A stretch of 64,000 nt of DNA, from the NCBI RefSeq assembly GCF_000218685.1, contig NW_006763290.1, forward strand, positions 758,723 to 822,722, given 5' to 3'. Of this stretch, positions 1-64,000 are shown piece after piece. The translations under genes and the position numbers were made by a program. Below the pieces are notes generated by a model. That model was not told the origin of the DNA. It saw only the letters and a list, made by a program, of their open reading frames with translations, and did no database searches. The stretch's first letter is position 1. Each line of letters opens with the position of its first letter. Source of the DNA: Serpula lacrymans var. lacrymans S7.9 (taxonomy: Eukaryota; Basidiomycota; Agaricomycetes; Boletales; Serpulaceae).

Positions 1-16
1 TTAACACATTGTCTAG

Positions 17-664
17 GCTCTTGAGCATATAGTCTACTACGTAGTTCTTTCACCGCATAACAATGAGCAATCTGATATATTGCATCATTTATATAACGAC
101 CCGGCTCTTTCGAAGCTGGAACTGCATTAGTGAGTCATATCAATAATTACTCTTCGATCCGCCTGAATGATCACCTAGTAACCTGGTGAAGTGTTTTGTG
201 ACACGTGAACTCATGCGATGGCCGGGAATTGAAGCTCTATATGGTCCATTTTTACGGACTACGTCTATTTTCTCAGAGGCCAAGCAATGGGAAGATTTGC
301 ATACTCGTGTCATTGAGCATGTAGGCTCCTTTCATATTGGCTCGAGAAACCACTGCTAATGCAGATTAAGAACATCCGTGTCATAGCTGATTATTATACA
401 CGAATTATGCTCCCGCGACTTACAGCACTGCTTGATCTCACTCCCCAGCAAACCGAGGAAATATTGGCACGTCTAGTTGTCTCTGGCACTATTTGGGCCC
501 GTATGGACCGACCGACTGGGATAATCAACTTCGATAGCAAACGTAGGGCGGAAGACGTGATGAATGACTGGAGTTCCGACATGCAAAAATTGTTAGGTGT
601 GGTGGAGAAGACATGGATGGGCATGAATGCTGCGCAAGCTGCGCAGTCACGAGTGAAGGAGTAG
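17..664 (+). CDS. RPN5: 26S proteasome regulatory subunit Rpn5, 3' part
   Basis: This is the C-terminal part of the non-ATPase lid subunit Rpn5 (PSMD12), a PCI-domain scaffold of the 19S particle. The gene enters from the left. I read exons at 17-129, 179-320 and 371-664, with introns at 130-178 (GTGAGT donor) and 321-370 (CTAAT branch, acceptor after ATTAAG). Exon 1 reads ALEHIVYYVVLSPHNNEQSD. Exon 2 contains RELMRWPGIEALYGPFL. Exon 3 reads NIRVIADYYTRIMLPRL and GIINFDSKRRAEDVMNDW, the winged-helix end of the PCI domain and the conserved tail of the family. The stop is TAG at 662-664. The reading frame is intact. An acceptor at 364 would add two residues (IK), but it lies too close to the branch point. 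The gene converges on mS23, whose stop is 99 bp away. Assignment is by remembered family signature. Confidence 0.9.
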
Positions 665-763
665 ACTGATTGATTTACTTTTTATAACCTAGCCATTTCA
701 TCGGGAACGAGAATATACTAAATCATTGAAACTACATTAGGAAGCGGGTCGCAATGAAAGAAA

Positions 764-1717
764 TTATTCTAGACAAAGTGACTTCTGCGTTAAACCCATG
801 AAGTCATGGTTGGTTGATCCAAGGCTACTTGGGAGTAGCAATCCTGCTATGCTTTCGGGCTCCGTAAGCGCAGGGACATATGTAGGGCAAATGCCTCTGC
901 TCCACAAGCCGATATATGCCTGTCCCTTGTCCCAAGACTCGAATTTTCCCATGCAGCTTGCAATGCAAAGTACAGCTTGCCAGCGCTTTCGGGCTACCAT
1001 AATGCTTCGATTAAGTTCTGCCTTACGGTGGGACGTCTCCAAGTGATTTTTTTCATCTTCAAATGCTCGTTGACTCTCTGACAGTCCCATTATTGCACCG
1101 TATGCTTGTGCTTCCATGACCGCGAAGGCGGAAGTGACTTCGTGCTCAGAACGTAGGGAGCGGAATTGTGCGATAGCTCTTGTGTATGCGTTACTCAGAG
1201 AGGTTTTATTATGCTTGTAGAGGTTCACCACAAGGGACACAGCACTGTGACAACGCCACATAAGTTTATCAAAATAAAGGATGATAGATGCATGATGAAC
1301 GTACTCCTCAGGAGTAGGGTTTTTCCTTCTTTGACTAAGCCTGGTCCATTTGTTACCCCTTACTAGATGCTCCTTTTCTGCTTCTCGGCTTTCAACTAGG
1401 GAAGTAGGTCGGAAAGATTCAAGTGGATGATCGCGGAAGAATTGTCGCCGAACTTCGTCTTTTAAGTAACGGATTGGGAGTGGGACGTTCTTTGGAGATC
1501 TCAACCTAGCAAAGGGGTGTATGCTCTGCCGTTGGAGGTAAGATTGTTTGTCCAGACATGAAGCCATCGGGGGTAAAGGGAAAGGAGGATGGTCCAAAAC
1601 TGCTTTATACCACAAGGGCTCTTGTTTGATGAAACCTGCGCGCATCAAGCGAGAAGTTTCCTTGTGAACCTGGGATGCAATCCTACGAACCATTGCACCT
1701 GCAGATTTTGTTGACAC
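764..1717 (-). CDS. RSM25: mitochondrial small ribosomal subunit protein mS23 (Rsm25 type)
   Basis: This is a single uninterrupted frame of 317 codons. The N-terminal motif IKQEPLWYKAVLDHPP, followed by PKNVPLPIRYLKDEVR and FFRDHPLESFRPTSLVE, is the fungal Rsm25/mS23 signature, a component of the mitochondrial 37S subunit. The first ATG (1717) would add eight residues. The internal ATG at 1693, giving MVRRIASQVHKETSRLMRAG, fits the usual fungal start better and is my preferred start. The C-terminal 200 residues are basic and helix-rich and are less recognisable. The length is above that of yeast Rsm25, as is common in basidiomycetes. No intron is seen. It is convergent with RPN5. Confidence 0.82.
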   Translation of the reverse strand: MSTKSAGAMVRRIASQVHKETSRLMRAGFIKQEPLWYKAVLDHPPFPLPPMASCLDKQSYLQRQSIHPFARLRSPKNVPLPIRYLKDEVRRQFFRDHPLESFRPTSLVESREAEKEHLVRGNKWTRLSQRRKNPTPEEYVHHASIILYFDKLMWRCHSAVSLVVNLYKHNKTSLSNAYTRAIAQFRSLRSEHEVTSAFAVMEAQAYGAIMGLSESQRAFEDEKNHLETSHRKAELNRSIMVARKRWQAVLCIASCMGKFESWDKGQAYIGLWSRGICPTYVPALTEPESIAGLLLPSSLGSTNHDFMGLTQKSLCLE

Positions 1718-1997
1718 TGGTAAAAGCAGTTGTAAAAACTACTAATTACACTGATTCGTTCGGTAACTTCCAGGAAATTTTGTTGTCACGTCACATCATA
1801 GGCTCGATGTTCCTGGCCCAGAATGGGAACTGGTATGGCTATGGTGCTCTTCACTTAGGCGCCGCTTGTTTGGTGCAGTGGCCATGCATCTTGCACCAGC
1901 AGACCATGCCAAACCCAGATACACGCCCATGGAGCTGGACTTGGATCTATGACTTTGTCAGCAACAGAAATAGGGACGTCGCTCCTATCTTAGGAGA

Positions 1998-2135
1998 CAC
2001 TGTGGGGATCGACTTATATGAGCTCAGCTGATATGCTGAAGATATTGGATATCTGCGTTCTGATTGGCTGAAAAAAGCTAAAATTGAATATTTTCAGCAT
2101 ACAAGCTAGGCTTATATAAGTCGATCCCCACAGTG
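1998..2135. mobile_element. 138-bp MITE with CACTG termini
   Basis: The two ends are inverted repeats: 1998-2040 pairs with 2093-2135. The outer 22 bases match perfectly (starting CACTGTGGGGATCGACTT), and the inner part is imperfect. The flanks share AGA (1995-1997 and 2136-2138), a possible 3-bp target duplication. CACT-type ends with a 3-bp duplication fit a CACTA (CMC) non-autonomous element; this is inference. There is no coding capacity. Confidence 0.75.
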
Positions 2136-2384
2136 AGAAGAGCTACTGTCCCACGGCACCAAAGGGATCCTAGTCATGTGCACCGCGTCATGTGATAGAA
2201 CTATGTACAGACTGCCCAACAAAGAAAGTCCTGGTGTGGGAGAGAGCCCCATTCTTGGCCAACTAGTTGTAGGATGCACAGCCAGAACCCAAAAAGATAG
2301 TGTACCCTTGGTATATCGGTCATGGCATCGAGACCGGACTCCGGTAGACAACTCTATCAAAAGAGGGTAGTTGGTCACACTCAT

Positions 2385-2590
2385 GTCGGGTGGTTGGGGT
2401 AGTGGTTAAGCCCCCTGATGAGCCCCTTTGCAAGGGCAATGCCATGCTGCCACCACCCACTCGTTCTAATCCCCCTACTTTCTACCCACACTTGTACTGC
2501 ATGCAGCAAGAATCACAGTGCTGGCCAAATTGCCCCCTCTGTAAATGTTTATATCTGCCAAATTTGATCTAATAAAAGATCGCTCTTACA
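2385..2590 (+). repeat. tRNA-derived SINE-like sequence
   Basis: TGGGGTAGTGGTTAAG near 2394 fits a pol III A box. CGTTCTAATCCCC near 2461 fits a B box, about 60 bases downstream. The stretch then runs about 110 bases into an A/T-rich end (TCTAATAAAAGATC). This is the layout of a tRNA-headed SINE. No cloverleaf is preserved, and no second copy or target duplication was found in the window, so the boundaries are estimates. Confidence 0.45.
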
Positions 2591-4580
2591 GTTTTGTTCC
2601 TCTTGTCAAAAGGATCATTTTGGTAAGATGAAATTAAAATCAGATTTTTTCTTAAAGGGGTGGGAATATTGCACAAAACAAGTGGTGGCTAAATGAAGAG
2701 CACCATAGAAAATCCTGTCCTAGATTTTTTTGCAGGCATCTCTGGGCCGCCATCTTATGTAATTCTAATCATGTGATGATATGGCTGACTTTTTGGAACT
2801 TGCTTTGCCCCTTTCCCTATTGTTTACTCCTTGCTCCTACCATCATGATATCCAATAGTGTGGCAAGCTCTTCCACAGAAGAAGGCTTTTGTGACAATAT
2901 TAGACAACAAGGTGGGTGATTTTGCCCAGTTTATTTGAGGGTGTATATGCTGAAGCACTTGCAGTCAGTGTAAGCAAGGATTATATTGTTCCAGCCAAGT
3001 ATGTGCTCGCTGGCAGCGCCAGTATCAGTAAGTCCTTTCTTTATTACTCTCCTACCTTCACTGATTTTGGGCCTCTTTTTACCTGTATTATGTTGTTTAC
3101 TCGTGTGTGTGATAATTGTGACAGGCATATTGCCGTATGTGACGTCCAACAAAATAATGTCCGAGGATGGGATTTTGTTTATATCTAGTGCATGTATGTC
3201 TACAACAGTGTTTTGATTTTTATTGTGTATTCAAGGGTGGTGTGAACGAAGTGTCTTTGTATCCTAGAGGTCCTTACATTTTTGTTAGTCCTCCATCTAT
3301 ATCTGAACTGTTAAGTCATTTTGAATTTTGTTACATTGCAGATTTGCATGGCATTGCAGATGCTCATGGCATCAATATTGGCAGAAATTTTAAAAAGGCA
3401 TGGCTGCGCGATGCTATCTGTTTTTTATGTCTCAATTTATTGTGATAAACTCATGAAATTATTGTTTAGACAAGTGTGGCATACATTAAATGACTGTTGT
3501 ACAGCTCCCAAAGTCCTTGTCCTGCCTTGTTCTATGTGCCCTTTAATGAAGAATTGTGATTTTAACATCAGCATCAAGAAGCTTGCACTATGTTAATGGG
3601 TATTCCTCAAAGGCAACATCTCTGTTGATTCATCTGACCTACAGCTATTCACATTGTGTCACCATCCTATGCTACCCAAACTCTTATTGGAAAGTTTGTT
3701 TGTCGCTGTCTTGTCACTTAGGCCAATCATCATCAAAAATGATCTGCTTCACTTGCTTGGAAACGAGCACAGTATTGATTGTACTTTTTGTGGTAATATC
3801 CTCGTCCTTCGACTATTACAAACAACACCAGCGTTCATATTTGAAATGAGAGCTGAAGATGTAAATCTAGTTGTTACTGTATTAATAAGGTGATTAGTCT
3901 GTCTCCTTAAACACATCACAGCTAACACGCTCAGCGCTATTGTGTCCAACATCATCAAATAGTGAATCACCTCTAATTCCAAAGATATTGTTGATGCAAG
4001 GACAATCAGTTGCACATTGGTAAGGTATGTTGTTTTTGATATCCAATGACATCACTGATTTTATGATGTAGCTGTATTGTGATGGCTTCTGTATAATATT
4101 ATTTTGGGGCACCTCTGTAACTGTATATGTAACACCTGTTCATCATATAGATACTTGATTTTTTTTACAAGTATGTGCAAGACTTTAATGCCGCCCAAAC
4201 TCATAATGTCTGATCCAAAGACTGCAATTATGGTGAGCTTGTGTGTAATGATTGTATCTATTTAGTACTAGAGATATGACCCTCAACTCCCCATCACTGC
4301 CTCGCACTTCTCATACAAAATTATGAATGGCCACAACATTCTAAATTTGCCATTGCAATTCACAACCGCAAAGCTCCAAGTCACACCTTCACATTCAGGC
4401 TCACCCTTTTGTCCATACTCACTATTGTTTCCTGTGCTACATATCTTGAAAATGAAAATTGTGCATCTTTGATCAATTGTTCACTGCAACGTCTGTGCAC
4501 ACTCAATTGAGGAGTGACAGTGATGTGTTTTTGGAGAGAGCACTTGGGCCTGTTCATTTGAAGCATCAACATTTATTATA
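2591..4580. other. stretch without a supportable gene
   Basis: Only short overlapping open frames are present, and none has a recognisable motif, a convincing intron pattern or a consistent frame. The minus strand at 3749-4112 has two overlapping frames of 70-90 codons that could be a decayed exon, but I cannot assign them. Base composition resembles the neighbouring repeat-rich DNA. Confidence 0.5.
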
Positions 4581-5533
4581 TCAAAGCCATGTCCTCGGTA
4601 TTTTGCGAGACACTTTGACATACATCCTATTTTGTACACCAGTTGCCGGAATGATCATAAGATTCAACAAAGTCTTGTATTGTGTTGTCAAGACTGGATA
4701 GGCAGAGAAGAATACATTGGATACATAATTCATCACAGCTGTAAGATGGAAATGAAGGATAGATGTCACTGTGCTGGTTGTTGCAGAGCATACAATACCA
4801 ACCTGTTCTGACCCACGCTGCACCCGAGTAACCCGGGCAAAGGTAGAAAATATACGACTAGAGCTTGATTGTGGTCCAGTGGTGTGAAAATGTCTATATG
4901 CTTCGCTTGTAACAACCAAGAGTTTATATACTCTGGTGCACAACTCAGACAAGCTGCAGTGAAGTGAGTGGGAGTGGTTACCCCTTATGATAGGACCAAG
5001 TTGTGGATAAACAACAGGAGGACTCACTGAGGAGTCTCCTTGATCTATTGGGGTTTATATACATCTACAGACTATTTGTACATGTGTACTATACAGTTGA
5101 TGAAGGCAGTGGCTGATGATGTCATAGGGCACAGCCCACATGACCAGCTCCACTGCATGAGAGACTTGTAGCTAAGAATAAAGGAAAGCAGTGCAGCACG
5201 AGAAAGTGGAGTTTGAACAAAATAGAAAGTGCCGCATGGCACAGTGCATGAAAACTATAAAAGAAACTTAAAGTGGAGAATGAAATTTAAAGGTCCAAAA
5301 ATTGTGTATTGTAACATCGCTCACCATAGTGTTCCGTGCTTCAGTAACAACATCCAGAGCGCGCTAGAACCTGTGATGATCGCCTTGCACCGTCGCATTA
5401 CATTGAACAATTCATTGGCATGCTCCACATGATCTTGAACAATATGATTGTGACACCTTATCACATAATTGACCGCGACTGAATGGTTGGCACGAGATGT
5501 CCCACCTAGAGAAGATATGTCATGAAGAGGCAT
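4581..5533 (-). pseudogene. NTase-like family gene fragment, split by a solo LTR
   Basis: Read on the minus strand and skipping the LTR at 4908-5316, the translation runs HANELFNVMRRCKAIITGSSALWMLL, then AKHIDIFTPLDHNQALVVYF, then (after a frame change) TSILHFHLTAVMNYV and FFSAYPVLTTQYKTLLN. A hydrophobic-GS motif followed by an acidic x-D-x motif is the layout of nucleotidyltransferase-fold proteins. I recall similar uncharacterised proteins recurring in Agaricomycete genomes, often with an F-box-like N-terminus. A second copy lies at 23902-25570. A TGA sits just before AKHIDIF, and the frame shifts later, so the gene is broken. Function is inference from motif spacing only. Confidence 0.5.
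4908..5316 (-). mobile_element. solo LTR, Ty3/gypsy family G1
   Basis: 409 bp, starting TGTAACAACC and ending ATTGTAACA on the plus strand. It is homologous in inverted orientation to the 5' LTR at 41033-41448: they share the GAGGACTCACTGAGGAGTC block, the TATAAACCCCAATAGATC promoter region and the AAAATTGTG end. It is flanked by the exact 5-bp duplication TCGCT (4903-4907 and 5317-5321). No internal sequence remains, so it is a solo LTR left by LTR-LTR recombination. Confidence 0.92.
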
Positions 5534-6351
5534 AAAGCCTAAGATGTAGTCGGTGATATTTAAGCTCTGGTGTGCAATAGGACCTAATATGATGGTTGTA
5601 TTGCTTCTCCAGTGATATAAAGGTGTTTATATAGAAAATCATTATTTGAGATCAGTCCTGTAAATATGTTTTCTGAATGTCTGAGACGTCAATGTCCACT
5701 TCCTAAGGGATCTTGCAGACAGACACTTGATTGGAAAAAAGCCAAATGGTCATGGTTGCAATTGGGCCAGGTATTCCAGAGGCTGTGGTATAACAGAATC
5801 TATAACAAAGGGGATAGTGGTCCCAAATGCCACGTGTGAGCCACATTGCGTCGGTTATTCCGCTTAGTTTCGCTCGTGTGGTTTTTGTGGCAACACAGGA
5901 GCAGCAGTACAGTAGTAGTGAATGCAGTGAAAATCATAGCCACACTGAAGAATTCTCACGCTTCTAAGGACATTCAACAATTGTAGTGAAAATTGTAGCC
6001 ATATTGAAAACTCTCATACTTATAAGGACATTCAACAATTTGTGGTGAAAATCATAGCCATATTGAAAATTCTCATGCTTAATCATTTTTACTACAAAAC
6101 ACAATATAGTGGACACCAAAACTCATGCCTGTGGCACAATGTGACACAACTCAACCAAACAAACCTCTTTTCCAACTATGTGGGGAAGTGGTCTGGCCCT
6201 ACACACAAAACAAATTGTTGTCGAGAATTTGCACATTTTGCATTACAAAAATTAACAGGCATTATTGACCACACTGTGGTGTGCATAAAAATAGAATCAA
6301 AGACCCTTCCCCACACACACAATAAAACACAGCTTACACAATGTGAGTTTA

Positions 6352-6774
6352 TGTGACAACACCAACAAGACACAGTCTTGGGGCACTGGAGCACAATGAA
6401 AACAACACTCAAAAGAAAAGGAAGAGGTGGGAGTGGTTACCCATTAGGTTTCAACAAGTTAGTTGTTGGTAGACAACAGGAGGACTCACTGAGTCCTTCC
6501 CCATGTATTGCTCCTGTATATATACTAAAATACATGAGGTACTGTACAGTTGTAAATAAAGTTTAAAGTCCGATGTCTAGCATGTGACTGTTCACATGCT
6601 AAGTTTAGACACTGGTCAGGTGTTGTGTCACATGACTTGGTCATGTGACTATGAAAGTTCGAAAATGTAAAGTAAAGTAAATGGTCACATGACTGGTCAT
6701 GTGACTTGGAAAAATAAAAGTAAAAGTATGAAAAAGGTGAAGTGTAAGTAGGTACTGGTACGTCAATTGTAACA
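6352..6774 (-). mobile_element. solo LTR, gypsy G1-related, inside Helitron copy 3
   Basis: 423 bp, plus-strand ends TGTGACAAC and AATTGTAACA, flanked by the exact 5-bp duplication GTTTA (6347-6351 and 6775-6779). The uninterrupted Helitron sequence is seen in copy 1 on the minus strand near 39340, which confirms the empty site. It shares the AGGAGGACTCACTGAGTCC core with the other G1 LTRs but is more divergent, with several CACATG palindromes in its downstream half. It is a subfamily of the same LTR. Confidence 0.9.
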
Positions 6775-7066
6775 GTTTATAACAGTTTATGGTGCTGATT
6801 CAATTAAAACTGACACATTAATTATAGAAGCCCAAATTATCAATAAATCAGTGTATATAGCAAATACATAAATATGAATATGAGCAATTCAAATATGCAG
6901 TATGTGTAGTATTGTCAATGTGTCATTAACCACTAACTGATATATTGATGTCATTTGTAGACATATTCCACAGACTCCTGAACAAGAATGTGGTGAACAT
7001 TGTGATAGAGATTGTATACAACATCATCAACAGACGACATCACCAAGTGTGCGATGAGAGCACCCC

Positions 7067-7740
7067 TTGGACCGTAGAGATTTGAGAAATATCAGTATTG
7101 TGCAACCAAATTTTGGATGTCGTGTACAGGATAATCACATGCCTCAGCCATTAGCTGGACCTGCATACCCTCAATTGCAGCCTTCTTTTCAAATGCAGCA
7201 GGGTAACCAGTTGCTTGCTACCCATGGTGTGGACTACAATAAGAGGCTATTAGATTGGTTTCAAAATGGACATGCAGAACGGGTTAATCAACGGCGTAAT
7301 AGACTACAAAGGCAGGAGCAGGCTGAGGATCAAATGATTCAACACCAGGAAGCAATACAGCTCCAAAAGCAGGAACAGCAGTTGGCTGAGAATCATATGC
7401 ACCAGGAAAGAGAAATTGAACGTCAGGAGACAATTAGACTATGGGTACAGCAGCATTCTCAGCATGCTGATCTGCGTTATGAAGGGCTATAAGCTTAGCA
7501 ACTCATTAGAATCCAAAGAGCTGCTCAAGAACAGCTTGAAAGGAGGGAAGACAAGCTAGCAGATCAGGCTCACAGGGCTGCCAGGGATGCTGTAGGCCAA
7601 GGCAAGGACTTAAATGAACTGGTAGCTGCCAGACATACACCAAGGATGCCAAGGCCTCAACGACTTGCAAACAAATGAAATATTGCCAACCGCTGCCAAG
7701 CACAGGTGATACGCCAGGAAGCCTGACAACCATATGTAGA
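7067..7740 (+). pseudogene. Helitron A Gln-rich accessory ORF (copy 3)
   Basis: The frame starts MDRRDLRNISIVQPNFG and continues into a long Gln/Glu-rich, probably coiled-coil stretch with repeats of the type QRQEQAEDQMIQHQEA and IQLQKQEQQLAENHM. The same protein is encoded on the minus strand at 38527-39059 in copy 1. Stops TAA (7490) and TAG (7496) in the phrase equivalent to EELQAQQ in copy 1 arise from CAA and CAG by C-to-T. It has no known enzymatic domain. It sits directly upstream of the main Helitron frame, as in copy 1. Confidence 0.65.
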
Positions 7741-7769
7741 GCCTCTATACTGTCATACTTTACGCAACA

Positions 7770-8673
7770 TGGACATAGAGTGCCGTAATTGTGGAGCCTT
7801 ACACTGGGATACTGAGAGACTCAACAAGTTCCTCCAGGATCCATCCAAAATTTGGTGTGTGCTGCCTTCAAGGTCAAGTTAGGCTGGATCCTCTCCAGGA
7901 AGCACCTGCTGCACTACACTGTCTGTTTTGTGGGGTTGACATTACTGCACGTAAATCCCGTGACAAAGTTCACTCATACAACAATGCCTTTGCATTTACA
8001 TTTTTGGGTGTTAAGATAGACCATGCTGTCACAAGTGCTGCAGGACCTTATAATTTCCGTATCCATGGAGGCCTTTATTATAGCATCAGTGCATTCTATC
8101 CACCTGGAGATAAAACTCCCTCTTTTGGCCAGCTTTACATTCACAACCCACAGACTGCCCTTTTTATTTTATTTACGTAATGAGAATAATTGAGGGCATG
8201 GCACTACACCAGCAACCATGCTGGAGATCCAGGATACCCTGGAGCAATTCAATCCATTCAACCCATTCATCCCTTTGTACAAGCAAGCTTATCAGATCAT
8301 CATGGAAAAGCCTGAAGCAGAAAGTACCAACATAACAGCCCATATAGCTCTTGATCAAACTCTGGACCAAAGTCATTATAATATTCCTACTGCAGATGAA
8401 GTTGCTGCTGTTATCCCTGGAGATGGAGAACAAAATGTTGATGAGCACCGTGATATTGTTTTGCAGTTGAAGCAATTTGATCATGGTGGTGGTCCCAAGC
8501 ATATCAGCTATTTGCACCCCCTTTTTTCACCTCTGCATTATGTCCTCCTATTTCCCTTTGGAGAGAAAGGGTGGCATAGGACAATACGGTCCATTCAAAA
8601 TGCTGATGGAAATATACACAGTGAATATGTCTCCCAGCAATGTTATTATGCATACCGTCTCCATCCCCAATAA
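7770..8673 (+). pseudogene. Helitron A main protein, N-terminal region (copy 3)
   Basis: MDIECRNCGALHWDTERL is the CxxCxxxHW zinc-binding start typical of Helitron proteins of the Helitron_like_N type. The frame then shifts (7791-8167) and resumes at 8218 with MLEIQDTLEQFNPFNPF, continuing through QFDHGGGPKHISYLHP and LHYVLLFPFGEKGWH to YAYRLHPQ at 8670. It corresponds residue for residue to 37200-38123 of copy 1. After this point about 1 kb of coding sequence, including the Rep catalytic centre, is deleted. Confidence 0.75.
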
Positions 8674-8682
8674 CAGCCGTAC

Positions 8683-9337
8683 ATCAAAGACTCAACTCAC
8701 AGAATGATTCACTGCTAACAAAGATCACCCTGAAGGTCATCACATACCTTATCAGAATTATCCTCAATACTTTGTCTGGAACAAAGGTGCCAAAAAATGG
8801 ACTCCAAGAAAACAAAAGTTTGCTATAGGGAGAATGATGTTTGTCCATCCAAGCCAAGAGGAGTGCTTCTACCTATTAGTTTTGGTGATTCTGCACCTAG
8901 TTGTGCTATCTATTTTCCCTTCTTTCTAAATCACTTTCCTCTTTATTCTTTTTGCTGTATTGTTCAGTATTCACTGAGCATTCTATAATTTCGCCTTTAT
9001 GGCTGATTTGTTTACCTTTGTTTAGAAAACTTTGGACTAGTATTGCAAAGTCCAGTATTCCTATTCTTTAGTTACTTATACTGGACTCTAAGTACTGTAC
9101 ACATTCTGTACTCTCTGATAATATTCATACTGAACTCTAGTTCTGTCCCTGTTAGCTCTCAGCAAGTGGCTAGACACTTCCCAGAAGTTCTCAATTGAAC
9201 ACTACCTCCGTACAGTGCTCACTGTGCTCCCTGGAGCAGAGAGTTGGGAAGATCTGCACATATTTGATGGGGTTTTACATTCAACTTACAAAGCTGCATG
9301 TGCTGCACGTGGCCTATTAGAAGACAATGGTGAATGA
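8683..9337 (+). pseudogene. Helitron A main protein, post-Rep segment (copy 3)
   Basis: The translation in shifting frames gives RTSKTQLTE, stop, FTANKDHPEGHHIPYQNYPQ and VWNKGAKKWTPRKQKFAIGR, matching copy 1 at 35830-36020. It is broken by the copia LTR at 8874-9201 and resumes RTVLTVLPGAESWEDL, then YKAACAARGLLEDNGE. Stop codons, the LTR and the upstream deletion make it non-functional. Confidence 0.7.
8874..9201 (+). mobile_element. solo LTR, Ty1/copia family C1
   Basis: 328 bp, starting TATTAGTTTTGGTG (a TG to TA change at the first dinucleotide) and ending CAATTGAACA. It is flanked by the exact 5-bp duplication CTACC (8869-8873 and 9202-9206); the empty site CTTCTACCTCCGTAC is visible in copy 1 at 35795-35815. 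It is nearly identical to the 3' LTR of the copia element at 15525-15858. Confidence 0.92.
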
Positions 9338-9339
9338 GA

Positions 9340-9812
9340 TCAGTGTTTGGCAGAAGCAGGAGATATGCAGACAGGCCCTGAACTCCATGCTCTCTTTGCA
9401 GTTATCTTACTGCAATGTCTCCCAAATGAGCCTGTAAACCTTTGGAACCGGCACAAACACCAGATTTGTGATGATTTACACCATTACCTTCTTCAAGGAG
9501 GGATTGCCCAACCTTCAGAAGACCAGATTTATGATTATGGGCTATTCTTGCTGGAATCCATATCCACTTAATCCCACAAGTGTCTTTCAAACTTCCCACC
9601 AATGCCTTTTCCTCAGCAACAATGGGAGCCTATTATTGCAAACAATCTTCTCCATGAGCAGCAAAATTATGACAGATTTGATTTTACTATGGAGGTTGAA
9701 GATAATGTAGAGAGGCTCAATCAAGAGCAGCAGAATGCTTTTGATATCATTATGCAGTCAATCCACCATAATGAGGGAACAACTTTCTTTATTCACAATG
9801 GGGATAGGCAAT
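9340..9812 (+). pseudogene. Helitron A helicase, N-terminal stub (copy 3)
   Basis: The frames around 9347-9826 encode LCNEPVNLWNRHKHQICDDL-like and QEQQNYDRFDFTMEVEDNVE, then NQEQQNAFDIIMQSIHHNEG and TTFFIHN, equal to 35220-35670 of copy 1. In copy 1 the next residues are the Walker A motif AGGGGKT. Here the homology ends at 9812 with unrelated sequence. This is therefore a truncated PIF1-type helicase with no ATPase motifs. Confidence 0.7.
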
Positions 9813-9814
9813 GC

Positions 9815-10154
9815 TATGCTAATTGAGAACTCTGTTGGTGAGAAAGCATGTAGGGGAAGTGACTGAAATGTGTGGCCACCAAGCATATCCACGTAGGACG
9901 TGCAAATAGCGTCAACTTTGTATGGAGACATTGGTAGGAATTCGATACCTGCGTGTAATCTTCACAATAATTTTCTAAAAAGCTCGTGTCTTGCACAAAA
10001 ACATGCTATCCAGTGAGGTTGGATGATATAATTTCAAAGTTTTCTTATGGACACTACATTTACTCATTCAATTCTCATCAAATGTACGCTTTGACGCACT
10101 CAAATATATTAGTTGTTATATAAGCAAATTGGCCCACGTCAACGAGTCAACAAG
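9815..10154. other. non-coding stretch between Helitron stub and element X
   Basis: No open frame above about 60 codons and no recognised motif. It is the flank in which element X inserted, with the ACAAG duplication beginning at 10150. Confidence 0.5.
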
Positions 10155-10445
10155 GTAATAAACCTAAGTAAAACTCAGCCACTGCCCGAGAGGCTATAGA
10201 AATGACTTTATTATTTACCTAAGTGAAACTACAATAGATGTTAGTTTAAGGTGATCTCTAATAAATGTAATGTAACATACCTCAGCCGCTGTCCGAGAGG
10301 CTATAGAAACGACTTATAGTCGGAGGTGCTACTTGCTACAGTATAATGACTCCTAGGAGAAGAATGGTTACTCCATGGAGTGGTGGCTATGCTCCATGGA
10401 GAACAATGGCTGCTTTGGCAGAGACCGGGTTTATCCGGTTTTGTC
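10155..10445. mobile_element. unclassified short element X, copy 1
   Basis: 291 bp beginning GTAATAAACCTAAG and ending TATCCGGTTTTGTC, flanked by the exact 5-bp duplication ACAAG (10150-10154 and 10446-10450). A second copy in inverted orientation lies at 38292-38526. The ends are neither TG...CA nor inverted repeats. The inside carries palindromes CTCCTAGGAG and CTCCATGGAG (the latter twice), and CAGCCGCTGTCCGAGAGGC repeats a block about 100 bp upstream. It has no coding capacity. Class unknown. Confidence 0.8.
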
Positions 10446-10538
10446 ACAAGGCACTGAATCTGTGGTGCATGGCCCTCATTCACTATCAAAACCGATGGAA
10501 ACCCTCTAAAAAGTGAACCAGAGGACAGAAATATCAAC

Positions 10539-13174
10539 TTGCACTCTTGCATAGTTGCAATCACTCAAACAAGGAAAACAATACCTTTAATACTTCTAGC
10601 ACTCTCAAGGCCCAGCCCCGCTTCCCAAAATAACCATCAGCTCAATCTCCAACTTCAGACCGTACAGGTGGTTACTTACGAGAAGAAGTACCGTAATGAG
10701 CGCCAAAAATCGAAACAAGCTTGAAGTTCTGTTGATGATCTTCGGCAGCAGTTGCAGCAGGTCAAATCTACGTACATCAAAGAAGCTACAACCCATACAG
10801 CAACACAGCAGGAACTTACAATAACAAAAACAGTATTACAGCATGCACAAGAACACAATTTAGTGTTGTCAAAACGGAAACATGCACCTGTAATGCAGGT
10901 TGCACGAGCTCCAAAGCAAAAGGCACATACAGTCCGAAAAGCATCAAAGAAGGCTATTGAAAAGGTCAAAGCAACAGGCCCGGGCACATTCATGATGAGG
11001 GAGAAAGGAAACACCACCAAAACAGCTAGGGGAATGCTGAGAGACCTTGTGGCCCTCCACAACGTGCCGGTTGCCCATGCAGAAGGAGTAGTGTCCGTGG
11101 TTACAGCTGCCGTGGGTGTGACTGTTGAGGGGAGAGCAAGTAAGTGCAGTATAGGACAAATTGCATTAAAAGGAGGTGAAGCGGCCAATATACAGGGGGT
11201 GGATGATATTGTTGGGTCCAAAGGTACAATATCAATGTTGCAACTACCTAAAAATAGACTGAATCAGCTTTGATAGGCATTACACTAAGCTAAGACAGTA
11301 CAACTCACAAAAATGTGAATTACAAGTCCCGCCATATCATGCTTACCACATCAAGTGGTGAGAAAGTCAGTTGTGCAATTGGTGTCTACTCCGCTATCAA
11401 TCATACAAGTGAGACTCAGTTGAAGGGATGGTGGGAACTCGTACTGGAGATGTACAGGACCTACAATGAGTCCTCGAGGGGAAAAGAATACCAGGCAGAC
11501 CCCCGAGAATTCTATCTTGCAGTTAAAGGTATATCCACGGACCGTGCCAGAGATCAAAAGAAGTTTGTGCATCTGTTACTGGATGTACAAAGTCAAGCCA
11601 ACCAAGAGACCCGAGGAGAGAAGGCACTGTCAAACCTTGCACACAAGAAGTACAGAGCCTTGCTCAACAAGCTGGCCAAGCACCCATGTTTAATGCAGTA
11701 AGTGTAGAGAGCTGGAGGTGTTTATCAGATGATGAAAGGAGGCCCGTTCATTGATGGCAATAAATGACTTTCAGCTTTATCAAATACACTGATGGAACAA
11801 GAAAAGCATCATGCACAATCAGTTGGCAAAGCGACCCAGGAAATAATCTCAGCAGCAGGGGGGCTGGAATTATGGCATGGATTATTGAATGGGGAAAGGG
11901 AAGTCCATTTATCAGTGGCACTTTGCACGGTACATATCAAAATTGGCCAGAAGGAGTTTGATGGGCTGTTGGACATTGAGAAAGATGCCGCAACATTTTT
12001 TGTGTGGGCGGGATGCTTCATGCACAAGGGGCTCAACACCGTCAAAGGAGGATACACCAGAATGTCAGGATGCTGGAAAAAACATGACCTACTGGGGCCT
12101 GCAAAGCTTTTGAACAAGGACAATGCTGCCGCAGCATCAATTTGGCCATCAGCAGCAAGGTTGCGGGGGATTGAGGTCTCCAAGAGGGGTGCCATCAAAG
12201 TACTGAGCCTTGTTGGAGCTATTTTTTGTCACAAGGACAATAAGAAGGGTCAGCAGGACACATTATGCTTCTACATGGAGGCCAAACTTGGCTATACCTT
12301 TCAATGGCCAGATACGAGCAACACTCAATACCAGAGTTATGGCGATGCAGCTACTGTTTGGATCATTCATCATGAACTCCTCATTAGCTTCCTAGGGGTT
12401 GTCAAGGACAAAAAGGAAAAATATACCTTCAGGAACATCAAGAAGAATGTTCTCACCAGATTACTTGACCCAGAGATGGACTTCAGGATATATCCCCTTG
12501 CAATCTACTCCCAGATTATCACAATTCCTTGCATGCAACAAGTGAGAGGTCCGACACAAGAACATACCAATATTTTGGACCTGGAACCTTTTCTCATCAT
12601 AATGATTGCCCATTGCACAGCAATTGTTGCTGATCCTGACCTTGCCCCGGCACCTGATGCAAGATATCAAACTGCAACCCTCAATGGCCAGCCATTCAAG
12701 CGTCTGGAGGTGTTCTATGCTGTCCAAAGGCTGATCCTGATGCTTCCAAAAATTTGAGGACTGCTGGTGGAGTTCTTTCAGGGTGCCAAGGACACATGGG
12801 AGTGGTTTTTGAGTGACTTTACTGCAGGTGGGGCCATAGATCGAGTAACCAATGCACAATATGAACAAGCGTGAATGAAAACTACAAACAATGATAATGA
12901 AGGAACACTAGGGACATACCAAATATCCGCCAGATGAGCACCAAGAATGACAATTGATCAGTTCAATGCAAGGCTTTGCTACAAAAGAAACAATACCGGC
13001 TTGTATATCAAAAATATTCTTCATTCCTCGGTGGATCAAAAACTACTTTGGAAAAAAGCTTGCAAGAAGAGTTCTGGTGGTCATCAGAAGAAGCGGCGCC
13101 TCACACAGGCATGGTATGATCAACTGGTAGTCGCAAAGAAGCACAAAAAGGAAAGGTGCAAGCAGGCAAAATGA
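10539..13174 (+). pseudogene. unclassified Agaricomycete transposase-like gene (family K)
   Basis: Frames 10752-11273, 11315-11701, 11792-12757 and 12947-13174 together read as one protein. It has a basic coiled N-terminus (QQVKSTYIKEATTHTATQQE), then IGVYSAINHTSETQLKGW, STDRARDQKKFVHLLLD, FFVWAGCFMHKGLNTVKGGY, KLLNKDNAAAASIW, FPDTSNTQYQSYG-like (here WPDTSNTQYQSYGDAATV), CMQQVRGPTQEHTNILDL and a basic tail (KKHKKERCKQAK). I recall this pattern as a highly repeated, mostly unannotated family in Agaricomycetes. The early Asp motifs resemble an RNase H-like (DDE) nuclease, which is inference. Stops and frame changes separate the blocks. An inverted partial copy lies at 15859-16562. Confidence 0.6.
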
Positions 13175-14229
13175 AATCAAGACTGGAGACGGTAACAAGC
13201 AAACCTTGAAAGCTATTACTAGTTCAGTCCTAGCAGCAAAAAATCAGTTTTCAGCGTTGGTATGAACCATTGTTGAATCTCAAAACTAATATTAACCAGT
13301 CTAAAAGGCACAAGCATGCAGCAATTTAGAAGACATAAAAAATTTTGGAGCTGTTATCTATACAGGGACAGAACATGCAGGCCAACAGATGTTAGGGGTT
13401 TTTGGAGGCTCCCATATAGTCAAGGCCTTCATTGACGAGCGTGAAATTGACATCAGGCAAATGGTTGATTATCTTACTACGGTCTTTAAGTGCATATTTG
13501 ATCTGTTCCGCTTTTTTTTTACTGATCCTCTTGCTGCAGATTTAAAAATCTAGGCAATCAAAAATTGCCCGAGATACCTGTCTTCCCTTCCAAAGGTTTT
13601 CAACTTTGGCCAGGAGAGTTGGCGTGTGATTGTGATAGACAAGCATTCACAGCAATAATGCACAAAGGTCTTTGTAAGTTTTGCTATTTTGTGTACCAAC
13701 CAATTAAATGAAATCTTTTAGAGTTGGCCAACATTGACGTGCAGAAGGTACACTGGAAACATTGGTTGAGGATCGCCCGGAAACACGAGATAGTCATTCT
13801 AAACTGGCCAGATGGTGTCCTTCCGGTCCCTAGGCCAGGTTTCAACTTCAGGGATTTGGGGTCCCATGGACTTGCAAGGTTGACCACAGGATATATATGA
13901 CATTGTATGGGTTCAAAATCTCAAGTAGTATACCCAGCTATTGTGAAATGGGATGCAGGCATGTATCTCTTAGACATTAAGAGAATGTTTGCTAATCATT
14001 TTATTTTTCCATCATATCTTTAGATGCAAGAAGAACCCAAAAAGGAGGTGGGCATACCACTGGTGAAGGATATACGAGGTAACTCCTTGCATGTTCTAGG
14101 AGACTGTGTGGAATAGCAGAAGAGGAACTATATCAAACACCAGGATTTGGTTGAAGAAGCCACATTCCGTAACCATACTCGAAGCACTACTTCTCTTGGG
14201 GATCACCAGCCAGATATTCCACAATGTGC
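13175..14229 (+). other. decayed coding remnants, no gene supportable
   Basis: Short plus-strand pieces such as MLGVFGGSHIVKAFIDERE (near 13390) and VHWKHWLRIARKHEIVILNW (near 13745) look like exons of a repeat-associated protein. They are not in one frame, are separated by stops, and match nothing I can name. They follow family K on the same strand and may be its 3' region. Confidence 0.35.
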
Positions 14230-14325
14230 ACCCCCCTTTGGCCCCCGCCCCCATGCTCCTCCTTCTGGCCCCCACCCTCATGCTCCTCTTGGTCCCCATC
14301 CCTGTGCTCCTCCTCCCAGTCTCCG
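14230..14325 (+). repeat. C-rich minisatellite
   Basis: A pyrimidine-rich stretch of three to four imperfect units of about 27 bases (CCCCCACCCTCATGCTCCT type), translating as repeated GPxPHAP. It abuts the 5' truncation of the copia element. GC content is far above the surroundings. Confidence 0.65.
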
Positions 14326-15524
14326 CCACCATGTTCTACAACACCCTGACACTCGCTCAGCACTTCAAACTTCGTGATCTTGGCCCTACTTCCTACCTAC
14401 TTGGCATTTCCATCACCGGAGACCTCAGCAATCGCACCATCTCCCTCTCCCAACATCAGTACACTCTGGACATTCTGGAGCGCTTTGGCATGAAGGACTG
14501 CAAGCCTGTGTCCACTCCAATGGACCCTGGTTTATGATAAAATTGGATAAATGACCAGACCAGGGATTGAACCTGGAACCTTCTGGATACATGCCAGCTG
14601 CTCTACTAATTGAGCTATATGGCCAAGGTTATACAATGTAGGATCTTAAACATGACATGCAACCACGGACGTATTACACAGAATAGCTGCTGCATACTGG
14701 GCTGGCTTACAAATCAGAGGTATTATCCTATGGGGTATTGGTATGTCAGAGTATATTCTAACAGTTTACGCCTCACCAAGGATATGTCTCCCAAGACACC
14801 AGAAGAAGTGCAACTGATGAAGGACATTCCCTATCTTGCTGCTGTTGGTGCTCTGATGTATTTGTCCTAACATTACCTATACTGTTGGAGTTCTTGCCAG
14901 ATTCAATTCCAATCCTGGGCCCACCCACTGGGGTGCTGTCAAGCACTTATTCCGCTACTTGCAAGGCACCCTCAATCACTCACTTGTCCTTGGCCCTGAT
15001 CCTAATTCCACTGAACTCTTCACCACTTTCTCTGATGCTGATCATGGTGGTGACAAGGACTCTGGACGCTCTACTGGTGCTTACCTTGTCAAGATTGGAT
15101 CTGGTGCTGTCTCTTGGAGTTCCAAACTTCAAAGCATTGTTGCTCTTTCCACCACTGAGGCAGAATATATTGCTGCTGTTGAAGCTGGCAAGGGGATCTG
15201 CTGGATGCGAAATCTGCTGAAGGAAATGGGCTATCCTATTACCTCTCCTTCCACCCTTCACATTGACAACCAATCTGCCATCTCTGTGTCCAAGAATCCT
15301 GAACACCATGGTTGAATGAAGCACCTTGATTTACACTGGCATTGGTTGAAAGATATTGTTGGCTCTGGCCAAATTGCTCCCACCTTTGTGCCCACTGCTG
15401 AAATGCCTGCTGATTTGTTGATCAAGGCTCTGGCTAAGCCTAAAGTTGAAATGTTCAGACAGATGATAGGACTTGTTAGATCAGGGGGGAGCTAATGCTT
15501 GGGAGGTGCAGCATCAGGGGGGAG
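14326..15524 (+). pseudogene. Ty1/copia pol remnant: end of RT and RNase H
   Basis: Starts inside the reverse transcriptase with TLAQHFKLRDLGPTSYLLG and YTLDILERFGMKDCKPVSTP, then MDPGL, where the 229-bp insertion 14535-14763 sits. It continues RLTKDMSPKTPEEVQLMKDI, a frame shift near 14870, then RNase H: FSDADHGGDKDSGRSTGAYL, STTEAEYIAAVEA and HIDNQSAISVSKNPEHHG. A TGA (15313-15315) follows, where related elements have Arg (CGA). The frame goes on to MKHLDLHWHWLKDI. A polypurine tract (AGGGGGGAG, 15516-15524) precedes the LTR. gag, protease, integrase and the 5' LTR are absent. Confidence 0.88.
14535..14763 (-). mobile_element. 229-bp insertion with tRNA-Thr-like sequence, copy 1
   Basis: On the plus strand it runs TGATAAAATT...TATTCTAACA, with the exact 5-bp duplication GTTTA (14530-14534 and 14764-14768). 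Removing it restores the copia frame GLRLTKD. On the minus strand 14623-14553 reads as a near-complete tRNA: D-arm GCTC/GAGC, anticodon stem CTGG/CCAG with loop CATGTAT (anticodon TGT would be Thr), T-arm CCAGG/CCTGG with loop TTCAATC. The ends are TG...CA as in an LTR. A 228-bp sister copy is at 55866-56093. A solo mini-LTR carrying a tRNA-like gene, or an unusual SINE, both fit. Confidence 0.82.
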
Positions 15525-15858
15525 TATTAGTTTTGGTGATTCTGCACCTAGTTGTGCTATCTATTTTCCCTTCTTTCTGAATCACTTTCCTCTTTATTCT
15601 TTTTGCTGTATTGTTCAGTATTCACTGAGCATTCTATAATTTCGCCTTTGTGGCTGATTTGTTTACCTTTGTTTAGAAAACTTCGGACTAGTATTGCAGA
15701 GTCCAGTATTCCTGTTCTTTAGTTACTTATACTGGACTCTAGGTACTGTACACATTCTGTACTCTCTGATAATATAGTTACTCATACTGGACTCTAGTTC
15801 TGTCCCTGTTAGCTCTCAGCAAGTGGCTAGACATTTCCCAGAAGTTCTCAATTGAACA
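15525..15858 (+). mobile_element. 3' LTR of the copia C1 element
   Basis: 334 bp starting TATTAGTTTTGGTG right after the polypurine tract and ending CAATTGAACA. It matches the solo LTR at 8874-9201 almost base for base. Both begin TA instead of TG, so either the family has this variant or both copies descend from a mutated source. No matching 5' LTR is present, as the element is truncated at about 14326. Confidence 0.9.
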
Positions 15859-16562
15859 CTACTATCCCCTGACTCTGAAGCTAAATCTATTGTGCCACTC
15901 TCTTCAACAACCTCACAAGCAACACGAGTACACGGGCAAGCCTTTCCAGAATTATAACACTTGATGGTGGCCTCCAATGCCTTCACATTCCCAGCCTTCA
16001 GCATGCCAATTTCACTGTTTGGTGGCACCTTTGAACCAAAATATTGGTGCCATTATAACTGCAGCATGACCCATGCAACAGTTGTCTTCGGTATAGCTGC
16101 AACTTCAAGTCGAGGTACAGCGGCAGCAACTTTGGCATCAGCTGCGTCCTTTTTTGCCTGTTTGCATCTGTCCTTTTTGTGCTTCTTTGCAGCTACCAGT
16201 TGATCATACTATGCCTGTGTGAGGTGCAGCTTCTTCTGATGACCACCGGAACCCTTCTCACAAGCTCTTTTCTGAAGGAGTTTTTGATCCACCAAGGAAT
16301 GAAGAATATTTTTGATATATGAGCTGGTATTGTTTCTTTTGTATCAAAGCCTTGCATTGAACTGATCAATTGTCATTCTTGGTGCTTGTCTGGCGGATAT
16401 ACAGTATGTCCCCAGTGTTCCCTCATTATCATTGTTTATAGTTTTCATCCATGCTTGCTCACATTGTGTATCAGTTGCTCGATCTATGGCCCCACCTGCA
16501 GCAAACTCACTCAAAAACTGCTCCCATGTGTCCTTGGTGACCTAGAAGAACTCCACCAGCAG
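15859..16562 (-). pseudogene. inverted fragment of family K transposase-like gene
   Basis: Reverse-complementing 16170-16562 gives the sequence of 12760-13170 with few changes (VDQKLL, GSGGHQKKLHLTQ-type residues, the AAKKHKKDRCKQAK-type tail). It then extends beyond where the first copy ends, with a Cys-containing region (GKACPCTRVACEV near 15910) and a C-terminal acidic tail. It abuts the copia LTR on the left and a Helitron fragment on the right. Both junctions are abrupt. Confidence 0.7.
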
Positions 16563-17507
16563 TTGGTGTTTGCTGTTATTGTAAGGAGAATATTAGGTTT
16601 GTGGCAGTGGCAACATATAGCCATGGAGTCCTAGAAGAGCTGGTACATGTGCCGTGTACTTTCAATGAAAAGATGGTAGGATAATGTTCTGGCCCTGTTG
16701 ACCCAAATCTATTTCCCCATCATTTTGATCCATAGCATCTTTAACACTTTTGTAAAGGTCTGCCCTTATGTCTTTTTGATAACGATGGACTCACTTCAAT
16801 TCACTTTCTTCTGTGGAAGCCCATGCATCAACGCAATACTCCCAAAGTAGCTTTCCATAGAAGTGATTAGATTGATTGGTTCTTTGGGAATGAAGATGGT
16901 ATGCATAATAACACGGCTGGGAGACATATTCACTGCATATATTTCCATCAGCATTTTGAATGGACTGTAATGTCCTATGCCACCCTTGTTCTCCAAAGGG
17001 AAATAGGAGGACATAATGCAGAGGTGAATAAAGGGGGTACAAATAGCTGATATGCTTGAGACCACCACCATGATCAAATTGCTTCAGCTGCAAAACAATA
17101 TCACAGTCCTCATCAACATTGTGTTCTCCATCTCCAGGGATAACAGCAGCAACGTCATCTGCAGTAGGAAGATTATAACAACTTTGGTCCAGAGTTTGGT
17201 CAAGAGCTATATGGGCTGTTATGTTGGTACTTTCTGCTTCAGGCTTTTCCATGATGATCTGATAAGCTTGCTTGTACAACAGGATGAATGGATTGAATGG
17301 ATTGAATGGATTGGATTGCTCCAGGGTATCCTGGATCTCCGGCATGGTTGCTGGTGTAGTGCTATGCCCCCTTTTATTCTTATTACGTAAAAAAAAAGGG
17401 CAGTCTGTGGGTCGTGAATGTAAAGCTGGCTAAAAGAGGGAGTTTTACCTTCAGGTGGATGGAATGCACTGATGCTATGATGAAGGCCTCCCACCACAGG
17501 CATTGGC
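16563..17507 (-). pseudogene. Helitron A fragment, copy 4 (N-terminal region)
   Basis: The minus strand encodes MPEIQDTLEQSNPFNPFNPF, then LLYKQAYQIIMEKPEAEST, QFDHGGGLKHISYLYPLY and EYVSQPCYYAYHLHSQ, matching 36900-37800 in copy 1 at about 95% by eye. The NPF repeat has three units here, against two in copies 1 and 3. Neither the zinc motif, the HUH site nor the helicase is present. It ends at about 17507 in unrelated DNA. Confidence 0.8.
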
Positions 17508-18829
17508 TTATATGAGCTGGGATTATAATGGCATCATATACAGATATCTTTATTATTAGGTGCTGCCAATGACCCAGGAAAATAAATAGATGATTTTTAT
17601 ACTAAAATTCCCAATTAATGCTACCTGTTTCTGCGGCTTTGAGAGTGAAAAAAATTAAAGTCATTTCACAGTATAATCTTTGCAATTAATCTGCATATAT
17701 TGTCAAAAGAATCACCCTCAATGCCGATAAAATATGAAGATTTTTACAGAGAAAATATTTAAAATATTCTCAGAGAATTAATTCTAAAATTCTCCACCAT
17801 TGAACCAGCAGATTTATAGTGATAATATTTTAAAATACTCCAAGATTATCATTCTCATTTATCTGCAACTGTTGATTAGAAAAATTCCCAAAATATTTCC
17901 CTCCACTGTTTGTATTATCTTATCACAAGCTTGATTTACAATATAGGCCGCGCCTCAACCTAGAACTTATCTAGTGTGACACTAGTCACACATAACTCTT
18001 GTCAACTGCCTGCTGTGCAACACTGAAATTCAAGTTCAAGTTTGCTGGATCTCATGATTGTCAACTTGATGACACCGTAGCTGCACTCAAAAGCTGTAAG
18101 TTTCATTTTCCATTCTGTGCAGCATCTGATTAATTCTTTCCTCGCCTAGTGTGATACTAATCCAGGCTAATCAATATAGGATGGCCCTCTGGGCAAACCT
18201 GGTCCCTGCGTTGATGATATTTCCCACGGAATCATACATACTATACTTTAGACATGTAGCTAGCTATGTAGTATGTCAAACATTTCTGTGCAGTTGATGT
18301 CAAGTCTGGTTTTGTATGATTAAGTGGCTAATTAAAGGTACAGGATTGGGATACATACTAGGGTGCTTTGTTGTTGAGAGAGAAGTGGTATGAGATGGCC
18401 GTAGAGTGTTTGCAGGATTGACACAATGGCAACAAGAAGGATAACCGAATGCTAAAGGGCAACATCAGTCAAGAAGGGTTAATACGTAGGATGTAGTCAC
18501 AGTCACTTTGTAGCACGTCTTGGATTTCTTGATGCTGAATCTGATTATTTGCATGATCCATTGAGGTACAAAGAGGTAGATAACTAAGTAGAGAAATTGG
18601 GGATTGTTTGAGAGCAGGAGAGCTATTTAACAACATTTGAACAGGCAGGAGAAAAAGGGTTCAGACAGTGTTGTCAAGAAACAAAAAGATTACAAAAATC
18701 ACTGTTTTCCACCTGCACCAAAGGGTTTTGAGGGCGACGGGAAGAAAAGAAAAGAAAAGAGGAAATTTGAAGTGTTGACAGCATTGCAGTGAAACCGATC
18801 ATAAGGTGCAGCAACACACAGCACGGAAA
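17508..18829. other. stretch without a supportable gene
   Basis: A/T-rich DNA with no open frame above 60 codons and no recognisable motif. It separates the Helitron fragment from the minus-strand gene group. Confidence 0.55.
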
Positions 18830-18832
18830 TTA

Positions 18833-20486
18833 TGATTGAACCAGGTATATATGGTACATAATCAAATTAAACTCCCACAAAAGCCAAGGATCGCAAGGGG
18901 TCGGTTGCTCCGTTGGAAATCTGTGAATTTGAGCTTGGATGACAACTGCATCGCCAATATGTAAGTCACAGAAAGATGCTGCTACCAGGATGTCACCATG
19001 GCATACGGTATGATGTGCATCAAAAACCCTCATCTTAACTTGAAATTAGTTTAGCGCATCAGAATATTGAGGAGCACTTTACCTCTTTGTGTCCTAAGTA
19101 TCTAACATTTCAGAGGTTGAACGAGGTAGTGGTGCAGATGACAGTGTTGATAAAATGCGATGTGCCATCCAGATTATGTTGATCCCGAATGGGTATAACA
19201 TTGAATAGAACCAGCCATCGTCTTTGTGCAGCAATTGTAACTCTCCGACAAGCACCACATTGTAAGGTTGTCCACAGATTGGGTTACAAAGTGTTGCGTT
19301 TTGGTTGTAACAATCCCAGGTGGCTGTGAGCGGTAGATGTTCGAGCGCATACATATTTGAAGGAGTGTTGATGAGACTTGCAAGGGATATAAGTTGCCTG
19401 TCATGAAAATCAAATTTATGTGGTTGTGTCAATGAGGGGTTATACCTTGCAATGAAAGAGTTGTACTTGTCAGAGCAAAAACTACGAGTCACAATTTCAT
19501 TAGTGCAGATTGATAAACTACAGCATATGTAGTGTCAATATTGAACAGCGCGTTTTTTCAGTCATGTACTCACTTCGCAAAGTCCATGTTACAAATTTTG
19601 AGAATGATTTCCTCACAGCGCATGACGAGATTTTTAAGCAGAACTTAACATTTGAAATGTAAATAGGAGCATTTTTGGGAAAAGGCCGCACTTTTAGCCA
19701 TCGTATTTTTTGGAATTCAAAGCCCCTTATTAGTCCAATTTGAATTGTGCGTGGATTTTTAGGGTGACCCTTGTTTTATGCAAGGCCCTTTATTGGTGCA
19801 TTTCACCATTCACAACCGCACTGTGACATCATGGGCACATAGTCAATCACAAAGAACAGGGGCTACTCACTTTGCCAAGAGCACATGGAAGAGTGCAATG
19901 TCTTCTGCATTTGCATATGTGATGTGGTCTGGTTGCCATTGGGAATGTTTGACTAACAGTACACCTCCATACCATGTATGTTGTTGACGGATGTGTGTCT
20001 GTATGATTTCATTCACAAGCTTGTTTTCTCGCACTTGGGAATGGAATTTGCTGGTGGACTGCTTTAGGTAGAAAAAGGTTATTGGATTGGCCAGCGTAAT
20101 AGAAGGTATGTCCGTGTGACAGTTTCAAAGCAGGTGCAGTCTTGGGCTGCAATAGGTGTTATTGCTACTTCACTTTCTTCTTTGTTGTCTGATCTTCCTC
20201 TGAATTTGTCATCTTCCGTGTCAACGTAGTTTGCGTTCAGCACCAGGTATGGCTCGTATATCACTGCGGATGGGGAAACATTGGAGTGGAATAGTTCAGT
20301 GGTGCTGACGTCCACAAGAGTGGGACGTAAGCAGTTTTTTCCAAAGTATAAAGCTTGGAAAACGGTAGGGCCTGCCAGTAGTGATTAATGATTAGTGGTG
20401 CACGTGATTGGTGAAGAATGTGGACTCACAGGCAACGTGCGACGCACACATTTTGAAATCTGCAGTACTTCTTCAATGGAAGCCAT
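18833..20486 (-). CDS. intron-containing gene of unknown function (U3)
   Basis: A possible start at 20486 gives MASIEEVLQISKCVRRTLP, followed by a GTGAGT donor and a TGGCAG acceptor near 20375. Later exons contain LVLNANYVDTEDDKFRGR (near 20220), NEIIQTHIRQQHTWYGGVLL (near 19975), YNPSLTQPHKFDFHDRQLIS (near 19430), LHKDDGWFYSMLYPFGIN (near 19210) and FDAHHTVCHGDILVAASFCD (near 19020). Exon boundaries in the middle are unresolved; two frames overlap at 20060-20170. I do not recognise the protein. It lies downstream of two similar genes on the same strand, next to Helitron debris. It could be a captured or host gene, or part of an undescribed element. Confidence 0.4.
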
Positions 20487-20671
20487 CAACAAATATGGGG
20501 AAAGAGGGGTTTGTAAGAAGTAGGTCACTTTATATGGCATGTATTGCTGGCAATATCATTTGAAGTTAGGGGTCACTTGTCTACTGATGTCATTCACCAA
20601 AAATTTCCGGCTCAGCATTGCTCAACGGTGCAATTTTGTATAAGCATGAGTAGTAATATGTAGTATTACAT

Positions 20672-22037
20672 TCAGATATGGATATGTTGCTTGTCTTTCT
20701 TAGCCTCCACCTCGTCATCCTGTAAGGTTGTATGAATGAGTGATACACACTTCAGCTCAAAGTACACTTTTCTCTCCCTCCAAGGGCATTTGTTAACGGG
20801 GGTCAACTTGTCTATGTCACTTTTTAGGCAATAACATTTAATGTACGCTTCCATAAGTACAGTGTTACCCATTTGCAAGTTTGTGGCACCGTAGTAATCC
20901 ATTTTGGATTTGGGTTTGAATACCTTCCTGGCGTCATACACATCTGTGAAAGGTTTTGGCTGGAACAAGGGTTAGGAATAGGATATTGTAAATGCAGTTG
21001 ACACATACAGTTTTCTCTTGAGCTTTGTAGGCTGATTGCCAACGGGATGCTCTAATGTCGCCCCAGCATTCTTCATTGGGATCTGTAGATCATGTGTCTT
21101 GTTAGGTGATGCGGTTTCACATACAACAACAATATTTACCGCCATTTGGAAAGGACAAGTTGTCAATTACATTACGTGCGGCACTTGCTGTGTTGACACC
21201 AAATGGAACCACGGATATACTAACATGGGCACATGTTTTGCCTTTGGGATCAAACATCCACACTCAAGAGACAACACCTGGCAGCCACACTGTGCAGGGC
21301 ATGTTGCTCGAGGGATTGCAAAGAAGTGTGAACTTGTCGTGAATAGGCTTGGAATGCCCCATGTGGCCGTGGGCGGAATATTTTCAACCACATAGATTAA
21401 GTTTTTCGCATCAGAATAGTTTGCAAAAGTGCATAAACACCTGCAGTGCAGTTAGTTGTGAGTCCCATAATAGTTTGTGGTTAATGTACGCAACCGTCAG
21501 AGTGTCATACATAGCAAGTTGAGCCTTGTCTATAGCCACCAGCTCTGTGTCAGTGTGGTCGTTTGTCTTGGCAACAGTTTCTGTGATTGTTCCGTCTCCC
21601 AAAGTGGCAGAGCTTTGTAGTGCAGGGGCTTGTTCTGGCACATTTTCGGACACCACAGGGATTGACTTGTGAACTGTTGTATTTTCATTCTCATCTATAC
21701 AACAATGATTAGTAGGACACAGAGAAGTTAGTGAAATTGTGTACAGTGGGGTGTAGGAGGAGTACCGTAGTTGGCCCTCGCCAATGTTAGAGTTAAAGTT
21801 ACTGTAAAGGCTTACATGTTAAGCACTGTATTGGAGGTGTGGTGTGAATGTATATACCTTGAGGCATCTGTAATCCCCGGCTGCAAAGAGTTGCCAGAGT
21901 CACCGTTGAATCTGAGTGTGTACAAATGTCAGTTGGAAATAAGGGATGCAAAAGGAGTCTTACCTTTGTTTCTTAGCAAGCTTAATCTGTGGTAACAGAT
22001 GTATGTCTGCATGGACAGCCTTTCTCTTTGAAACCAT
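20672..22037 (-). CDS. multi-exon gene of unknown function (U2), probably decayed
   Basis: The start at 22037 gives MVSKRKAVHADIHLLPQIKL, then several short exons joined by good fungal introns (for example GTAAGACTCC...CACTCAG, GTAAATATTG...CTACAG and GTATGTGTCA...TTCCAG, the last two with CTAAC branches). Middle exons read ELVAIDKAQLAMYDTLTVAY and VSISVVPFGVNTASAARNVI. The last exon (20968-20672) reads DVYDARKVFKPKSKMDYYGA and ends at DKQHIHI. One in-frame TGA near 21268 (VVS-stop-VWMF) would be CGA by a C-to-T change. The intron set argues this was a transcribed gene. No domain is recognised. Confidence 0.45.
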
Positions 22038-22673
22038 GAGCAACAGAGTACAAAATGTGGTTGACGATAAATGGAAAAAATGTAGTGTGAACAAGGAAGT
22101 GAATGACACACCATGAAGTAAAGTTGAGGCCTTTTCAATATATTCAGTGCAAGAGGACGTTGTGAGGGAAGGAAATTACAACAAGGGTTCCAATTTTTAG
22201 GGGCTGGTGTTCGTAGAACATGTGTTTATGCAGGAAAAAAAATGCGGGACAAATTTTTTTAAGGAGTGTTCATTTCATAATTTTGAGGACATGCCAACTA
22301 TTGAAAGTTGTGGGGCTTGTGGAGGCCTTTACGTAGCGAAAGAAACGAGGTGGCCAAAAATTTTGGGGAGCGTACATTTCATAATTTTCTGGACTTCCAA
22401 AATATCTCCAATCATAATGGACTTGTTTGTTGGAAGGGCCGCCGAAGGAAATGGGGAACAATCAGTTATTCAAAATCCTGTGGGGTAGGCGTGATTTAAA
22501 TACTCGTTGGGCCAAAATATCTACAGTTCACAGGCCGAATAAAAACAATTTATTAATGTTCTATCTACCAAAATATATGGTGGAGTCAGAGTCCTTTAGG
22601 GGTTGCCAAAGAGAGCCTCATGTATTCAATTTTAGGGTTTGAGGTTGTTTTAGTATATGGTGCTTCTAACTGG

Positions 22674-23716
22674 CTAGGTGCGAGCTGTCAGAGATTGATA
22701 TGCCCAAGTTCTGATATCACGCACCTTTGCAAACTCTGCAGCTTTTGCTAGTTGCAAAACATGTTCAATGTTGAGATGTGCGCATATTTTGTGAAGGCCA
22801 GATGCATTGCGGGTTGTGCTGATATCGAACGTAAAGCCCATGTCGACAAAGTCCCCAATGGATAAGACGGCTGATGAATAGGACACAATAGCACCGCTCT
22901 CATCACACCATGCAATCTGGACTTTATCTGTAACCCTCCAAGCACAATCAACCGCTTTCATCCAGCAAAAGGGATTGTCGGAGGGTAAGAGGACACTTTT
23001 TTTATTTTGATTATCTTTCCTGATCTTTGCATATTCAGTTGAGTTGACTTATGTAACTATGTAGCACATACCTTGGTAAAAACCCGGTGTTACATGAATA
23101 TGTTGTGGTTTATGGAAGGATCTGCTTCAACATGCTAGTAATCACCCAATGCAGCATAGATGATTTGACGCAAGTTCTTGATGGCGTGCAAAGCAGGAAC
23201 CCATGGCTCCCAATGATTGTGTCCTTTCAGGTTTACATATTGAATGGCAGAAGGGATTGTTTTCCAGTCGCTAGGGGGAGACAATGGATTAAATTGTTAA
23301 GTTGAAAGACTTTACCATGTCCAAGACCCAAAAACCTTTAAGTTGAATTTACCCAACAGACCTTGAACATGGATTGTGACTGGATATAGGGATTCGATCC
23401 CGTCACTGCAAGGAGTCTTGTACAGTAGAAGGTGGTTTTGGGTTTTGTTGACTTCTGAGGGGTTTTGGGCGACATGTGCCCACTTGCAAAGATCTTCAAA
23501 TGTGGATGGGACAACCTCCCACGCTTAATGCTCTTCATTCCCTTCAAGCAGAGGCTTCATAAACTGCGGTGGCCATTTGTTATGCACTAAAATTACTGTA
23601 GTATCTGTAGATGCATGCTCAGTGACGTGCAGCAAGATGCAATTAAGAAACCCGAACCTTGGATGAAAGACATGGAAATGGGCGGATGAGAACAGACAGT
23701 CGGCAAGCTCAGACAT
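22674..23716 (-). pseudogene. multi-exon gene of unknown function (U1), one stop
   Basis: It starts MSELADCLFSSAHFHVFHPR at 23716. The frame meets TAA at 23525-23527 but continues sensibly as AWEVVPSTFEDLCKWAHVAQ, KTPCSDGIESLYPVTIHVQG. A second exon (about 23270-23150) reads DWKTIPSAIQYVNLKGHNHW and HAIKNLRQIIYAAL with a GTGATT donor. The last exon (22980-22674) reads AVDCAWRVTDKVQIAWCDES and ends YQSLTART. CAA to TAA explains the stop. The exon 1 to exon 2 junction phase is unresolved. I do not recognise the family. It is the first of three same-strand unknown genes. Confidence 0.45.
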
Positions 23717-23901
23717 TTAAGAAAGCCCAAAAAAACCCTTTATTTGGGATGAAAAGAGGGCTGATCAATGTTCATGATCATTTTTAAATAGAGAAAATGC
23801 AATTTTTGGGGTGACAATGTTTCCAGTGCACGTAGAATGAGGGTAAGGATGATTTAGAGAGGGCACTTGGCATAAAAAGAGACACTTACTGTGTCAAGTC
23901 C

Positions 23902-25570
23902 TTGCAATGTCTTCAAATGGTGTACCCGGCTTTCTTGTCGCAGACATGTCAGTTGAACTCGTAGAACAAGTATTTGATGAGATGAGTGTTGTTGATCTGT
24001 CAATGTATGGATAGACTGCACACACCAATTATAGTTGTTTGCAGTGTTACCTGTACCAATGGTTCATCTGCACTTTGCACCCTTATTTTCAAAATTCTGT
24101 CCACGTCCTTTGCCTGCTGCATACAATGTATAGTGTTATATCTGGTTCTACTGCGCTATTGTACTTTTCTCTGTCAATGGCACAACATGCTGGTGACGTG
24201 GACTGGTAGGTTGGTTCACAGCACGTTCAGAAGGTTTTGCGATAACTTTACTACATCGAAGGCTATGTTATCATTTACAGCCATACAACATCAGGAAAAA
24301 TGGGGGTAGCTATTTAGAGCTCTATAACACTATAAGTACTCATAAAGCTGTTATAGTGGTCAAACCTGTTATAGAACCTCTGCCATCTATAGGTCCTCAT
24401 ATAGCTCTATAAATGCTCTTATAGATGTTGAAAATTGTTGTGTGGCTGATAAAAAAAATTAACACAGACAGGATTTGAACTCTCAACCTGCTAGTCAGCT
24501 TTTGGGTGACTAAGCAACCTATAGCCACACATCACATTTATCCACTACACCATGAAAGCTTATAAAATGTATCAGGGATACAAACTACTATTTCAGCAAT
24601 ACAGGCTACATAATTAATTAATACTGTATGATTTATTAGCCCTTTTAAGCACCTTGAACTATATTATAACTATGACCTTCACAGCTATAGGAGCTATGTA
24701 GGCTGCTATAGGCTATAAGAGCACTTATAGTACCTTGCCTATAATAATATACTTGACTCCAAACACTTTTAGCCTCTTTCTATTATTGAACAAGTTTATT
24801 AGATTAATCCAGAATTTAAGAGAATTATAGATACTTCTCCCCTTGGTTAAAATTTTGCCTACTACTATGCTATAAGAGCTATAAGAGCTATGATTGCACT
24901 GATAGTACTATAGTTTCTATGAATGCATTTATATATATAGGTGGTGGCTATATAGCACTATATAGCAAAAGGATTTTTCCTGATGAAGGGACAAGTCAAG
25001 GTACAAACCTCAGGCTGGAATGACAGGAGTGATTACTATGTGCAACAGAAGTTGCACCGTCAATGTCGTTGTGTCTGGCACCAATCATAGCATCACGTCT
25101 ATCTTTCACTTCCATTTGATGGCCATTATGAACTTCATTTTGGGAGATGGTTTCTTTTCTGCATATCCAAGTCTCACCAACAACGGGCACTCCTTGATCA
25201 ATCCAGGATCTTACAGTTCTTGTGGCTATCTCATGCCTCCCGTTGACCTCTTTCCGTGCTACAATAAATAGCTCAAACGAGGGTTTGAGATCAGCTTTAG
25301 TCCAGGTAGTTGGGAGTCAACTAAATACATCTGTCGTATTGCTCACAATTGTCCACATACCGTGAGGTCCACGTTCGGCAAAGGATGTTTCTATATGCTG
25401 TTCAAAGATGACGAGGGAAAAGTGATATGTCAAGGAGGGAAAGCAGCACCGAGGTGTTATCAGAAAGGGTTGGCAGTTGTGTGGTGCTTGGGAGGCTATA
25501 GTTGTGACAGCAGTTACGAGACATTGCATCTGTTTGTTAGTGCAAGGGGGTCAAGAACGCCGTACCATTA
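23902..25570 (+). pseudogene. NTase-like family gene, second copy, interrupted
   Basis: Near 23908 the frame reads MSSNGVPGFLVADMSVELVE, QVFDEMSVVDLSMYG, an F-box-like start. It then passes through stops to VISGSTALLYFSLSMAQHAG, DVDWxVGSQHVQKVLR, where GS...DVD fits a nucleotidyltransferase fold. After the 24304-24975 insertion it continues HSITSIFHFHLMAIMNFILG, FFSAYPSLTNNGHSLINPG, and later FGKGCFYMLFKDDEGKV (25362 onward). These blocks parallel the copy at 4581-5533. Stops TAG and TAA interrupt the first half. The role is unknown; motif assignment is inference. Confidence 0.5.
24304..24975. mobile_element. AT-rich insertion with CTATAAGAG repeats and a tRNA-like segment
   Basis: About 670 bp dense in short palindromic words (GCTCTATAA, CTCTTATAG, GCTATAAGAGCTATAAGAG). 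On the minus strand 24556-24458 holds TGGTGTAGTGGATAA (A box), AGTTCAAATCC (B box) and then TTTTTTTT, a pol III terminator. It splits the NTase-like gene. Clear target duplications were not found, so the limits are approximate. Confidence 0.5.
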
Positions 25571-25599
25571 AGGAGGAAGAGGGTGGCAATATGGAATGG

Positions 25600-26580
25600 T
25601 GGTATTGGTTAACACTGGGGCAGATCGTTGGAGGAAAGATTGAGGTTGATGTACTGTGCCATTGTTGCTGTATCAAGTTGTTTCAATCGAGAAAATTCAG
25701 AGCGGAATTATTCACCTAAGTGGTAGTAGACTTTTGTTGAAGGAAACCAACAAAGAATTGCTATGCCGTTTAGTGTTCTAGCATGGGACAACATGACATA
25801 TGCACTTTGGAGGCTGCAGCAACCTGTGAGGTCTATAATAACATTATCTACTGATTGTCCTTGGATCTTGTAATCGGTGAAAGCAAATGCAGGTAGGAGA
25901 GGGAGTTGTCTCCTGTTGATCTTCCAGTTGCAACCATCTTCATCTTTGTAGGTAAAGGAGGTAGGAACAGGCAAAATGGGTACAACACCGAGAGGTAAGC
26001 CAGGTGCTTGTAACAGACAACCAGGAATTCTGACATAAGCACATTCCGCGTATTGATTACCCTTCTCATTTACAGTAAACTTGATGCTCTCCAGAATGCC
26101 TTGTGAGCCATTCACAATGTTTTCTTTTATGGCGACATTTTCCATAATCATAACGGGCATGGAACGAATTAGAGGCAAGAAACCCAAGTTATCTTGGGTC
26201 ACACTTGACCTTATGTTCCAGATACGCTGTTGGATATAGTCCGGTAACTTTTTCTTCTTGTAGGTGTGGGTGGAGCAATAGACATGAAAGTCTTGATCAG
26301 TTGACGCTGCAAAACAGATGACTTTTTGAAGGTTGAGTGCGTCCCTGATGACTTTCTCCGCAACTATGACTGGTGCATTTCTGAATTTTTGAAGAGCTCC
26401 TGGATCATGCGCAAGTAGTACGTGGATCATTTGGTTGTGTAGGACGGCATAATCAGAGCAAGCGTAGTTTTCACCGGTTCCCCTTTGAAATTTGTCTTTC
26501 TCCAGTTTACCATTCTAAGCTCGTCCAGATTGTATATGATGTAGGAGATTGACGAAGTCAGGATCTTCATGGGCACACCA
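25600..26580 (-). pseudogene. Helitron PIF1-type helicase, C-terminal fragment
   Basis: The 240-codon frame 25708-26430 reads APVIVAEKVIRDALNLQKVI, IRSMPVMIMENVAIKENIVN (helicase motif region with NG), FAFTDYKIQGQSVDNVIIDL (motif of the QGxS/T type) and LQSAYVMLSHARTLNGIAIL (SR/AR motif), the last motifs of a PIF1-family SF1B helicase. Translation continues past a TAA at 25708 as FRSEFSRLKQLDTATMAQY, so that stop is probably CAA by C-to-T. The upstream part (to 26580) reads DFVNLLHHIQSGRA before another stop. Walker A and B motifs are absent. It resembles Helitron lineage B, whose helicase at 31551-32330 lacks exactly this half. Confidence 0.75.
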
Positions 26581-27146
26581 ATTTTTCTTTAACTCTACAA
26601 TGTGTGTAAAATGACGCCATAGAAAAGCGCCATGGAGTGCTGATTGGCCATAAGTGGTTTGTGTGGTGTTAGGCATCAATTTAGTGATTAATTAATTACT
26701 GAATAAAGCATGATCTCGCACAGGTGCCAATTGGCAGTACTCATCCTATGGGAAATGTCACTGAGCAGGCATGCAGATACCATGGAAATCTTGTCGATGA
26801 CAAGATACTTGATGTCAGAGCCAGTGATATGGTATTTCCTTATCCATCAAAGACATATCAATCACACAAATTGAGGGTATATGAATGGATGTGAATGTAG
26901 ATATCAAAGTCAAAATTTTGTGAATTGTTGCAAGGAGAAGTGATGGTGATGGATCAGGTGAGATAGGGGATGTTTGTGCTAGTGGATGCAATATAAGAAG
27001 GATATACCATGTTGGTAGCGGTAAGTGTGATTATGAAGCAGAGATGGACTCGCCATTATCTTCTCATCCGTCAAAATAACACCATGAGCACCCCAACACA
27101 AAATAGGTTATCTAGATAGTACAAAGATGTACCCCAAGTGGTTCCT
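26581..27146. other. stretch without a supportable gene
   Basis: Sequence between the helicase fragment and the isomerase fragment. No motif or sustained frame was seen on either strand. Confidence 0.5.
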
Positions 27147-27715
27147 TCATCTATCCGTTGTCAAACGGCACATCAATGATAAAGTTTCTGTTATTGCTGA
27201 CAACAGGGCCCGCTTTTGCTACCGCCATCCAAAGTGTGGCGCGTGGAGAGCCAAGGATGTGGTGCATGTTTTGGAGCACTTTGTTGTAGGCAAAGGGGAC
27301 AACTTTGATTGGCACACCAAGAGTGAACTGAGAATTCATATGGTGCCATGGTAGTGCAAGAATTGCAAAGAGGCATGGTGAATAATGGATTTGTGAAAGT
27401 GGGAGCCACATATCAGTACTATGTGGGTGAACATGGACAAAGGATAATGTATGTTTGTACCAAGGTACTTGACATTCTTGCAGTAGTCTGCTACTAAAAT
27501 GAAACTGTTTGGTAACATCATATCAGCATGAAGATAAATAAAGTAAAAGTCCCAAATTTTGGAGATTCAACAACACAAAAGAGGGAAAAATGTACGTCTT
27601 AGTGGCTTCTGCAAGTACTTTCTCTCTCAGGTGACACCCTCCTCTGCCTTTAATGCAGTTGAGCTCGTGATCCACTCTGTGATAGGCAGTGTGAATATTG
27701 ATGGAAATGAGTAGA
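27147..27715 (-). pseudogene. ribose-5-phosphate isomerase A fragment (captured gene piece)
   Basis: The minus strand reads VDHELNCIKGRGGCHLREKV and LAEATKT (27660 region), then FILVADYCKNVKYLGTN (27500), then GVPIKVVPFAYNKVLQNMHH, ILGSPRATLWMAVAKAGPVV and NNRNFIIDVPFDNG (27320-27151). These are consecutive conserved blocks of RpiA/Rki1: the KGGGG..REK loop, VADxxK, the P-I-E-V-x-P segment and GPVVTDNGNFIID. Blocks 1-2 and 2-3 are separated by introns or decayed introns. Several conserved residues are changed (GGG to GRGG, RMA to WMA, DNG to NNR), and a TAG follows DNG. Both N- and C-terminal ends are missing. It lies upstream of the helicase fragment on the same strand, suggesting Helitron capture. 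Confidence 0.72.
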
Positions 27716-28387
27716 CTCATCTTTTTTCATGCCATTTCTATAGGTACACTGCGGTGTTACAATCTTGGAGACTATTTGAGTGAGACAAGATGAGAATGAA
27801 GGATGAGGAGGTTACCTACCCATCAAAATTACAAAGTGGACTGTAGCTATGGGATTATATCATTGACTTGAGACCAGTGTGCTTGCCGTCAGTGGTTATT
27901 CCTGGTCCCTCAGTGACCAGGTTGAGTAGATACCATTCCTTGTCGCAAATTGTATAGGACCGTCTTCCAGTTTGTCCTTGTTTACAAAATGTCCTTTTTT
28001 CATTTTTGCACCCTTCTCTTATTGTTATTGATAATTGCTCTTCAAGTAGTCAACTACTACACTCCATCTCACTATCCTTCACCCAATTGTTCAACGGTCG
28101 TGTCTTTCTAGGTTGTGATCTGGTTGTGATCTTTATGATTCACTCACTGGTGGTGTCTGAAACTGAAGGTGATGTTGAGGGGGAAATCACAAGTGCACAT
28201 CTCAACCAGTGTGTTTGATGGAGAGGAACTCCCTACACTATCTTGCTATCCTGTTGGATGTATGCTGCTTGTACAGGTCCTTTCTCTGACTCACTTACTA
28301 GACAATTATACTTATCTGACTTGTTCACAATTGTGATCCATTGCGGCAACCCATAACATTACTTCTATTTGTTGTGCTACCAAATCT
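27716..28387. other. stretch without a supportable gene
   Basis: No frame with a recognisable motif. It may include the 5' region of Helitron B, but no TC terminus could be fixed. Confidence 0.45.
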
Positions 28388-28462
28388 GTGCTCCTCGCTT
28401 TACTATGTGATCATGCTTGTTCTCAGATCTGTTCCTTATGGCTCATATTTACCTTTCAAGCC

Positions 28463-29399
28463 ATGATTCACCCTCATACTCGTCTCCAAAATGCTCCGCC
28501 CGCCATCTCAATGCATGAAGCCTTGCGAGAGCACCTCAGTGCATTGGACAGAGAATTGGAACTGCAAAGATTAACATATGCACATCAACACACACACAAT
28601 ATCACTGATACTGCTAACTTTCCTTGGATCGCTACACAACAACAGAAACATGACATTATTCGTGCGTGGCAAACACAATACACTGTTGATGCGCTTACAA
28701 GGAAGACTTGCGCCGTTAGTGCTCACAGGTTTGCGCCCACTCATATTCATGTTGTGTATGGCTCTGACATTGACCTTTCCCTCTTGACAAACTTTTCCCT
28801 TCCCCGTCATGTGTTACCTGACAACTATGACTTGCGTTATACAACGAGGCAATTTTACACGTCAATGGGCACCACACCCCTTGGTTACTTGGTGACATCA
28901 ACATTTGTGGGAGTTGTTGGCACAGCCTGCTTCATAACAATAAGCAGCCAATAGATGCTTTAGCAAACTTTCAATATCATGGCCATCAATGTGTACCTGT
29001 TACAGTACGTAATGCATTTTCTGCTGCCAGTATGGACCTTCATCTCACAGTGTTCCCACTGCCGTCCAACTTAATTTCCTTCCAAGTGAAAGGGTTGGTG
29101 AGACCGCTTCATGTTGCGCTGACTATACTGATCGTGAGGAGAACCTTGTTGAACATAACACTGAAGAAGACAATTCTGATTTTGTTCTTGAAGCTGTGGG
29201 TTACACAAATGGAGATCACTCACCTGCTAGCTATCGGCTGATGAAAGCTACTGCTCTTGCCCACTGTCTAGACGGTAAACAATTTGTTGAGATGTGTTCT
29301 GGTTCCCACCTACTTGCTGACCACGGTCCTGCCCTGTTGACATACCTTTTTCCCCACTTAGACCCCTGGGGAATAGGCTGTTTTTATCATCCCGATTGA
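28463..29399 (+). pseudogene. Helitron B N-terminal domain
   Basis: 28463-28870 reads MHEALREHLSALDRELELQR, KTCAVSAHRFAPTHIHVVYG, LPRHVLPDNYDLRYTTRQFY, a pattern I know from the N-terminal part of basidiomycete Helitron proteins. The frame shifts near 28930. Later pieces read ANFQYHGHQCVPVTVRNAFS, AAS, and LMKATALAHCLDGKQFVEMC (29225) on to 29399. Broken by frame changes. Confidence 0.65.
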
Positions 29400-29441
29400 C
29401 GTCCTGACCAAGCTATATCTTTTGAGCGCCAGTTTTGCAAC

Positions 29442-31517
29442 TTGCTATTGCAAGATGACTCTCCCTTTCAAAGTGACCCCAACTTTGTGTATGTTTGTTG
29501 GAACATAATGCAGCGACGTGAAGTCATGAAACATGTCACCTTTTGTGTTCAAGCTTCCGAACGCATATTAATAGGTAGGCAAATTAGTGAACAAGCACCC
29601 GCACTTACCAATCTCATTCGTATCTGGAAGTCCAACCCTTACGCAAAACCTTCCAACCATCAACAGAAAGCTGCTGTCAAGCTTCTTAATCGTTTAAAAT
29701 TCTTAGCCAAGGATGTGAAGGGTAGTAGTGGCTACAAGCAGTGTTGGTGCAATGAGATCTGTGTGTTGATGAAGCTGTTAGGTACTCTGGCTTTATTTTT
29801 GACTATTGATTCTTCAGATATCAATCACTTTTTGGTCAGCCTCTTTGGTGACGTGTTGCCCGAGGAGCGGAAAACTTTGAGTATACTGCAAAGGTCTGTA
29901 TTTGTTGCAAAGAACCCTGGTTCAGCCACTCTCTGTTTTGATCATATCATTACCAGTTTTATAAACACCATTTTGAAGTATGGTAGCAAGCAACCTGGCT
30001 TGTTTGGTGTTTGTGACACATACTATGGGATGGTTGAGGCTCAGGGGAGAGGTACTTTGTATTATCACCTGCTGATATGGATATGCGGCAATTCTAACCC
30101 TCAAAGCTTGTGTGATCGCATATTGGCAGACAAGGACTACAAGACCCAGATTTCCACTTGGTTGGAGTCTATCATTCAATGTGAGCTGCCTGGTATGATG
30201 GAAGTTGTAATCGACAGCCCTGACCATCCACTTCAGAGGCCTCCACGTGCACCCGACCAACTAGATCCTAGACTTGCAGATTGGCCGATATTGAGTGAAG
30301 ACAATGTTCATTTTGCACAACACTTTCAAGACTTTGTTACTGATTTAGCGCTCACATGTAATTGGCACAAGCATACGGACATGTTCTGGAAACACTTGCG
30401 ACCGGGAGAGCCTTGCAATGACTCACATCGTAGGATGCAAATAAACGGGTCTACTCATTCTCTCACTGAACTTGATAGTGAGACCCAAGGAATATTATTG
30501 TGGAGATTGCACCCAAAGATTAACAACTTTAATGACATTGTCATCTTCCTACTTAAGTGTAATATGGACATCAAATATGTTGGTTCGGGTGAAGCGGCAA
30601 AAGCCTTACTTTACTATATAAGTGATTATATCACTAAGAGCACGCTCCCCGTGCACGTTGGCCTGGATGCATTGCGTTACGCGATTAAGCAGAACAAGAA
30701 GAAATTTCCCCAAAGTGACGACACTCCTGAGTTGGTGAGGAGTCAAAGTTTGTTCACTAAAAGTGTAAATGCTATAATGGCTCGTCAAGAGATGTCACAT
30801 CAACAAGTCATGTCCTACCTCATTGGAGGAGGGGACTGTTATTGTGTTATTAGATGGTCTGAATTTGACCAATACATGTCTTCCCACTTCGCTGGAGACC
30901 TTCAGTCTTCATCCTCTGTAGAAGATGATAGTGATGTCCCTTTTCATGACAACGCTGGGCACCTACTTCCCTGTGCTGATGACCAAACTGCACTTACAGA
31001 GGAGATTAGTGTGAGTGTCAAAAACAACTATATCTCGATCAATAGCGACTTACAAGATTATTGCTATTGTAGTGAAGAAGAGGTTTTCCAAAGTCTTCCT
31101 TTATGGGACTACATCGAATGCTGCCAAAAGATCCTTAGCTCCCATAAGTCTGCAAGACTAATGTATCATACAGACAAGGTTCGTCACGAGGATGGATGTT
31201 TGCGACTACGACCTGGTAGATCTGCAGCACCCAGAGGGCAATTCCTGCATGAACACCCACGGATGAGAGAACATCATCTCATGCCTGTCCTTCTGGGGCG
31301 CCCTCTTCCAAGACCTGATCGTGATGGTGAGGAGTTTGATAATTGGAGTTGGGCGATGCTCATTTTGTTCAAGCCCTGGAGACATCCCTCCAACTTGAGA
31401 TCTACAAACGAGAGTTGGACAGAAGCATTTCAACATTATGATTTCTCACCTCAACATAAAATGCTCATTGAAAATGAATGCAAGGACGTAAGAGACCTAC
31501 ACTCCCACGTCCGTTGA
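29442..31517 (+). pseudogene. Helitron B Rep (Helitron_like_N) with mutated HUH site
   Basis: This is the longest open frame in the window (691 codons). It includes FQSDPNFVYVCWNIMQRREV, SRYK-like WKSNPYAKPSNHQQKAAVKL, SSDINHFLVSLFGDVLP and VEAQGRGTLYYHLLIWICG. The last is the rolling-circle Rep motif 2, normally His-x-His. Here codons 30060-30068 read Tyr-Tyr-His, so the first His is lost (CAT to TAT, a C-to-T change). Further on, KALLYYISDYITKSTLPVHV is the Tyr-containing motif 3 region. The frame then runs through acidic and His/Pro-rich parts to HSHVR. The open frame survives but the metal site does not, so it is scored as inactive. Confidence 0.82.
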
Positions 31518-31550
31518 ACAAACCCGCATCAACCTGAACTATTCACCGCA

Positions 31551-32340
31551 ATGGATGGTATGCAGCATTCAGATGACATTGAGGGTCTCAGATTCTCTGT
31601 TCTAAATGACCCCTCCCTGCAAACAATGGGGTTAGATGATCATGATGACAATGCTTTCGAGGAAGATGTAGCTCAAACGGAAAGCAGTGATCTCACCAAT
31701 TGTGAACGTATTCTTCTTAACATGAATTGCTGTGGAATTTTTGATGTCATTCCCAATGCACCTGTAAACCCCAATCTTCACCACTCAACTCTCATGGCTG
31801 ATTGTGACAAAAGGTTAATAGGTATGCAAGCATTGATGATGAAAGAGATCAAGTCAAAAAAAAGACCTACATCAAACAGACCTTCAAATAGTGACGACTT
31901 GCCACCAACTGGACATTTGGAGGATTTTGCTGAGCCCCTCACGCATGTCACTAAGATTGCAGGTCCCTCACATCACGCCCTCCCATCCACGTCCTCTCCT
32001 ATTGACTATCTATCAGATGTGATCTGCAACACAGGCATCGCCGGTAACAACAAGCACAAACAAGCATTTTGGATAGTTGGCAACCATTTTCTCTGTAATG
32101 CTGATAATCAGCTCTTGCTGCATATCACGGGTATAGGTGGTTCTGGAAAAAGCCATGTTATCAATGTGATTGTCGAATTATTCAAGAGAAACAATGCTGC
32201 TCATCGGATTATCATGAGTGCTCCCACAGGTTGTGCTGCTGTGTTAATAAAAGGTTACACAATTCATGCACTGACTTTTCTACCAAAAACCGAACACAAA
32301 CCAAAACAAGAGCAATTGGAAGTAATCTGGTTGCACCATC
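31551..32340 (+). pseudogene. Helitron B PIF1-type helicase, N-terminal half
   Basis: Frame MDGMQHSDDIEGLRFSVLND leads through a linker to NKHKQAFWIVGNHFLC, HITGIGGSGKSHVINVIVEL (Walker A, GSGKS) and MSAPTGCAAVLIKGYTIHAL. It stops matching after LEVIW at about 32330; motif II (DE) and later motifs are missing. The next residues (LHHHGTWHYTKC) are unrelated. It follows the Rep frame by 33 bp, and in intact Helitrons both belong to one protein. Confidence 0.78.
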
Positions 32341-32793
32341 ATGGGACATGGCACTACACCAAATGTTATATTGATCCCCGTATCCTGCTGACAAGCAATA
32401 ATTTGTCAGCTCTTATCCAAATGCGTCAAAGTTCCTCGTCCTAGCACCACCACTGTATTATATCTCCCATATCCTCTGGTCTCTCTGCCCATCAATAGCT
32501 CTGCTTCATCCACATATATCCAAGAAAACCCCTGCTGACAGCCAGCTACTCTTTGGGGTGTTGCCAGAGAATTCTGCACTAATTTGGGTGCCAATATTTG
32601 AAGATGGCAGAACTGAGGAATGCTGTAGGGCAGTGATACCATACCATTTGGCTACACACACTTATTCATTCATCATTTTTATTACAATTTTTGTAGATCC
32701 AATGCCAAATTGTTCTGTAGAAGTAATTACAATTACATTACATTACATTGAGCTGAATAATTGTTATAATTGCTGCGCCTTGTAGACCTGCTA
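32341..32793. other. junction stretch without a supportable gene
   Basis: Lies between the truncated Helitron B and the PIF-type relic. A minus-strand frame at 32406-32642 has no recognised family. Confidence 0.45.
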
Positions 32794-33660
32794 GGTTTAT
32801 TGAGAACCATAAATTGTAAGTAAACAAATAAAATGCTTACTATTGGTTTGCACAAGTGAATTCAGATAAGTGATAGCAAACTCCACAGTAGGGGACAAGG
32901 AGTTGGGCACAGGAGGGAAACACTGCATCAGCAAGGTAATATTTCCCCGCTGGCACCGCAAGATCATGCATGCAAGCATTGTGGAAGAACCTTGCATCCG
33001 CAGCAGATCCCTCCCAGCCACTCATGATGTAAGTAAATTTGAGGTTGAAGTTGCAGCAAACGAGAACATTCTGAGACACACCATCTTTTCAATTTTGGGA
33101 TGCAGACCGTTCAGCAGGGCTGGGAGCACATGCAATATGTGTCCTGTCAATGGCGCCAACAGCACCAGAAAAATGTCAAAACTTGGGGTTGTTGGCAATA
33201 TATGGGGGAGTTGGCTCATTCTCATCAGGCAGGTGTATGTATGCGGTGTATATATTGGCCGAAGTGAATGCATGAAGTATCCGTCTGAAGTATCTGCAAT
33301 ATAAAAAAAGATCAGCAAGACAAATGAGAATAAAAGTTATTTAAAAAAATACTGTATGATGGTGTTGTTAGAGCACTGAAATTGTTTGCCCAAGTGTCTG
33401 ATCGTTAATCCAGTGGCAGATGCGTACAGGAATATTGCAAGTTGTTCTTCAATCAAAATGTGCTTTGGGTCAACATATCCATTGTTCTTGAGAAGGCGGA
33501 TGAGTTTCCTGAATACCTCTCGATCAATTCCAAGCTCGCTGCAAATACAGTCTGGATGGCCATCTAATAATTCCATCACCCATCCCTAACCCATAAGGAT
33601 AGGCATCAGTGGCTGATGTTCCTCAGACTCCAGTTCAGCATAACCCGTAACTGTAGTGAT
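32794..33660 (-). pseudogene. PIF/Harbinger DDE transposase (DDE_Tnp_4 type), decayed
   Basis: Exon 1 (33660-33352) reads YAELESEEHQPLMPILMG, stop, GWVMELLDGHPDCICSELGI, HILIEEQLAIFLYASATGLT and GKQFQCSNNTIIQYF. An intron (GTATTTTT...TTGCAG) follows. Exon 2 (33306-32794) reads FTSANIYTAYIHLPDENEPT, FSGAVGAIDRTHIACAPS (first catalytic Asp), IMSGWEGSAADARFFHNA (second Asp) and GKYYLADAVFPSCAQLLVPY. Stops TAG, TGA and TGA are explained by CAG, TGG and CGA with C-to-T or G-to-A. The third acidic residue region is cut off. It may have mobilised the TAA-flanked MITE at 51325, but that is unproven. Confidence 0.82.
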
Positions 33661-33965
33661 GATTACCTCTATAAGGATAAGGAGAACCACACTAAATTGT
33701 TGGCTTAAAAGCCTCAATCATCTCCTGCATTGCATCACCTCTAGCTCTCCAATATGCACTCTATCAATCATAATACTACCCTCGTCAACAGGCAGATTAA
33801 CCTGCGCATCTGTCCAAGCCATCTATTCCAAGTCTTTCCAAGTCTTGGTATCCACCCGAATGTTTACTTGACAAATCACTAGAGTTGTTTATGGGGTTTT
33901 CATCCACGGGGCTGTCGTCCATTCTTGTGCACTGCACGTTAACTACCTCCTGTCCTTGACTGCTC
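33661..33965. other. stretch between PIF relic and Helitron A copy 1
   Basis: No supportable gene. Helitron homology begins at about 33966, where copies 1 and 2 diverge after the codons for GSND. Confidence 0.45.
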
Positions 33966-33973
33966 CATGATTG

Positions 33974-35670
33974 TCATTTGAACCATGTGGAAATAGCACT
34001 TTTATTCTCTCTCCTGAAGTGCAGCAAGACAATGCAACATAAAGTTGCCCATGTGAAAACACTGGAACACGTAAATCCAGCCCAACCTGTGTCACTGATT
34101 GACCTTAAGACTTGTTGATGGTCATGGCAAAGGCAACACGGAAAGGGAATTGACAATGTGATAGCTTGATGGGCAATTCTTCAGATGAAGGTTCCAATGT
34201 GAGGCATGGAATAAAAGCTATCTTTCCTGCATGTTTTCCTCCCAAGATATGGCACTTCAATACTCTTCTCTTCATCTCTATCAAAATCATACGTGTTCCA
34301 TTACAGAGTCCATTTAGGGGATCAATATTGTGGAGGAGCATAAGTGGACATCCAGCTTTAAGTTTGAGGTGCGCTTCAGGAAGGCCAGATACTTGCAAGG
34401 AGTTCAAGAATTCCACAGGATAATTTTCATGCCCCTCTCCAACCACTTTATCAATTGACAGAGCTACTAACTCTTCTCCAGGGAATTTTGTGAGTATTGC
34501 TGAATTAAGGTTGCTAACGACATCATTTTTTATGGAGAGGATGGTGCAGTGAAGGAAATAATAGTCACCTTGGTCTCCATTTGCAATTCCAGGATAGGTA
34601 GTGTCAACTAATGAGTCTATGGTGTTTTCTGGCATAAGGATGTTGGCGGGAAGCTCAATAGTTCCATCTCCTGCAATTCCACAACCACCACCAACATCCA
34701 GGAGCCAGCTAGCAAAGGCTTCACTTTCTGGAGTACGGTCCAGGCACATATTCTGTGTGAGATAGCAAACATGGATATTTGTCCACGGTCATGACCTTCT
34801 AAGAGAGGCAGAAATGATGTGTTGCCTTGACCCTCTTAGAACAACAGGTGTTGTTTGGCGGAAGTCCCCTCCAAAGACTATGCTAATGCCTCCAAATGGA
34901 AGTTGATTATCCAAAATGTCCCGCAATGTACAATCTAATGCTTCAATCCCATGATGGTGTTGCATTGGCGCAGACTATAACTCCAGTATGTCTCAATACC
35001 TCATGGAGGTCAGAGTTTTTTGGAATCCTGCATGTGGATGTTTCATGTACAGGAATAGGGATTCCAAAGCATGAATGAGCTGTACGGCCACCCTCCAACA
35101 GCAGGGATGCAATCCCAGAGGATGCTACACATAGAGCAACATTATGATTATCCCTTGCTCGAACGGCGGCTGCAATTGTATTACAGAGATATGTTTTGCC
35201 CCCACCTCCAGCACTGTGAATAAAGAAAGTTGTTCCCTCATTATGGTGGATTGACTGCATAATGGTATCAAAAGCATTCCGCTGTTCTCGATTTAGCCTC
35301 TCTACATTATCTTCAACCTCCAAGGTAAGATCAAATCTGTCATAATTTTGCTGCTCCTGGAGAAGATTGTTTGCAATGATAGGCTCCCATTGTTGCTGAG
35401 GAAAAGGCATTGGTGGGAAGTTTGAAAGACACTTGTTGGCTTGAGTAAGTATGGATTCCAGCAAGAATAGTCCATAATCATAAATCTGGTCTTCTGAAGG
35501 TTGGGAAATCCCTCTTTGAAGAAGGCAATGGTGTAAATCATCACAAATCTTGTGTTTGTGCCGGTTCTAAAGGTTTGCAGGCTCATTTGGGAGATATTGC
35601 AGTAAGATAACTGCAAAGAGAGCACAGAGTTCAGGGCCTGTCTACATATCTCCTGCTTCTGCCAAACACT
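33974..35670 (-). pseudogene. Helitron A PIF1-type helicase (copy 1)
   Basis: The N-terminal half (35464-34943) reads NREQRNAFDTIMQSIHHNEG, FIHSAGGGGKTYLCNTIAAA (Walker A) and VASSGIASLLLEGGRTAHSC. A frameshifted middle (34940-34750) holds the motif II region. The C-terminal half (34749-34105) reads KLKAGCPLMLLHNIDPLNGL, NGTRMILIEMKRRVLKCHIL and FRVAFAMTINKS, then a TAA where copy 2 has CAA (KSQGQSVT). Translation resumes with [16 protein letters not shown], the last helicase motif. This helicase drives strand unwinding in rolling-circle Helitron transposition. Frameshifts and the stop make this copy inactive. Confidence 0.85.
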
Positions 35671-35674
35671 GATC

Positions 35675-38123
35675 CTATTCACCATCATCTTCTAACAGGC
35701 CACATGCAGCACATGCAGCTTTGTAAGTTGGATGTAAAACCCCATCAAATGTGCACAAATCTTCCCAACTCTCTGCTCCAGGGACCACAGTGAGCAGTGT
35801 ACGGAGGTAGAAGCGCTTCCCTTGCCTTGGATGGACAAACATCAATCTCCCTATAGCAAATTGTTGTTTTCTTGGAGTCCATTTTTTGGCACCTTTGTTC
35901 CAGACAAAGTATTGAGGATAATCCTGATAAGGTATGTGACGGCCTTCAGGGTGATCTTTATTGGCAGTGAACCATTCTGTGAGTTGATTCTTTGATGTAC
36001 GGTCGTTATTGATTATATTCTCTGCATCATCATGGGCATTGAAGAATACAGTTTGCTGATCCTTTAAGTGAACGGGAAGACACAATACCATTGGTTTTTC
36101 TTCATGCATAGGGAACTCCAAGAGATGCCAGCATGCTTCCACAGGACCAATATAGCAACCGTCAATATAGTCCTGAATCTCATCCCTCGGCTGCCTTGCA
36201 TCTCCATGCACAATTCCTACATCTGCACCTTGTCCTCCCACCACAACTGAAGCTCGATCATGGCTCTTGTAAATATATTTATGAATATATTTTACGGCTT
36301 TAACGGATGCACAGATTTTAACATTGATGTGACAGTCATATTTGGCAGAGAGATATGCATTATAAGGGACGACATCACGGTTATCAAAAACATGACCACT
36401 TGGAGCTGTATAAGTCCTCCCATTGTCAGGCCTTGCATATTCTGGATAACCATCATCACCAAATCTGGTTTCAGCACAAAACTCTTTGTGATAGCGCTTT
36501 GAGCATGCTCTATTCTTCATGCACCGGGCTCCAGGGGGCTCAGGTCCACATGGACCGTGCATCATACACTTCGTGACCATTGAATATAATTTTCGTTGTG
36601 TAACAGGATCAGGAATTTGAGCAGAGACAACAAAGTCAACCTGGGTGGCATCACAGATTTTATATTGATCTTCCAAGAATATGAGAAGATGCATGTGTGG
36701 CAAACCCCGCTTTTGGTATTCCACAGTGTAAACAGATCCCATCTTTGACTTCCTTCAACAGTGCCTTCTTTTTCTGATAGAAGACATGTGCAATAATGTC
36801 AGGACGGTCTGCAGCAGTCTGTTTTCTTGTAGGCATATTGGGGTCATCATCTACTTCACCGGCATTGTTGTATTCCAGCAAAGCCTCTTGAATTTCAGGC
36901 CAGTTGGTGTTTGCTGTCATTGTAAGAAAAATATCGGGTTTACGGCAGTGGCAACATATAGCCATGGAGTCCTGGAAGAGCTGGTACATGTGCCGTGTAC
37001 TACCAGAATGAGAAGATGGTAGGATAATGTTCTGGCCCTGTTGACCCAAATCTATTTCCCCATCATTTCGATCCATAGCATCTTTAATGCCTTGGTAAAG
37101 ATCTGCCCTTATGTCTTTTTGATGATGACGGACCCACTTCAATTCACTTTCTTCTGTGGAAGCCCATGCATCAACGCAATACTCCTGAAGTAGTTTTCCA
37201 CCATAGAAGAGATTAGATTGATTGGTTCTTCGGGGATGGAGACGGTATGCATAATAACACGGCTGGGAGACATATTCACTGCATATATTTCCATCAGCAT
37301 TTTGAATGGATTGTATTGTCCTATGCCACCCTTGTTCTCCAAAGGGAAATAGGAGGACATAATGCAGAGGTGAATAAAGGGGGTGCAAATGGCTGATATG
37401 CTTGAGACCACCACCATGATCAAATTGCTTCAGCTGCAAAACAATATCACAGTCCTCATCAACATTGTGTTCTCCATCTCCAAGGATAACAGCAGCAACG
37501 TCATCTGCAGTAGGAAGATTATAACGACGTTGGTCCAGAGTTTGATCAAGAGCTATATGGGCTGTTATGTTGGCACGTTCTGCTTCAGGCTTTTCCATGA
37601 TGATCTGATAAGCTTGCTTGTACAACAGGATGAATGGATTGAATGGATTGAATTGCTCCAGGGTATCCTGGATCTCCAGCATGGTTGCTGGTGTAGTGCC
37701 ATGCCCCCGGTTATTCTCATTACGTAAAAAAAGGGCGGTCTGTGGGTCGTGAATGTAAAGCTGGCCAAAAGAGGGAGTTTCACCTTTAGGTGGATGGAAT
37801 GCGCTGATGCTATGATGAAGGCCTCCATGGATACGGAAACTATAAGGTCCTGCAGCACTTGTGACAGCATGGTCTATCTTGACACCCAAAGACGTAAATG
37901 CAAAGGCATTGTTGTATGAGCAAACTTTGTCACGGAATTCACATGCAGTAATGTTAACCCCACGGAACAGACAGTGTAGCGCAGCAGGCGCTTCCTGGAA
38001 AGGATCCAGCCTAACCCGACCTTGAAGGCAGCACACACCAAATTTTGGATGGATCCTGGAGGAACTTGTGAGTCTCTCGGTATCCCAGTGTAATGCTCCA
38101 CAATTACAGCACTCTACTTCCAT
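35675..38123 (-). pseudogene. Helitron A Rep protein with intact HMH motif (copy 1)
   Basis: Two overlapping frames. 38123-36660 starts MEVECCNCGALHWDTERLTS (zinc motif) and runs through YSPLHYVLLFPFGEQGW, FLTMTANTNWPEIQEALLEY and RPDIIAHVFYQKKKALLKEV. 36742-35675 continues VYTVEYQKRGLPHMHLLIFL (HUH: His-Met-His) and VKAVKYIHKYIYKSHDRA (catalytic Tyr region), then LTEWFTANKDHPEGRHIPYQ and EDLCTFDGVLHPTYKAACAA. The frames join at about 36745 by a small deletion, which also removed the usual residues before VYT. Catalytic residues are present, so this is the best preserved Rep here, but the frameshift makes it non-functional as it stands. Confidence 0.87.
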
Positions 38124-38291
38124 GTTGCATAAAGTATGACGGTATAGAGGCTCTACATATGGTTGTCAGGCCTCCTGGTGTATCACCTGTGCTTGGCGGC
38201 GGTTGGCAATATTTTGTTCATTTGCAAGTCGTTGAGGCCTGGCATCCTTGGTGCATTTCTGGCAGCTACCGGTTCATTTTAAGTCCCCGCC

Positions 38292-38526
38292 GACAAAACC
38301 AGATAAACCCGGTCTCTGCCGAAGCAGCCATTGTTCTCCATGGAGCATAGCCACCACTCCATAGAGTAACCATTGTTCTCCTAGGAGCACAATTGTACTC
38401 CTAGGAGTCATTATACTGTAGCGAGTAGCACCTCCGACTATAAGTAGTAGGGGGTTTAGTATAGGAATACCTCAGTCGTTTCTATAGCCTCTCGGGCAGC
38501 GGCTGAGTTTCACTTAGTATTATTAC
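38292..38526. mobile_element. unclassified short element X, copy 2
   Basis: 235 bp, starting GACAAAACCAGATAAACC and ending TTAGTATTATTAC, flanked by the 5-bp duplication CCGCC (38287-38291 and 38527-38531). The empty site is seen in Helitron copy 3 near 7600. It is the reverse complement of 10155-10445 but lacks the internal duplication. It carries CTCCATGGAG and two CTCCTAGGAG palindromes. Confidence 0.8.
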
Positions 38527-39059
38527 CCGCCTTGGTCTACAGCATCCCTGGCAGCCCTGTAAGCCTGATCTGCTAGCTTATCTTCCCTCCTTTCAAGCTC
38601 TTCTTGAGCAGCTCTTTGGATTCTAATGAGTTGCTGAGCTTGTAGCTCTTCATAACGCAGATCAGCATGCTGAGAATGCTGCTGTACCTGTAGTCTAATT
38701 GCCTCCTGACATTCAATTTCTCTTTCCTGGTGATCCTCAGCCAACTGCTGTTCCTGCCTTGGGAGCTGTATTGCTTCCTGGCGTTGAATCATCTGATCCT
38801 CAGCCTGCTCCTGCCTCCATAGTCTATTACGCCATTGATTAACCCGTTCTGTATGTCAGTTTTGAAACCCATCTAATAGCCTTTCATTGTAGTCAACACC
38901 ATGGGTAGCAAGCAACTGGTTACCCTGCCTCGTTTGAAAAGGGGGCTGCAATTGAGGGTATGCAGGTCCAGCTAATGGCTGAGGCATGTGATTATCATGC
39001 AAAGGTCCTCCAAAATTTGGTTGCACAACATTGATATTTCTCAAATCTCTACGGTCCAA
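38527..39059 (-). pseudogene. Helitron A Gln-rich accessory ORF (copy 1)
   Basis: Frames 39059-38856 (MDRRDLRNINVVQPNFGGPL) and 38792-38527 (MIQRQEAIQLPRQEQQLAED, ELQAQQLIRIQRAAQEELER) form one Gln/Glu/Arg-rich coiled-coil protein, interrupted by a stop near 38855 and by element X. The remaining C-terminus is at 38280-38160. Both copies 1 and 3 share a TGA shortly before the main frame (EA-stop-QPY), so the split may be ancestral. No catalytic motif. Confidence 0.65.
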
Positions 39060-40259
39060 GAGGTGCTCTCATCGCACACTTGGTGATGTCATCTGTTGAT
39101 GATGTTGTATACAATCTCTATTGCAATGTTCACCATGTTCTCGTTCAGGTGTCTGTGGAATATGTCTACAAATGACATCAATATATCAGTTAGTGGTTAA
39201 TGACACATTAACAATGCTACACATACTGCATATTTGAATTGCTCATATTCATATTTATGTATTTGCTATATGCACTGGTTTGTTGATAATTTGGGCTTCT
39301 GTAATCAATGTGTCAGTTTTAATTGAATCAACACCATAAACTGTTATAAACTCACATTGTGTAAGCTGTGTTTTTATATGTGGGGAAGGGTCTTTGATTT
39401 TATTTTTATGCACACCACAGTGTGGTCAATAATGGCTATTAATTTTTGTAATGCAAAATGTGCAAATTCTCGACAACAATTTGTTTTGTGTGTAGGGCCA
39501 GACCACTTCCCCACATAGTAGGAAAAGAGGTTTGTTTGGTTGAGTTGTGTCACATCGTGCCACAGGTGTGAGTTTTGGTGTCCACTATATCGTGTTTTGT
39601 AGTAAAAATGATTAAGCGCGAGAATTTTCAACATGGCTACGATTTTCACTACAAATTGTTGAATGTTCGTATAAGCGTGAGATTTCTTCAGTGTGGCTAT
39701 GATTTTCACTGCGTTCACTACTACTATTGCACTGCTGCTCCTGTGTTGCCACAAAAACCACGCGAGCGAAACTAAGCGGAATAACTGACGCAATGTGGCT
39801 CGCATGCAGCATTTGGGACCACCATCCCTTTCGTTATAGACGAGGTCCAGCCCGTGGCTCTGCCACTGGTGCGATGTTTTTGTGATATGATAAATAATAA
39901 TAATATCACTGTTAAGTGATCAAAATGTTAAGTGAACTTATGCTGTCTGTAATGTATGTTAAGTCTTTCAATCCTATGATGCATGTTTGACTTGCAGTTC
40001 TGTCGTTGAATATCCTTATAAGCCTGCCCTAAACTTGTACACGGTATACTGAATTCAAGCAGATAGTTCATTGAATCTTTACAAATATCAACATATATTG
40101 TAATGTAAAAAGTCTATGGTATTACATTGATAAATTGATGAGAAATAAAAAAAGAGACTCCAGAAATGGTAAAGGATGAAAATATGATCTGAGAATAAGA
40201 CACTTTAGTAAAAAGGGTGAGAATTGGGGAAAAATCTACTTGCCAGTCAAGGATAAAGC

Positions 40260-41032
40260 GAGTCAGAATTTTGGGATACACCACATTGACGGTATGTCTG
40301 TCATTTGAACCACAGGGAAATAGCACTTTTATTCTCTCTCCTGAAGAGCAGAAAGACAATACAATGTAAAGTTTCCCATGCAAAAACCCTGGAACAGGTA
40401 AATCCAGCCCAACCTATGTCACTGATTGCCCTTGAGACTTGTTGATGGTCATGGCAAAGGCAGCATGGACAGGGAATTGACAATGTGATAGCTTGATGGG
40501 CAATTCTTCAGATGAAGGTTCCAATGTGAGGCATGGAATAAAAGCTATCTTTCCTGCATGTTTTCCTCCCAAGACATGGCACTTCAATACTCTTCTCTTC
40601 ATCTCTATCAAAATCATGCATGTTCCATTACAGAGTCCATTTAGGGTATCAATATTGCGGAGGAGCATAAGTGGACATCCAGCTTTAAGTTTGAGGTGCG
40701 CTTCAGGAAGGCCAGATACTTGCAAGGAGTTCAAGAATTCCACAGGATAATTTTCATGCCCCTCTCCAACCACTTTATCAATTGACAGAGCTACTAACTC
40801 TTTTCCAGGGAATTTTGTGAGCATTGCTGAATTAAGGTTGCTAATGACATTATTTTTTGTGGAGGGGATGGTGCGGTGGAGGAAATAATGGTCATCTTTG
40901 TCTCCATTTGCAATTCCAGGATAGGTAGTGTCAACTAATGAGTCTATGGTGTTTTCTGGCATAAGGATGTTGGCGGGAAGCTCAATAGTTCCATCTCCTG
41001 CAATTCCACAACCACCAACATCATCCAGGAGC
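40260..41032 (-). pseudogene. Helitron A helicase C-terminal part (copy 2)
   Basis: The frame 40962-40414 reads MPENTIDSLVDTTYPGIANG, GEGHENYPVEFLNSLQVSGL, GCPLMLLRNIDTLNGLCNGT and HAAFAMTINKSQGQSVT, then TAG where copy 1 has CAG. Downstream comes GLDLPVPGFLHGKLYIVLS. It covers helicase motifs V and VI. Compared with copy 1 it kept the CAA that copy 1 lost and lost a CAG that copy 1 kept, so the two copies decayed independently. Confidence 0.82.
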
Positions 41033-41448
41033 TGTTACGATAACACAATTTTCGGACCTTTCCTTTAATTTTCATTCTCCGCTTTAACCTTTTTACTATA
41101 GTTCACACTCTGTGCCATGCGGCACTTTCCTTTTCGTTCTCAGTCCACCTTCTCGCGCAGCGCTGCCTTTATTCTTCTTTTAGACACAAAGTCTCGCACA
41201 CAGTGGAGCTGATCACATGGGCTGCGCCCTCTGACATCATCAGCCACTGCTTTTATCAACTGTACAGTACATAGGTACAAACACTCTGTATTAGTATAAA
41301 TACCCCAATAGATCAAGGAGACTCCTCAGCGAGTCCTCCTGTTGTTAACCAACAAACTCTCTGCAGCTTAAGGGATAACCACTCCCTCATCACTACCTTC
41401 ATAGTGTGTTCCTGTGTGTGCCAGAGTAACTAACTCTTGGTTGTTACA
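41033..41448 (+). mobile_element. 5' LTR of Ty3/gypsy element G1
   Basis: 416 bp from TGTTACGATAACAC to CTCTTGGTTGTTACA. A TATA box (TATAAATACCCC, 41295) lies about 135 bp before the LTR end. It is homologous to the solo LTRs at 4908, 6352 and 60633 and, inverted, to 45536-45909. It lies inside Helitron copy 2 at the helicase sequence CCAGGAGC. Confidence 0.9.
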
Positions 41449-41953
41449 TTAGGACTTGCTCTTCTACTCTCTTGCACTTTGTGCAAACCCAGACTCCAGG
41501 GTGAAGGAGATTTGATTATTGTTTGGGAATATCCCGTATAGCAGATAGGTGCGCTCTTTGCAACGGCCTTGTAGTGCTTTGGGAGAAGAAACAATACCTT
41601 TGATACGCAGACCCCAGCGTGAAGGGGAGTACTGTAGATCAACAATAGTGTGCACACTATTGTTGATTGAATTTAGAAATACAAAAAACTTCTTCTTTGA
41701 ATACCTCTGACCAGGCCGGGCACTTGCCTCCACCAGTCTGGAGAAGGGTTGACAGCTTAACAAGCGGACCACCCCTGACAACTGTTTGGACCAGGGTTTA
41801 TTACAAATACTTTTTATATACTTTGTTAAATACTATAGTGTGGGTAGTCGGAGATTGAGATCCGATACTCAGCTGGGAAGAGGTTGATCCGCAGATAGCA
41901 AGCGGGGACCCCCAGTTACCTTTTTTTTACATTACCAAAAAGAACAAGTCGAC

Positions 41954-42795
41954 ATGTCGTCGCAACCGGATATGAACAGTCTGCTACACAACATGCTTGC
42001 ACAGATTCAGGCGTTAACAAATCAGCTCGCCGAGATTCAGGCTGCCCCAACAGCGGAATCTACAGTTGAGCAAAAGTTCAACAAGAAAGTCGAGATCATT
42101 GCTGATCCCGGCACTTTCGAAGGGGATAGGGCGTGATTTGCCAAATGGTGGATCAAGCTCCAGATTTGGATCAAAGCGAACTGGGACGCGTTTGCTGATG
42201 ATTTTGAAATAGCAATGGCTGTGCTGTCAAGGCTGGAAGGACCGGTGGCGGGTCAATACACCCAAGTAAAAATGCAGGAGTGCTACACAGCGGGAGTGTG
42301 GCCTACCTGGGATGATCTCAAAGTCGAGATCAAAAAATACTTCAAACCCCAAGCTGAGCGTAACTGGGTGTGTCAGCAAATCTGTACCTTCAAAAAATTG
42401 GTAGGGCCATGGAGCTCTACGATATGCAATTTGGTGGCAGGTCAACCACCAAAAACAATGTTTCCCAGAGGCGCCCTGGGTCATCAAACCACCATAATCA
42501 CTCTCACGGGTTCAAGCCATTCGGGCTGCACCCAGGACAGGGTGCTCCTATGGATATCAGCGCGGTCCAAGGCGGACAGATGCGCAGATTCAAGGGCAAC
42601 TGTTACAACTGTGGCCAAGAGGGACACATGTCCCGAGATTGCAGAAACGGGGTGCAGGCCGCCCAACAAAAAAATAATCAAGGGTGCCAGGCTCGCCAAT
42701 TAGAAGCAGAGAAACCAGATGATTGGCTCCAGACTCTGGCCGGTCGTTCATACGACGAGATCCGGGCCTTTTTTTTACGACCAGCAGGTCGCTGA
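41954..42795 (+). pseudogene. Ty3/gypsy gag with zinc knuckle
   Basis: It starts MSSQPDMNSLLHNMLAQIQA, then KKVEIIADPGTFEGDRA, then TGA (42134-42136), where CGA is likely, and continues FAKWWIKLQIWIKANWDAFA and TWDDLKVEIKKYFKPQAERN. After a frame change the C-terminus reads GNCYNCGQEGHMSRDCRN, a CCHC zinc knuckle (CX2CX4HX4C), and ends RAFFLRPAGR. Gag packages the RNA in cytoplasmic virus-like particles. At least one stop and one frameshift inactivate it. Confidence 0.88.
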
Positions 42796-42834
42796 AATGA
42801 AGACCCAGGGAAAAGAGTTTGGAGCTTAGGTCAC

Positions 42835-45535
42835 TTGGGTGCCTTCACTCCACGAAACAATGAAGTAAACCACAACAAAGTGGCCCCTGTTCTGGGGTGT
42901 TGCACAAGCAATAATGGAAAGAAAGGGGTGGCTCCCCAGTTTGTAAATAGATTTCTAAATTTATCTGAAATATGTACTTGTATGAAGCATTGTGACTGTG
43001 ATATTTATGATACTACTGCTGCACCAGCGTCTCCCTTGGAGTGTGGCCCCGGCGAGACAAACAATAGGGTGCTTGATTCTGGTAAAAATAAAATAGAAAA
43101 ACATGTAACTTTCAATACCTCTTCCTCTTCATTGAAGCCACCATTTCCCGAAATCCCAAGGTGTGTGTTGATGCGCACGTATATATTCCAAAAAGAGATT
43201 TGTTTAGATGTTGGTGTGGAAAACCTTGCCTGGGGCATAGTACACCCAACCAGCACACTGCTTGATTCAGGCGCTAACAGAATCTTCATAGATCAGGTCT
43301 GGGCGGAACAAATTGGACTTCCCCTTGTAAAATTAGATGTATCTATTCCCGTCTATAATGTTGACGGTACACTTAACGTAGGTGGCTGTATCACACACAA
43401 ATGTTCCTTTGTTGTTGAATACCAAGGACACAGGGAACGAGTCACTGCCAAAGCTACCCAACTAGGGAAGATTAATTTAATCTTGGGCTGGCCCTGGCTA
43501 TTCAAACACAATCCTGAGATCGACTGGCAGACAGGGGTTGTCACATTGTCACATTGCCCTCAGGAGTGTGTGGACTTGGGTAAACCGAATCGCGTCCGTC
43601 ACAATGAGTGCCTTGAAAAAATTAATGCTGCTCACGTTTATGAACTCAGATCTCTAGAAAAGATTGACAATGACAATGACGAGGTAAAACGCGAGGAAGA
43701 GATTAAGAGGCTGGTACCTCCAGAGTACCATGACTTCTGGAAAGTCTTTTCAAAACACAAATCAGAGCACTTCCCAGAGGCTAAGCCTTGGGACCATGCA
43801 ATAGATTTGAAGGACACCTTCAAACCGAGAAAAGGGCACATGATTCCCCTCTCTGCTCCAGAAAAAAATGAGGTCTCAAGTTTCATAGATGAACAGCTTA
43901 GGAAGGGTTACATCAGACCTTCCAAAAGCCCCACGACGCCCCTGGTGTTCTTCATCCCTAAAAAGGATGGTAAGAAGCGCATGATTATGGATTATCATTA
44001 CGTGAATGAGCACACAGTTAAAAATGTGTATCTGCTGCCTTTGATCAGTCAGCTAGTAGACAAATTGGCTGGCGCCAAAATCTTGATAAAGATGGATCTC
44101 AGATGGGGGTACAATAATGTACGGATCAAAGAAGAAGATGCTTGGAAGGCCGCGTTCACGTGCCGCCAAGGATCCTTTGAACCCCTTGTTATGTTCTTTG
44201 GGTTGACCAACTCACCGGTAACCTTCCAGAGCATGATGAATGATATCTTTGCGGATATGGAAGACTGCGTTGTCATTTACATTGACAATTTGTTGATATT
44301 TACGAAGTCGGACGATGAGGCTGAGCATGACAGGATCGTGCAAGAAGTCCTTTGATGCTTACAGGAACGGGACCTATTCGTCAAACCCGAAAAATGAAAT
44401 TTTAAGGTGAAGGAAGTAGACTTCCTCGGTATGATCATAGGCCAGAACAGAATCAGGATGGATCCTGAGAAATTTAAAGCTATATTGGACTGGCCAGAAC
44501 CTACTTGTGTCAAAGGAGTTAGGGCCTTCCTTGGCTTAGGAAATATCTACTGAAGGTTTATCAAAAACTTCACAAAAATCACGAGACTGTTGAACGATCT
44601 CACTAAAAAAGACATTGTTTGGCACTGGGGCGCCAAAGAACAAGAAGCTTTTGATAAGCTTAAACAGGCATTCACGACAGTGCCCATATTAGCATTTCCA
44701 GAATTAGACAAAGAGTTCCGTTTGGAAACTGACTCTTCTGATTTTGCTACTGGGGCTGTCCTATCAATTAAATGCCCTGACAATCTTTGGAGGCCTTGTG
44801 CCTATTTATCGCATAGTTTGTCGCCTACAGAGCACAACTATCAAATATACAACAAGGAGATGCTGGCCATCATTAGAGCTCTAGAGCACTGGTGGCACTA
44901 CTTAGAAGGTGCTAGGCACCAATTTGAAATTTGGACCAATCATAAAAATCTCGAATATTTTATGACGGCCCGAGACTTGAACCAAAGACAGGCTCGCTAC
45001 GCGGTGTACTTGTCAAGGTTTAATTATAAATTAATTCATAAGCCTGGAAGCTCTATGGGGAAAGCGGACACTTTGTCCAGAAGAGAGGATCATGCCAACG
45101 GCATCGAAGATGACAACAAAGGTGTTACTCTGATAGACCAATCAAGAGTTGCCAATGTTAGAACTGGGCAGGATTCTGATCTTCTGGAAGTCTTCAAGAA
45201 AGACATCTCCTCAGAAGAAAAGGCGCACCTTGACGGCAATGAAAACTATTTATGGGAAGACAGGCTCTTTCATTTTAAAAACAAAATCTATGTGCCTGAG
45301 TCCGCAAGGATCAAGGCAATAGATAGACATCATGAAACTCCAGTGGCTGGGCACCCTGGGTGGCAACAAACAATGGAGTTGATCTCCAGAAACTACATGT
45401 GGCCTGGCATGGTCAAAGACATACAGGAATACATAAAATCCTGTCTGAGATGTGCTATGGCTAAGAATTCTCATCAACTGCCGGCCGGTAAACTTATGCC
45501 AAATCCGATACCAGCTGGTCCCTGGCAGGATATAT
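42835..45535 (+). pseudogene. Ty3/gypsy pol: protease, RT, RNase H, partial integrase
   Basis: One frame with three TGA stops (44353, 44395, 44551). The protease has LLDSGANRIFIDQVWAEQ. The RT has KKDGKKRMIMDYHYVNEHT, KMDLRWGYNNVRIKEEDAWK, FFGLTNSPVTFQSMMND and VVIYIDNLLIFTKSDDE, where the usual YIDD is YIDN (catalytic Asp lost, G-to-A). RNase H has FRLETDSSDFATGAVLS and NYQIYNKEMLAIIRALEHWW. The integrase zinc finger reads HHETPVAGHPGWQQTMELIS and SCLRCAMAK, and the frame ends at AGPWQDI, before the integrase catalytic core. Two of the stops fit CGA to TGA. It is a chromovirus-like or Tf-like fungal gypsy element, dead. Confidence 0.92.
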
Positions 45536-45909
45536 GGCGCACACAGAAACACACTATAAGGAAGATGATGGGGGAGTGGTTACCCCTTAGGCTGCAGAGA
45601 GTTTGTTGGTTAACAACAGGAGGACTCGCTGAGGAGTCTCCTTGATCTATTGGGGTATATATACTACTACAGGGTTATTTGTACATGTGTACTATACAGT
45701 TGATAGAGACAGTGGCTGATGATGTCATGGGGCCTAGCCCGCATGGCCAGCTCCACTGTGTGAGAGAGTTGTGTCCAAAATAAGAAGAAAGGCAATGCGG
45801 CACGAGAAAGGGGAAGTGCCGCGTGGCACCATGTGTGAAAGCTATAGTACAAGGTTTAAAGCGGAGAATAAAAGTAAAGGGAAAGTCTGAAAATTGTGTT
45901 ATCGTAACA
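45536..45909 (-). mobile_element. inverted partial gypsy G1 LTR
   Basis: The reverse complement of the 5' LTR, complete at its TGTTACGATAACAC end (45909) but missing about 35 bp at the other. It is joined directly to the integrase sequence at a TGGC shared by both partners. An element of normal structure would have a direct 3' LTR. After 45909 the Helitron helicase resumes, but about 145 bp of it is missing relative to copy 1. Confidence 0.85.
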
Positions 45910-46370
45910 CAGGCATTGTTTGGCGGAAGTCCCCTCTAAAGACCATTATAATGCCTCCAAATAGAAGTTGATTATCCAAAATGTCTCGCAATGTACGATC
46001 TAATACTTTAATCCCATGACAGTGTTGCATTGGCACTTCATCCCAGACAATAACTCTGGTATGTCTCAATACCTCATGGAGGTCAGAGTTTTTTGGAATC
46101 CTGCATGTGGATGTTTCATGTACAGGAATAGGGATTCAATCTCAGAGGATGCTACACATAGAGCAACATTATGATTATCTCTTGCTCAAGCAGCAGCGGC
46201 AATTGTATTACAGAGATATGTTTTTCCCTTACCCTTACCTTCAGCACTGTGAATAAAGCAAGTTATTCCCCAATTATGATAGATTGACTGTATGATGGTA
46301 TCAAAAGCACTCTGTTGCTCTTGACTGAGCTACTCCATACTATCTTTAGAGTAATAATAATACAGTAAAG
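45910..46370 (-). pseudogene. Helitron A helicase N-terminal part (copy 2)
   Basis: Frames on the minus strand read QEQQSAFDTIIQSIYHNWG-like sequence, TCFIHSAEGKGKGKTYLCNT (a Walker A variant with an extra Gly-Lys), and then the motif region equal to 34850-35050 of copy 1. The start is fused to the 5' leader by deletion of all upstream coding sequence. Stops (for example a TGA after AAAA) are present. Confidence 0.7.
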
Positions 46371-46581
46371 TGATCAAATTTTATTTAGTCAGAAGTCAGT
46401 GAGCTGTCTGTCCTTATAAACGTGAGAATTTCAAATGTGGCTGCAATTTTCACTGCGTTCACTACTACTGTACTGCTGCTCCTGTGTTGCCACAAAAACC
46501 ACGCGAGCGAAACTAAGTGAAATAACCGACGCGACGTGGCTCGCACGCGGCATTTGGGACCACCGTCCCCTTCGTTATAGA

Positions 46582-46963
46582 TTGTTCTCGTACGGACTCT
46601 AAGTTAGTAAACCTCTGCGAGAGGTAGCGACCATTTACCCTTTCCGGATTAGCGGTGTAGTTCGGTAAAGCTTACATAACAGGGCATATTTGTTATTTGC
46701 GGATATTTGCCTGTGATACTATGCGAGCAAGGTAACCAAATAGTAGACAAACAAAACATTGTGAGATTCACAACGTAGTGCGTACCTACCACTGGGTCTG
46801 AAGGTTCCGCAATTGCAGCCTCCGTTAGTTGAGTCCTGGTTTGTTATTCGCGTGCAAGTTGGCACCCACATTGTTATACGGAATAACATTTAAATCATCC
46901 AGGTCAAGGCTTCAGTGTCTTCAGCGCGGCTCGTCTATACTGTGTCTCATCTCAAGTCCAGTG
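46582..46963 (+). promoter_or_regulatory. upstream region of the PPZ gene
   Basis: 382 bp between the Helitron 5' end and the phosphatase ATG. No clear TATA box. Pyrimidine-rich and CpG-containing, as is common for basidiomycete promoters. The transcription start is not determinable. Confidence 0.35.
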
Positions 46964-48570
46964 ATGGGCCAACAACAGTCCAAAAAGTCGAGGAAAGGTG
47001 CAAAAGAGAAAGAAAAAGAATCTCTCCTCGTTTCCCCATCCATTGATGTCCACGATGAATTCAACAATAATGATCAGGCAAGCACATCTCGTGCTGTAGG
47101 TTCAATCACTCAGGAAGTTGTCGACGTAGACGAAAACTCCCGTAGTAATGTTTTTCCTGTGACCAGCGCCCACATACCAGGATGGAGCGCCATGTCATCC
47201 GGTGCACAATCGCCTTGTGATAGTGTCACATCTCCGATTAATATTTCACCAGCATCCCCATCTTCAGCATCTAACTTGGCTCTCGTCAGTGCGGGCACCA
47301 GACCCTCACCTTCCCCTCTTGATATTCCCGTTACTTGTACCATACTGTCCAATCCTGCTTCGTCTTCTTTAACACCTGGTTCTGGGTTATTCTCTACGCC
47401 AGGATCCTCTACTAGTTTTCCCTTGGGAGAATCGATATCTGGCAATGGTGGGAAGGATAGGGTCAGACAAATCGATGTCGACGACATTATTCAGCGCTTA
47501 CTAGATGTGGGCTACTCTGGTAAAGTTAACAAGTCGCTGTGTGTCAAGAATACAGAAATAGCAGCTATATGTCAAGCAGCACGGGAAGTTTTCCTGAATC
47601 AGCCAACTCTCATTGAATTGTCACCTCCCGTGAAGATTGTCGGGGATGTGCACGGTCAATATTCTGATCTTATCCGCCTATTCGAGATGTGCGGATTTCC
47701 TCCCACCGCCAATTATCTTTTCCTCGGTGATTATGTCGATAGAGGCAAGCAGAGTTTAGAGACGATCATGCTACTCCTGTGCTACAAGATCAAGTATCCC
47801 GAGAATTTTTTTCTTTTACGAGGGAATCACGAGTGTGCGAATGTTACCAGAGGTCAGTGGGATCCCTGACTCCTTTCTGGATCACAGCTAAATATTACTC
47901 CAGTGTATGGTTTCTATGACGAATGTAAACGGCGTTGTAACATCAAGACTTGGAAGACTTTCATTGATGTATTCAATTGCCTACCAATCGCAGCGATTGT
48001 TGCTTCAAAGATATTCTGTGTGCATGGAGGACTATCGCCGTCACTTCATTCTATGGATGATATCAAACGCATACAAAGGCCTACGGATGTTCCCGATTAC
48101 GGCCTTTTAAACGACCTATTGTGGTCGGATCCTTCTGATACGGCAATGGACTGGGAGGATAACGAACGCGGTGTCAGCTATTGCTTTGGAAAAGCCATTA
48201 TTAATGACTTTTTACTTCGATATGACATGGATTTGATATGTCGTGCCCACATGGTAGTTGAAGACGGGTACGAGTTCTGGAACGATCGTACGTTGGTAAC
48301 AGTTTTTAGTGCTCCGAATTACTGTGGAGGTTAGTCCCCCCCTATCTTCCATTTTATTTTCATTTGTTCAACTTTCGTTGCGAAGAATTTGACAATTATG
48401 GTGCTTGCATGAGGTATTTACATCTGCCGTCGCGCATGCTTTAGCTCACTATTTACGGTTTCATGTCGTTTAGCGTATCTGAAGACCTCTTGTGTGCGTT
48501 TGAGCTTCTCAAGCCGTTGGATGGTCCTGCGTTGCGCAAAGAAATGACAAGAGCAAAACGGAAGAGGTAA
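46964..48570 (+). CDS. PPZ1: PPZ-type serine/threonine protein phosphatase
   Basis: Exons 46964-47852, 47904-48329, 48386-48413 and 48474-48570, all with GT...AG introns and conserved phase. The start [12 protein letters not shown] is a consensus N-myristoylation site (Gly2), as in yeast Ppz1/Ppz2. A Ser/Thr/Pro-rich low-complexity region of about 165 residues follows, then a PP1-like catalytic domain: [19 protein letters not shown] (GDxHG), [15 protein letters not shown] (GDxVDRG), [15 protein letters not shown] (RGNHE), FCVHGGLSP and [11 protein letters not shown]. It ends [20 protein letters not shown]. In yeast these enzymes regulate K+/Na+ homeostasis and cell integrity and are inhibited by Hal3. 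An upstream in-frame ATG at 46829 exists, but the MGQQQS start is preferred. No disabling change is visible. Confidence 0.93.
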
Positions 48571-49673
48571 AATTCAATCTTCCGCTTTCCGTGTTGTTTG
48601 CTGAGAATCATCTAGTTTGATAGCATCAGCTACAGTTTAAAGCTTTGTTTACCTTGGCGTTGAGAATCTCGAGAGCAGCTGTTTCTTACTGCTCTCAAAG
48701 TCGACATCCCTTTGTTTTGAGCAATTACAGACTAAACACATCCAACTGTTATATTTTATTTAATCATTTACGTGGATTGTCTTTCATCAAAAAGAAAAAC
48801 AGATATGCATTCTCCTACCTTATATTTTATCATTCTCTCAATTGCTTCTTTTCATTTCTGCCTTCGGTAGTCTCGAGCCCTTTTGCACACAATTATAGTC
48901 ATCTGTTTGGTATACAAAGGGCAGCACACAAACACAGAAGCTGAAACCCGGCTTTCAATCGACAAATGGTTGAAGAATGGCAATGATTGATAGCAATGAT
49001 TGAATAGCATTACTTGCTAAGGAGTGTTATTCACCTGCGTAAGAAATATGGTGATTTTAGTGGATATTGTTTTTTGGTGTCGCTTTCTGTCCAGACGCAC
49101 TTTGGTGCCTTCTTTTTCTTCTGTGAAGTGGTTGTGGTTGTATCTGTATATTGAGGCCAGACATCCTTAGGGAACACAGAGGGTATTGTTGAGTGACCTT
49201 AGAGTGTCTTGTGGAGGTTCTTTGCACCATCAATGCAGCTGTTTTGCACAATGACTAGTAGCTATCTTTACTCCCATCTCCTTGAGGCATGTGCCCTTCA
49301 CCCCATGCACATTCGGCACCGGTCGGGAATGAAATTCCGCACACGGTGCATCAAAAATCATAGCCATGGTTTTGGTAAATTTGTTCCTGTACATGCTCTA
49401 AATGTTAAGGAGTACAAAATGTCACATTTCTAAGTCTGCTAGGTCAGATGTATTATGACAGTCATACAAAAGAGGTTTAGTTCATTCTCACTGTGACCCT
49501 GGGATCAACATGAGTACAGTAATTAATAAAATTGTTCATTGGTTTTAGGATTGTACTACCCAACAAAATGCCACAAAAGTACACAATGTCACTCCTTAAT
49601 GTCTATATTAACTATGGCTTCTTTCTAAAAAGCCCCAAATAATTGCATATCCTCTTACATTTACTACTGATAA
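48571..49673. other. stretch without a supportable gene
   Basis: Region 3' of the phosphatase. Only short unrelated frames are present (for example 48645-48944, Phe/Leu/Ser-rich, no homologue recognised). It probably holds the 3' UTR and repeat-poor DNA. Confidence 0.5.
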
Positions 49674-49963
49674 GATAGGCCTCATCCACAATCAATGCTA
49701 TCACATAATGTGACTTGGCCTGTGACAGTCAGCAATGAGGCAGATCATCAACTTAAATTCTTGGTCTGCCACAAAAAATCTATCTCTCCTTACACAACAC
49801 CATCTTTAAAGATTCTGCTTGCAGCTATCTACTTATATCTATTGCATTCAGCCTTCCTTGCAAACTAAAGCTATAAATAACTCAATTCAAACAAGAAGAT
49901 AGCATTCTCTGAAGTGTAAACTTTTGTCAAATGATGGTGTTGATTGTGGATGAGGCCTATCTT
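49674..49963. repeat. 290-bp sequence with 24-bp terminal inverted repeats
   Basis: 49674-49697 (AAGATAGGCCTCATCCACAA and 4 more bases) is the exact reverse complement of 49940-49963. No coding content. No clear target duplication. It has a MITE-like structure of unknown superfamily. Confidence 0.6.
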
Positions 49964-51099
49964 GTATAGGTTAAGTTGCTCTTCACATGTTTGTGCATTG
50001 TAGTCTGGTTGTGTAACATACCTGTATACTACATGGAACATCCTAGTATCACAAACACACCATCAATAACCCCAAAGGTATCACGGCACCCTATCTAGGA
50101 CACAAATGTCTGTCAGCTCCTCCCAAGCACATGACACGCCTAGAACCTGGAACTCAAAGAGTGCTTGGGACTCTAGTCCCCAACCCACCCAACCAGACAT
50201 CATTACTAAAGACAAAACATTTATAAACACCATCTCTGCAACAGCTTCTCTAGAGAAATGAGACCTACTAGTGACCGACAAGCCCATTACACCATGTGCA
50301 CTCAGTGCCACACTAGGTCATGTAGCACAGACCCCCCCCTACAACCTGCAACAGCCATCAGAGCTGTCACACTAATGCTCACCAATGTCAATGACATGCA
50401 AACATCGGAAGCCATGGCAGATGTCTTCCTGGCCAGGGTTCTGCCAGCAGCCACACCAGTGGCCCTCCAAGAATTTGCCCTGAGTATTGAGCGCATCTAA
50501 TATTGACTTCAAATTTCTCTCTCTTTCCCACAGCGTGCTTTGAAACATGGCATTAGGCAAAACCTTAAATCTCTATGAACCTAACTAAGTGACCCTTGTC
50601 ACTCTCCAAAAATATGGAGATTAGTGACAGTCTCAATTGCTAATGGGCAAACTTTGTGTTGGTAAGATGCTAGTTCTTCGGACATGCTATCTGCAGTGCC
50701 ATCTCAGAACATGAGAACTCACAGGAGATATCTTTTGTTGGTAGGATGCTAGTTCTTTGGATACACTTTTTGCAGTACCATCTCAGAACTAGTTCTCCCT
50801 CAAAAAAAAAACAGCAGCAACAGTGTAACAAAGCTATGGATGATCCTTATACAACATAGAAATAGTATATGTATACTTTAAACACATAGGTTAATGCACA
50901 TAATTTGAATTATGAAATATCTAAATGGCCAAAAAAATCCTCCAGTGCAGTTAGCTGCTCATTTTCATGATCTTCATTTCCCCCTTCTCCTTCATTATCC
51001 ATTGCATCATTCATATCACACATCTCTGGTGGAACAGTGTTTTTTGAACGGCCAAGATGTACACCTGTGGAATGGCTGCCAGAGTAACCTGGAAGTGCC
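49964..51099. other. stretch without a supportable gene
   Basis: Short frames only. It contains the direct repeat at 50657-50789 and several poly-A tracts. Confidence 0.45.
50657..50789 (+). repeat. 54-bp direct repeat, two units, period 79
   Basis: 50657-50710 and 50736-50789 share TGTTGGTARGATGCTAGTTC and GCCATCTCAGAAC-type ends, at about 80% identity by eye. Origin unknown. Confidence 0.6.
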
Positions 51100-51133
51100 T
51101 CAATCTGCTGAAGTCAATAGAGATGGCCAGTAT

Positions 51134-52660
51134 TCATATAATCTTGAGCATCATCACAGATTTAGTTTGGAGTCTCACAATTTCAATGTTGCAGTGAAGG
51201 ATCATCTCCTCTTCTGCCTGTGTCATCTCAAAGTACTGACATACAGCTTGACAGTTTTGTGGAATAGCCCATATCTTTTCTTGTACCTTGCCAGTAACAC
51301 CACAATGTAGATCAAACTCTGTAACACAGCAAGCATAACCAAATTTTGTCACACCCACAATTAATGAAAAAGCTTGCAAGTAGTTAACATATTTGATTAT
51401 ATTTTGGACCTACAAGATTTTGTGAGAATGATGTATTTTGGTTGACATATTTCCATGTATACTATGTTTTGTGTGGAAAAATAGAAATATGAGGAGATGA
51501 TGGGTCTCGCGCAAAATCTTGTAGGTCCAAAATACAATCAAATATTTTAACTACTATCAGGCTTTCTCATCAATTTTGGGTGTGACAAAAGTCAGCTATG
51601 CTTGCTGTGTAATGAAAGAAGAATACTCCACAATTTGATCCCATGTTATTGGGGACTTCGGAGGATCAAGCTCAGTGGCATACTTGTTGTAGCATCCTAT
51701 GGCATTTTGAACTTGCACAGCTGCTATGTATAGCAGCTGTGTGAGTTTTCAGAGCCTTGGCAAACTGTGTTTGTAGTTTGTAGCCTGTAGATATCAACAC
51801 CAGCTGGAATTTTGTGACATGTGTCAAAATGTTTACCCAAGCCACTCATTTGTAACTTTGTAAGTTCTAATAGCCGCATGACCACTAACTGCTCAACATC
51901 ATTAACAGCTTTATAAAAGTGGTGATGGACAAGGCAAGATTGTGCCTTTTGACGCCCAGGATGTGCCACAATCCATCTTTCCTCAACTCTGAGTCTAGCC
52001 TCAAAGGCCTGAACAACATCCAACTTGAGCTCAGGCTTCTTTTGCGCATTTGTACAATTACATTGTATTTTTGCCACTTTTTTCCGTGTAAATCCATCTA
52101 TTAAGATGCGGAGATTGAGGCAGTTAAATTCAGATAATGCTGCCTGCCACAAGATTCTAAACAAATGAACAATACACTGTGAAAAATACAACAAACACCA
52201 TACTCAGCTTCATCCAATTCATTCAAAGCTTTGACATACTCCATCTCAGCACTATCTTCATTCTTTTTACTACTAAGTTGCTGAAGATACTGGTGTTTGT
52301 CAGCTAAATCTGCTTCAAAGTTGTCGCTGGTCAATTGTGAGTGACAGAGAAATTCTGTGTTGATACTGATAATATTGAAGGCCTGGACATAATTGTGATA
52401 TATGGATGTACCTGTCAGAGGACTCTGTCACTTGTGAAATCACCAAAACAAAAAGAAAAACTTACTCAACAATGCATACTTATCGAACTTGAAGTACATA
52501 TCAAGCATTTGTGAACTGGGATACATGCAAAAAAATATAAAGCTTTTGTTCTAGCAGGGTATTGTAGTCAGGGTCTAAGCGATGAAACCAATCTTTACAT
52601 ACCAAAAACATCAATTACTTCAATAGAAAAATGGTCTTCGCCTGGTCTACTACTGATGGG
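51134..52660 (-). pseudogene. KDZ-family transposase, C-terminal part
   Basis: Minus-strand pieces read DCLMPLPISSRPGEDHFSIE (52650), DLADKHQYLQQLSSKKNEDS (52300), an intron, WQAALSEFNCLNLRILIDGF, FEARLRVEERWIVAHPGRQK, NDVEQLVVMRLLELTKLQMS (51870), AIGCYNKYATELDPPKSPIT and WDQIVEYSSFI (51640). After the MITE comes TEFDLHCGVTGKVQEKIWAI and QAVCQYFEMTQAEEEMILHC. These are the C-terminal blocks of Kyakuja-Dileera-Zisupton transposases, abundant in Agaricomycetes. Frame shifts near 51760 and missing N-terminal catalytic parts make it a relic. The N-terminus may continue at 52799-53584. Confidence 0.7.
51325..51609. mobile_element. PIF/Harbinger-type (Tourist-like) MITE
   Basis: 285 bp with inverted arms of about 100 bp; both ends read CACAGCAAGCATA inward, then TTTTGTCACACCC. 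Flanked by TAA on both sides (51322-51324 and 51610-51612), the TWA duplication of PIF/Harbinger elements. Removing the element plus one TAA restores the KDZ reading EYSSFI-TEFDLHCG. Confidence 0.9.
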
Positions 52661-52798
52661 AAGCGGCATTAAACAGTCTTGTTGATGCTGTAAATATGTG
52701 TTGGTAAGTGAATCATATTGTTCTGTTTAATCTTGCACAAGTTGCGCAATACAGGTACCATGATCTCTGTTATCAAGATAAGATTTAGAGTTAAAAAG

Positions 52799-53584
52799 TT
52801 AGTGAAACAATGCATTGAATACAAGAACAGAACTACTTTTTGGCATTAAGGGCCTCGTAAAGCTCTGTATATGCCTCAAACTCCCCGCCAGCGTGGCTAA
52901 GGGAGAGGGCTTCTTCACCAACAGGTGGCACCACAAAAGGCATGTTGATTGAATGTGAGGATTAATCTGTGTCTTCATGAATGTTTTGGGCCATACTTGC
53001 GAGACATTCCACTCTAAGGTATTTATCCTGCTGGTGCAAGTCCGATCCTGTGTAATAGGAGAGATTAACTGAGAACAACAAGAAAAAAAAGACTTACACT
53101 TGATAAATGATGCACACTCTGCCACCACATCCTCAGCCCATTGTTTGAGGCTACTGAGATGAAGTGTTTCCCTTGATTGACCCACTGAAACCTGCACTAA
53201 CTGTGAAGTCCCCAAAACGGTGTACCTTGCTTGACGTCCTATGGTGTGAGGGTGCTGGGATGGATGTTGAGAGCAACCAACGCGCATGTATGCAGCTGCA
53301 ATGGACATGTTAGGTGTAATGTGACAAACATCACAAGTCAAACTTAAGGGTGCACAAACCATCAATGAAGTATGAGACTCATGTTTTGGTCTTTCTTGAT
53401 GTACAATTTGGCAGCATGGTATGTTAGTATTTAAATAAATTGCCTGAAAACGGTGAAGAATTGAGTTATATAGTGTGCTCATTGTCCGAGACGACAACAA
53501 CAGACACTGACCTAATATGGATGGATGATGTGGCCCGTTCTGCCTCAGCACAGAGCATATGGCGCTACCATGTGCTGTGTGCAA
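52799..53584 (-). pseudogene. possible N-terminal KDZ transposase remnant
   Basis: A frame of 261 codons with YNSILHRFQAIYLNTNIPCC, CDVCHITPNMSIAAAYMRVG and ETLHLSSLKQWAEDVVAECA. I see a weak resemblance to the N-terminal Cys-containing region of KDZ proteins, and it lies directly upstream of the KDZ C-terminus on the same strand. Catalytic motifs are not visible. It could also be a chance frame. Confidence 0.35.
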
Positions 53585-53684
53585 TGCCGGTGCTCAGAAA
53601 TAGGGCTTTAAGGCTTTATTATGCGGCGCTATCTGGTGCAAGGTGCCACTATAATAAGCCCAGAGTGTGGGAGTAATAGGTGAG

Positions 53685-53772
53685 AGTCCAATACTTTCTA
53701 TTCTCTAGTTACTTACATTGGAGTCTAGTTTCCGGTTCCTGATTGCTCTCAGCAAGTGGCTAGACACTTCCC
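53685..53772 (+). repeat. fragment of a copia C1-like LTR
   Basis: GAGTCCAATACTTTCTATTC, CTAGTTACTTACATTGGAG and CTCTCAGCAAGTGGCTAGAC match the downstream half of the LTRs at 8874 and 15525, with gaps. A divergent, truncated LTR. Confidence 0.65.
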
Positions 53773-54249
53773 TTAAGCTTTGTTCTTAATACTAAGTTGA
53801 ACTTTTTATATGTCACATAATCAAGTGTATCAAGTGCTGTTGTAATATTTCACCACAATACTTAATTCTGATGTTATGTGAGATTGATTAGCAAAAAAAC
53901 TGTCCCAATGAGTATAGTGGATTAATGTGTGAATATTGACTGATATAATTACCTAAGCAATGTATATATCATTAGAAAGCTCTCAATCAGGGCTTTCTAA
54001 TAATATGTGGGTTTAAGGGTCTAGCATCAACAGTGTATGGGTTATTCACTCAACAATCAAAATATTGCTAATATTGAGATAGTTTTATTGCTCAGTGTAA
54101 CTCCCATATCTTGTTGTATATATTGCCTATGTAACCATGTCCATTTGAAGCACTTGAACCAGATGCTGAGCTGAGCAAAGAAAAACTCTGGACATATTGC
54201 TTAGATGTTATTGTGTCAGTTTTACTCATTATAATCATTTACTTATTGC

Positions 54250-56960
54250 AGAAAAGTCTCAACAACCTAAGTTCAAGCCCAACATATTTTGAACACTGGC
54301 AGACCTTAACCTAGGTAAGTACACTGTTGGGCTGAACTCATGATCAAATGGTTGGTTGGTCTCACTGAGAGTAAAAATGGCAGGGGAGGCAGAACCGGCA
54401 GGACTTTCTTCCTCCCCAAATGGCTGGTCAAGCAAATATGGTGATCCAGAAGGAATGTTTTCACTTGAGCATTTAAAAAAGCCAGTCAGATGGCTCAGAT
54501 AGGTGTACATAGTTACAGAGGTAGAGTATAGATTTGTACATGACAATCTAAGAAAATTCCAAGCAAACACAAGTTGTCTCACCAAAAAAGGCAACCTTCA
54601 CATAATTTGATCTATCTACAAGTCTCGTGTTTGTGTGTACAGCACATTTTATCCTTGTGAATATAACATTGTCAATCTAGCTGTTACTTAGTAAGAAGTT
54701 TAGTATATCCAGCCATATGTGCAACATCAAGCCCAGGCTTCTCAATAACAAAAAATCTCTCAGTATTCTCATTCTGAAATGGTTTATGGGAAACCATGGC
54801 TGAAACAGAGTCAATTGATTTGGTGTCAATCACTTAAAGATTATTGTTGCCCTGGTGTGTACATGACCACAGTGTGTTGAACAAAAGTTGGAGTAGTACA
54901 TTGATACGAGTGCAAGTGGCCTGTTAGTGTCTTTGTTTGACAAGCGTAGGACAAAATAAAACAAGACCTCTTCAAAGAACAACTTATTGATTGAATAAAA
55001 CTGGACACCAGATGATTCAGCTGCAACAACACACAGTAAAAAGAAATGAGCACACTTTTATGTTCCTAGACACTCTGAGTTTCACTTTGGCTTTCATATT
55101 TTTCTTCCAAGCTGACCGTAGCACTTGTTTATTTGGCAGTCAAAACCGTGCTCATTTAGTGATTTAGGTTCCCAGCCATCAACTGCCTCTGAGTAGCCTC
55201 CAGCCTTGAAAACATAGGCTCAGATTGCCTAGGCCTCACAAATGCAGACTGAACATGCATATTTGTCTTTTTCCCGCAGTAGAATATACTTGCCACCAAA
55301 ATCCTTTGAACCTTTTGGAAGACCATGTATTTGAGTGTTGAGGTTTGGTACATTGGTTTTGAGCGTATTAACTTGAGAATGGAGGAGGCCCTGCTGAGAA
55401 ATATTTGCATATGGATTTAAGGGTTGATGAAGTTCTTGCCCCAGATTGCCTAAGGTACATTCCATTGTCCATTGAGATAAACAAATGCCAGGGCCACTTG
55501 CAACAATGTCTGGACCAAGGTTCTGAGCTGTGTGTAAACATGGTCATATAAAATGAAGACAATTTGTGCACTGCTAGTAGCACAAAAGCTCAAATTCAGC
55601 AGAGAATTTAAACATCTTCTTGTGTGCCTGCTGTAGATCCAATGTGAGGATTTGGTGTTGGTTGAATATGTGAACACTAAAAACAAGTTTGCAAAAATTT
55701 TGCCAGTATTTTTATGGGGGAACATTATATAGGACGCCAGGGCACAGTCCATACATGTATAAAAGGAACTCCCAAGCCTTGTACCTGCTGGTAATCTTCT
55801 GTTGGCAATGATTTTCCCATGCATTATCCATGTATCTCCTACTAATACTTCCCAATCCCAGCTGTTGATAAAATTGGATAATGACCAGACCAGGGATTGA
55901 ACCTGGAACCTTCTGGATACATGCCAGCTGCTCTACCAATTGAGCTATATGGCTAAGGTTATACAATGTAGGACCTTAAACATGACATGCAACCACGGAC
56001 GTCTTACACAGAATAGCTGCTGCATACTGGGCTGGCTTACAAATCAGAGGTATTATCCTATGGAGTATTTATTGGTATGTCAGAGTGTATCTACTGTTGG
56101 TTGTTTCACAATCAATGGTCTTCCACCATAAGTTAATGAGAAGGTCAGGCATGTTTAATACAATAAGATGCATTATATCAGATCCAAATGTTTTTGGGAT
56201 GCCAAAATGGTGAAGAGGTGATAGTCCAAGAAAGATGATGGGTTTTGATATGCCTATTTCCAGACGGTGTTTTTTGTACTGAGTAGCATTTGGAGAAGCA
56301 ATGAGGTAGCATAAGTTGGCTTGATACAATATTGGTGAGCTTGAAAGTACCTGGTGAAAGTCAATATCATTATGGTCACATCTTTTGATGTTGTAATTGT
56401 GTGGCTTAAATAGGGCCAGATAATAGTGTGTTCCTCCAGGTTTGTGATGACCTCTTTGTCCACACATCTCTTTGCAGCCATTTTTCCCATGATAACCTAC
56501 AAAACCGTTGAAATACACCAAACCAGGTCCATCTGATATTGCAATGGCTATAAACAGGTTTGAGATATAATAAAACATCTCTCAAAGCATCCCAGACTGG
56601 GAGGCCTTCCTGTTGAACCGCTGTGACATGATAGAATCCAGGAAAAATAAATGAGTCAAGGATTTTAGGTTTGTTTGGCCCAGGGATGAAACTGCCAGGC
56701 AGCACATACTTCTTCTTGTACCAAACATTAGGTGAGTGGTTCTTGACTACCCAAATATAGATTCAACAGTTGGAAGGTTTGTTTTGAAATGGTTAAGCGC
56801 CATCAAGAGAAATCATGAGAATCATATCTTCAGAGTGAATATGACCATCCTTAACAGCATCAAGGTAATCATGGTAAGCTATTGTGACCGCTCCTAAGTG
56901 ATCTGAAGATCTTGGCTGTAGTGCGTGCACAATAACCCATACTGTCAGTACTATCTGGAT
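54250..56960 (-). pseudogene. CACTA Tnp2-family transposase, middle and C-terminal part
   Basis: From 56880 downward the translation reads YHDYLDAVKDGHIHSEDMIL, MISLDGA, stop, PFQNKPSNC, then VLPGSFIPGPNKPKILDSFI (56705), ISDGPGLVYFNGFVGYHGKN (56530), CGQRGHHKPGGTHYYLALFK and IPKTFGSDIMHLIVLNMPDL. After the 55866-56093 insertion come SWDWEVLVGDTWIMHGK, YKAWEFLLYMYGLCPGVLYN, SQWTMECTLGNLGQELHQPL and FFVIEKPGLDVAHMAGYTK (54720). These are the conserved blocks of Agaricomycete Tnp2/Transposase_21 proteins. Stops are TAA and TGA where Gln and Trp are usual. The N-terminus lies at 59583-60107, beyond the gap and a DIRS insertion. Confidence 0.82.
55866..56093 (-). mobile_element. 228-bp insertion with tRNA-Thr-like sequence, copy 2
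   Basis: About 93% identical by eye to 14535-14763. The tRNA-like part (minus strand, about 55953-55883) differs at two or three bases and keeps all three hairpin arms. It is flanked by CTGTTG (55862-55867, overlapping its first two bases, and 56094-56099). Removal restores the Tnp2 reading ETTN-SWDWEV. Confidence 0.8.
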
Positions 56961-57295
56961 GTCTCCAGAGCACTTTCAGCTGTGGTTCTATTGGGATGGT
57001 GTGAAAGTGTTGCTAAGCAACCTGGAGTTGTCTGCCACTTGCAACTAGCTTGGCTTGGTCATAGCAGGGTTTTCCACTCTTTGGCCTTGCGCTCAAGGAC
57101 AATTGTCTGTTATGTATCTAATGAAGGTCTAGGCCTATTTGTATTTATGTAGTCCATAATATGAAAGAGATGACATATGCTGAATGCGAATGAGTTTGGG
57201 CAAAGGCTTTAGCCTTCCCCGCTATAGGATATTGTTTACATGAAACTTTGGGTACTAAATGAAGAGAGTTTATCAGTGAGCTGCGATTTCCAGGA

Positions 57296-58199
57296 NNNNN
57301 NNNNNNNNNNNNNNNNNNNNNNNNNNNNNNNNNNNNNNNNNNNNNNNNNNNNNNNNNNNNNNNNNNNNNNNNNNNNNNNNNNNNNNNNNNNNNNNNNNNN
57401 NNNNNNNNNNNNNNNNNNNNNNNNNNNNNNNNNNNNNNNNNNNNNNNNNNNNNNNNNNNNNNNNNNNNNNNNNNNNNNNNNNNNNNNNNNNNNNNNNNNN
57501 NNNNNNNNNNNNNNNNNNNNNNNNNNNNNNNNNNNNNNNNNNNNNNNNNNNNNNNNNNNNNNNNNNNNNNNNNNNNNNNNNNNNNNNNNNNNNNNNNNNN
57601 NNNNNNNNNNNNNNNNNNNNNNNNNNNNNNNNNNNNNNNNNNNNNNNNNNNNNNNNNNNNNNNNNNNNNNNNNNNNNNNNNNNNNNNNNNNNNNNNNNNN
57701 NNNNNNNNNNNNNNNNNNNNNNNNNNNNNNNNNNNNNNNNNNNNNNNNNNNNNNNNNNNNNNNNNNNNNNNNNNNNNNNNNNNNNNNNNNNNNNNNNNNN
57801 NNNNNNNNNNNNNNNNNNNNNNNNNNNNNNNNNNNNNNNNNNNNNNNNNNNNNNNNNNNNNNNNNNNNNNNNNNNNNNNNNNNNNNNNNNNNNNNNNNNN
57901 NNNNNNNNNNNNNNNNNNNNNNNNNNNNNNNNNNNNNNNNNNNNNNNNNNNNNNNNNNNNNNNNNNNNNNNNNNNNNNNNNNNNNNNNNNNNNNNNNNNN
58001 NNNNNNNNNNNNNNNNNNNNNNNNNNNNNNNNNNNNNNNNNNNNNNNNNNNNNNNNNNNNNNNNNNNNNNNNNNNNNNNNNNNNNNNNNNNNNNNNNNNN
58101 NNNNNNNNNNNNNNNNNNNNNNNNNNNNNNNNNNNNNNNNNNNNNNNNNNNNNNNNNNNNNNNNNNNNNNNNNNNNNNNNNNNNNNNNNNNNNNNNNNN
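57296..58199. other. assembly gap (N run)
   Basis: 904 undetermined bases. Gene content is unknown. The DIRS-like fragment abuts its right edge. Confidence 1.
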
Positions 58200-59010
58200 T
58201 AGGGTGCAGGATTTGTGCATGCTTTCTAAGATAGAGTCAGAACACATTGCTAGCCTATTTCCCTTTAACTTTCATCATGTCAAGTGGAACACCACACAAA
58301 AGGTATTCCAAGGTTGCTCCTATTCTAATGCTATGTCCAGTCATTTTTGGCTGACCTGTGGCCAGCAAGGCTTTGTTGATGGTGGTAGAGAACATTTTTT
58401 GGGTGAGTGGGGTTGGAGTTAACTTTGTGTTCCGTTTGTGATGGTAGGTGAAGATGTGTTATTGTGGAGATGGGTTGTTGATGGTGATATGGTTATTCCA
58501 TGCGGTGTTTGGGTCGCTGCGCTGACCAAGACACATCTTCTCCCATGGGTGATGATTTTGTCCTTGGTAGTCTAAAGACTATGGATATGAGACCATTGCG
58601 GTCTGTGTCTTTCCACACATTATTGATAGAAGGGTGAGAGGCAGGGTCAAAAGCTGCGGTGGTTAGTACTGTGAACTCTCCCAGTCTGAAGGCTGTGTAA
58701 AAAGTGGTTGTGAGGCACGCAAATACTGTAGCACTTAGTGGGTCTGCAAGGTCAAGTTGTGTTTTTATGATGTTTATCATCTCAACCGTGAATGGGAGAC
58801 GGGCAGATTTCTTAGAATGAGGAGGTGTCAGGTTGGCTGCTGCTGCCATTAGAGTGTTTAGTCTATCCTCCTGTAGTGACCAATTCAAGTTATTTAATAT
58901 ATTCCAAGCCCAAGCACCATATAAGTAGTTGTTTATGGTCTTGTGGGAATAAGTTTTGGCCATGCAGAAAATGAATGTTTCGATAAGATGGATGCTGGCA
59001 GGGGCTCATT
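58200..59010 (-). pseudogene. DIRS-like tyrosine recombinase
   Basis: The minus strand reads IHLIETFIFCMAKTYSHKTI, YGAWAWNILNNLNWSLQED, LPFTVEMINIIKTQLDLADP and FYTAFRLGEFTVLTTAAFDP (box I Arg), then FRLPRTKSSPMGEDVSW. After a frameshift near 58500 it continues TGHSIRIGATLEYLLCGVPL (box II H-x-x-R) and LYLRKHAQILHP (Tyr region). These are the catalytic residues of a tyrosine recombinase of the type found in basidiomycete DIRS elements, which use it instead of an integrase. A TGA near 59007 (PE-stop-APAS) fits CGA. Stops TAA and TAG and the frameshift inactivate it. Confidence 0.78.
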
Positions 59011-59104
59011 CTGGTTCTGGGATATTATGCATATCACAGAAATGTATGGTATATGAGCAGTCCAGAACCATAGGCCTTTTGGGTTGATTGTGTCCAGGCA
59101 TTGA

Positions 59105-59582
59105 TTATGACTTGACATGTTCTGTCGTTGTTATTGTCAGTGTGAGTGGTTGGGTTTTAGGCATGTGGAAATTTGTAAGTTGTGATGAGTTGTCCTCATT
59201 GAATTCTGATGCAAGCTCTGAGGGAAGTTTTTTACCTTGATAAAATAGACACCCTCCAATTTGCTTGCAGCCGCCATTTCTTTCAATTTCTTTGGCCCAT
59301 TGAGTGCGCAAGACATTATATTGCTCGAGATAATGAGTAGGTATTCAGATAAAAACGTGATCGTTGACCCATTTAGCTACCGGACCTATTCCTTTTGCAC
59401 TGAAAATGTCTGCGCCTGCATCTCCAATTTGGCCGTATAGTCCTGCAGAAGAAGCGAGGCCAAAGCAGGTTGCCGTGTCAATGGCGAAGGAATCAGGTCC
59501 TGGTAGGCGTACTACCAGGCCTGGCCATTGATCGGGAGTGATGGGTATTATGCGGTAGGCTTCAGCAACATCACGTATGACA
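59105..59582 (-). pseudogene. DIRS-like reverse transcriptase fragment
   Basis: Reading from 59582: DVAEAYRIIPITPDQWPGLV, PGPDSFAIDTATCFGLASSA, GLYGQIGDAGADIFSAKGIG, AKWVNDHVFI, then TGA (59345-59347, CGA likely), IPTHYLEQYNVLRTQWAKEI and ASEFNEDNSSQLTNF. The VA-AYR block, the FGL-SS-G block and W-V-x-D resemble RT motifs A, B and C of basidiomycete DIRS elements; the motif C Asp pair reads N-D. The RNase H portion between this and the recombinase is missing. The left part (N-terminus) is cut at the Tnp2 junction. Confidence 0.68.
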
Positions 59583-60107
59583 CCTTAGAATCTCAAACTT
59601 TGAACAGGCAGTGAGGTCCGCAAAAACACCTGTGTATGCTAGACATAAGTTGATACACATGTGGTGTACAACTGAGCCTACCCCACTTAGATCAGCGATA
59701 TGATGTCTAACTTTCTCATAAGATAACATCCCACTGTCAAAGGACTCCTCTGCAGACTTAGTTGTACATTTCTTGTGATGCATTGTTGGTAGCCAGGAAT
59801 ATATCTATGGACAGAAGAAAGTCGGGGTCATAAATTTTGAGAGGGTATCATGGAGGATTTCAAAGGCTTTGTAGACTGCCTTCACCAGAACATTGTCATT
59901 GTCAAGTGTTGCATCATTTAGGGCATAGATATACTGTAGAGATATTTGAATATTGTCAAGTTGAACAGTTTCCAAGAGCTCATTGAGGTCATGCACTAGG
60001 CCCTTCCATGGACCTCGGAAGTGAATGGGTGACAGTAGAGGATGAAAGGTAGAGAGGAGTATATTGGATATATGATCTGAACATTTTCTAAACTTTATTA
60101 TCTTCAT
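59583..60107 (-). pseudogene. CACTA Tnp2-family transposase, N-terminal part
   Basis: Reads HFRGPWKGLVHDLNELLETV, YDPDFLLSIDIFLATNNASQ, EMYN, stop (TAA, CAA likely), DSGMLSYEKVRHHIADLSGV and MCINLCLAYTGVFADLTACS. The last is the Cys-rich N-terminal signature of Tnp2-type transposases (CINSCxAYTGPFxxLxxCPxC). It ends at about 59583, where the DIRS-like sequence begins. With 54250-56960 it forms one gene that was split. Confidence 0.7.
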
Positions 60108-60632
60108 TTTGATCCTAGATACTAGACTTACATATAATCTTTATAGTACAAGTTTTTCAGTTCCAGCTGTGGGAAACTCTTTCCTATTATAGACACAAAT
60201 CTTCGGAATTTTCCCTTCCACTTTTATGCTCGGTTATGGGACTTTGACACCTTAGTCTTTTGTTACTAGACTGAGGTGAATACTTACAGTAGATATCATT
60301 TTCATTACTGACAAAATACCTAGAAATAACTCCAATAGAGTAATGGTCATTCAGAGAGGGACTGGAAAACTTAGAAGAAGACTTGGATAAAAGGTGGAGG
60401 AACTAGTTGATATTCAAACTGCAAGAACGGAATACAGGAGCTACGGCTTATATACTATTGGAGGGATTGGAGTTCATAAGGAGTAGCCCATAATGTAGGT
60501 ATAGAGTTTGACGCAGACAATTATCTAGCAAAGGGAAATTATATGTGAGAGGAGTGTACCATAAGGTCTAAATTACAGAGTCCATTAGGAAATAAAAATG
60601 TGCAGAGAAAATGTGTGGTGGACTGGAAGTCC
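60108..60632. other. stretch without a supportable gene
   Basis: No frame with a motif. It contains the AGTCC target copy of the solo LTR at its right edge. Confidence 0.5.
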
Positions 60633-61049
60633 TGTTACAACCAAAAATTTTATACTCTGACACACAGAAAGAACAAGCAGAGAGGAGTGAGCGAGAGAGT
60701 GGATAAACTCCCTTAGGTTTAGGACTGAGTTAGTTGTGGGTAAACAACAGGAGGACTCACTGAGGAGTCTCCTTGATCTATTGAGGTTTATATGCATCTA
60801 CAGACTATTTGTAAATGTATACTATACAGTCAATGAAGGCAGTGGCTAATGATGTCATAGGGCATAGCCCATGTGACCAGCTCCACTGCGTGAGAAATTT
60901 GTAGCTAAGAATAAAGAAAAGCAGTGCAGTGCAAGAAAGTGGAGTTTGAACAAAATGGAAAGTGCCACATGGCACAGTGTGTGAAAACTACAAAAGAAAG
61001 TTATAGTGGAGAATGAAATTTAAAGGTCTGAAAATTGTGTATCGTAACA
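60633..61049 (-). mobile_element. solo LTR, Ty3/gypsy family G1
   Basis: 417 bp, TGTTACAACC...GTATCGTAACA, homologous to 4908-5316 and, inverted, to 41033-41448. Flanks AGTCC (60628-60632) and AGTCT (61050-61054) are a 5-bp duplication with one later C-to-T change. It lies about 400 bp upstream of the transcription factor start, pointing away from it. Confidence 0.9.
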
Positions 61050-61452
61050 AGTCTGGTGCAGCAGGGCTATGCCAAGCGGCAGAGCACAAGAAGTGTAATT
61101 CCGAGAGTACCGAAGATTCGGGAGTTTGGACTTGGGGATCTCTGACTTTTTGGAGGTCCCGAAACCATAGCCTGTTACATAGATATGACACAAGCCAGCA
61201 GTGTCAGTATGAGGACCAGGACTCAGAGGCAGAGTATGCATCTCATTGGAGGGAGGTGGGGTGACACCTTGTGGCTGGTGGTGAACATGGTCATCCGAGT
61301 TTCTTTCATCCCCATCCTTGCACTATCATCCACTATAGTATTGAAAGCATAGGGTTAGGGCTAAGCCGCCGTGCGAGAAATTGGCTCAGTCCAGTATCAA
61401 TATTATTCATATAAACGACCTTGTACACCAACGTCAACGTTTTTCAACCACT

Positions 61453-64000
61453 ATGTCCTCTGCCAACTGGCATGCTGAATCGGATCCATCAGAAGAGGAA
61501 ACAAATCACGAATCGCCTGCAGCAAGAAAGCGAAGCAGCAGAGGTGACCATATTTACCTCGGAGGCTAAGTTCTTATTCTAACATGCGTCTTTGGGTTAG
61601 CTTGCGATCAATGCCGGAAAACAAAGAGCAAGTGCGAACCATCTCCTTCTACACTTGGCACATGTAAGAGCTGTGCATTGACAGGGAATAGTAAGTCGGT
61701 CTTGTCCATCCACCTGTACTTACTTATCTAACCCATCTCGCCACTACCCAGCATGCACTTTCCTAGGTATGTCTCGCTTGGTCAAACCAGGTGCATTCTT
61801 GTTCATTCATTGTAGGCCCCAGTTACAAACGTGGCCCACCCAAAGGCTATATACAGGCCATTGAGCAAAGATGGCATCAAGTCGAGTCTCTGTTGGGTGC
61901 AGTCATCGCCTGCTCAGACCCCAGGGTTCAGGACATCGTATCCGAGCTTCAGCAAGACGACCTCGCCCGTGAGATATTGCATAGAGTGGATGTCGGTCCA
62001 TTCGTGAGTATCGTTACTTTTTCATTCGAGGCCCCATCTTTTATGGTGCTGCCAGGGTCCTTCCGGGAGACTGCATCAACCAGTTGGCGCTACTAAAGAG
62101 GAATTTTTCGCTTCCATATTTAGGAGTAACGAAGCCTCAACTCGGGATCTCGCTCGTTCCCGCAGACAGTCTCGAGTATCGCGAGAAATAGTATCTTCTG
62201 CCAGAGGTCTGCTTCAACCGTGTTCGCGTGTGCAATGGATCATTCATATCTTACAATCAGATGATGGATTGTGTACCGTCCCAACGGCGGAGTGGCAAGA
62301 CCGTTTGTCCGCACGATTAGCATCCGCAGGCTCTATGTCCGGAATACGTCCTCATGGTTTGCCTGCACCATTCCAAGGTATATCTTTCCATTCGCCAACG
62401 CTTGACCCCCAAGGAGCACCGCCGTCACAACGACGCCGCTTGAATACATGTTCAGGCACCGGCCCATCGCAAGGTTACCCAGATTGGAATGACATGTACA
62501 CCATGGATGCACTTTCAGGTACATTGGCTTACATGAGGTCATTGAATAGCCATTGATATTTGTTATCTGTACTGTCCTTAGATTCTGAAGGAACCGATGA
62601 GTCCAATGATCCGACTGATGCTTTTGGTCAACTATCTCTAGATGAGAACAGAGAGGTTAGTTGAAGACAGTGATGAAATACTCCCCGTTTTCATAATTCA
62701 ACAGGTTCGCTATCATGGAAAGGCCAGCGGCCTTCATCTTCTGGGACGCAGCGACCGCGTTGATGACCGACATGAAGGAGGGATTTGGTTCGTCACCGCA
62801 AGCACCTTTGTGTTGCCATTGACTGAAACCGTATGCTAGGCATCTGCCCATGGCACGGGTGTGGCCACCTGCCAAAAATTATCTGGCTCACCTGCTTCCG
62901 GAAGAAGACCTCCATGTGCAGCTTCCTTCGGTCGCATTGCAGGATCATCTCGTAGAGTTGTATTTCATTTATGTACACCCAATTTTCCCTGTAATTCACA
63001 AAGGTCGGTTCATGAGGGAATATAATGCTAGGCATGTGCTTCAGTCATCTCAATGATGAGCTAAAACTGACTTCTATATTTTCATAATAGAAAATATAGG
63101 TCAGTTGCCTTCCTTCAATAGTGATGATCACCTATAGGCTTTTATTTATTCCAGTAGCAATCCCACTACTCCGGAATTCAGCGGGGATATTTCCACCTTT
63201 TCACCAAAACTGGAGCCTTCGCAGACTGTAACCAAGTTACTACTGCTGGCTATATATGCAATTGCTGCTCGCTATTCAGACGATTCCCCCCCTCCTGTGG
63301 GTAAGATGTGGGAAGTGGGATGCGATTATCTCATTGAAGCGCGTACACTTCTCAGTAAGTTGAAGTTTATCAAACCGGTCCCACTCTTTACTCAGTCATG
63401 CACACAGCCAAAGTGTTTCATAGTAGCCGTGCTTCTACATGTCAGGCCTTACTTCTTCTAGGCCATCGGGAATTTGGAATCGGTTATTTCTGTTCTCCCC
63501 CTTGGATATTCTTTACTGAAACCCAATTTGGTTAGGTTCCATGGAGCAAGGCTGGCTTTACATAGGTATATTTCCATTGCTCTGCATTTGCCTTTGCTTA
63601 CTATTGGATATATCAGGGATGGCCATCCGTATGGTGAGTTTGATGGTCTTCGTTTGCAGCCACGTTGACTCTTTGTAGGCTCAGGATTTAGGGCTCAATC
63701 GTGCTGCAGACAAATGGCAGCTCAACGGTTCAGATCTGTTTTCATATGAGGAGAAACAAATTAGGAAACAGATATGGTGGGCATGTTGTGTCGCTGACAA
63801 GTCAGTCAATGTTCTGTTTTATAATTCTCTTGCTAATTGTTGCAAGGGAACAGATATGGGTCAGTTTATATGGGTATGTGCCCATTGTCGCTTGTGAACT
63901 ACCAAAATCAAATTATTGTGTAGGGAGACCCGCGTGTATTGGGGAAACCGATTTCGATACTCCTTTTCCTGAAATCGATCAGGTATTCCCCATTGCACAA
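61453..64000 (+). CDS. Zn2Cys6 fungal transcription factor, 5' part
   Basis: The start at 61453 reads MSSANWHAESDPSEEETNHE. Exons 61453-61543, 61601-61690, 61752-61766 (15 nt), 61816-62004, 62056-62518 and 62582-62653, then further exons to the window edge. The DNA-binding binuclear cluster is CDQCRKTKSKC...CKSC...C (CX2CX6CX9CX2CX6C), with the last Cys in the 15-nt exon. A linker (YKRGPPKGYIQAIEQRWHQV) and a Ser/Pro-rich region follow. The middle homology domain begins YHGKASGLHLLGRSD, then MARVWPPAKNYLAHLLPE, VELYFIYVHPIFPVIHKGRF, KLLLLAIYAIAARYSDDSPP and further blocks to 64000. It is a nuclear regulator; the target is unknown. No disabling mutation is seen. The C-terminus is outside the window. 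Confidence 0.88.

Follow-up and report, generated by a model that had tools for sequence, protein, structure and literature searches.

The window, a 64,000-nucleotide stretch of the genome of the wood-rotting fungus Serpula lacrymans, contains two copies of a short repeat, located exactly where a preliminary description of this DNA had placed them. Copy 1 (14535..14763, minus strand, 229 bp) has the minus-strand sequence TGTTAG...TTTTATCA. It starts with TGTTAGAATATACTC, and near its other end lies a tRNA-like part, after which a short tail contains TTTTATCA. Its TG...CA termini at 14535 and 14763 are flanked on both sides by an exact 5-bp target-site duplication, GTTTA (14530..14534 and 14764..14768), as previously described. 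We identify copy 1 as a solo LTR, which we refer to as LTR_A. Copy 2 (55866..56090 for the aligned part, minus strand) is a second solo LTR_A with an altered 5′ end, probably due to a small deletion at the boundary to the flank.

Copy 1 disrupts the coding sequence of a Copia-type element and is nested inside an element of the copia' type, which has LTRs of the LTR_B' type (see below). The left flank (14133..14534, plus strand) is an open frame throughout, with its right portion matching locus L076, and the right flank (14764..15170, plus strand) continues the same coding sequence with further frame damage. The matching site without the insert was found in the related Copia at L076. Excision of either copy had been said to restore the reading frame of its host. 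For copy 1, joining the flanks minus one GTTTA indeed allowed the Copia frame to run through until other damage downstream. For copy 2, one of the three joining phases was open (249 codons), which is weak support given a chance of 1/3. The label Tnp2 for the host of copy 2 could not be confirmed, as neither of the two flank pieces examined yielded a Pfam domain. Other features of the window, at 29403-31514, 35678-38162, 42799-45642 and 46832-47866, comprise, in this order, Helitron-like frames, a region with RT, RNase H and integrase that is presumably Gypsy-type, and a PP-Z-type phosphatase exon, the last of these at 46832-47866. Additionally, 57296-58199 is a single masked run of 904 bases.

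Read on the minus strand, LTR_A is 228 or 229 bp long and carries the tRNA-like sequence in sense near its 3′ end (14551..14625 in copy 1 and 55881..55955 in copy 2, both minus strand). The Rfam tRNA model (RF00005, cut-off 29 bits) matched the minus strand of copy 1 with 50.2 bits and that of copy 2 with 46.3 bits, and ARAGORN detected both, calling tRNA-Thr (TGT) for copy 1. Among the sources scanned, the same call was made for 10 of 11 LTR_A copies. While the tRNA-like match was thus confirmed in both copies, “nearly canonical” is too strong a description: reading the sequence and the Rfam alignment by eye, we found A33 in the anticodon loop and mismatches at pairs 27-43 and 6-67. U33 is near-universal in tRNAs. 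Because of A33 and the mismatched pairs, the tRNA part is not credible as a tRNA-Thr gene. The predicted single-strand fold of this part did not contain a cloverleaf (z = -1.58, with 14 of 200 shuffles as good), and no genuine host tRNA-Thr(TGT) was present among the tRNA loci fetched. Seven predicted host tRNAs were compared as a possible source, and Ile-AAT scored best (global alignment score 47 of 73), a score equalled by a second tRNA-like repeat described below; L052, considered as an eighth host candidate, proved to be a copy of that second repeat.

We take TAGCTCAATTAG (TAGCTCAATTGG in copy 2) at 14606..14617 and GGTTCAATCCC at 14563..14573 (both minus strand) to resemble an A box and a B box, respectively, judging from the consensus sequences. 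A TTTT stretch that immediately follows the tRNA-like part on its 3′ side (14539..14542, minus strand) is a candidate weak pol III terminator. We regard the tRNA part of LTR_A as a tRNA relic with A and B boxes that may act as a pol III promoter. There is a weak suggestion that this part is more conserved than the remainder of the LTR (0.018 versus 0.030 and 0.032 in the two other LTR parts across 45 copies, with p = 0.083 by permutation; of 14 recurrently variable sites, 1 lies in this part, p = 0.037). The LTRs of Ty1/copia elements such as Drosophila copia and Ty5 are not known to contain a tRNA gene-like sequence.

The genome comprises 42.6 Mb in 29 contigs. When up to 3 mismatches were allowed, a 42-nt pattern of the tRNA core matched it at 130 places and the reversed control at none, which is more than chance. 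A 29-nt pattern of the LTR start matched 138 places (control 0). The fetched loci and the window together provided 45 distinct copies of at least 215 bp, 42 of them full length, a set that is not random and consists mostly of the best-scoring copies (best 40 of 150 candidates) and of loci fetched for their neighbors. As assigned by script, 20 full-length copies have a perfect 5-bp duplication, 15 lie beside a PBS or purine tract, and 7 show neither, although one of these seven (L039) is in fact preceded by a purine tract in which one base is changed. Considering the unpaired full-length copies, a perfect 5-bp duplication was present in 20 of 26 and absent in 6, with an expected chance of about 1 in 1024 per copy. 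The unpaired copies have fixed ends and no variable tails.

The preliminary description had favored a miniature LTR retrotransposon and proposed searching for copies paired in direct orientation around a short internal part with PBS and PPT. Such a pair was found at L034 (C4:1271455-1272020; L034:3456-4021), where two LTR_A of 228 bp enclose 110 bp, giving a TRIM of 566 bp in total flanked by the duplication CAATA. Its two LTRs differ at 7 of 228 sites. A second pair, L020, consists of LTR_A, the same 110-bp internal part and a truncated 3′ LTR_A, so that L034 is the one complete A-A TRIM that was read. The internal part starts with GGTTATGAGCCCTG (PBS) and ends with CAGGAGGGAG (PPT, a purine tract), each at the inner edge of an LTR. 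It is non-coding and the TRIM lacks a gag-pol capacity of its own, coding sequence being found only beside or inside the chimeras described below. The PBS is the exact 14-nt complement of the anticodon arm in both tRNA-Met(CAT) genes found (L057 and L058). These were called by ARAGORN at two of the five GGGCTCATAACCC places searched, and we take them, from the sequence type, to be initiator tRNAs. If the internal part were limited by pol III termination, T-runs should be depleted in it; no such depletion was found (2 runs versus a shuffled mean of 1.9).

The Copia family concerned is abundant and has an LTR of its own, LTR_B (320 bp, TGTTAGTTTTGG...TTAATA), with 507 candidates at first look versus 150 for LTR_A. 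Two same-strand pairs of LTR_B about 5.75 kb apart were read at both ends (C3:57394/63142 and C1:1136097/1141842), and contain the Copia leader and the end of the frame between the LTRs. A sister type, copia', is marked by LTR_B' (334 bp), and its internal part is about 75-87% identical to that of the LTR_B Copia, depending on the region. The best 10 of 7989 scored protein relatives of this Copia are 55-60% identical, and those with names include proteins from Sparassis, Taiwanofungus and Trametes. Comparison of LTR_A with LTR_B gave no match longer than 7 nt. The 14-nt PBS is common to the TRIM and to the Copia family with LTR_B and LTR_B'.

LTR_A also borders bodies of this abundant Copia family, whose own LTRs are unrelated to it; this arrangement is new here. 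Among the best 40 of 233 candidates, LTR_A is joined to the Copia leader at at least nine places. Conversely, the TRIM internal part occurs at 11 places (all 16 candidates scored) and is preceded by a whole or partial LTR_B or LTR_B' at eight of them and by LTR_A at two; the remaining one, L040, is fragmentary and retains a short LTR_A tail.

Six elements with unlike LTRs were read at both ends, and four of these carry a perfect 5-bp duplication (chance 1.4e-11). Two have the structure A-copia'-B' (L033, CATCC; L077/L076, GTATC), one is A-copia-B with deletions in the copia part (L043, GATAC), and one is B'-TRIM-A (L037, TAACT). The two without duplication are L038 (B'-TRIM-A) and L036/L075 (B-TRIM-A-copia-B). 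The ends of L077/L076 and of L036/L075 were read, and each is presumably a single element. L044, L035, L079, L039 and L042 have at least one end missing or damaged and were left out of this count.

Two further elements, C25 and L041, are composites with an internal third LTR, similar outer LTRs and a perfect flanking 5-bp duplication in both cases. C25 (C25:2898-9050 = L031:2898-9050) spans 6153 bp, is flanked by TAAGG, and its outer LTRs differ at 1 of 228 sites. Its Copia frame is uninterrupted (1427 codons, 1410 aa from the first Met) and contains gag, gag-pre-integrase, integrase and RVT_2 domains. Past the frame follow a purine tract, LTR_B, the PBS again, the TRIM internal part and LTR_A. 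The LTR_B of C25 gave no tRNA call. L041 has outer LTRs differing at 3 of 228 sites and a longest frame of 1230 codons, and is therefore not intact; its duplication, AAAAA, is weak evidence since it lies inside an A-run. The lower LTR divergence of C25 compared with the complete TRIM L034 (1 versus 7 of 228 sites) suggests that C25 is the younger insertion. C25 sits on a short contig of 18,675 bp, and the genome was represented by one assembly.

Altogether, 16 junctions join an LTR to the PBS of the other element, all within 5 nt of the PBS. The natural end of the LTR is retained in 9 of the 16, and would fit an intermolecular transfer of plus-strand strong-stop DNA. The other seven end in the last 3 to 5 nt of the downstream parent, as would fit a minus-strand switch just beyond the PBS. 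These chimeric ends are found where LTR_A meets copia' (L033, L077, L079 and L035), where LTR_B meets the TRIM (C25 and L044) and where LTR_B' meets the TRIM (L035); the second junction of L044 is presumably to a TRIM, as the sequence breaks off just past the PBS. A comparable offset of 3-5 nt occurs in all three LTR types. We also considered the chimeric ends as a mark of an RNA 3′ end at the TTTT run and rejected this, since the offset is similar in LTR_B and LTR_B', where there is no T-run, and hence cannot be taken as a pol III footprint.

One block of the leader is single in C25 and duplicated in each of L041 (the other composite), L036 and L081 (a B-B element). The leader of L041 is 96.6% identical to that of L081 and 94.8% identical to that of C25. 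The C25 leader otherwise matches best at three places (98-99%), all of them fetched and all of them preceded by LTR_B. In sequence, the composites thus look like separate products rather than one lineage, in which case pol III need not read 6 kb. At L019, L055, L056 and L059, a different sequence (..TTTATTA/G) precedes a PBS-like GGTTATGAGCCCTG with a different continuation; a further family may therefore use a tRNA-Met primer.

Taken together, we consider it very probable that the window repeat is the solo LTR of a non-autonomous Helenus-type TRIM with a tRNA-derived LTR, mobilized by Copia, with template switching at the PBS. In this model, a short RNA would begin at the tRNA-like part of the 5′ LTR_A, likely transcribed by pol III. 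The autonomous Copia family (LTR_B, LTR_B') would package this TRIM RNA together with its own. The TRIM RNA would be primed by tRNA-Met at the anticodon arm, via the 14-nt PBS common with Copia, and the product would be inserted by the Copia integrase. Since TRIM and Copia RNAs have the same PBS, reverse transcriptase could sometimes change template between them at this site. The expected products are hybrids whose two LTRs are unlike (A-Copia-B, B-TRIM-A) and composites with three LTRs (A-Copia-B-TRIM-A), and both would acquire ordinary 5-bp duplications on integration. Elements with two A LTRs could collapse to solo LTRs, whereas unlike-LTR hybrids could not, so most surviving copies of the internal part would be found in hybrids. 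On our best reading, template switching at the PBS would identify Copia as the autonomous partner of the TRIM. The composites may have formed during reverse transcription, with which both the duplications and the PBS junctions agree.

The A-LTR composites such as C25 might themselves move as self-sufficient units, the TRIM having captured its own driver. We regard this as rather unlikely, and the data are equally compatible with each composite having arisen just once, by template switching. If composites did move by themselves, the tRNA-type LTR could serve a 6-kb messenger as well as a short pol III RNA.

Alternatively, the chimeras could have arisen at the DNA level, from adjacent or nested TRIM and Copia insertions followed by recombination or conversion. 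Nested insertions do occur (window copy 1, L025, L044), and L038 and L036/L075 may come from DNA-level recombination, as both lack a duplication. Nevertheless, we consider this origin unlikely for the chimeras, given the matching 5-bp duplications in the other four unlike-LTR elements and in both composites. Moreover, LTR_A and LTR_B are alike over 7 nt at most, and all 16 swaps fall at the 14-nt PBS, which is short for homologous recombination.

It is quite improbable that LTR_A is native to an autonomous C25-like Copia and that the TRIM is its deletion derivative, from the PBS to the second PBS copy. The 14-nt direct repeat at both points means that one deletion in a C25-like element would indeed yield the TRIM. 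However, the interval between the PBS repeats holds an entire LTR_B, which on its own has more first-look candidates than LTR_A, and beyond its first 22 nt the 110-bp internal part does not match the Copia leader. The composites also vary in junction and Copia subtype, which points to products rather than an ancestor.

A tRNA-headed SINE mobilized by a LINE, which a short, numerous and dispersed tRNA-derived repeat with A and B boxes could resemble, and which the preliminary description had considered a poor fit, has a negligible probability: the tRNA lies at the 3′ end instead of forming a 5′ head, an A-rich or variable tail is absent, the TG...CA ends are fixed and mostly flanked by 5-bp duplications, and LTRs are paired around a PBS and PPT. 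Just as implausible is a dispersed family of functional tRNA-Thr genes, since the ARAGORN calls are outweighed by A33, the mismatched pairs, the missing cloverleaf and the position inside a mobile LTR.

The TRIM proposed here has close published relatives. Helenus elements are described as TRIMs defined by a tRNA-derived sequence in the LTR (Kojima 2024, PMC10886601). The fungal members are characterized there by 5-bp duplications and mostly by a PBS that matches the anticodon loop of a tRNA, predominantly of the initiator type, and Copia is named as their likely mobilizer; pol III transcription is expected and unproven in that account too. The Serpula element resembles Helenus (TRIMp3) in its tRNA-derived LTR, length below 1 kb, PBS for the anticodon loop of an initiator tRNA, PPT, 5-bp duplications, solo LTRs and inferred Copia mobilizer. 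It differs in that its host belongs to the Boletales, an order absent from the fungi named in Table 1 (Pucciniales, Agaricales) and in the text (Amylostereum areolatum) of PMC10886601, and in that LTR_A also flanks Copia bodies and hybrids. The partners of TRIMp3 were inferred in PMC10886601 from sequence similarity, and a long common LTR stretch was argued to be unlikely. In agreement with this, the normal Copia partner in Serpula has no long LTR stretch in common with the TRIM, and common LTRs were seen only in the chimeras. Priming at the tRNA anticodon region is likewise known from Drosophila copia and Ty5 (Ty1/copia), as cited in PMC10886601. The preliminary description had drawn an analogy to Cassandra, a plant TRIM which, as described in PMC10886601, also has small-RNA gene sequence in its LTR; the comparison is apt, yet Cassandra carries 5S instead of tRNA sequence and Helenus is the closer published relative.

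Three-LTR complexes with 5-bp duplications were reported from grasses and ascribed to template switching between co-packaged RNAs (Sabot and Schulman 2007, PMC1950507). The Serpula composites share the three LTRs, the similar outer LTRs and the flanking 5-bp duplications. In the grass complexes, the elements joined are related to each other and the switch was proposed to occur at R. The Serpula composites instead link, at the PBS, a TRIM to a Copia whose LTRs are unrelated to its own, and Serpula additionally has hybrids with two unlike LTRs. Titles and abstract beginnings in the open literature, a scope outside subscription journals and preprints, yielded no earlier report of TRIM-Copia hybrids. 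PMC11595502 was rejected as a report on the tRNA-like sequence, the term being found only in its reference list.

The second tRNA-bearing repeat is about 196 bp long (L046:916-1112, L088, L054), reads TATCAC...TTTGTCA in tRNA sense and received a four-base anticodon call. Scoring covered the best 40 of 162 candidates, and 5-bp duplications were present in 9 of the 11 copies inspected (seven by script, L046 and L074 by eye). In L054 and L088, two copies enclose an internal part of 86 bp that is common to both loci and purine-rich at its end. By its structure, this repeat looks like a second Helenus-type TRIM. An LTR_A is inserted in a second-repeat copy at L025 (by eye), and at L044:8842-9038 a second-repeat copy is inserted in an LTR_A.

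In the REPET results of Castanera et al. 2017 (PMC5689174, Table 4), S. lacrymans has 0 TRIM and 0 SINE copies, and the two tRNA-bearing repeats can now be added to this genome. Such repeats may also inflate tRNA gene counts for S. lacrymans. As single insertions, the chimeras of Serpula suggest that RNAs of the TRIM and of Copia were present in one reverse-transcription complex, and that the link between the two is a common PBS, not LTR similarity. Thereby, the TRIM and Copia of Serpula offer a natural system for testing trans-mobilization.
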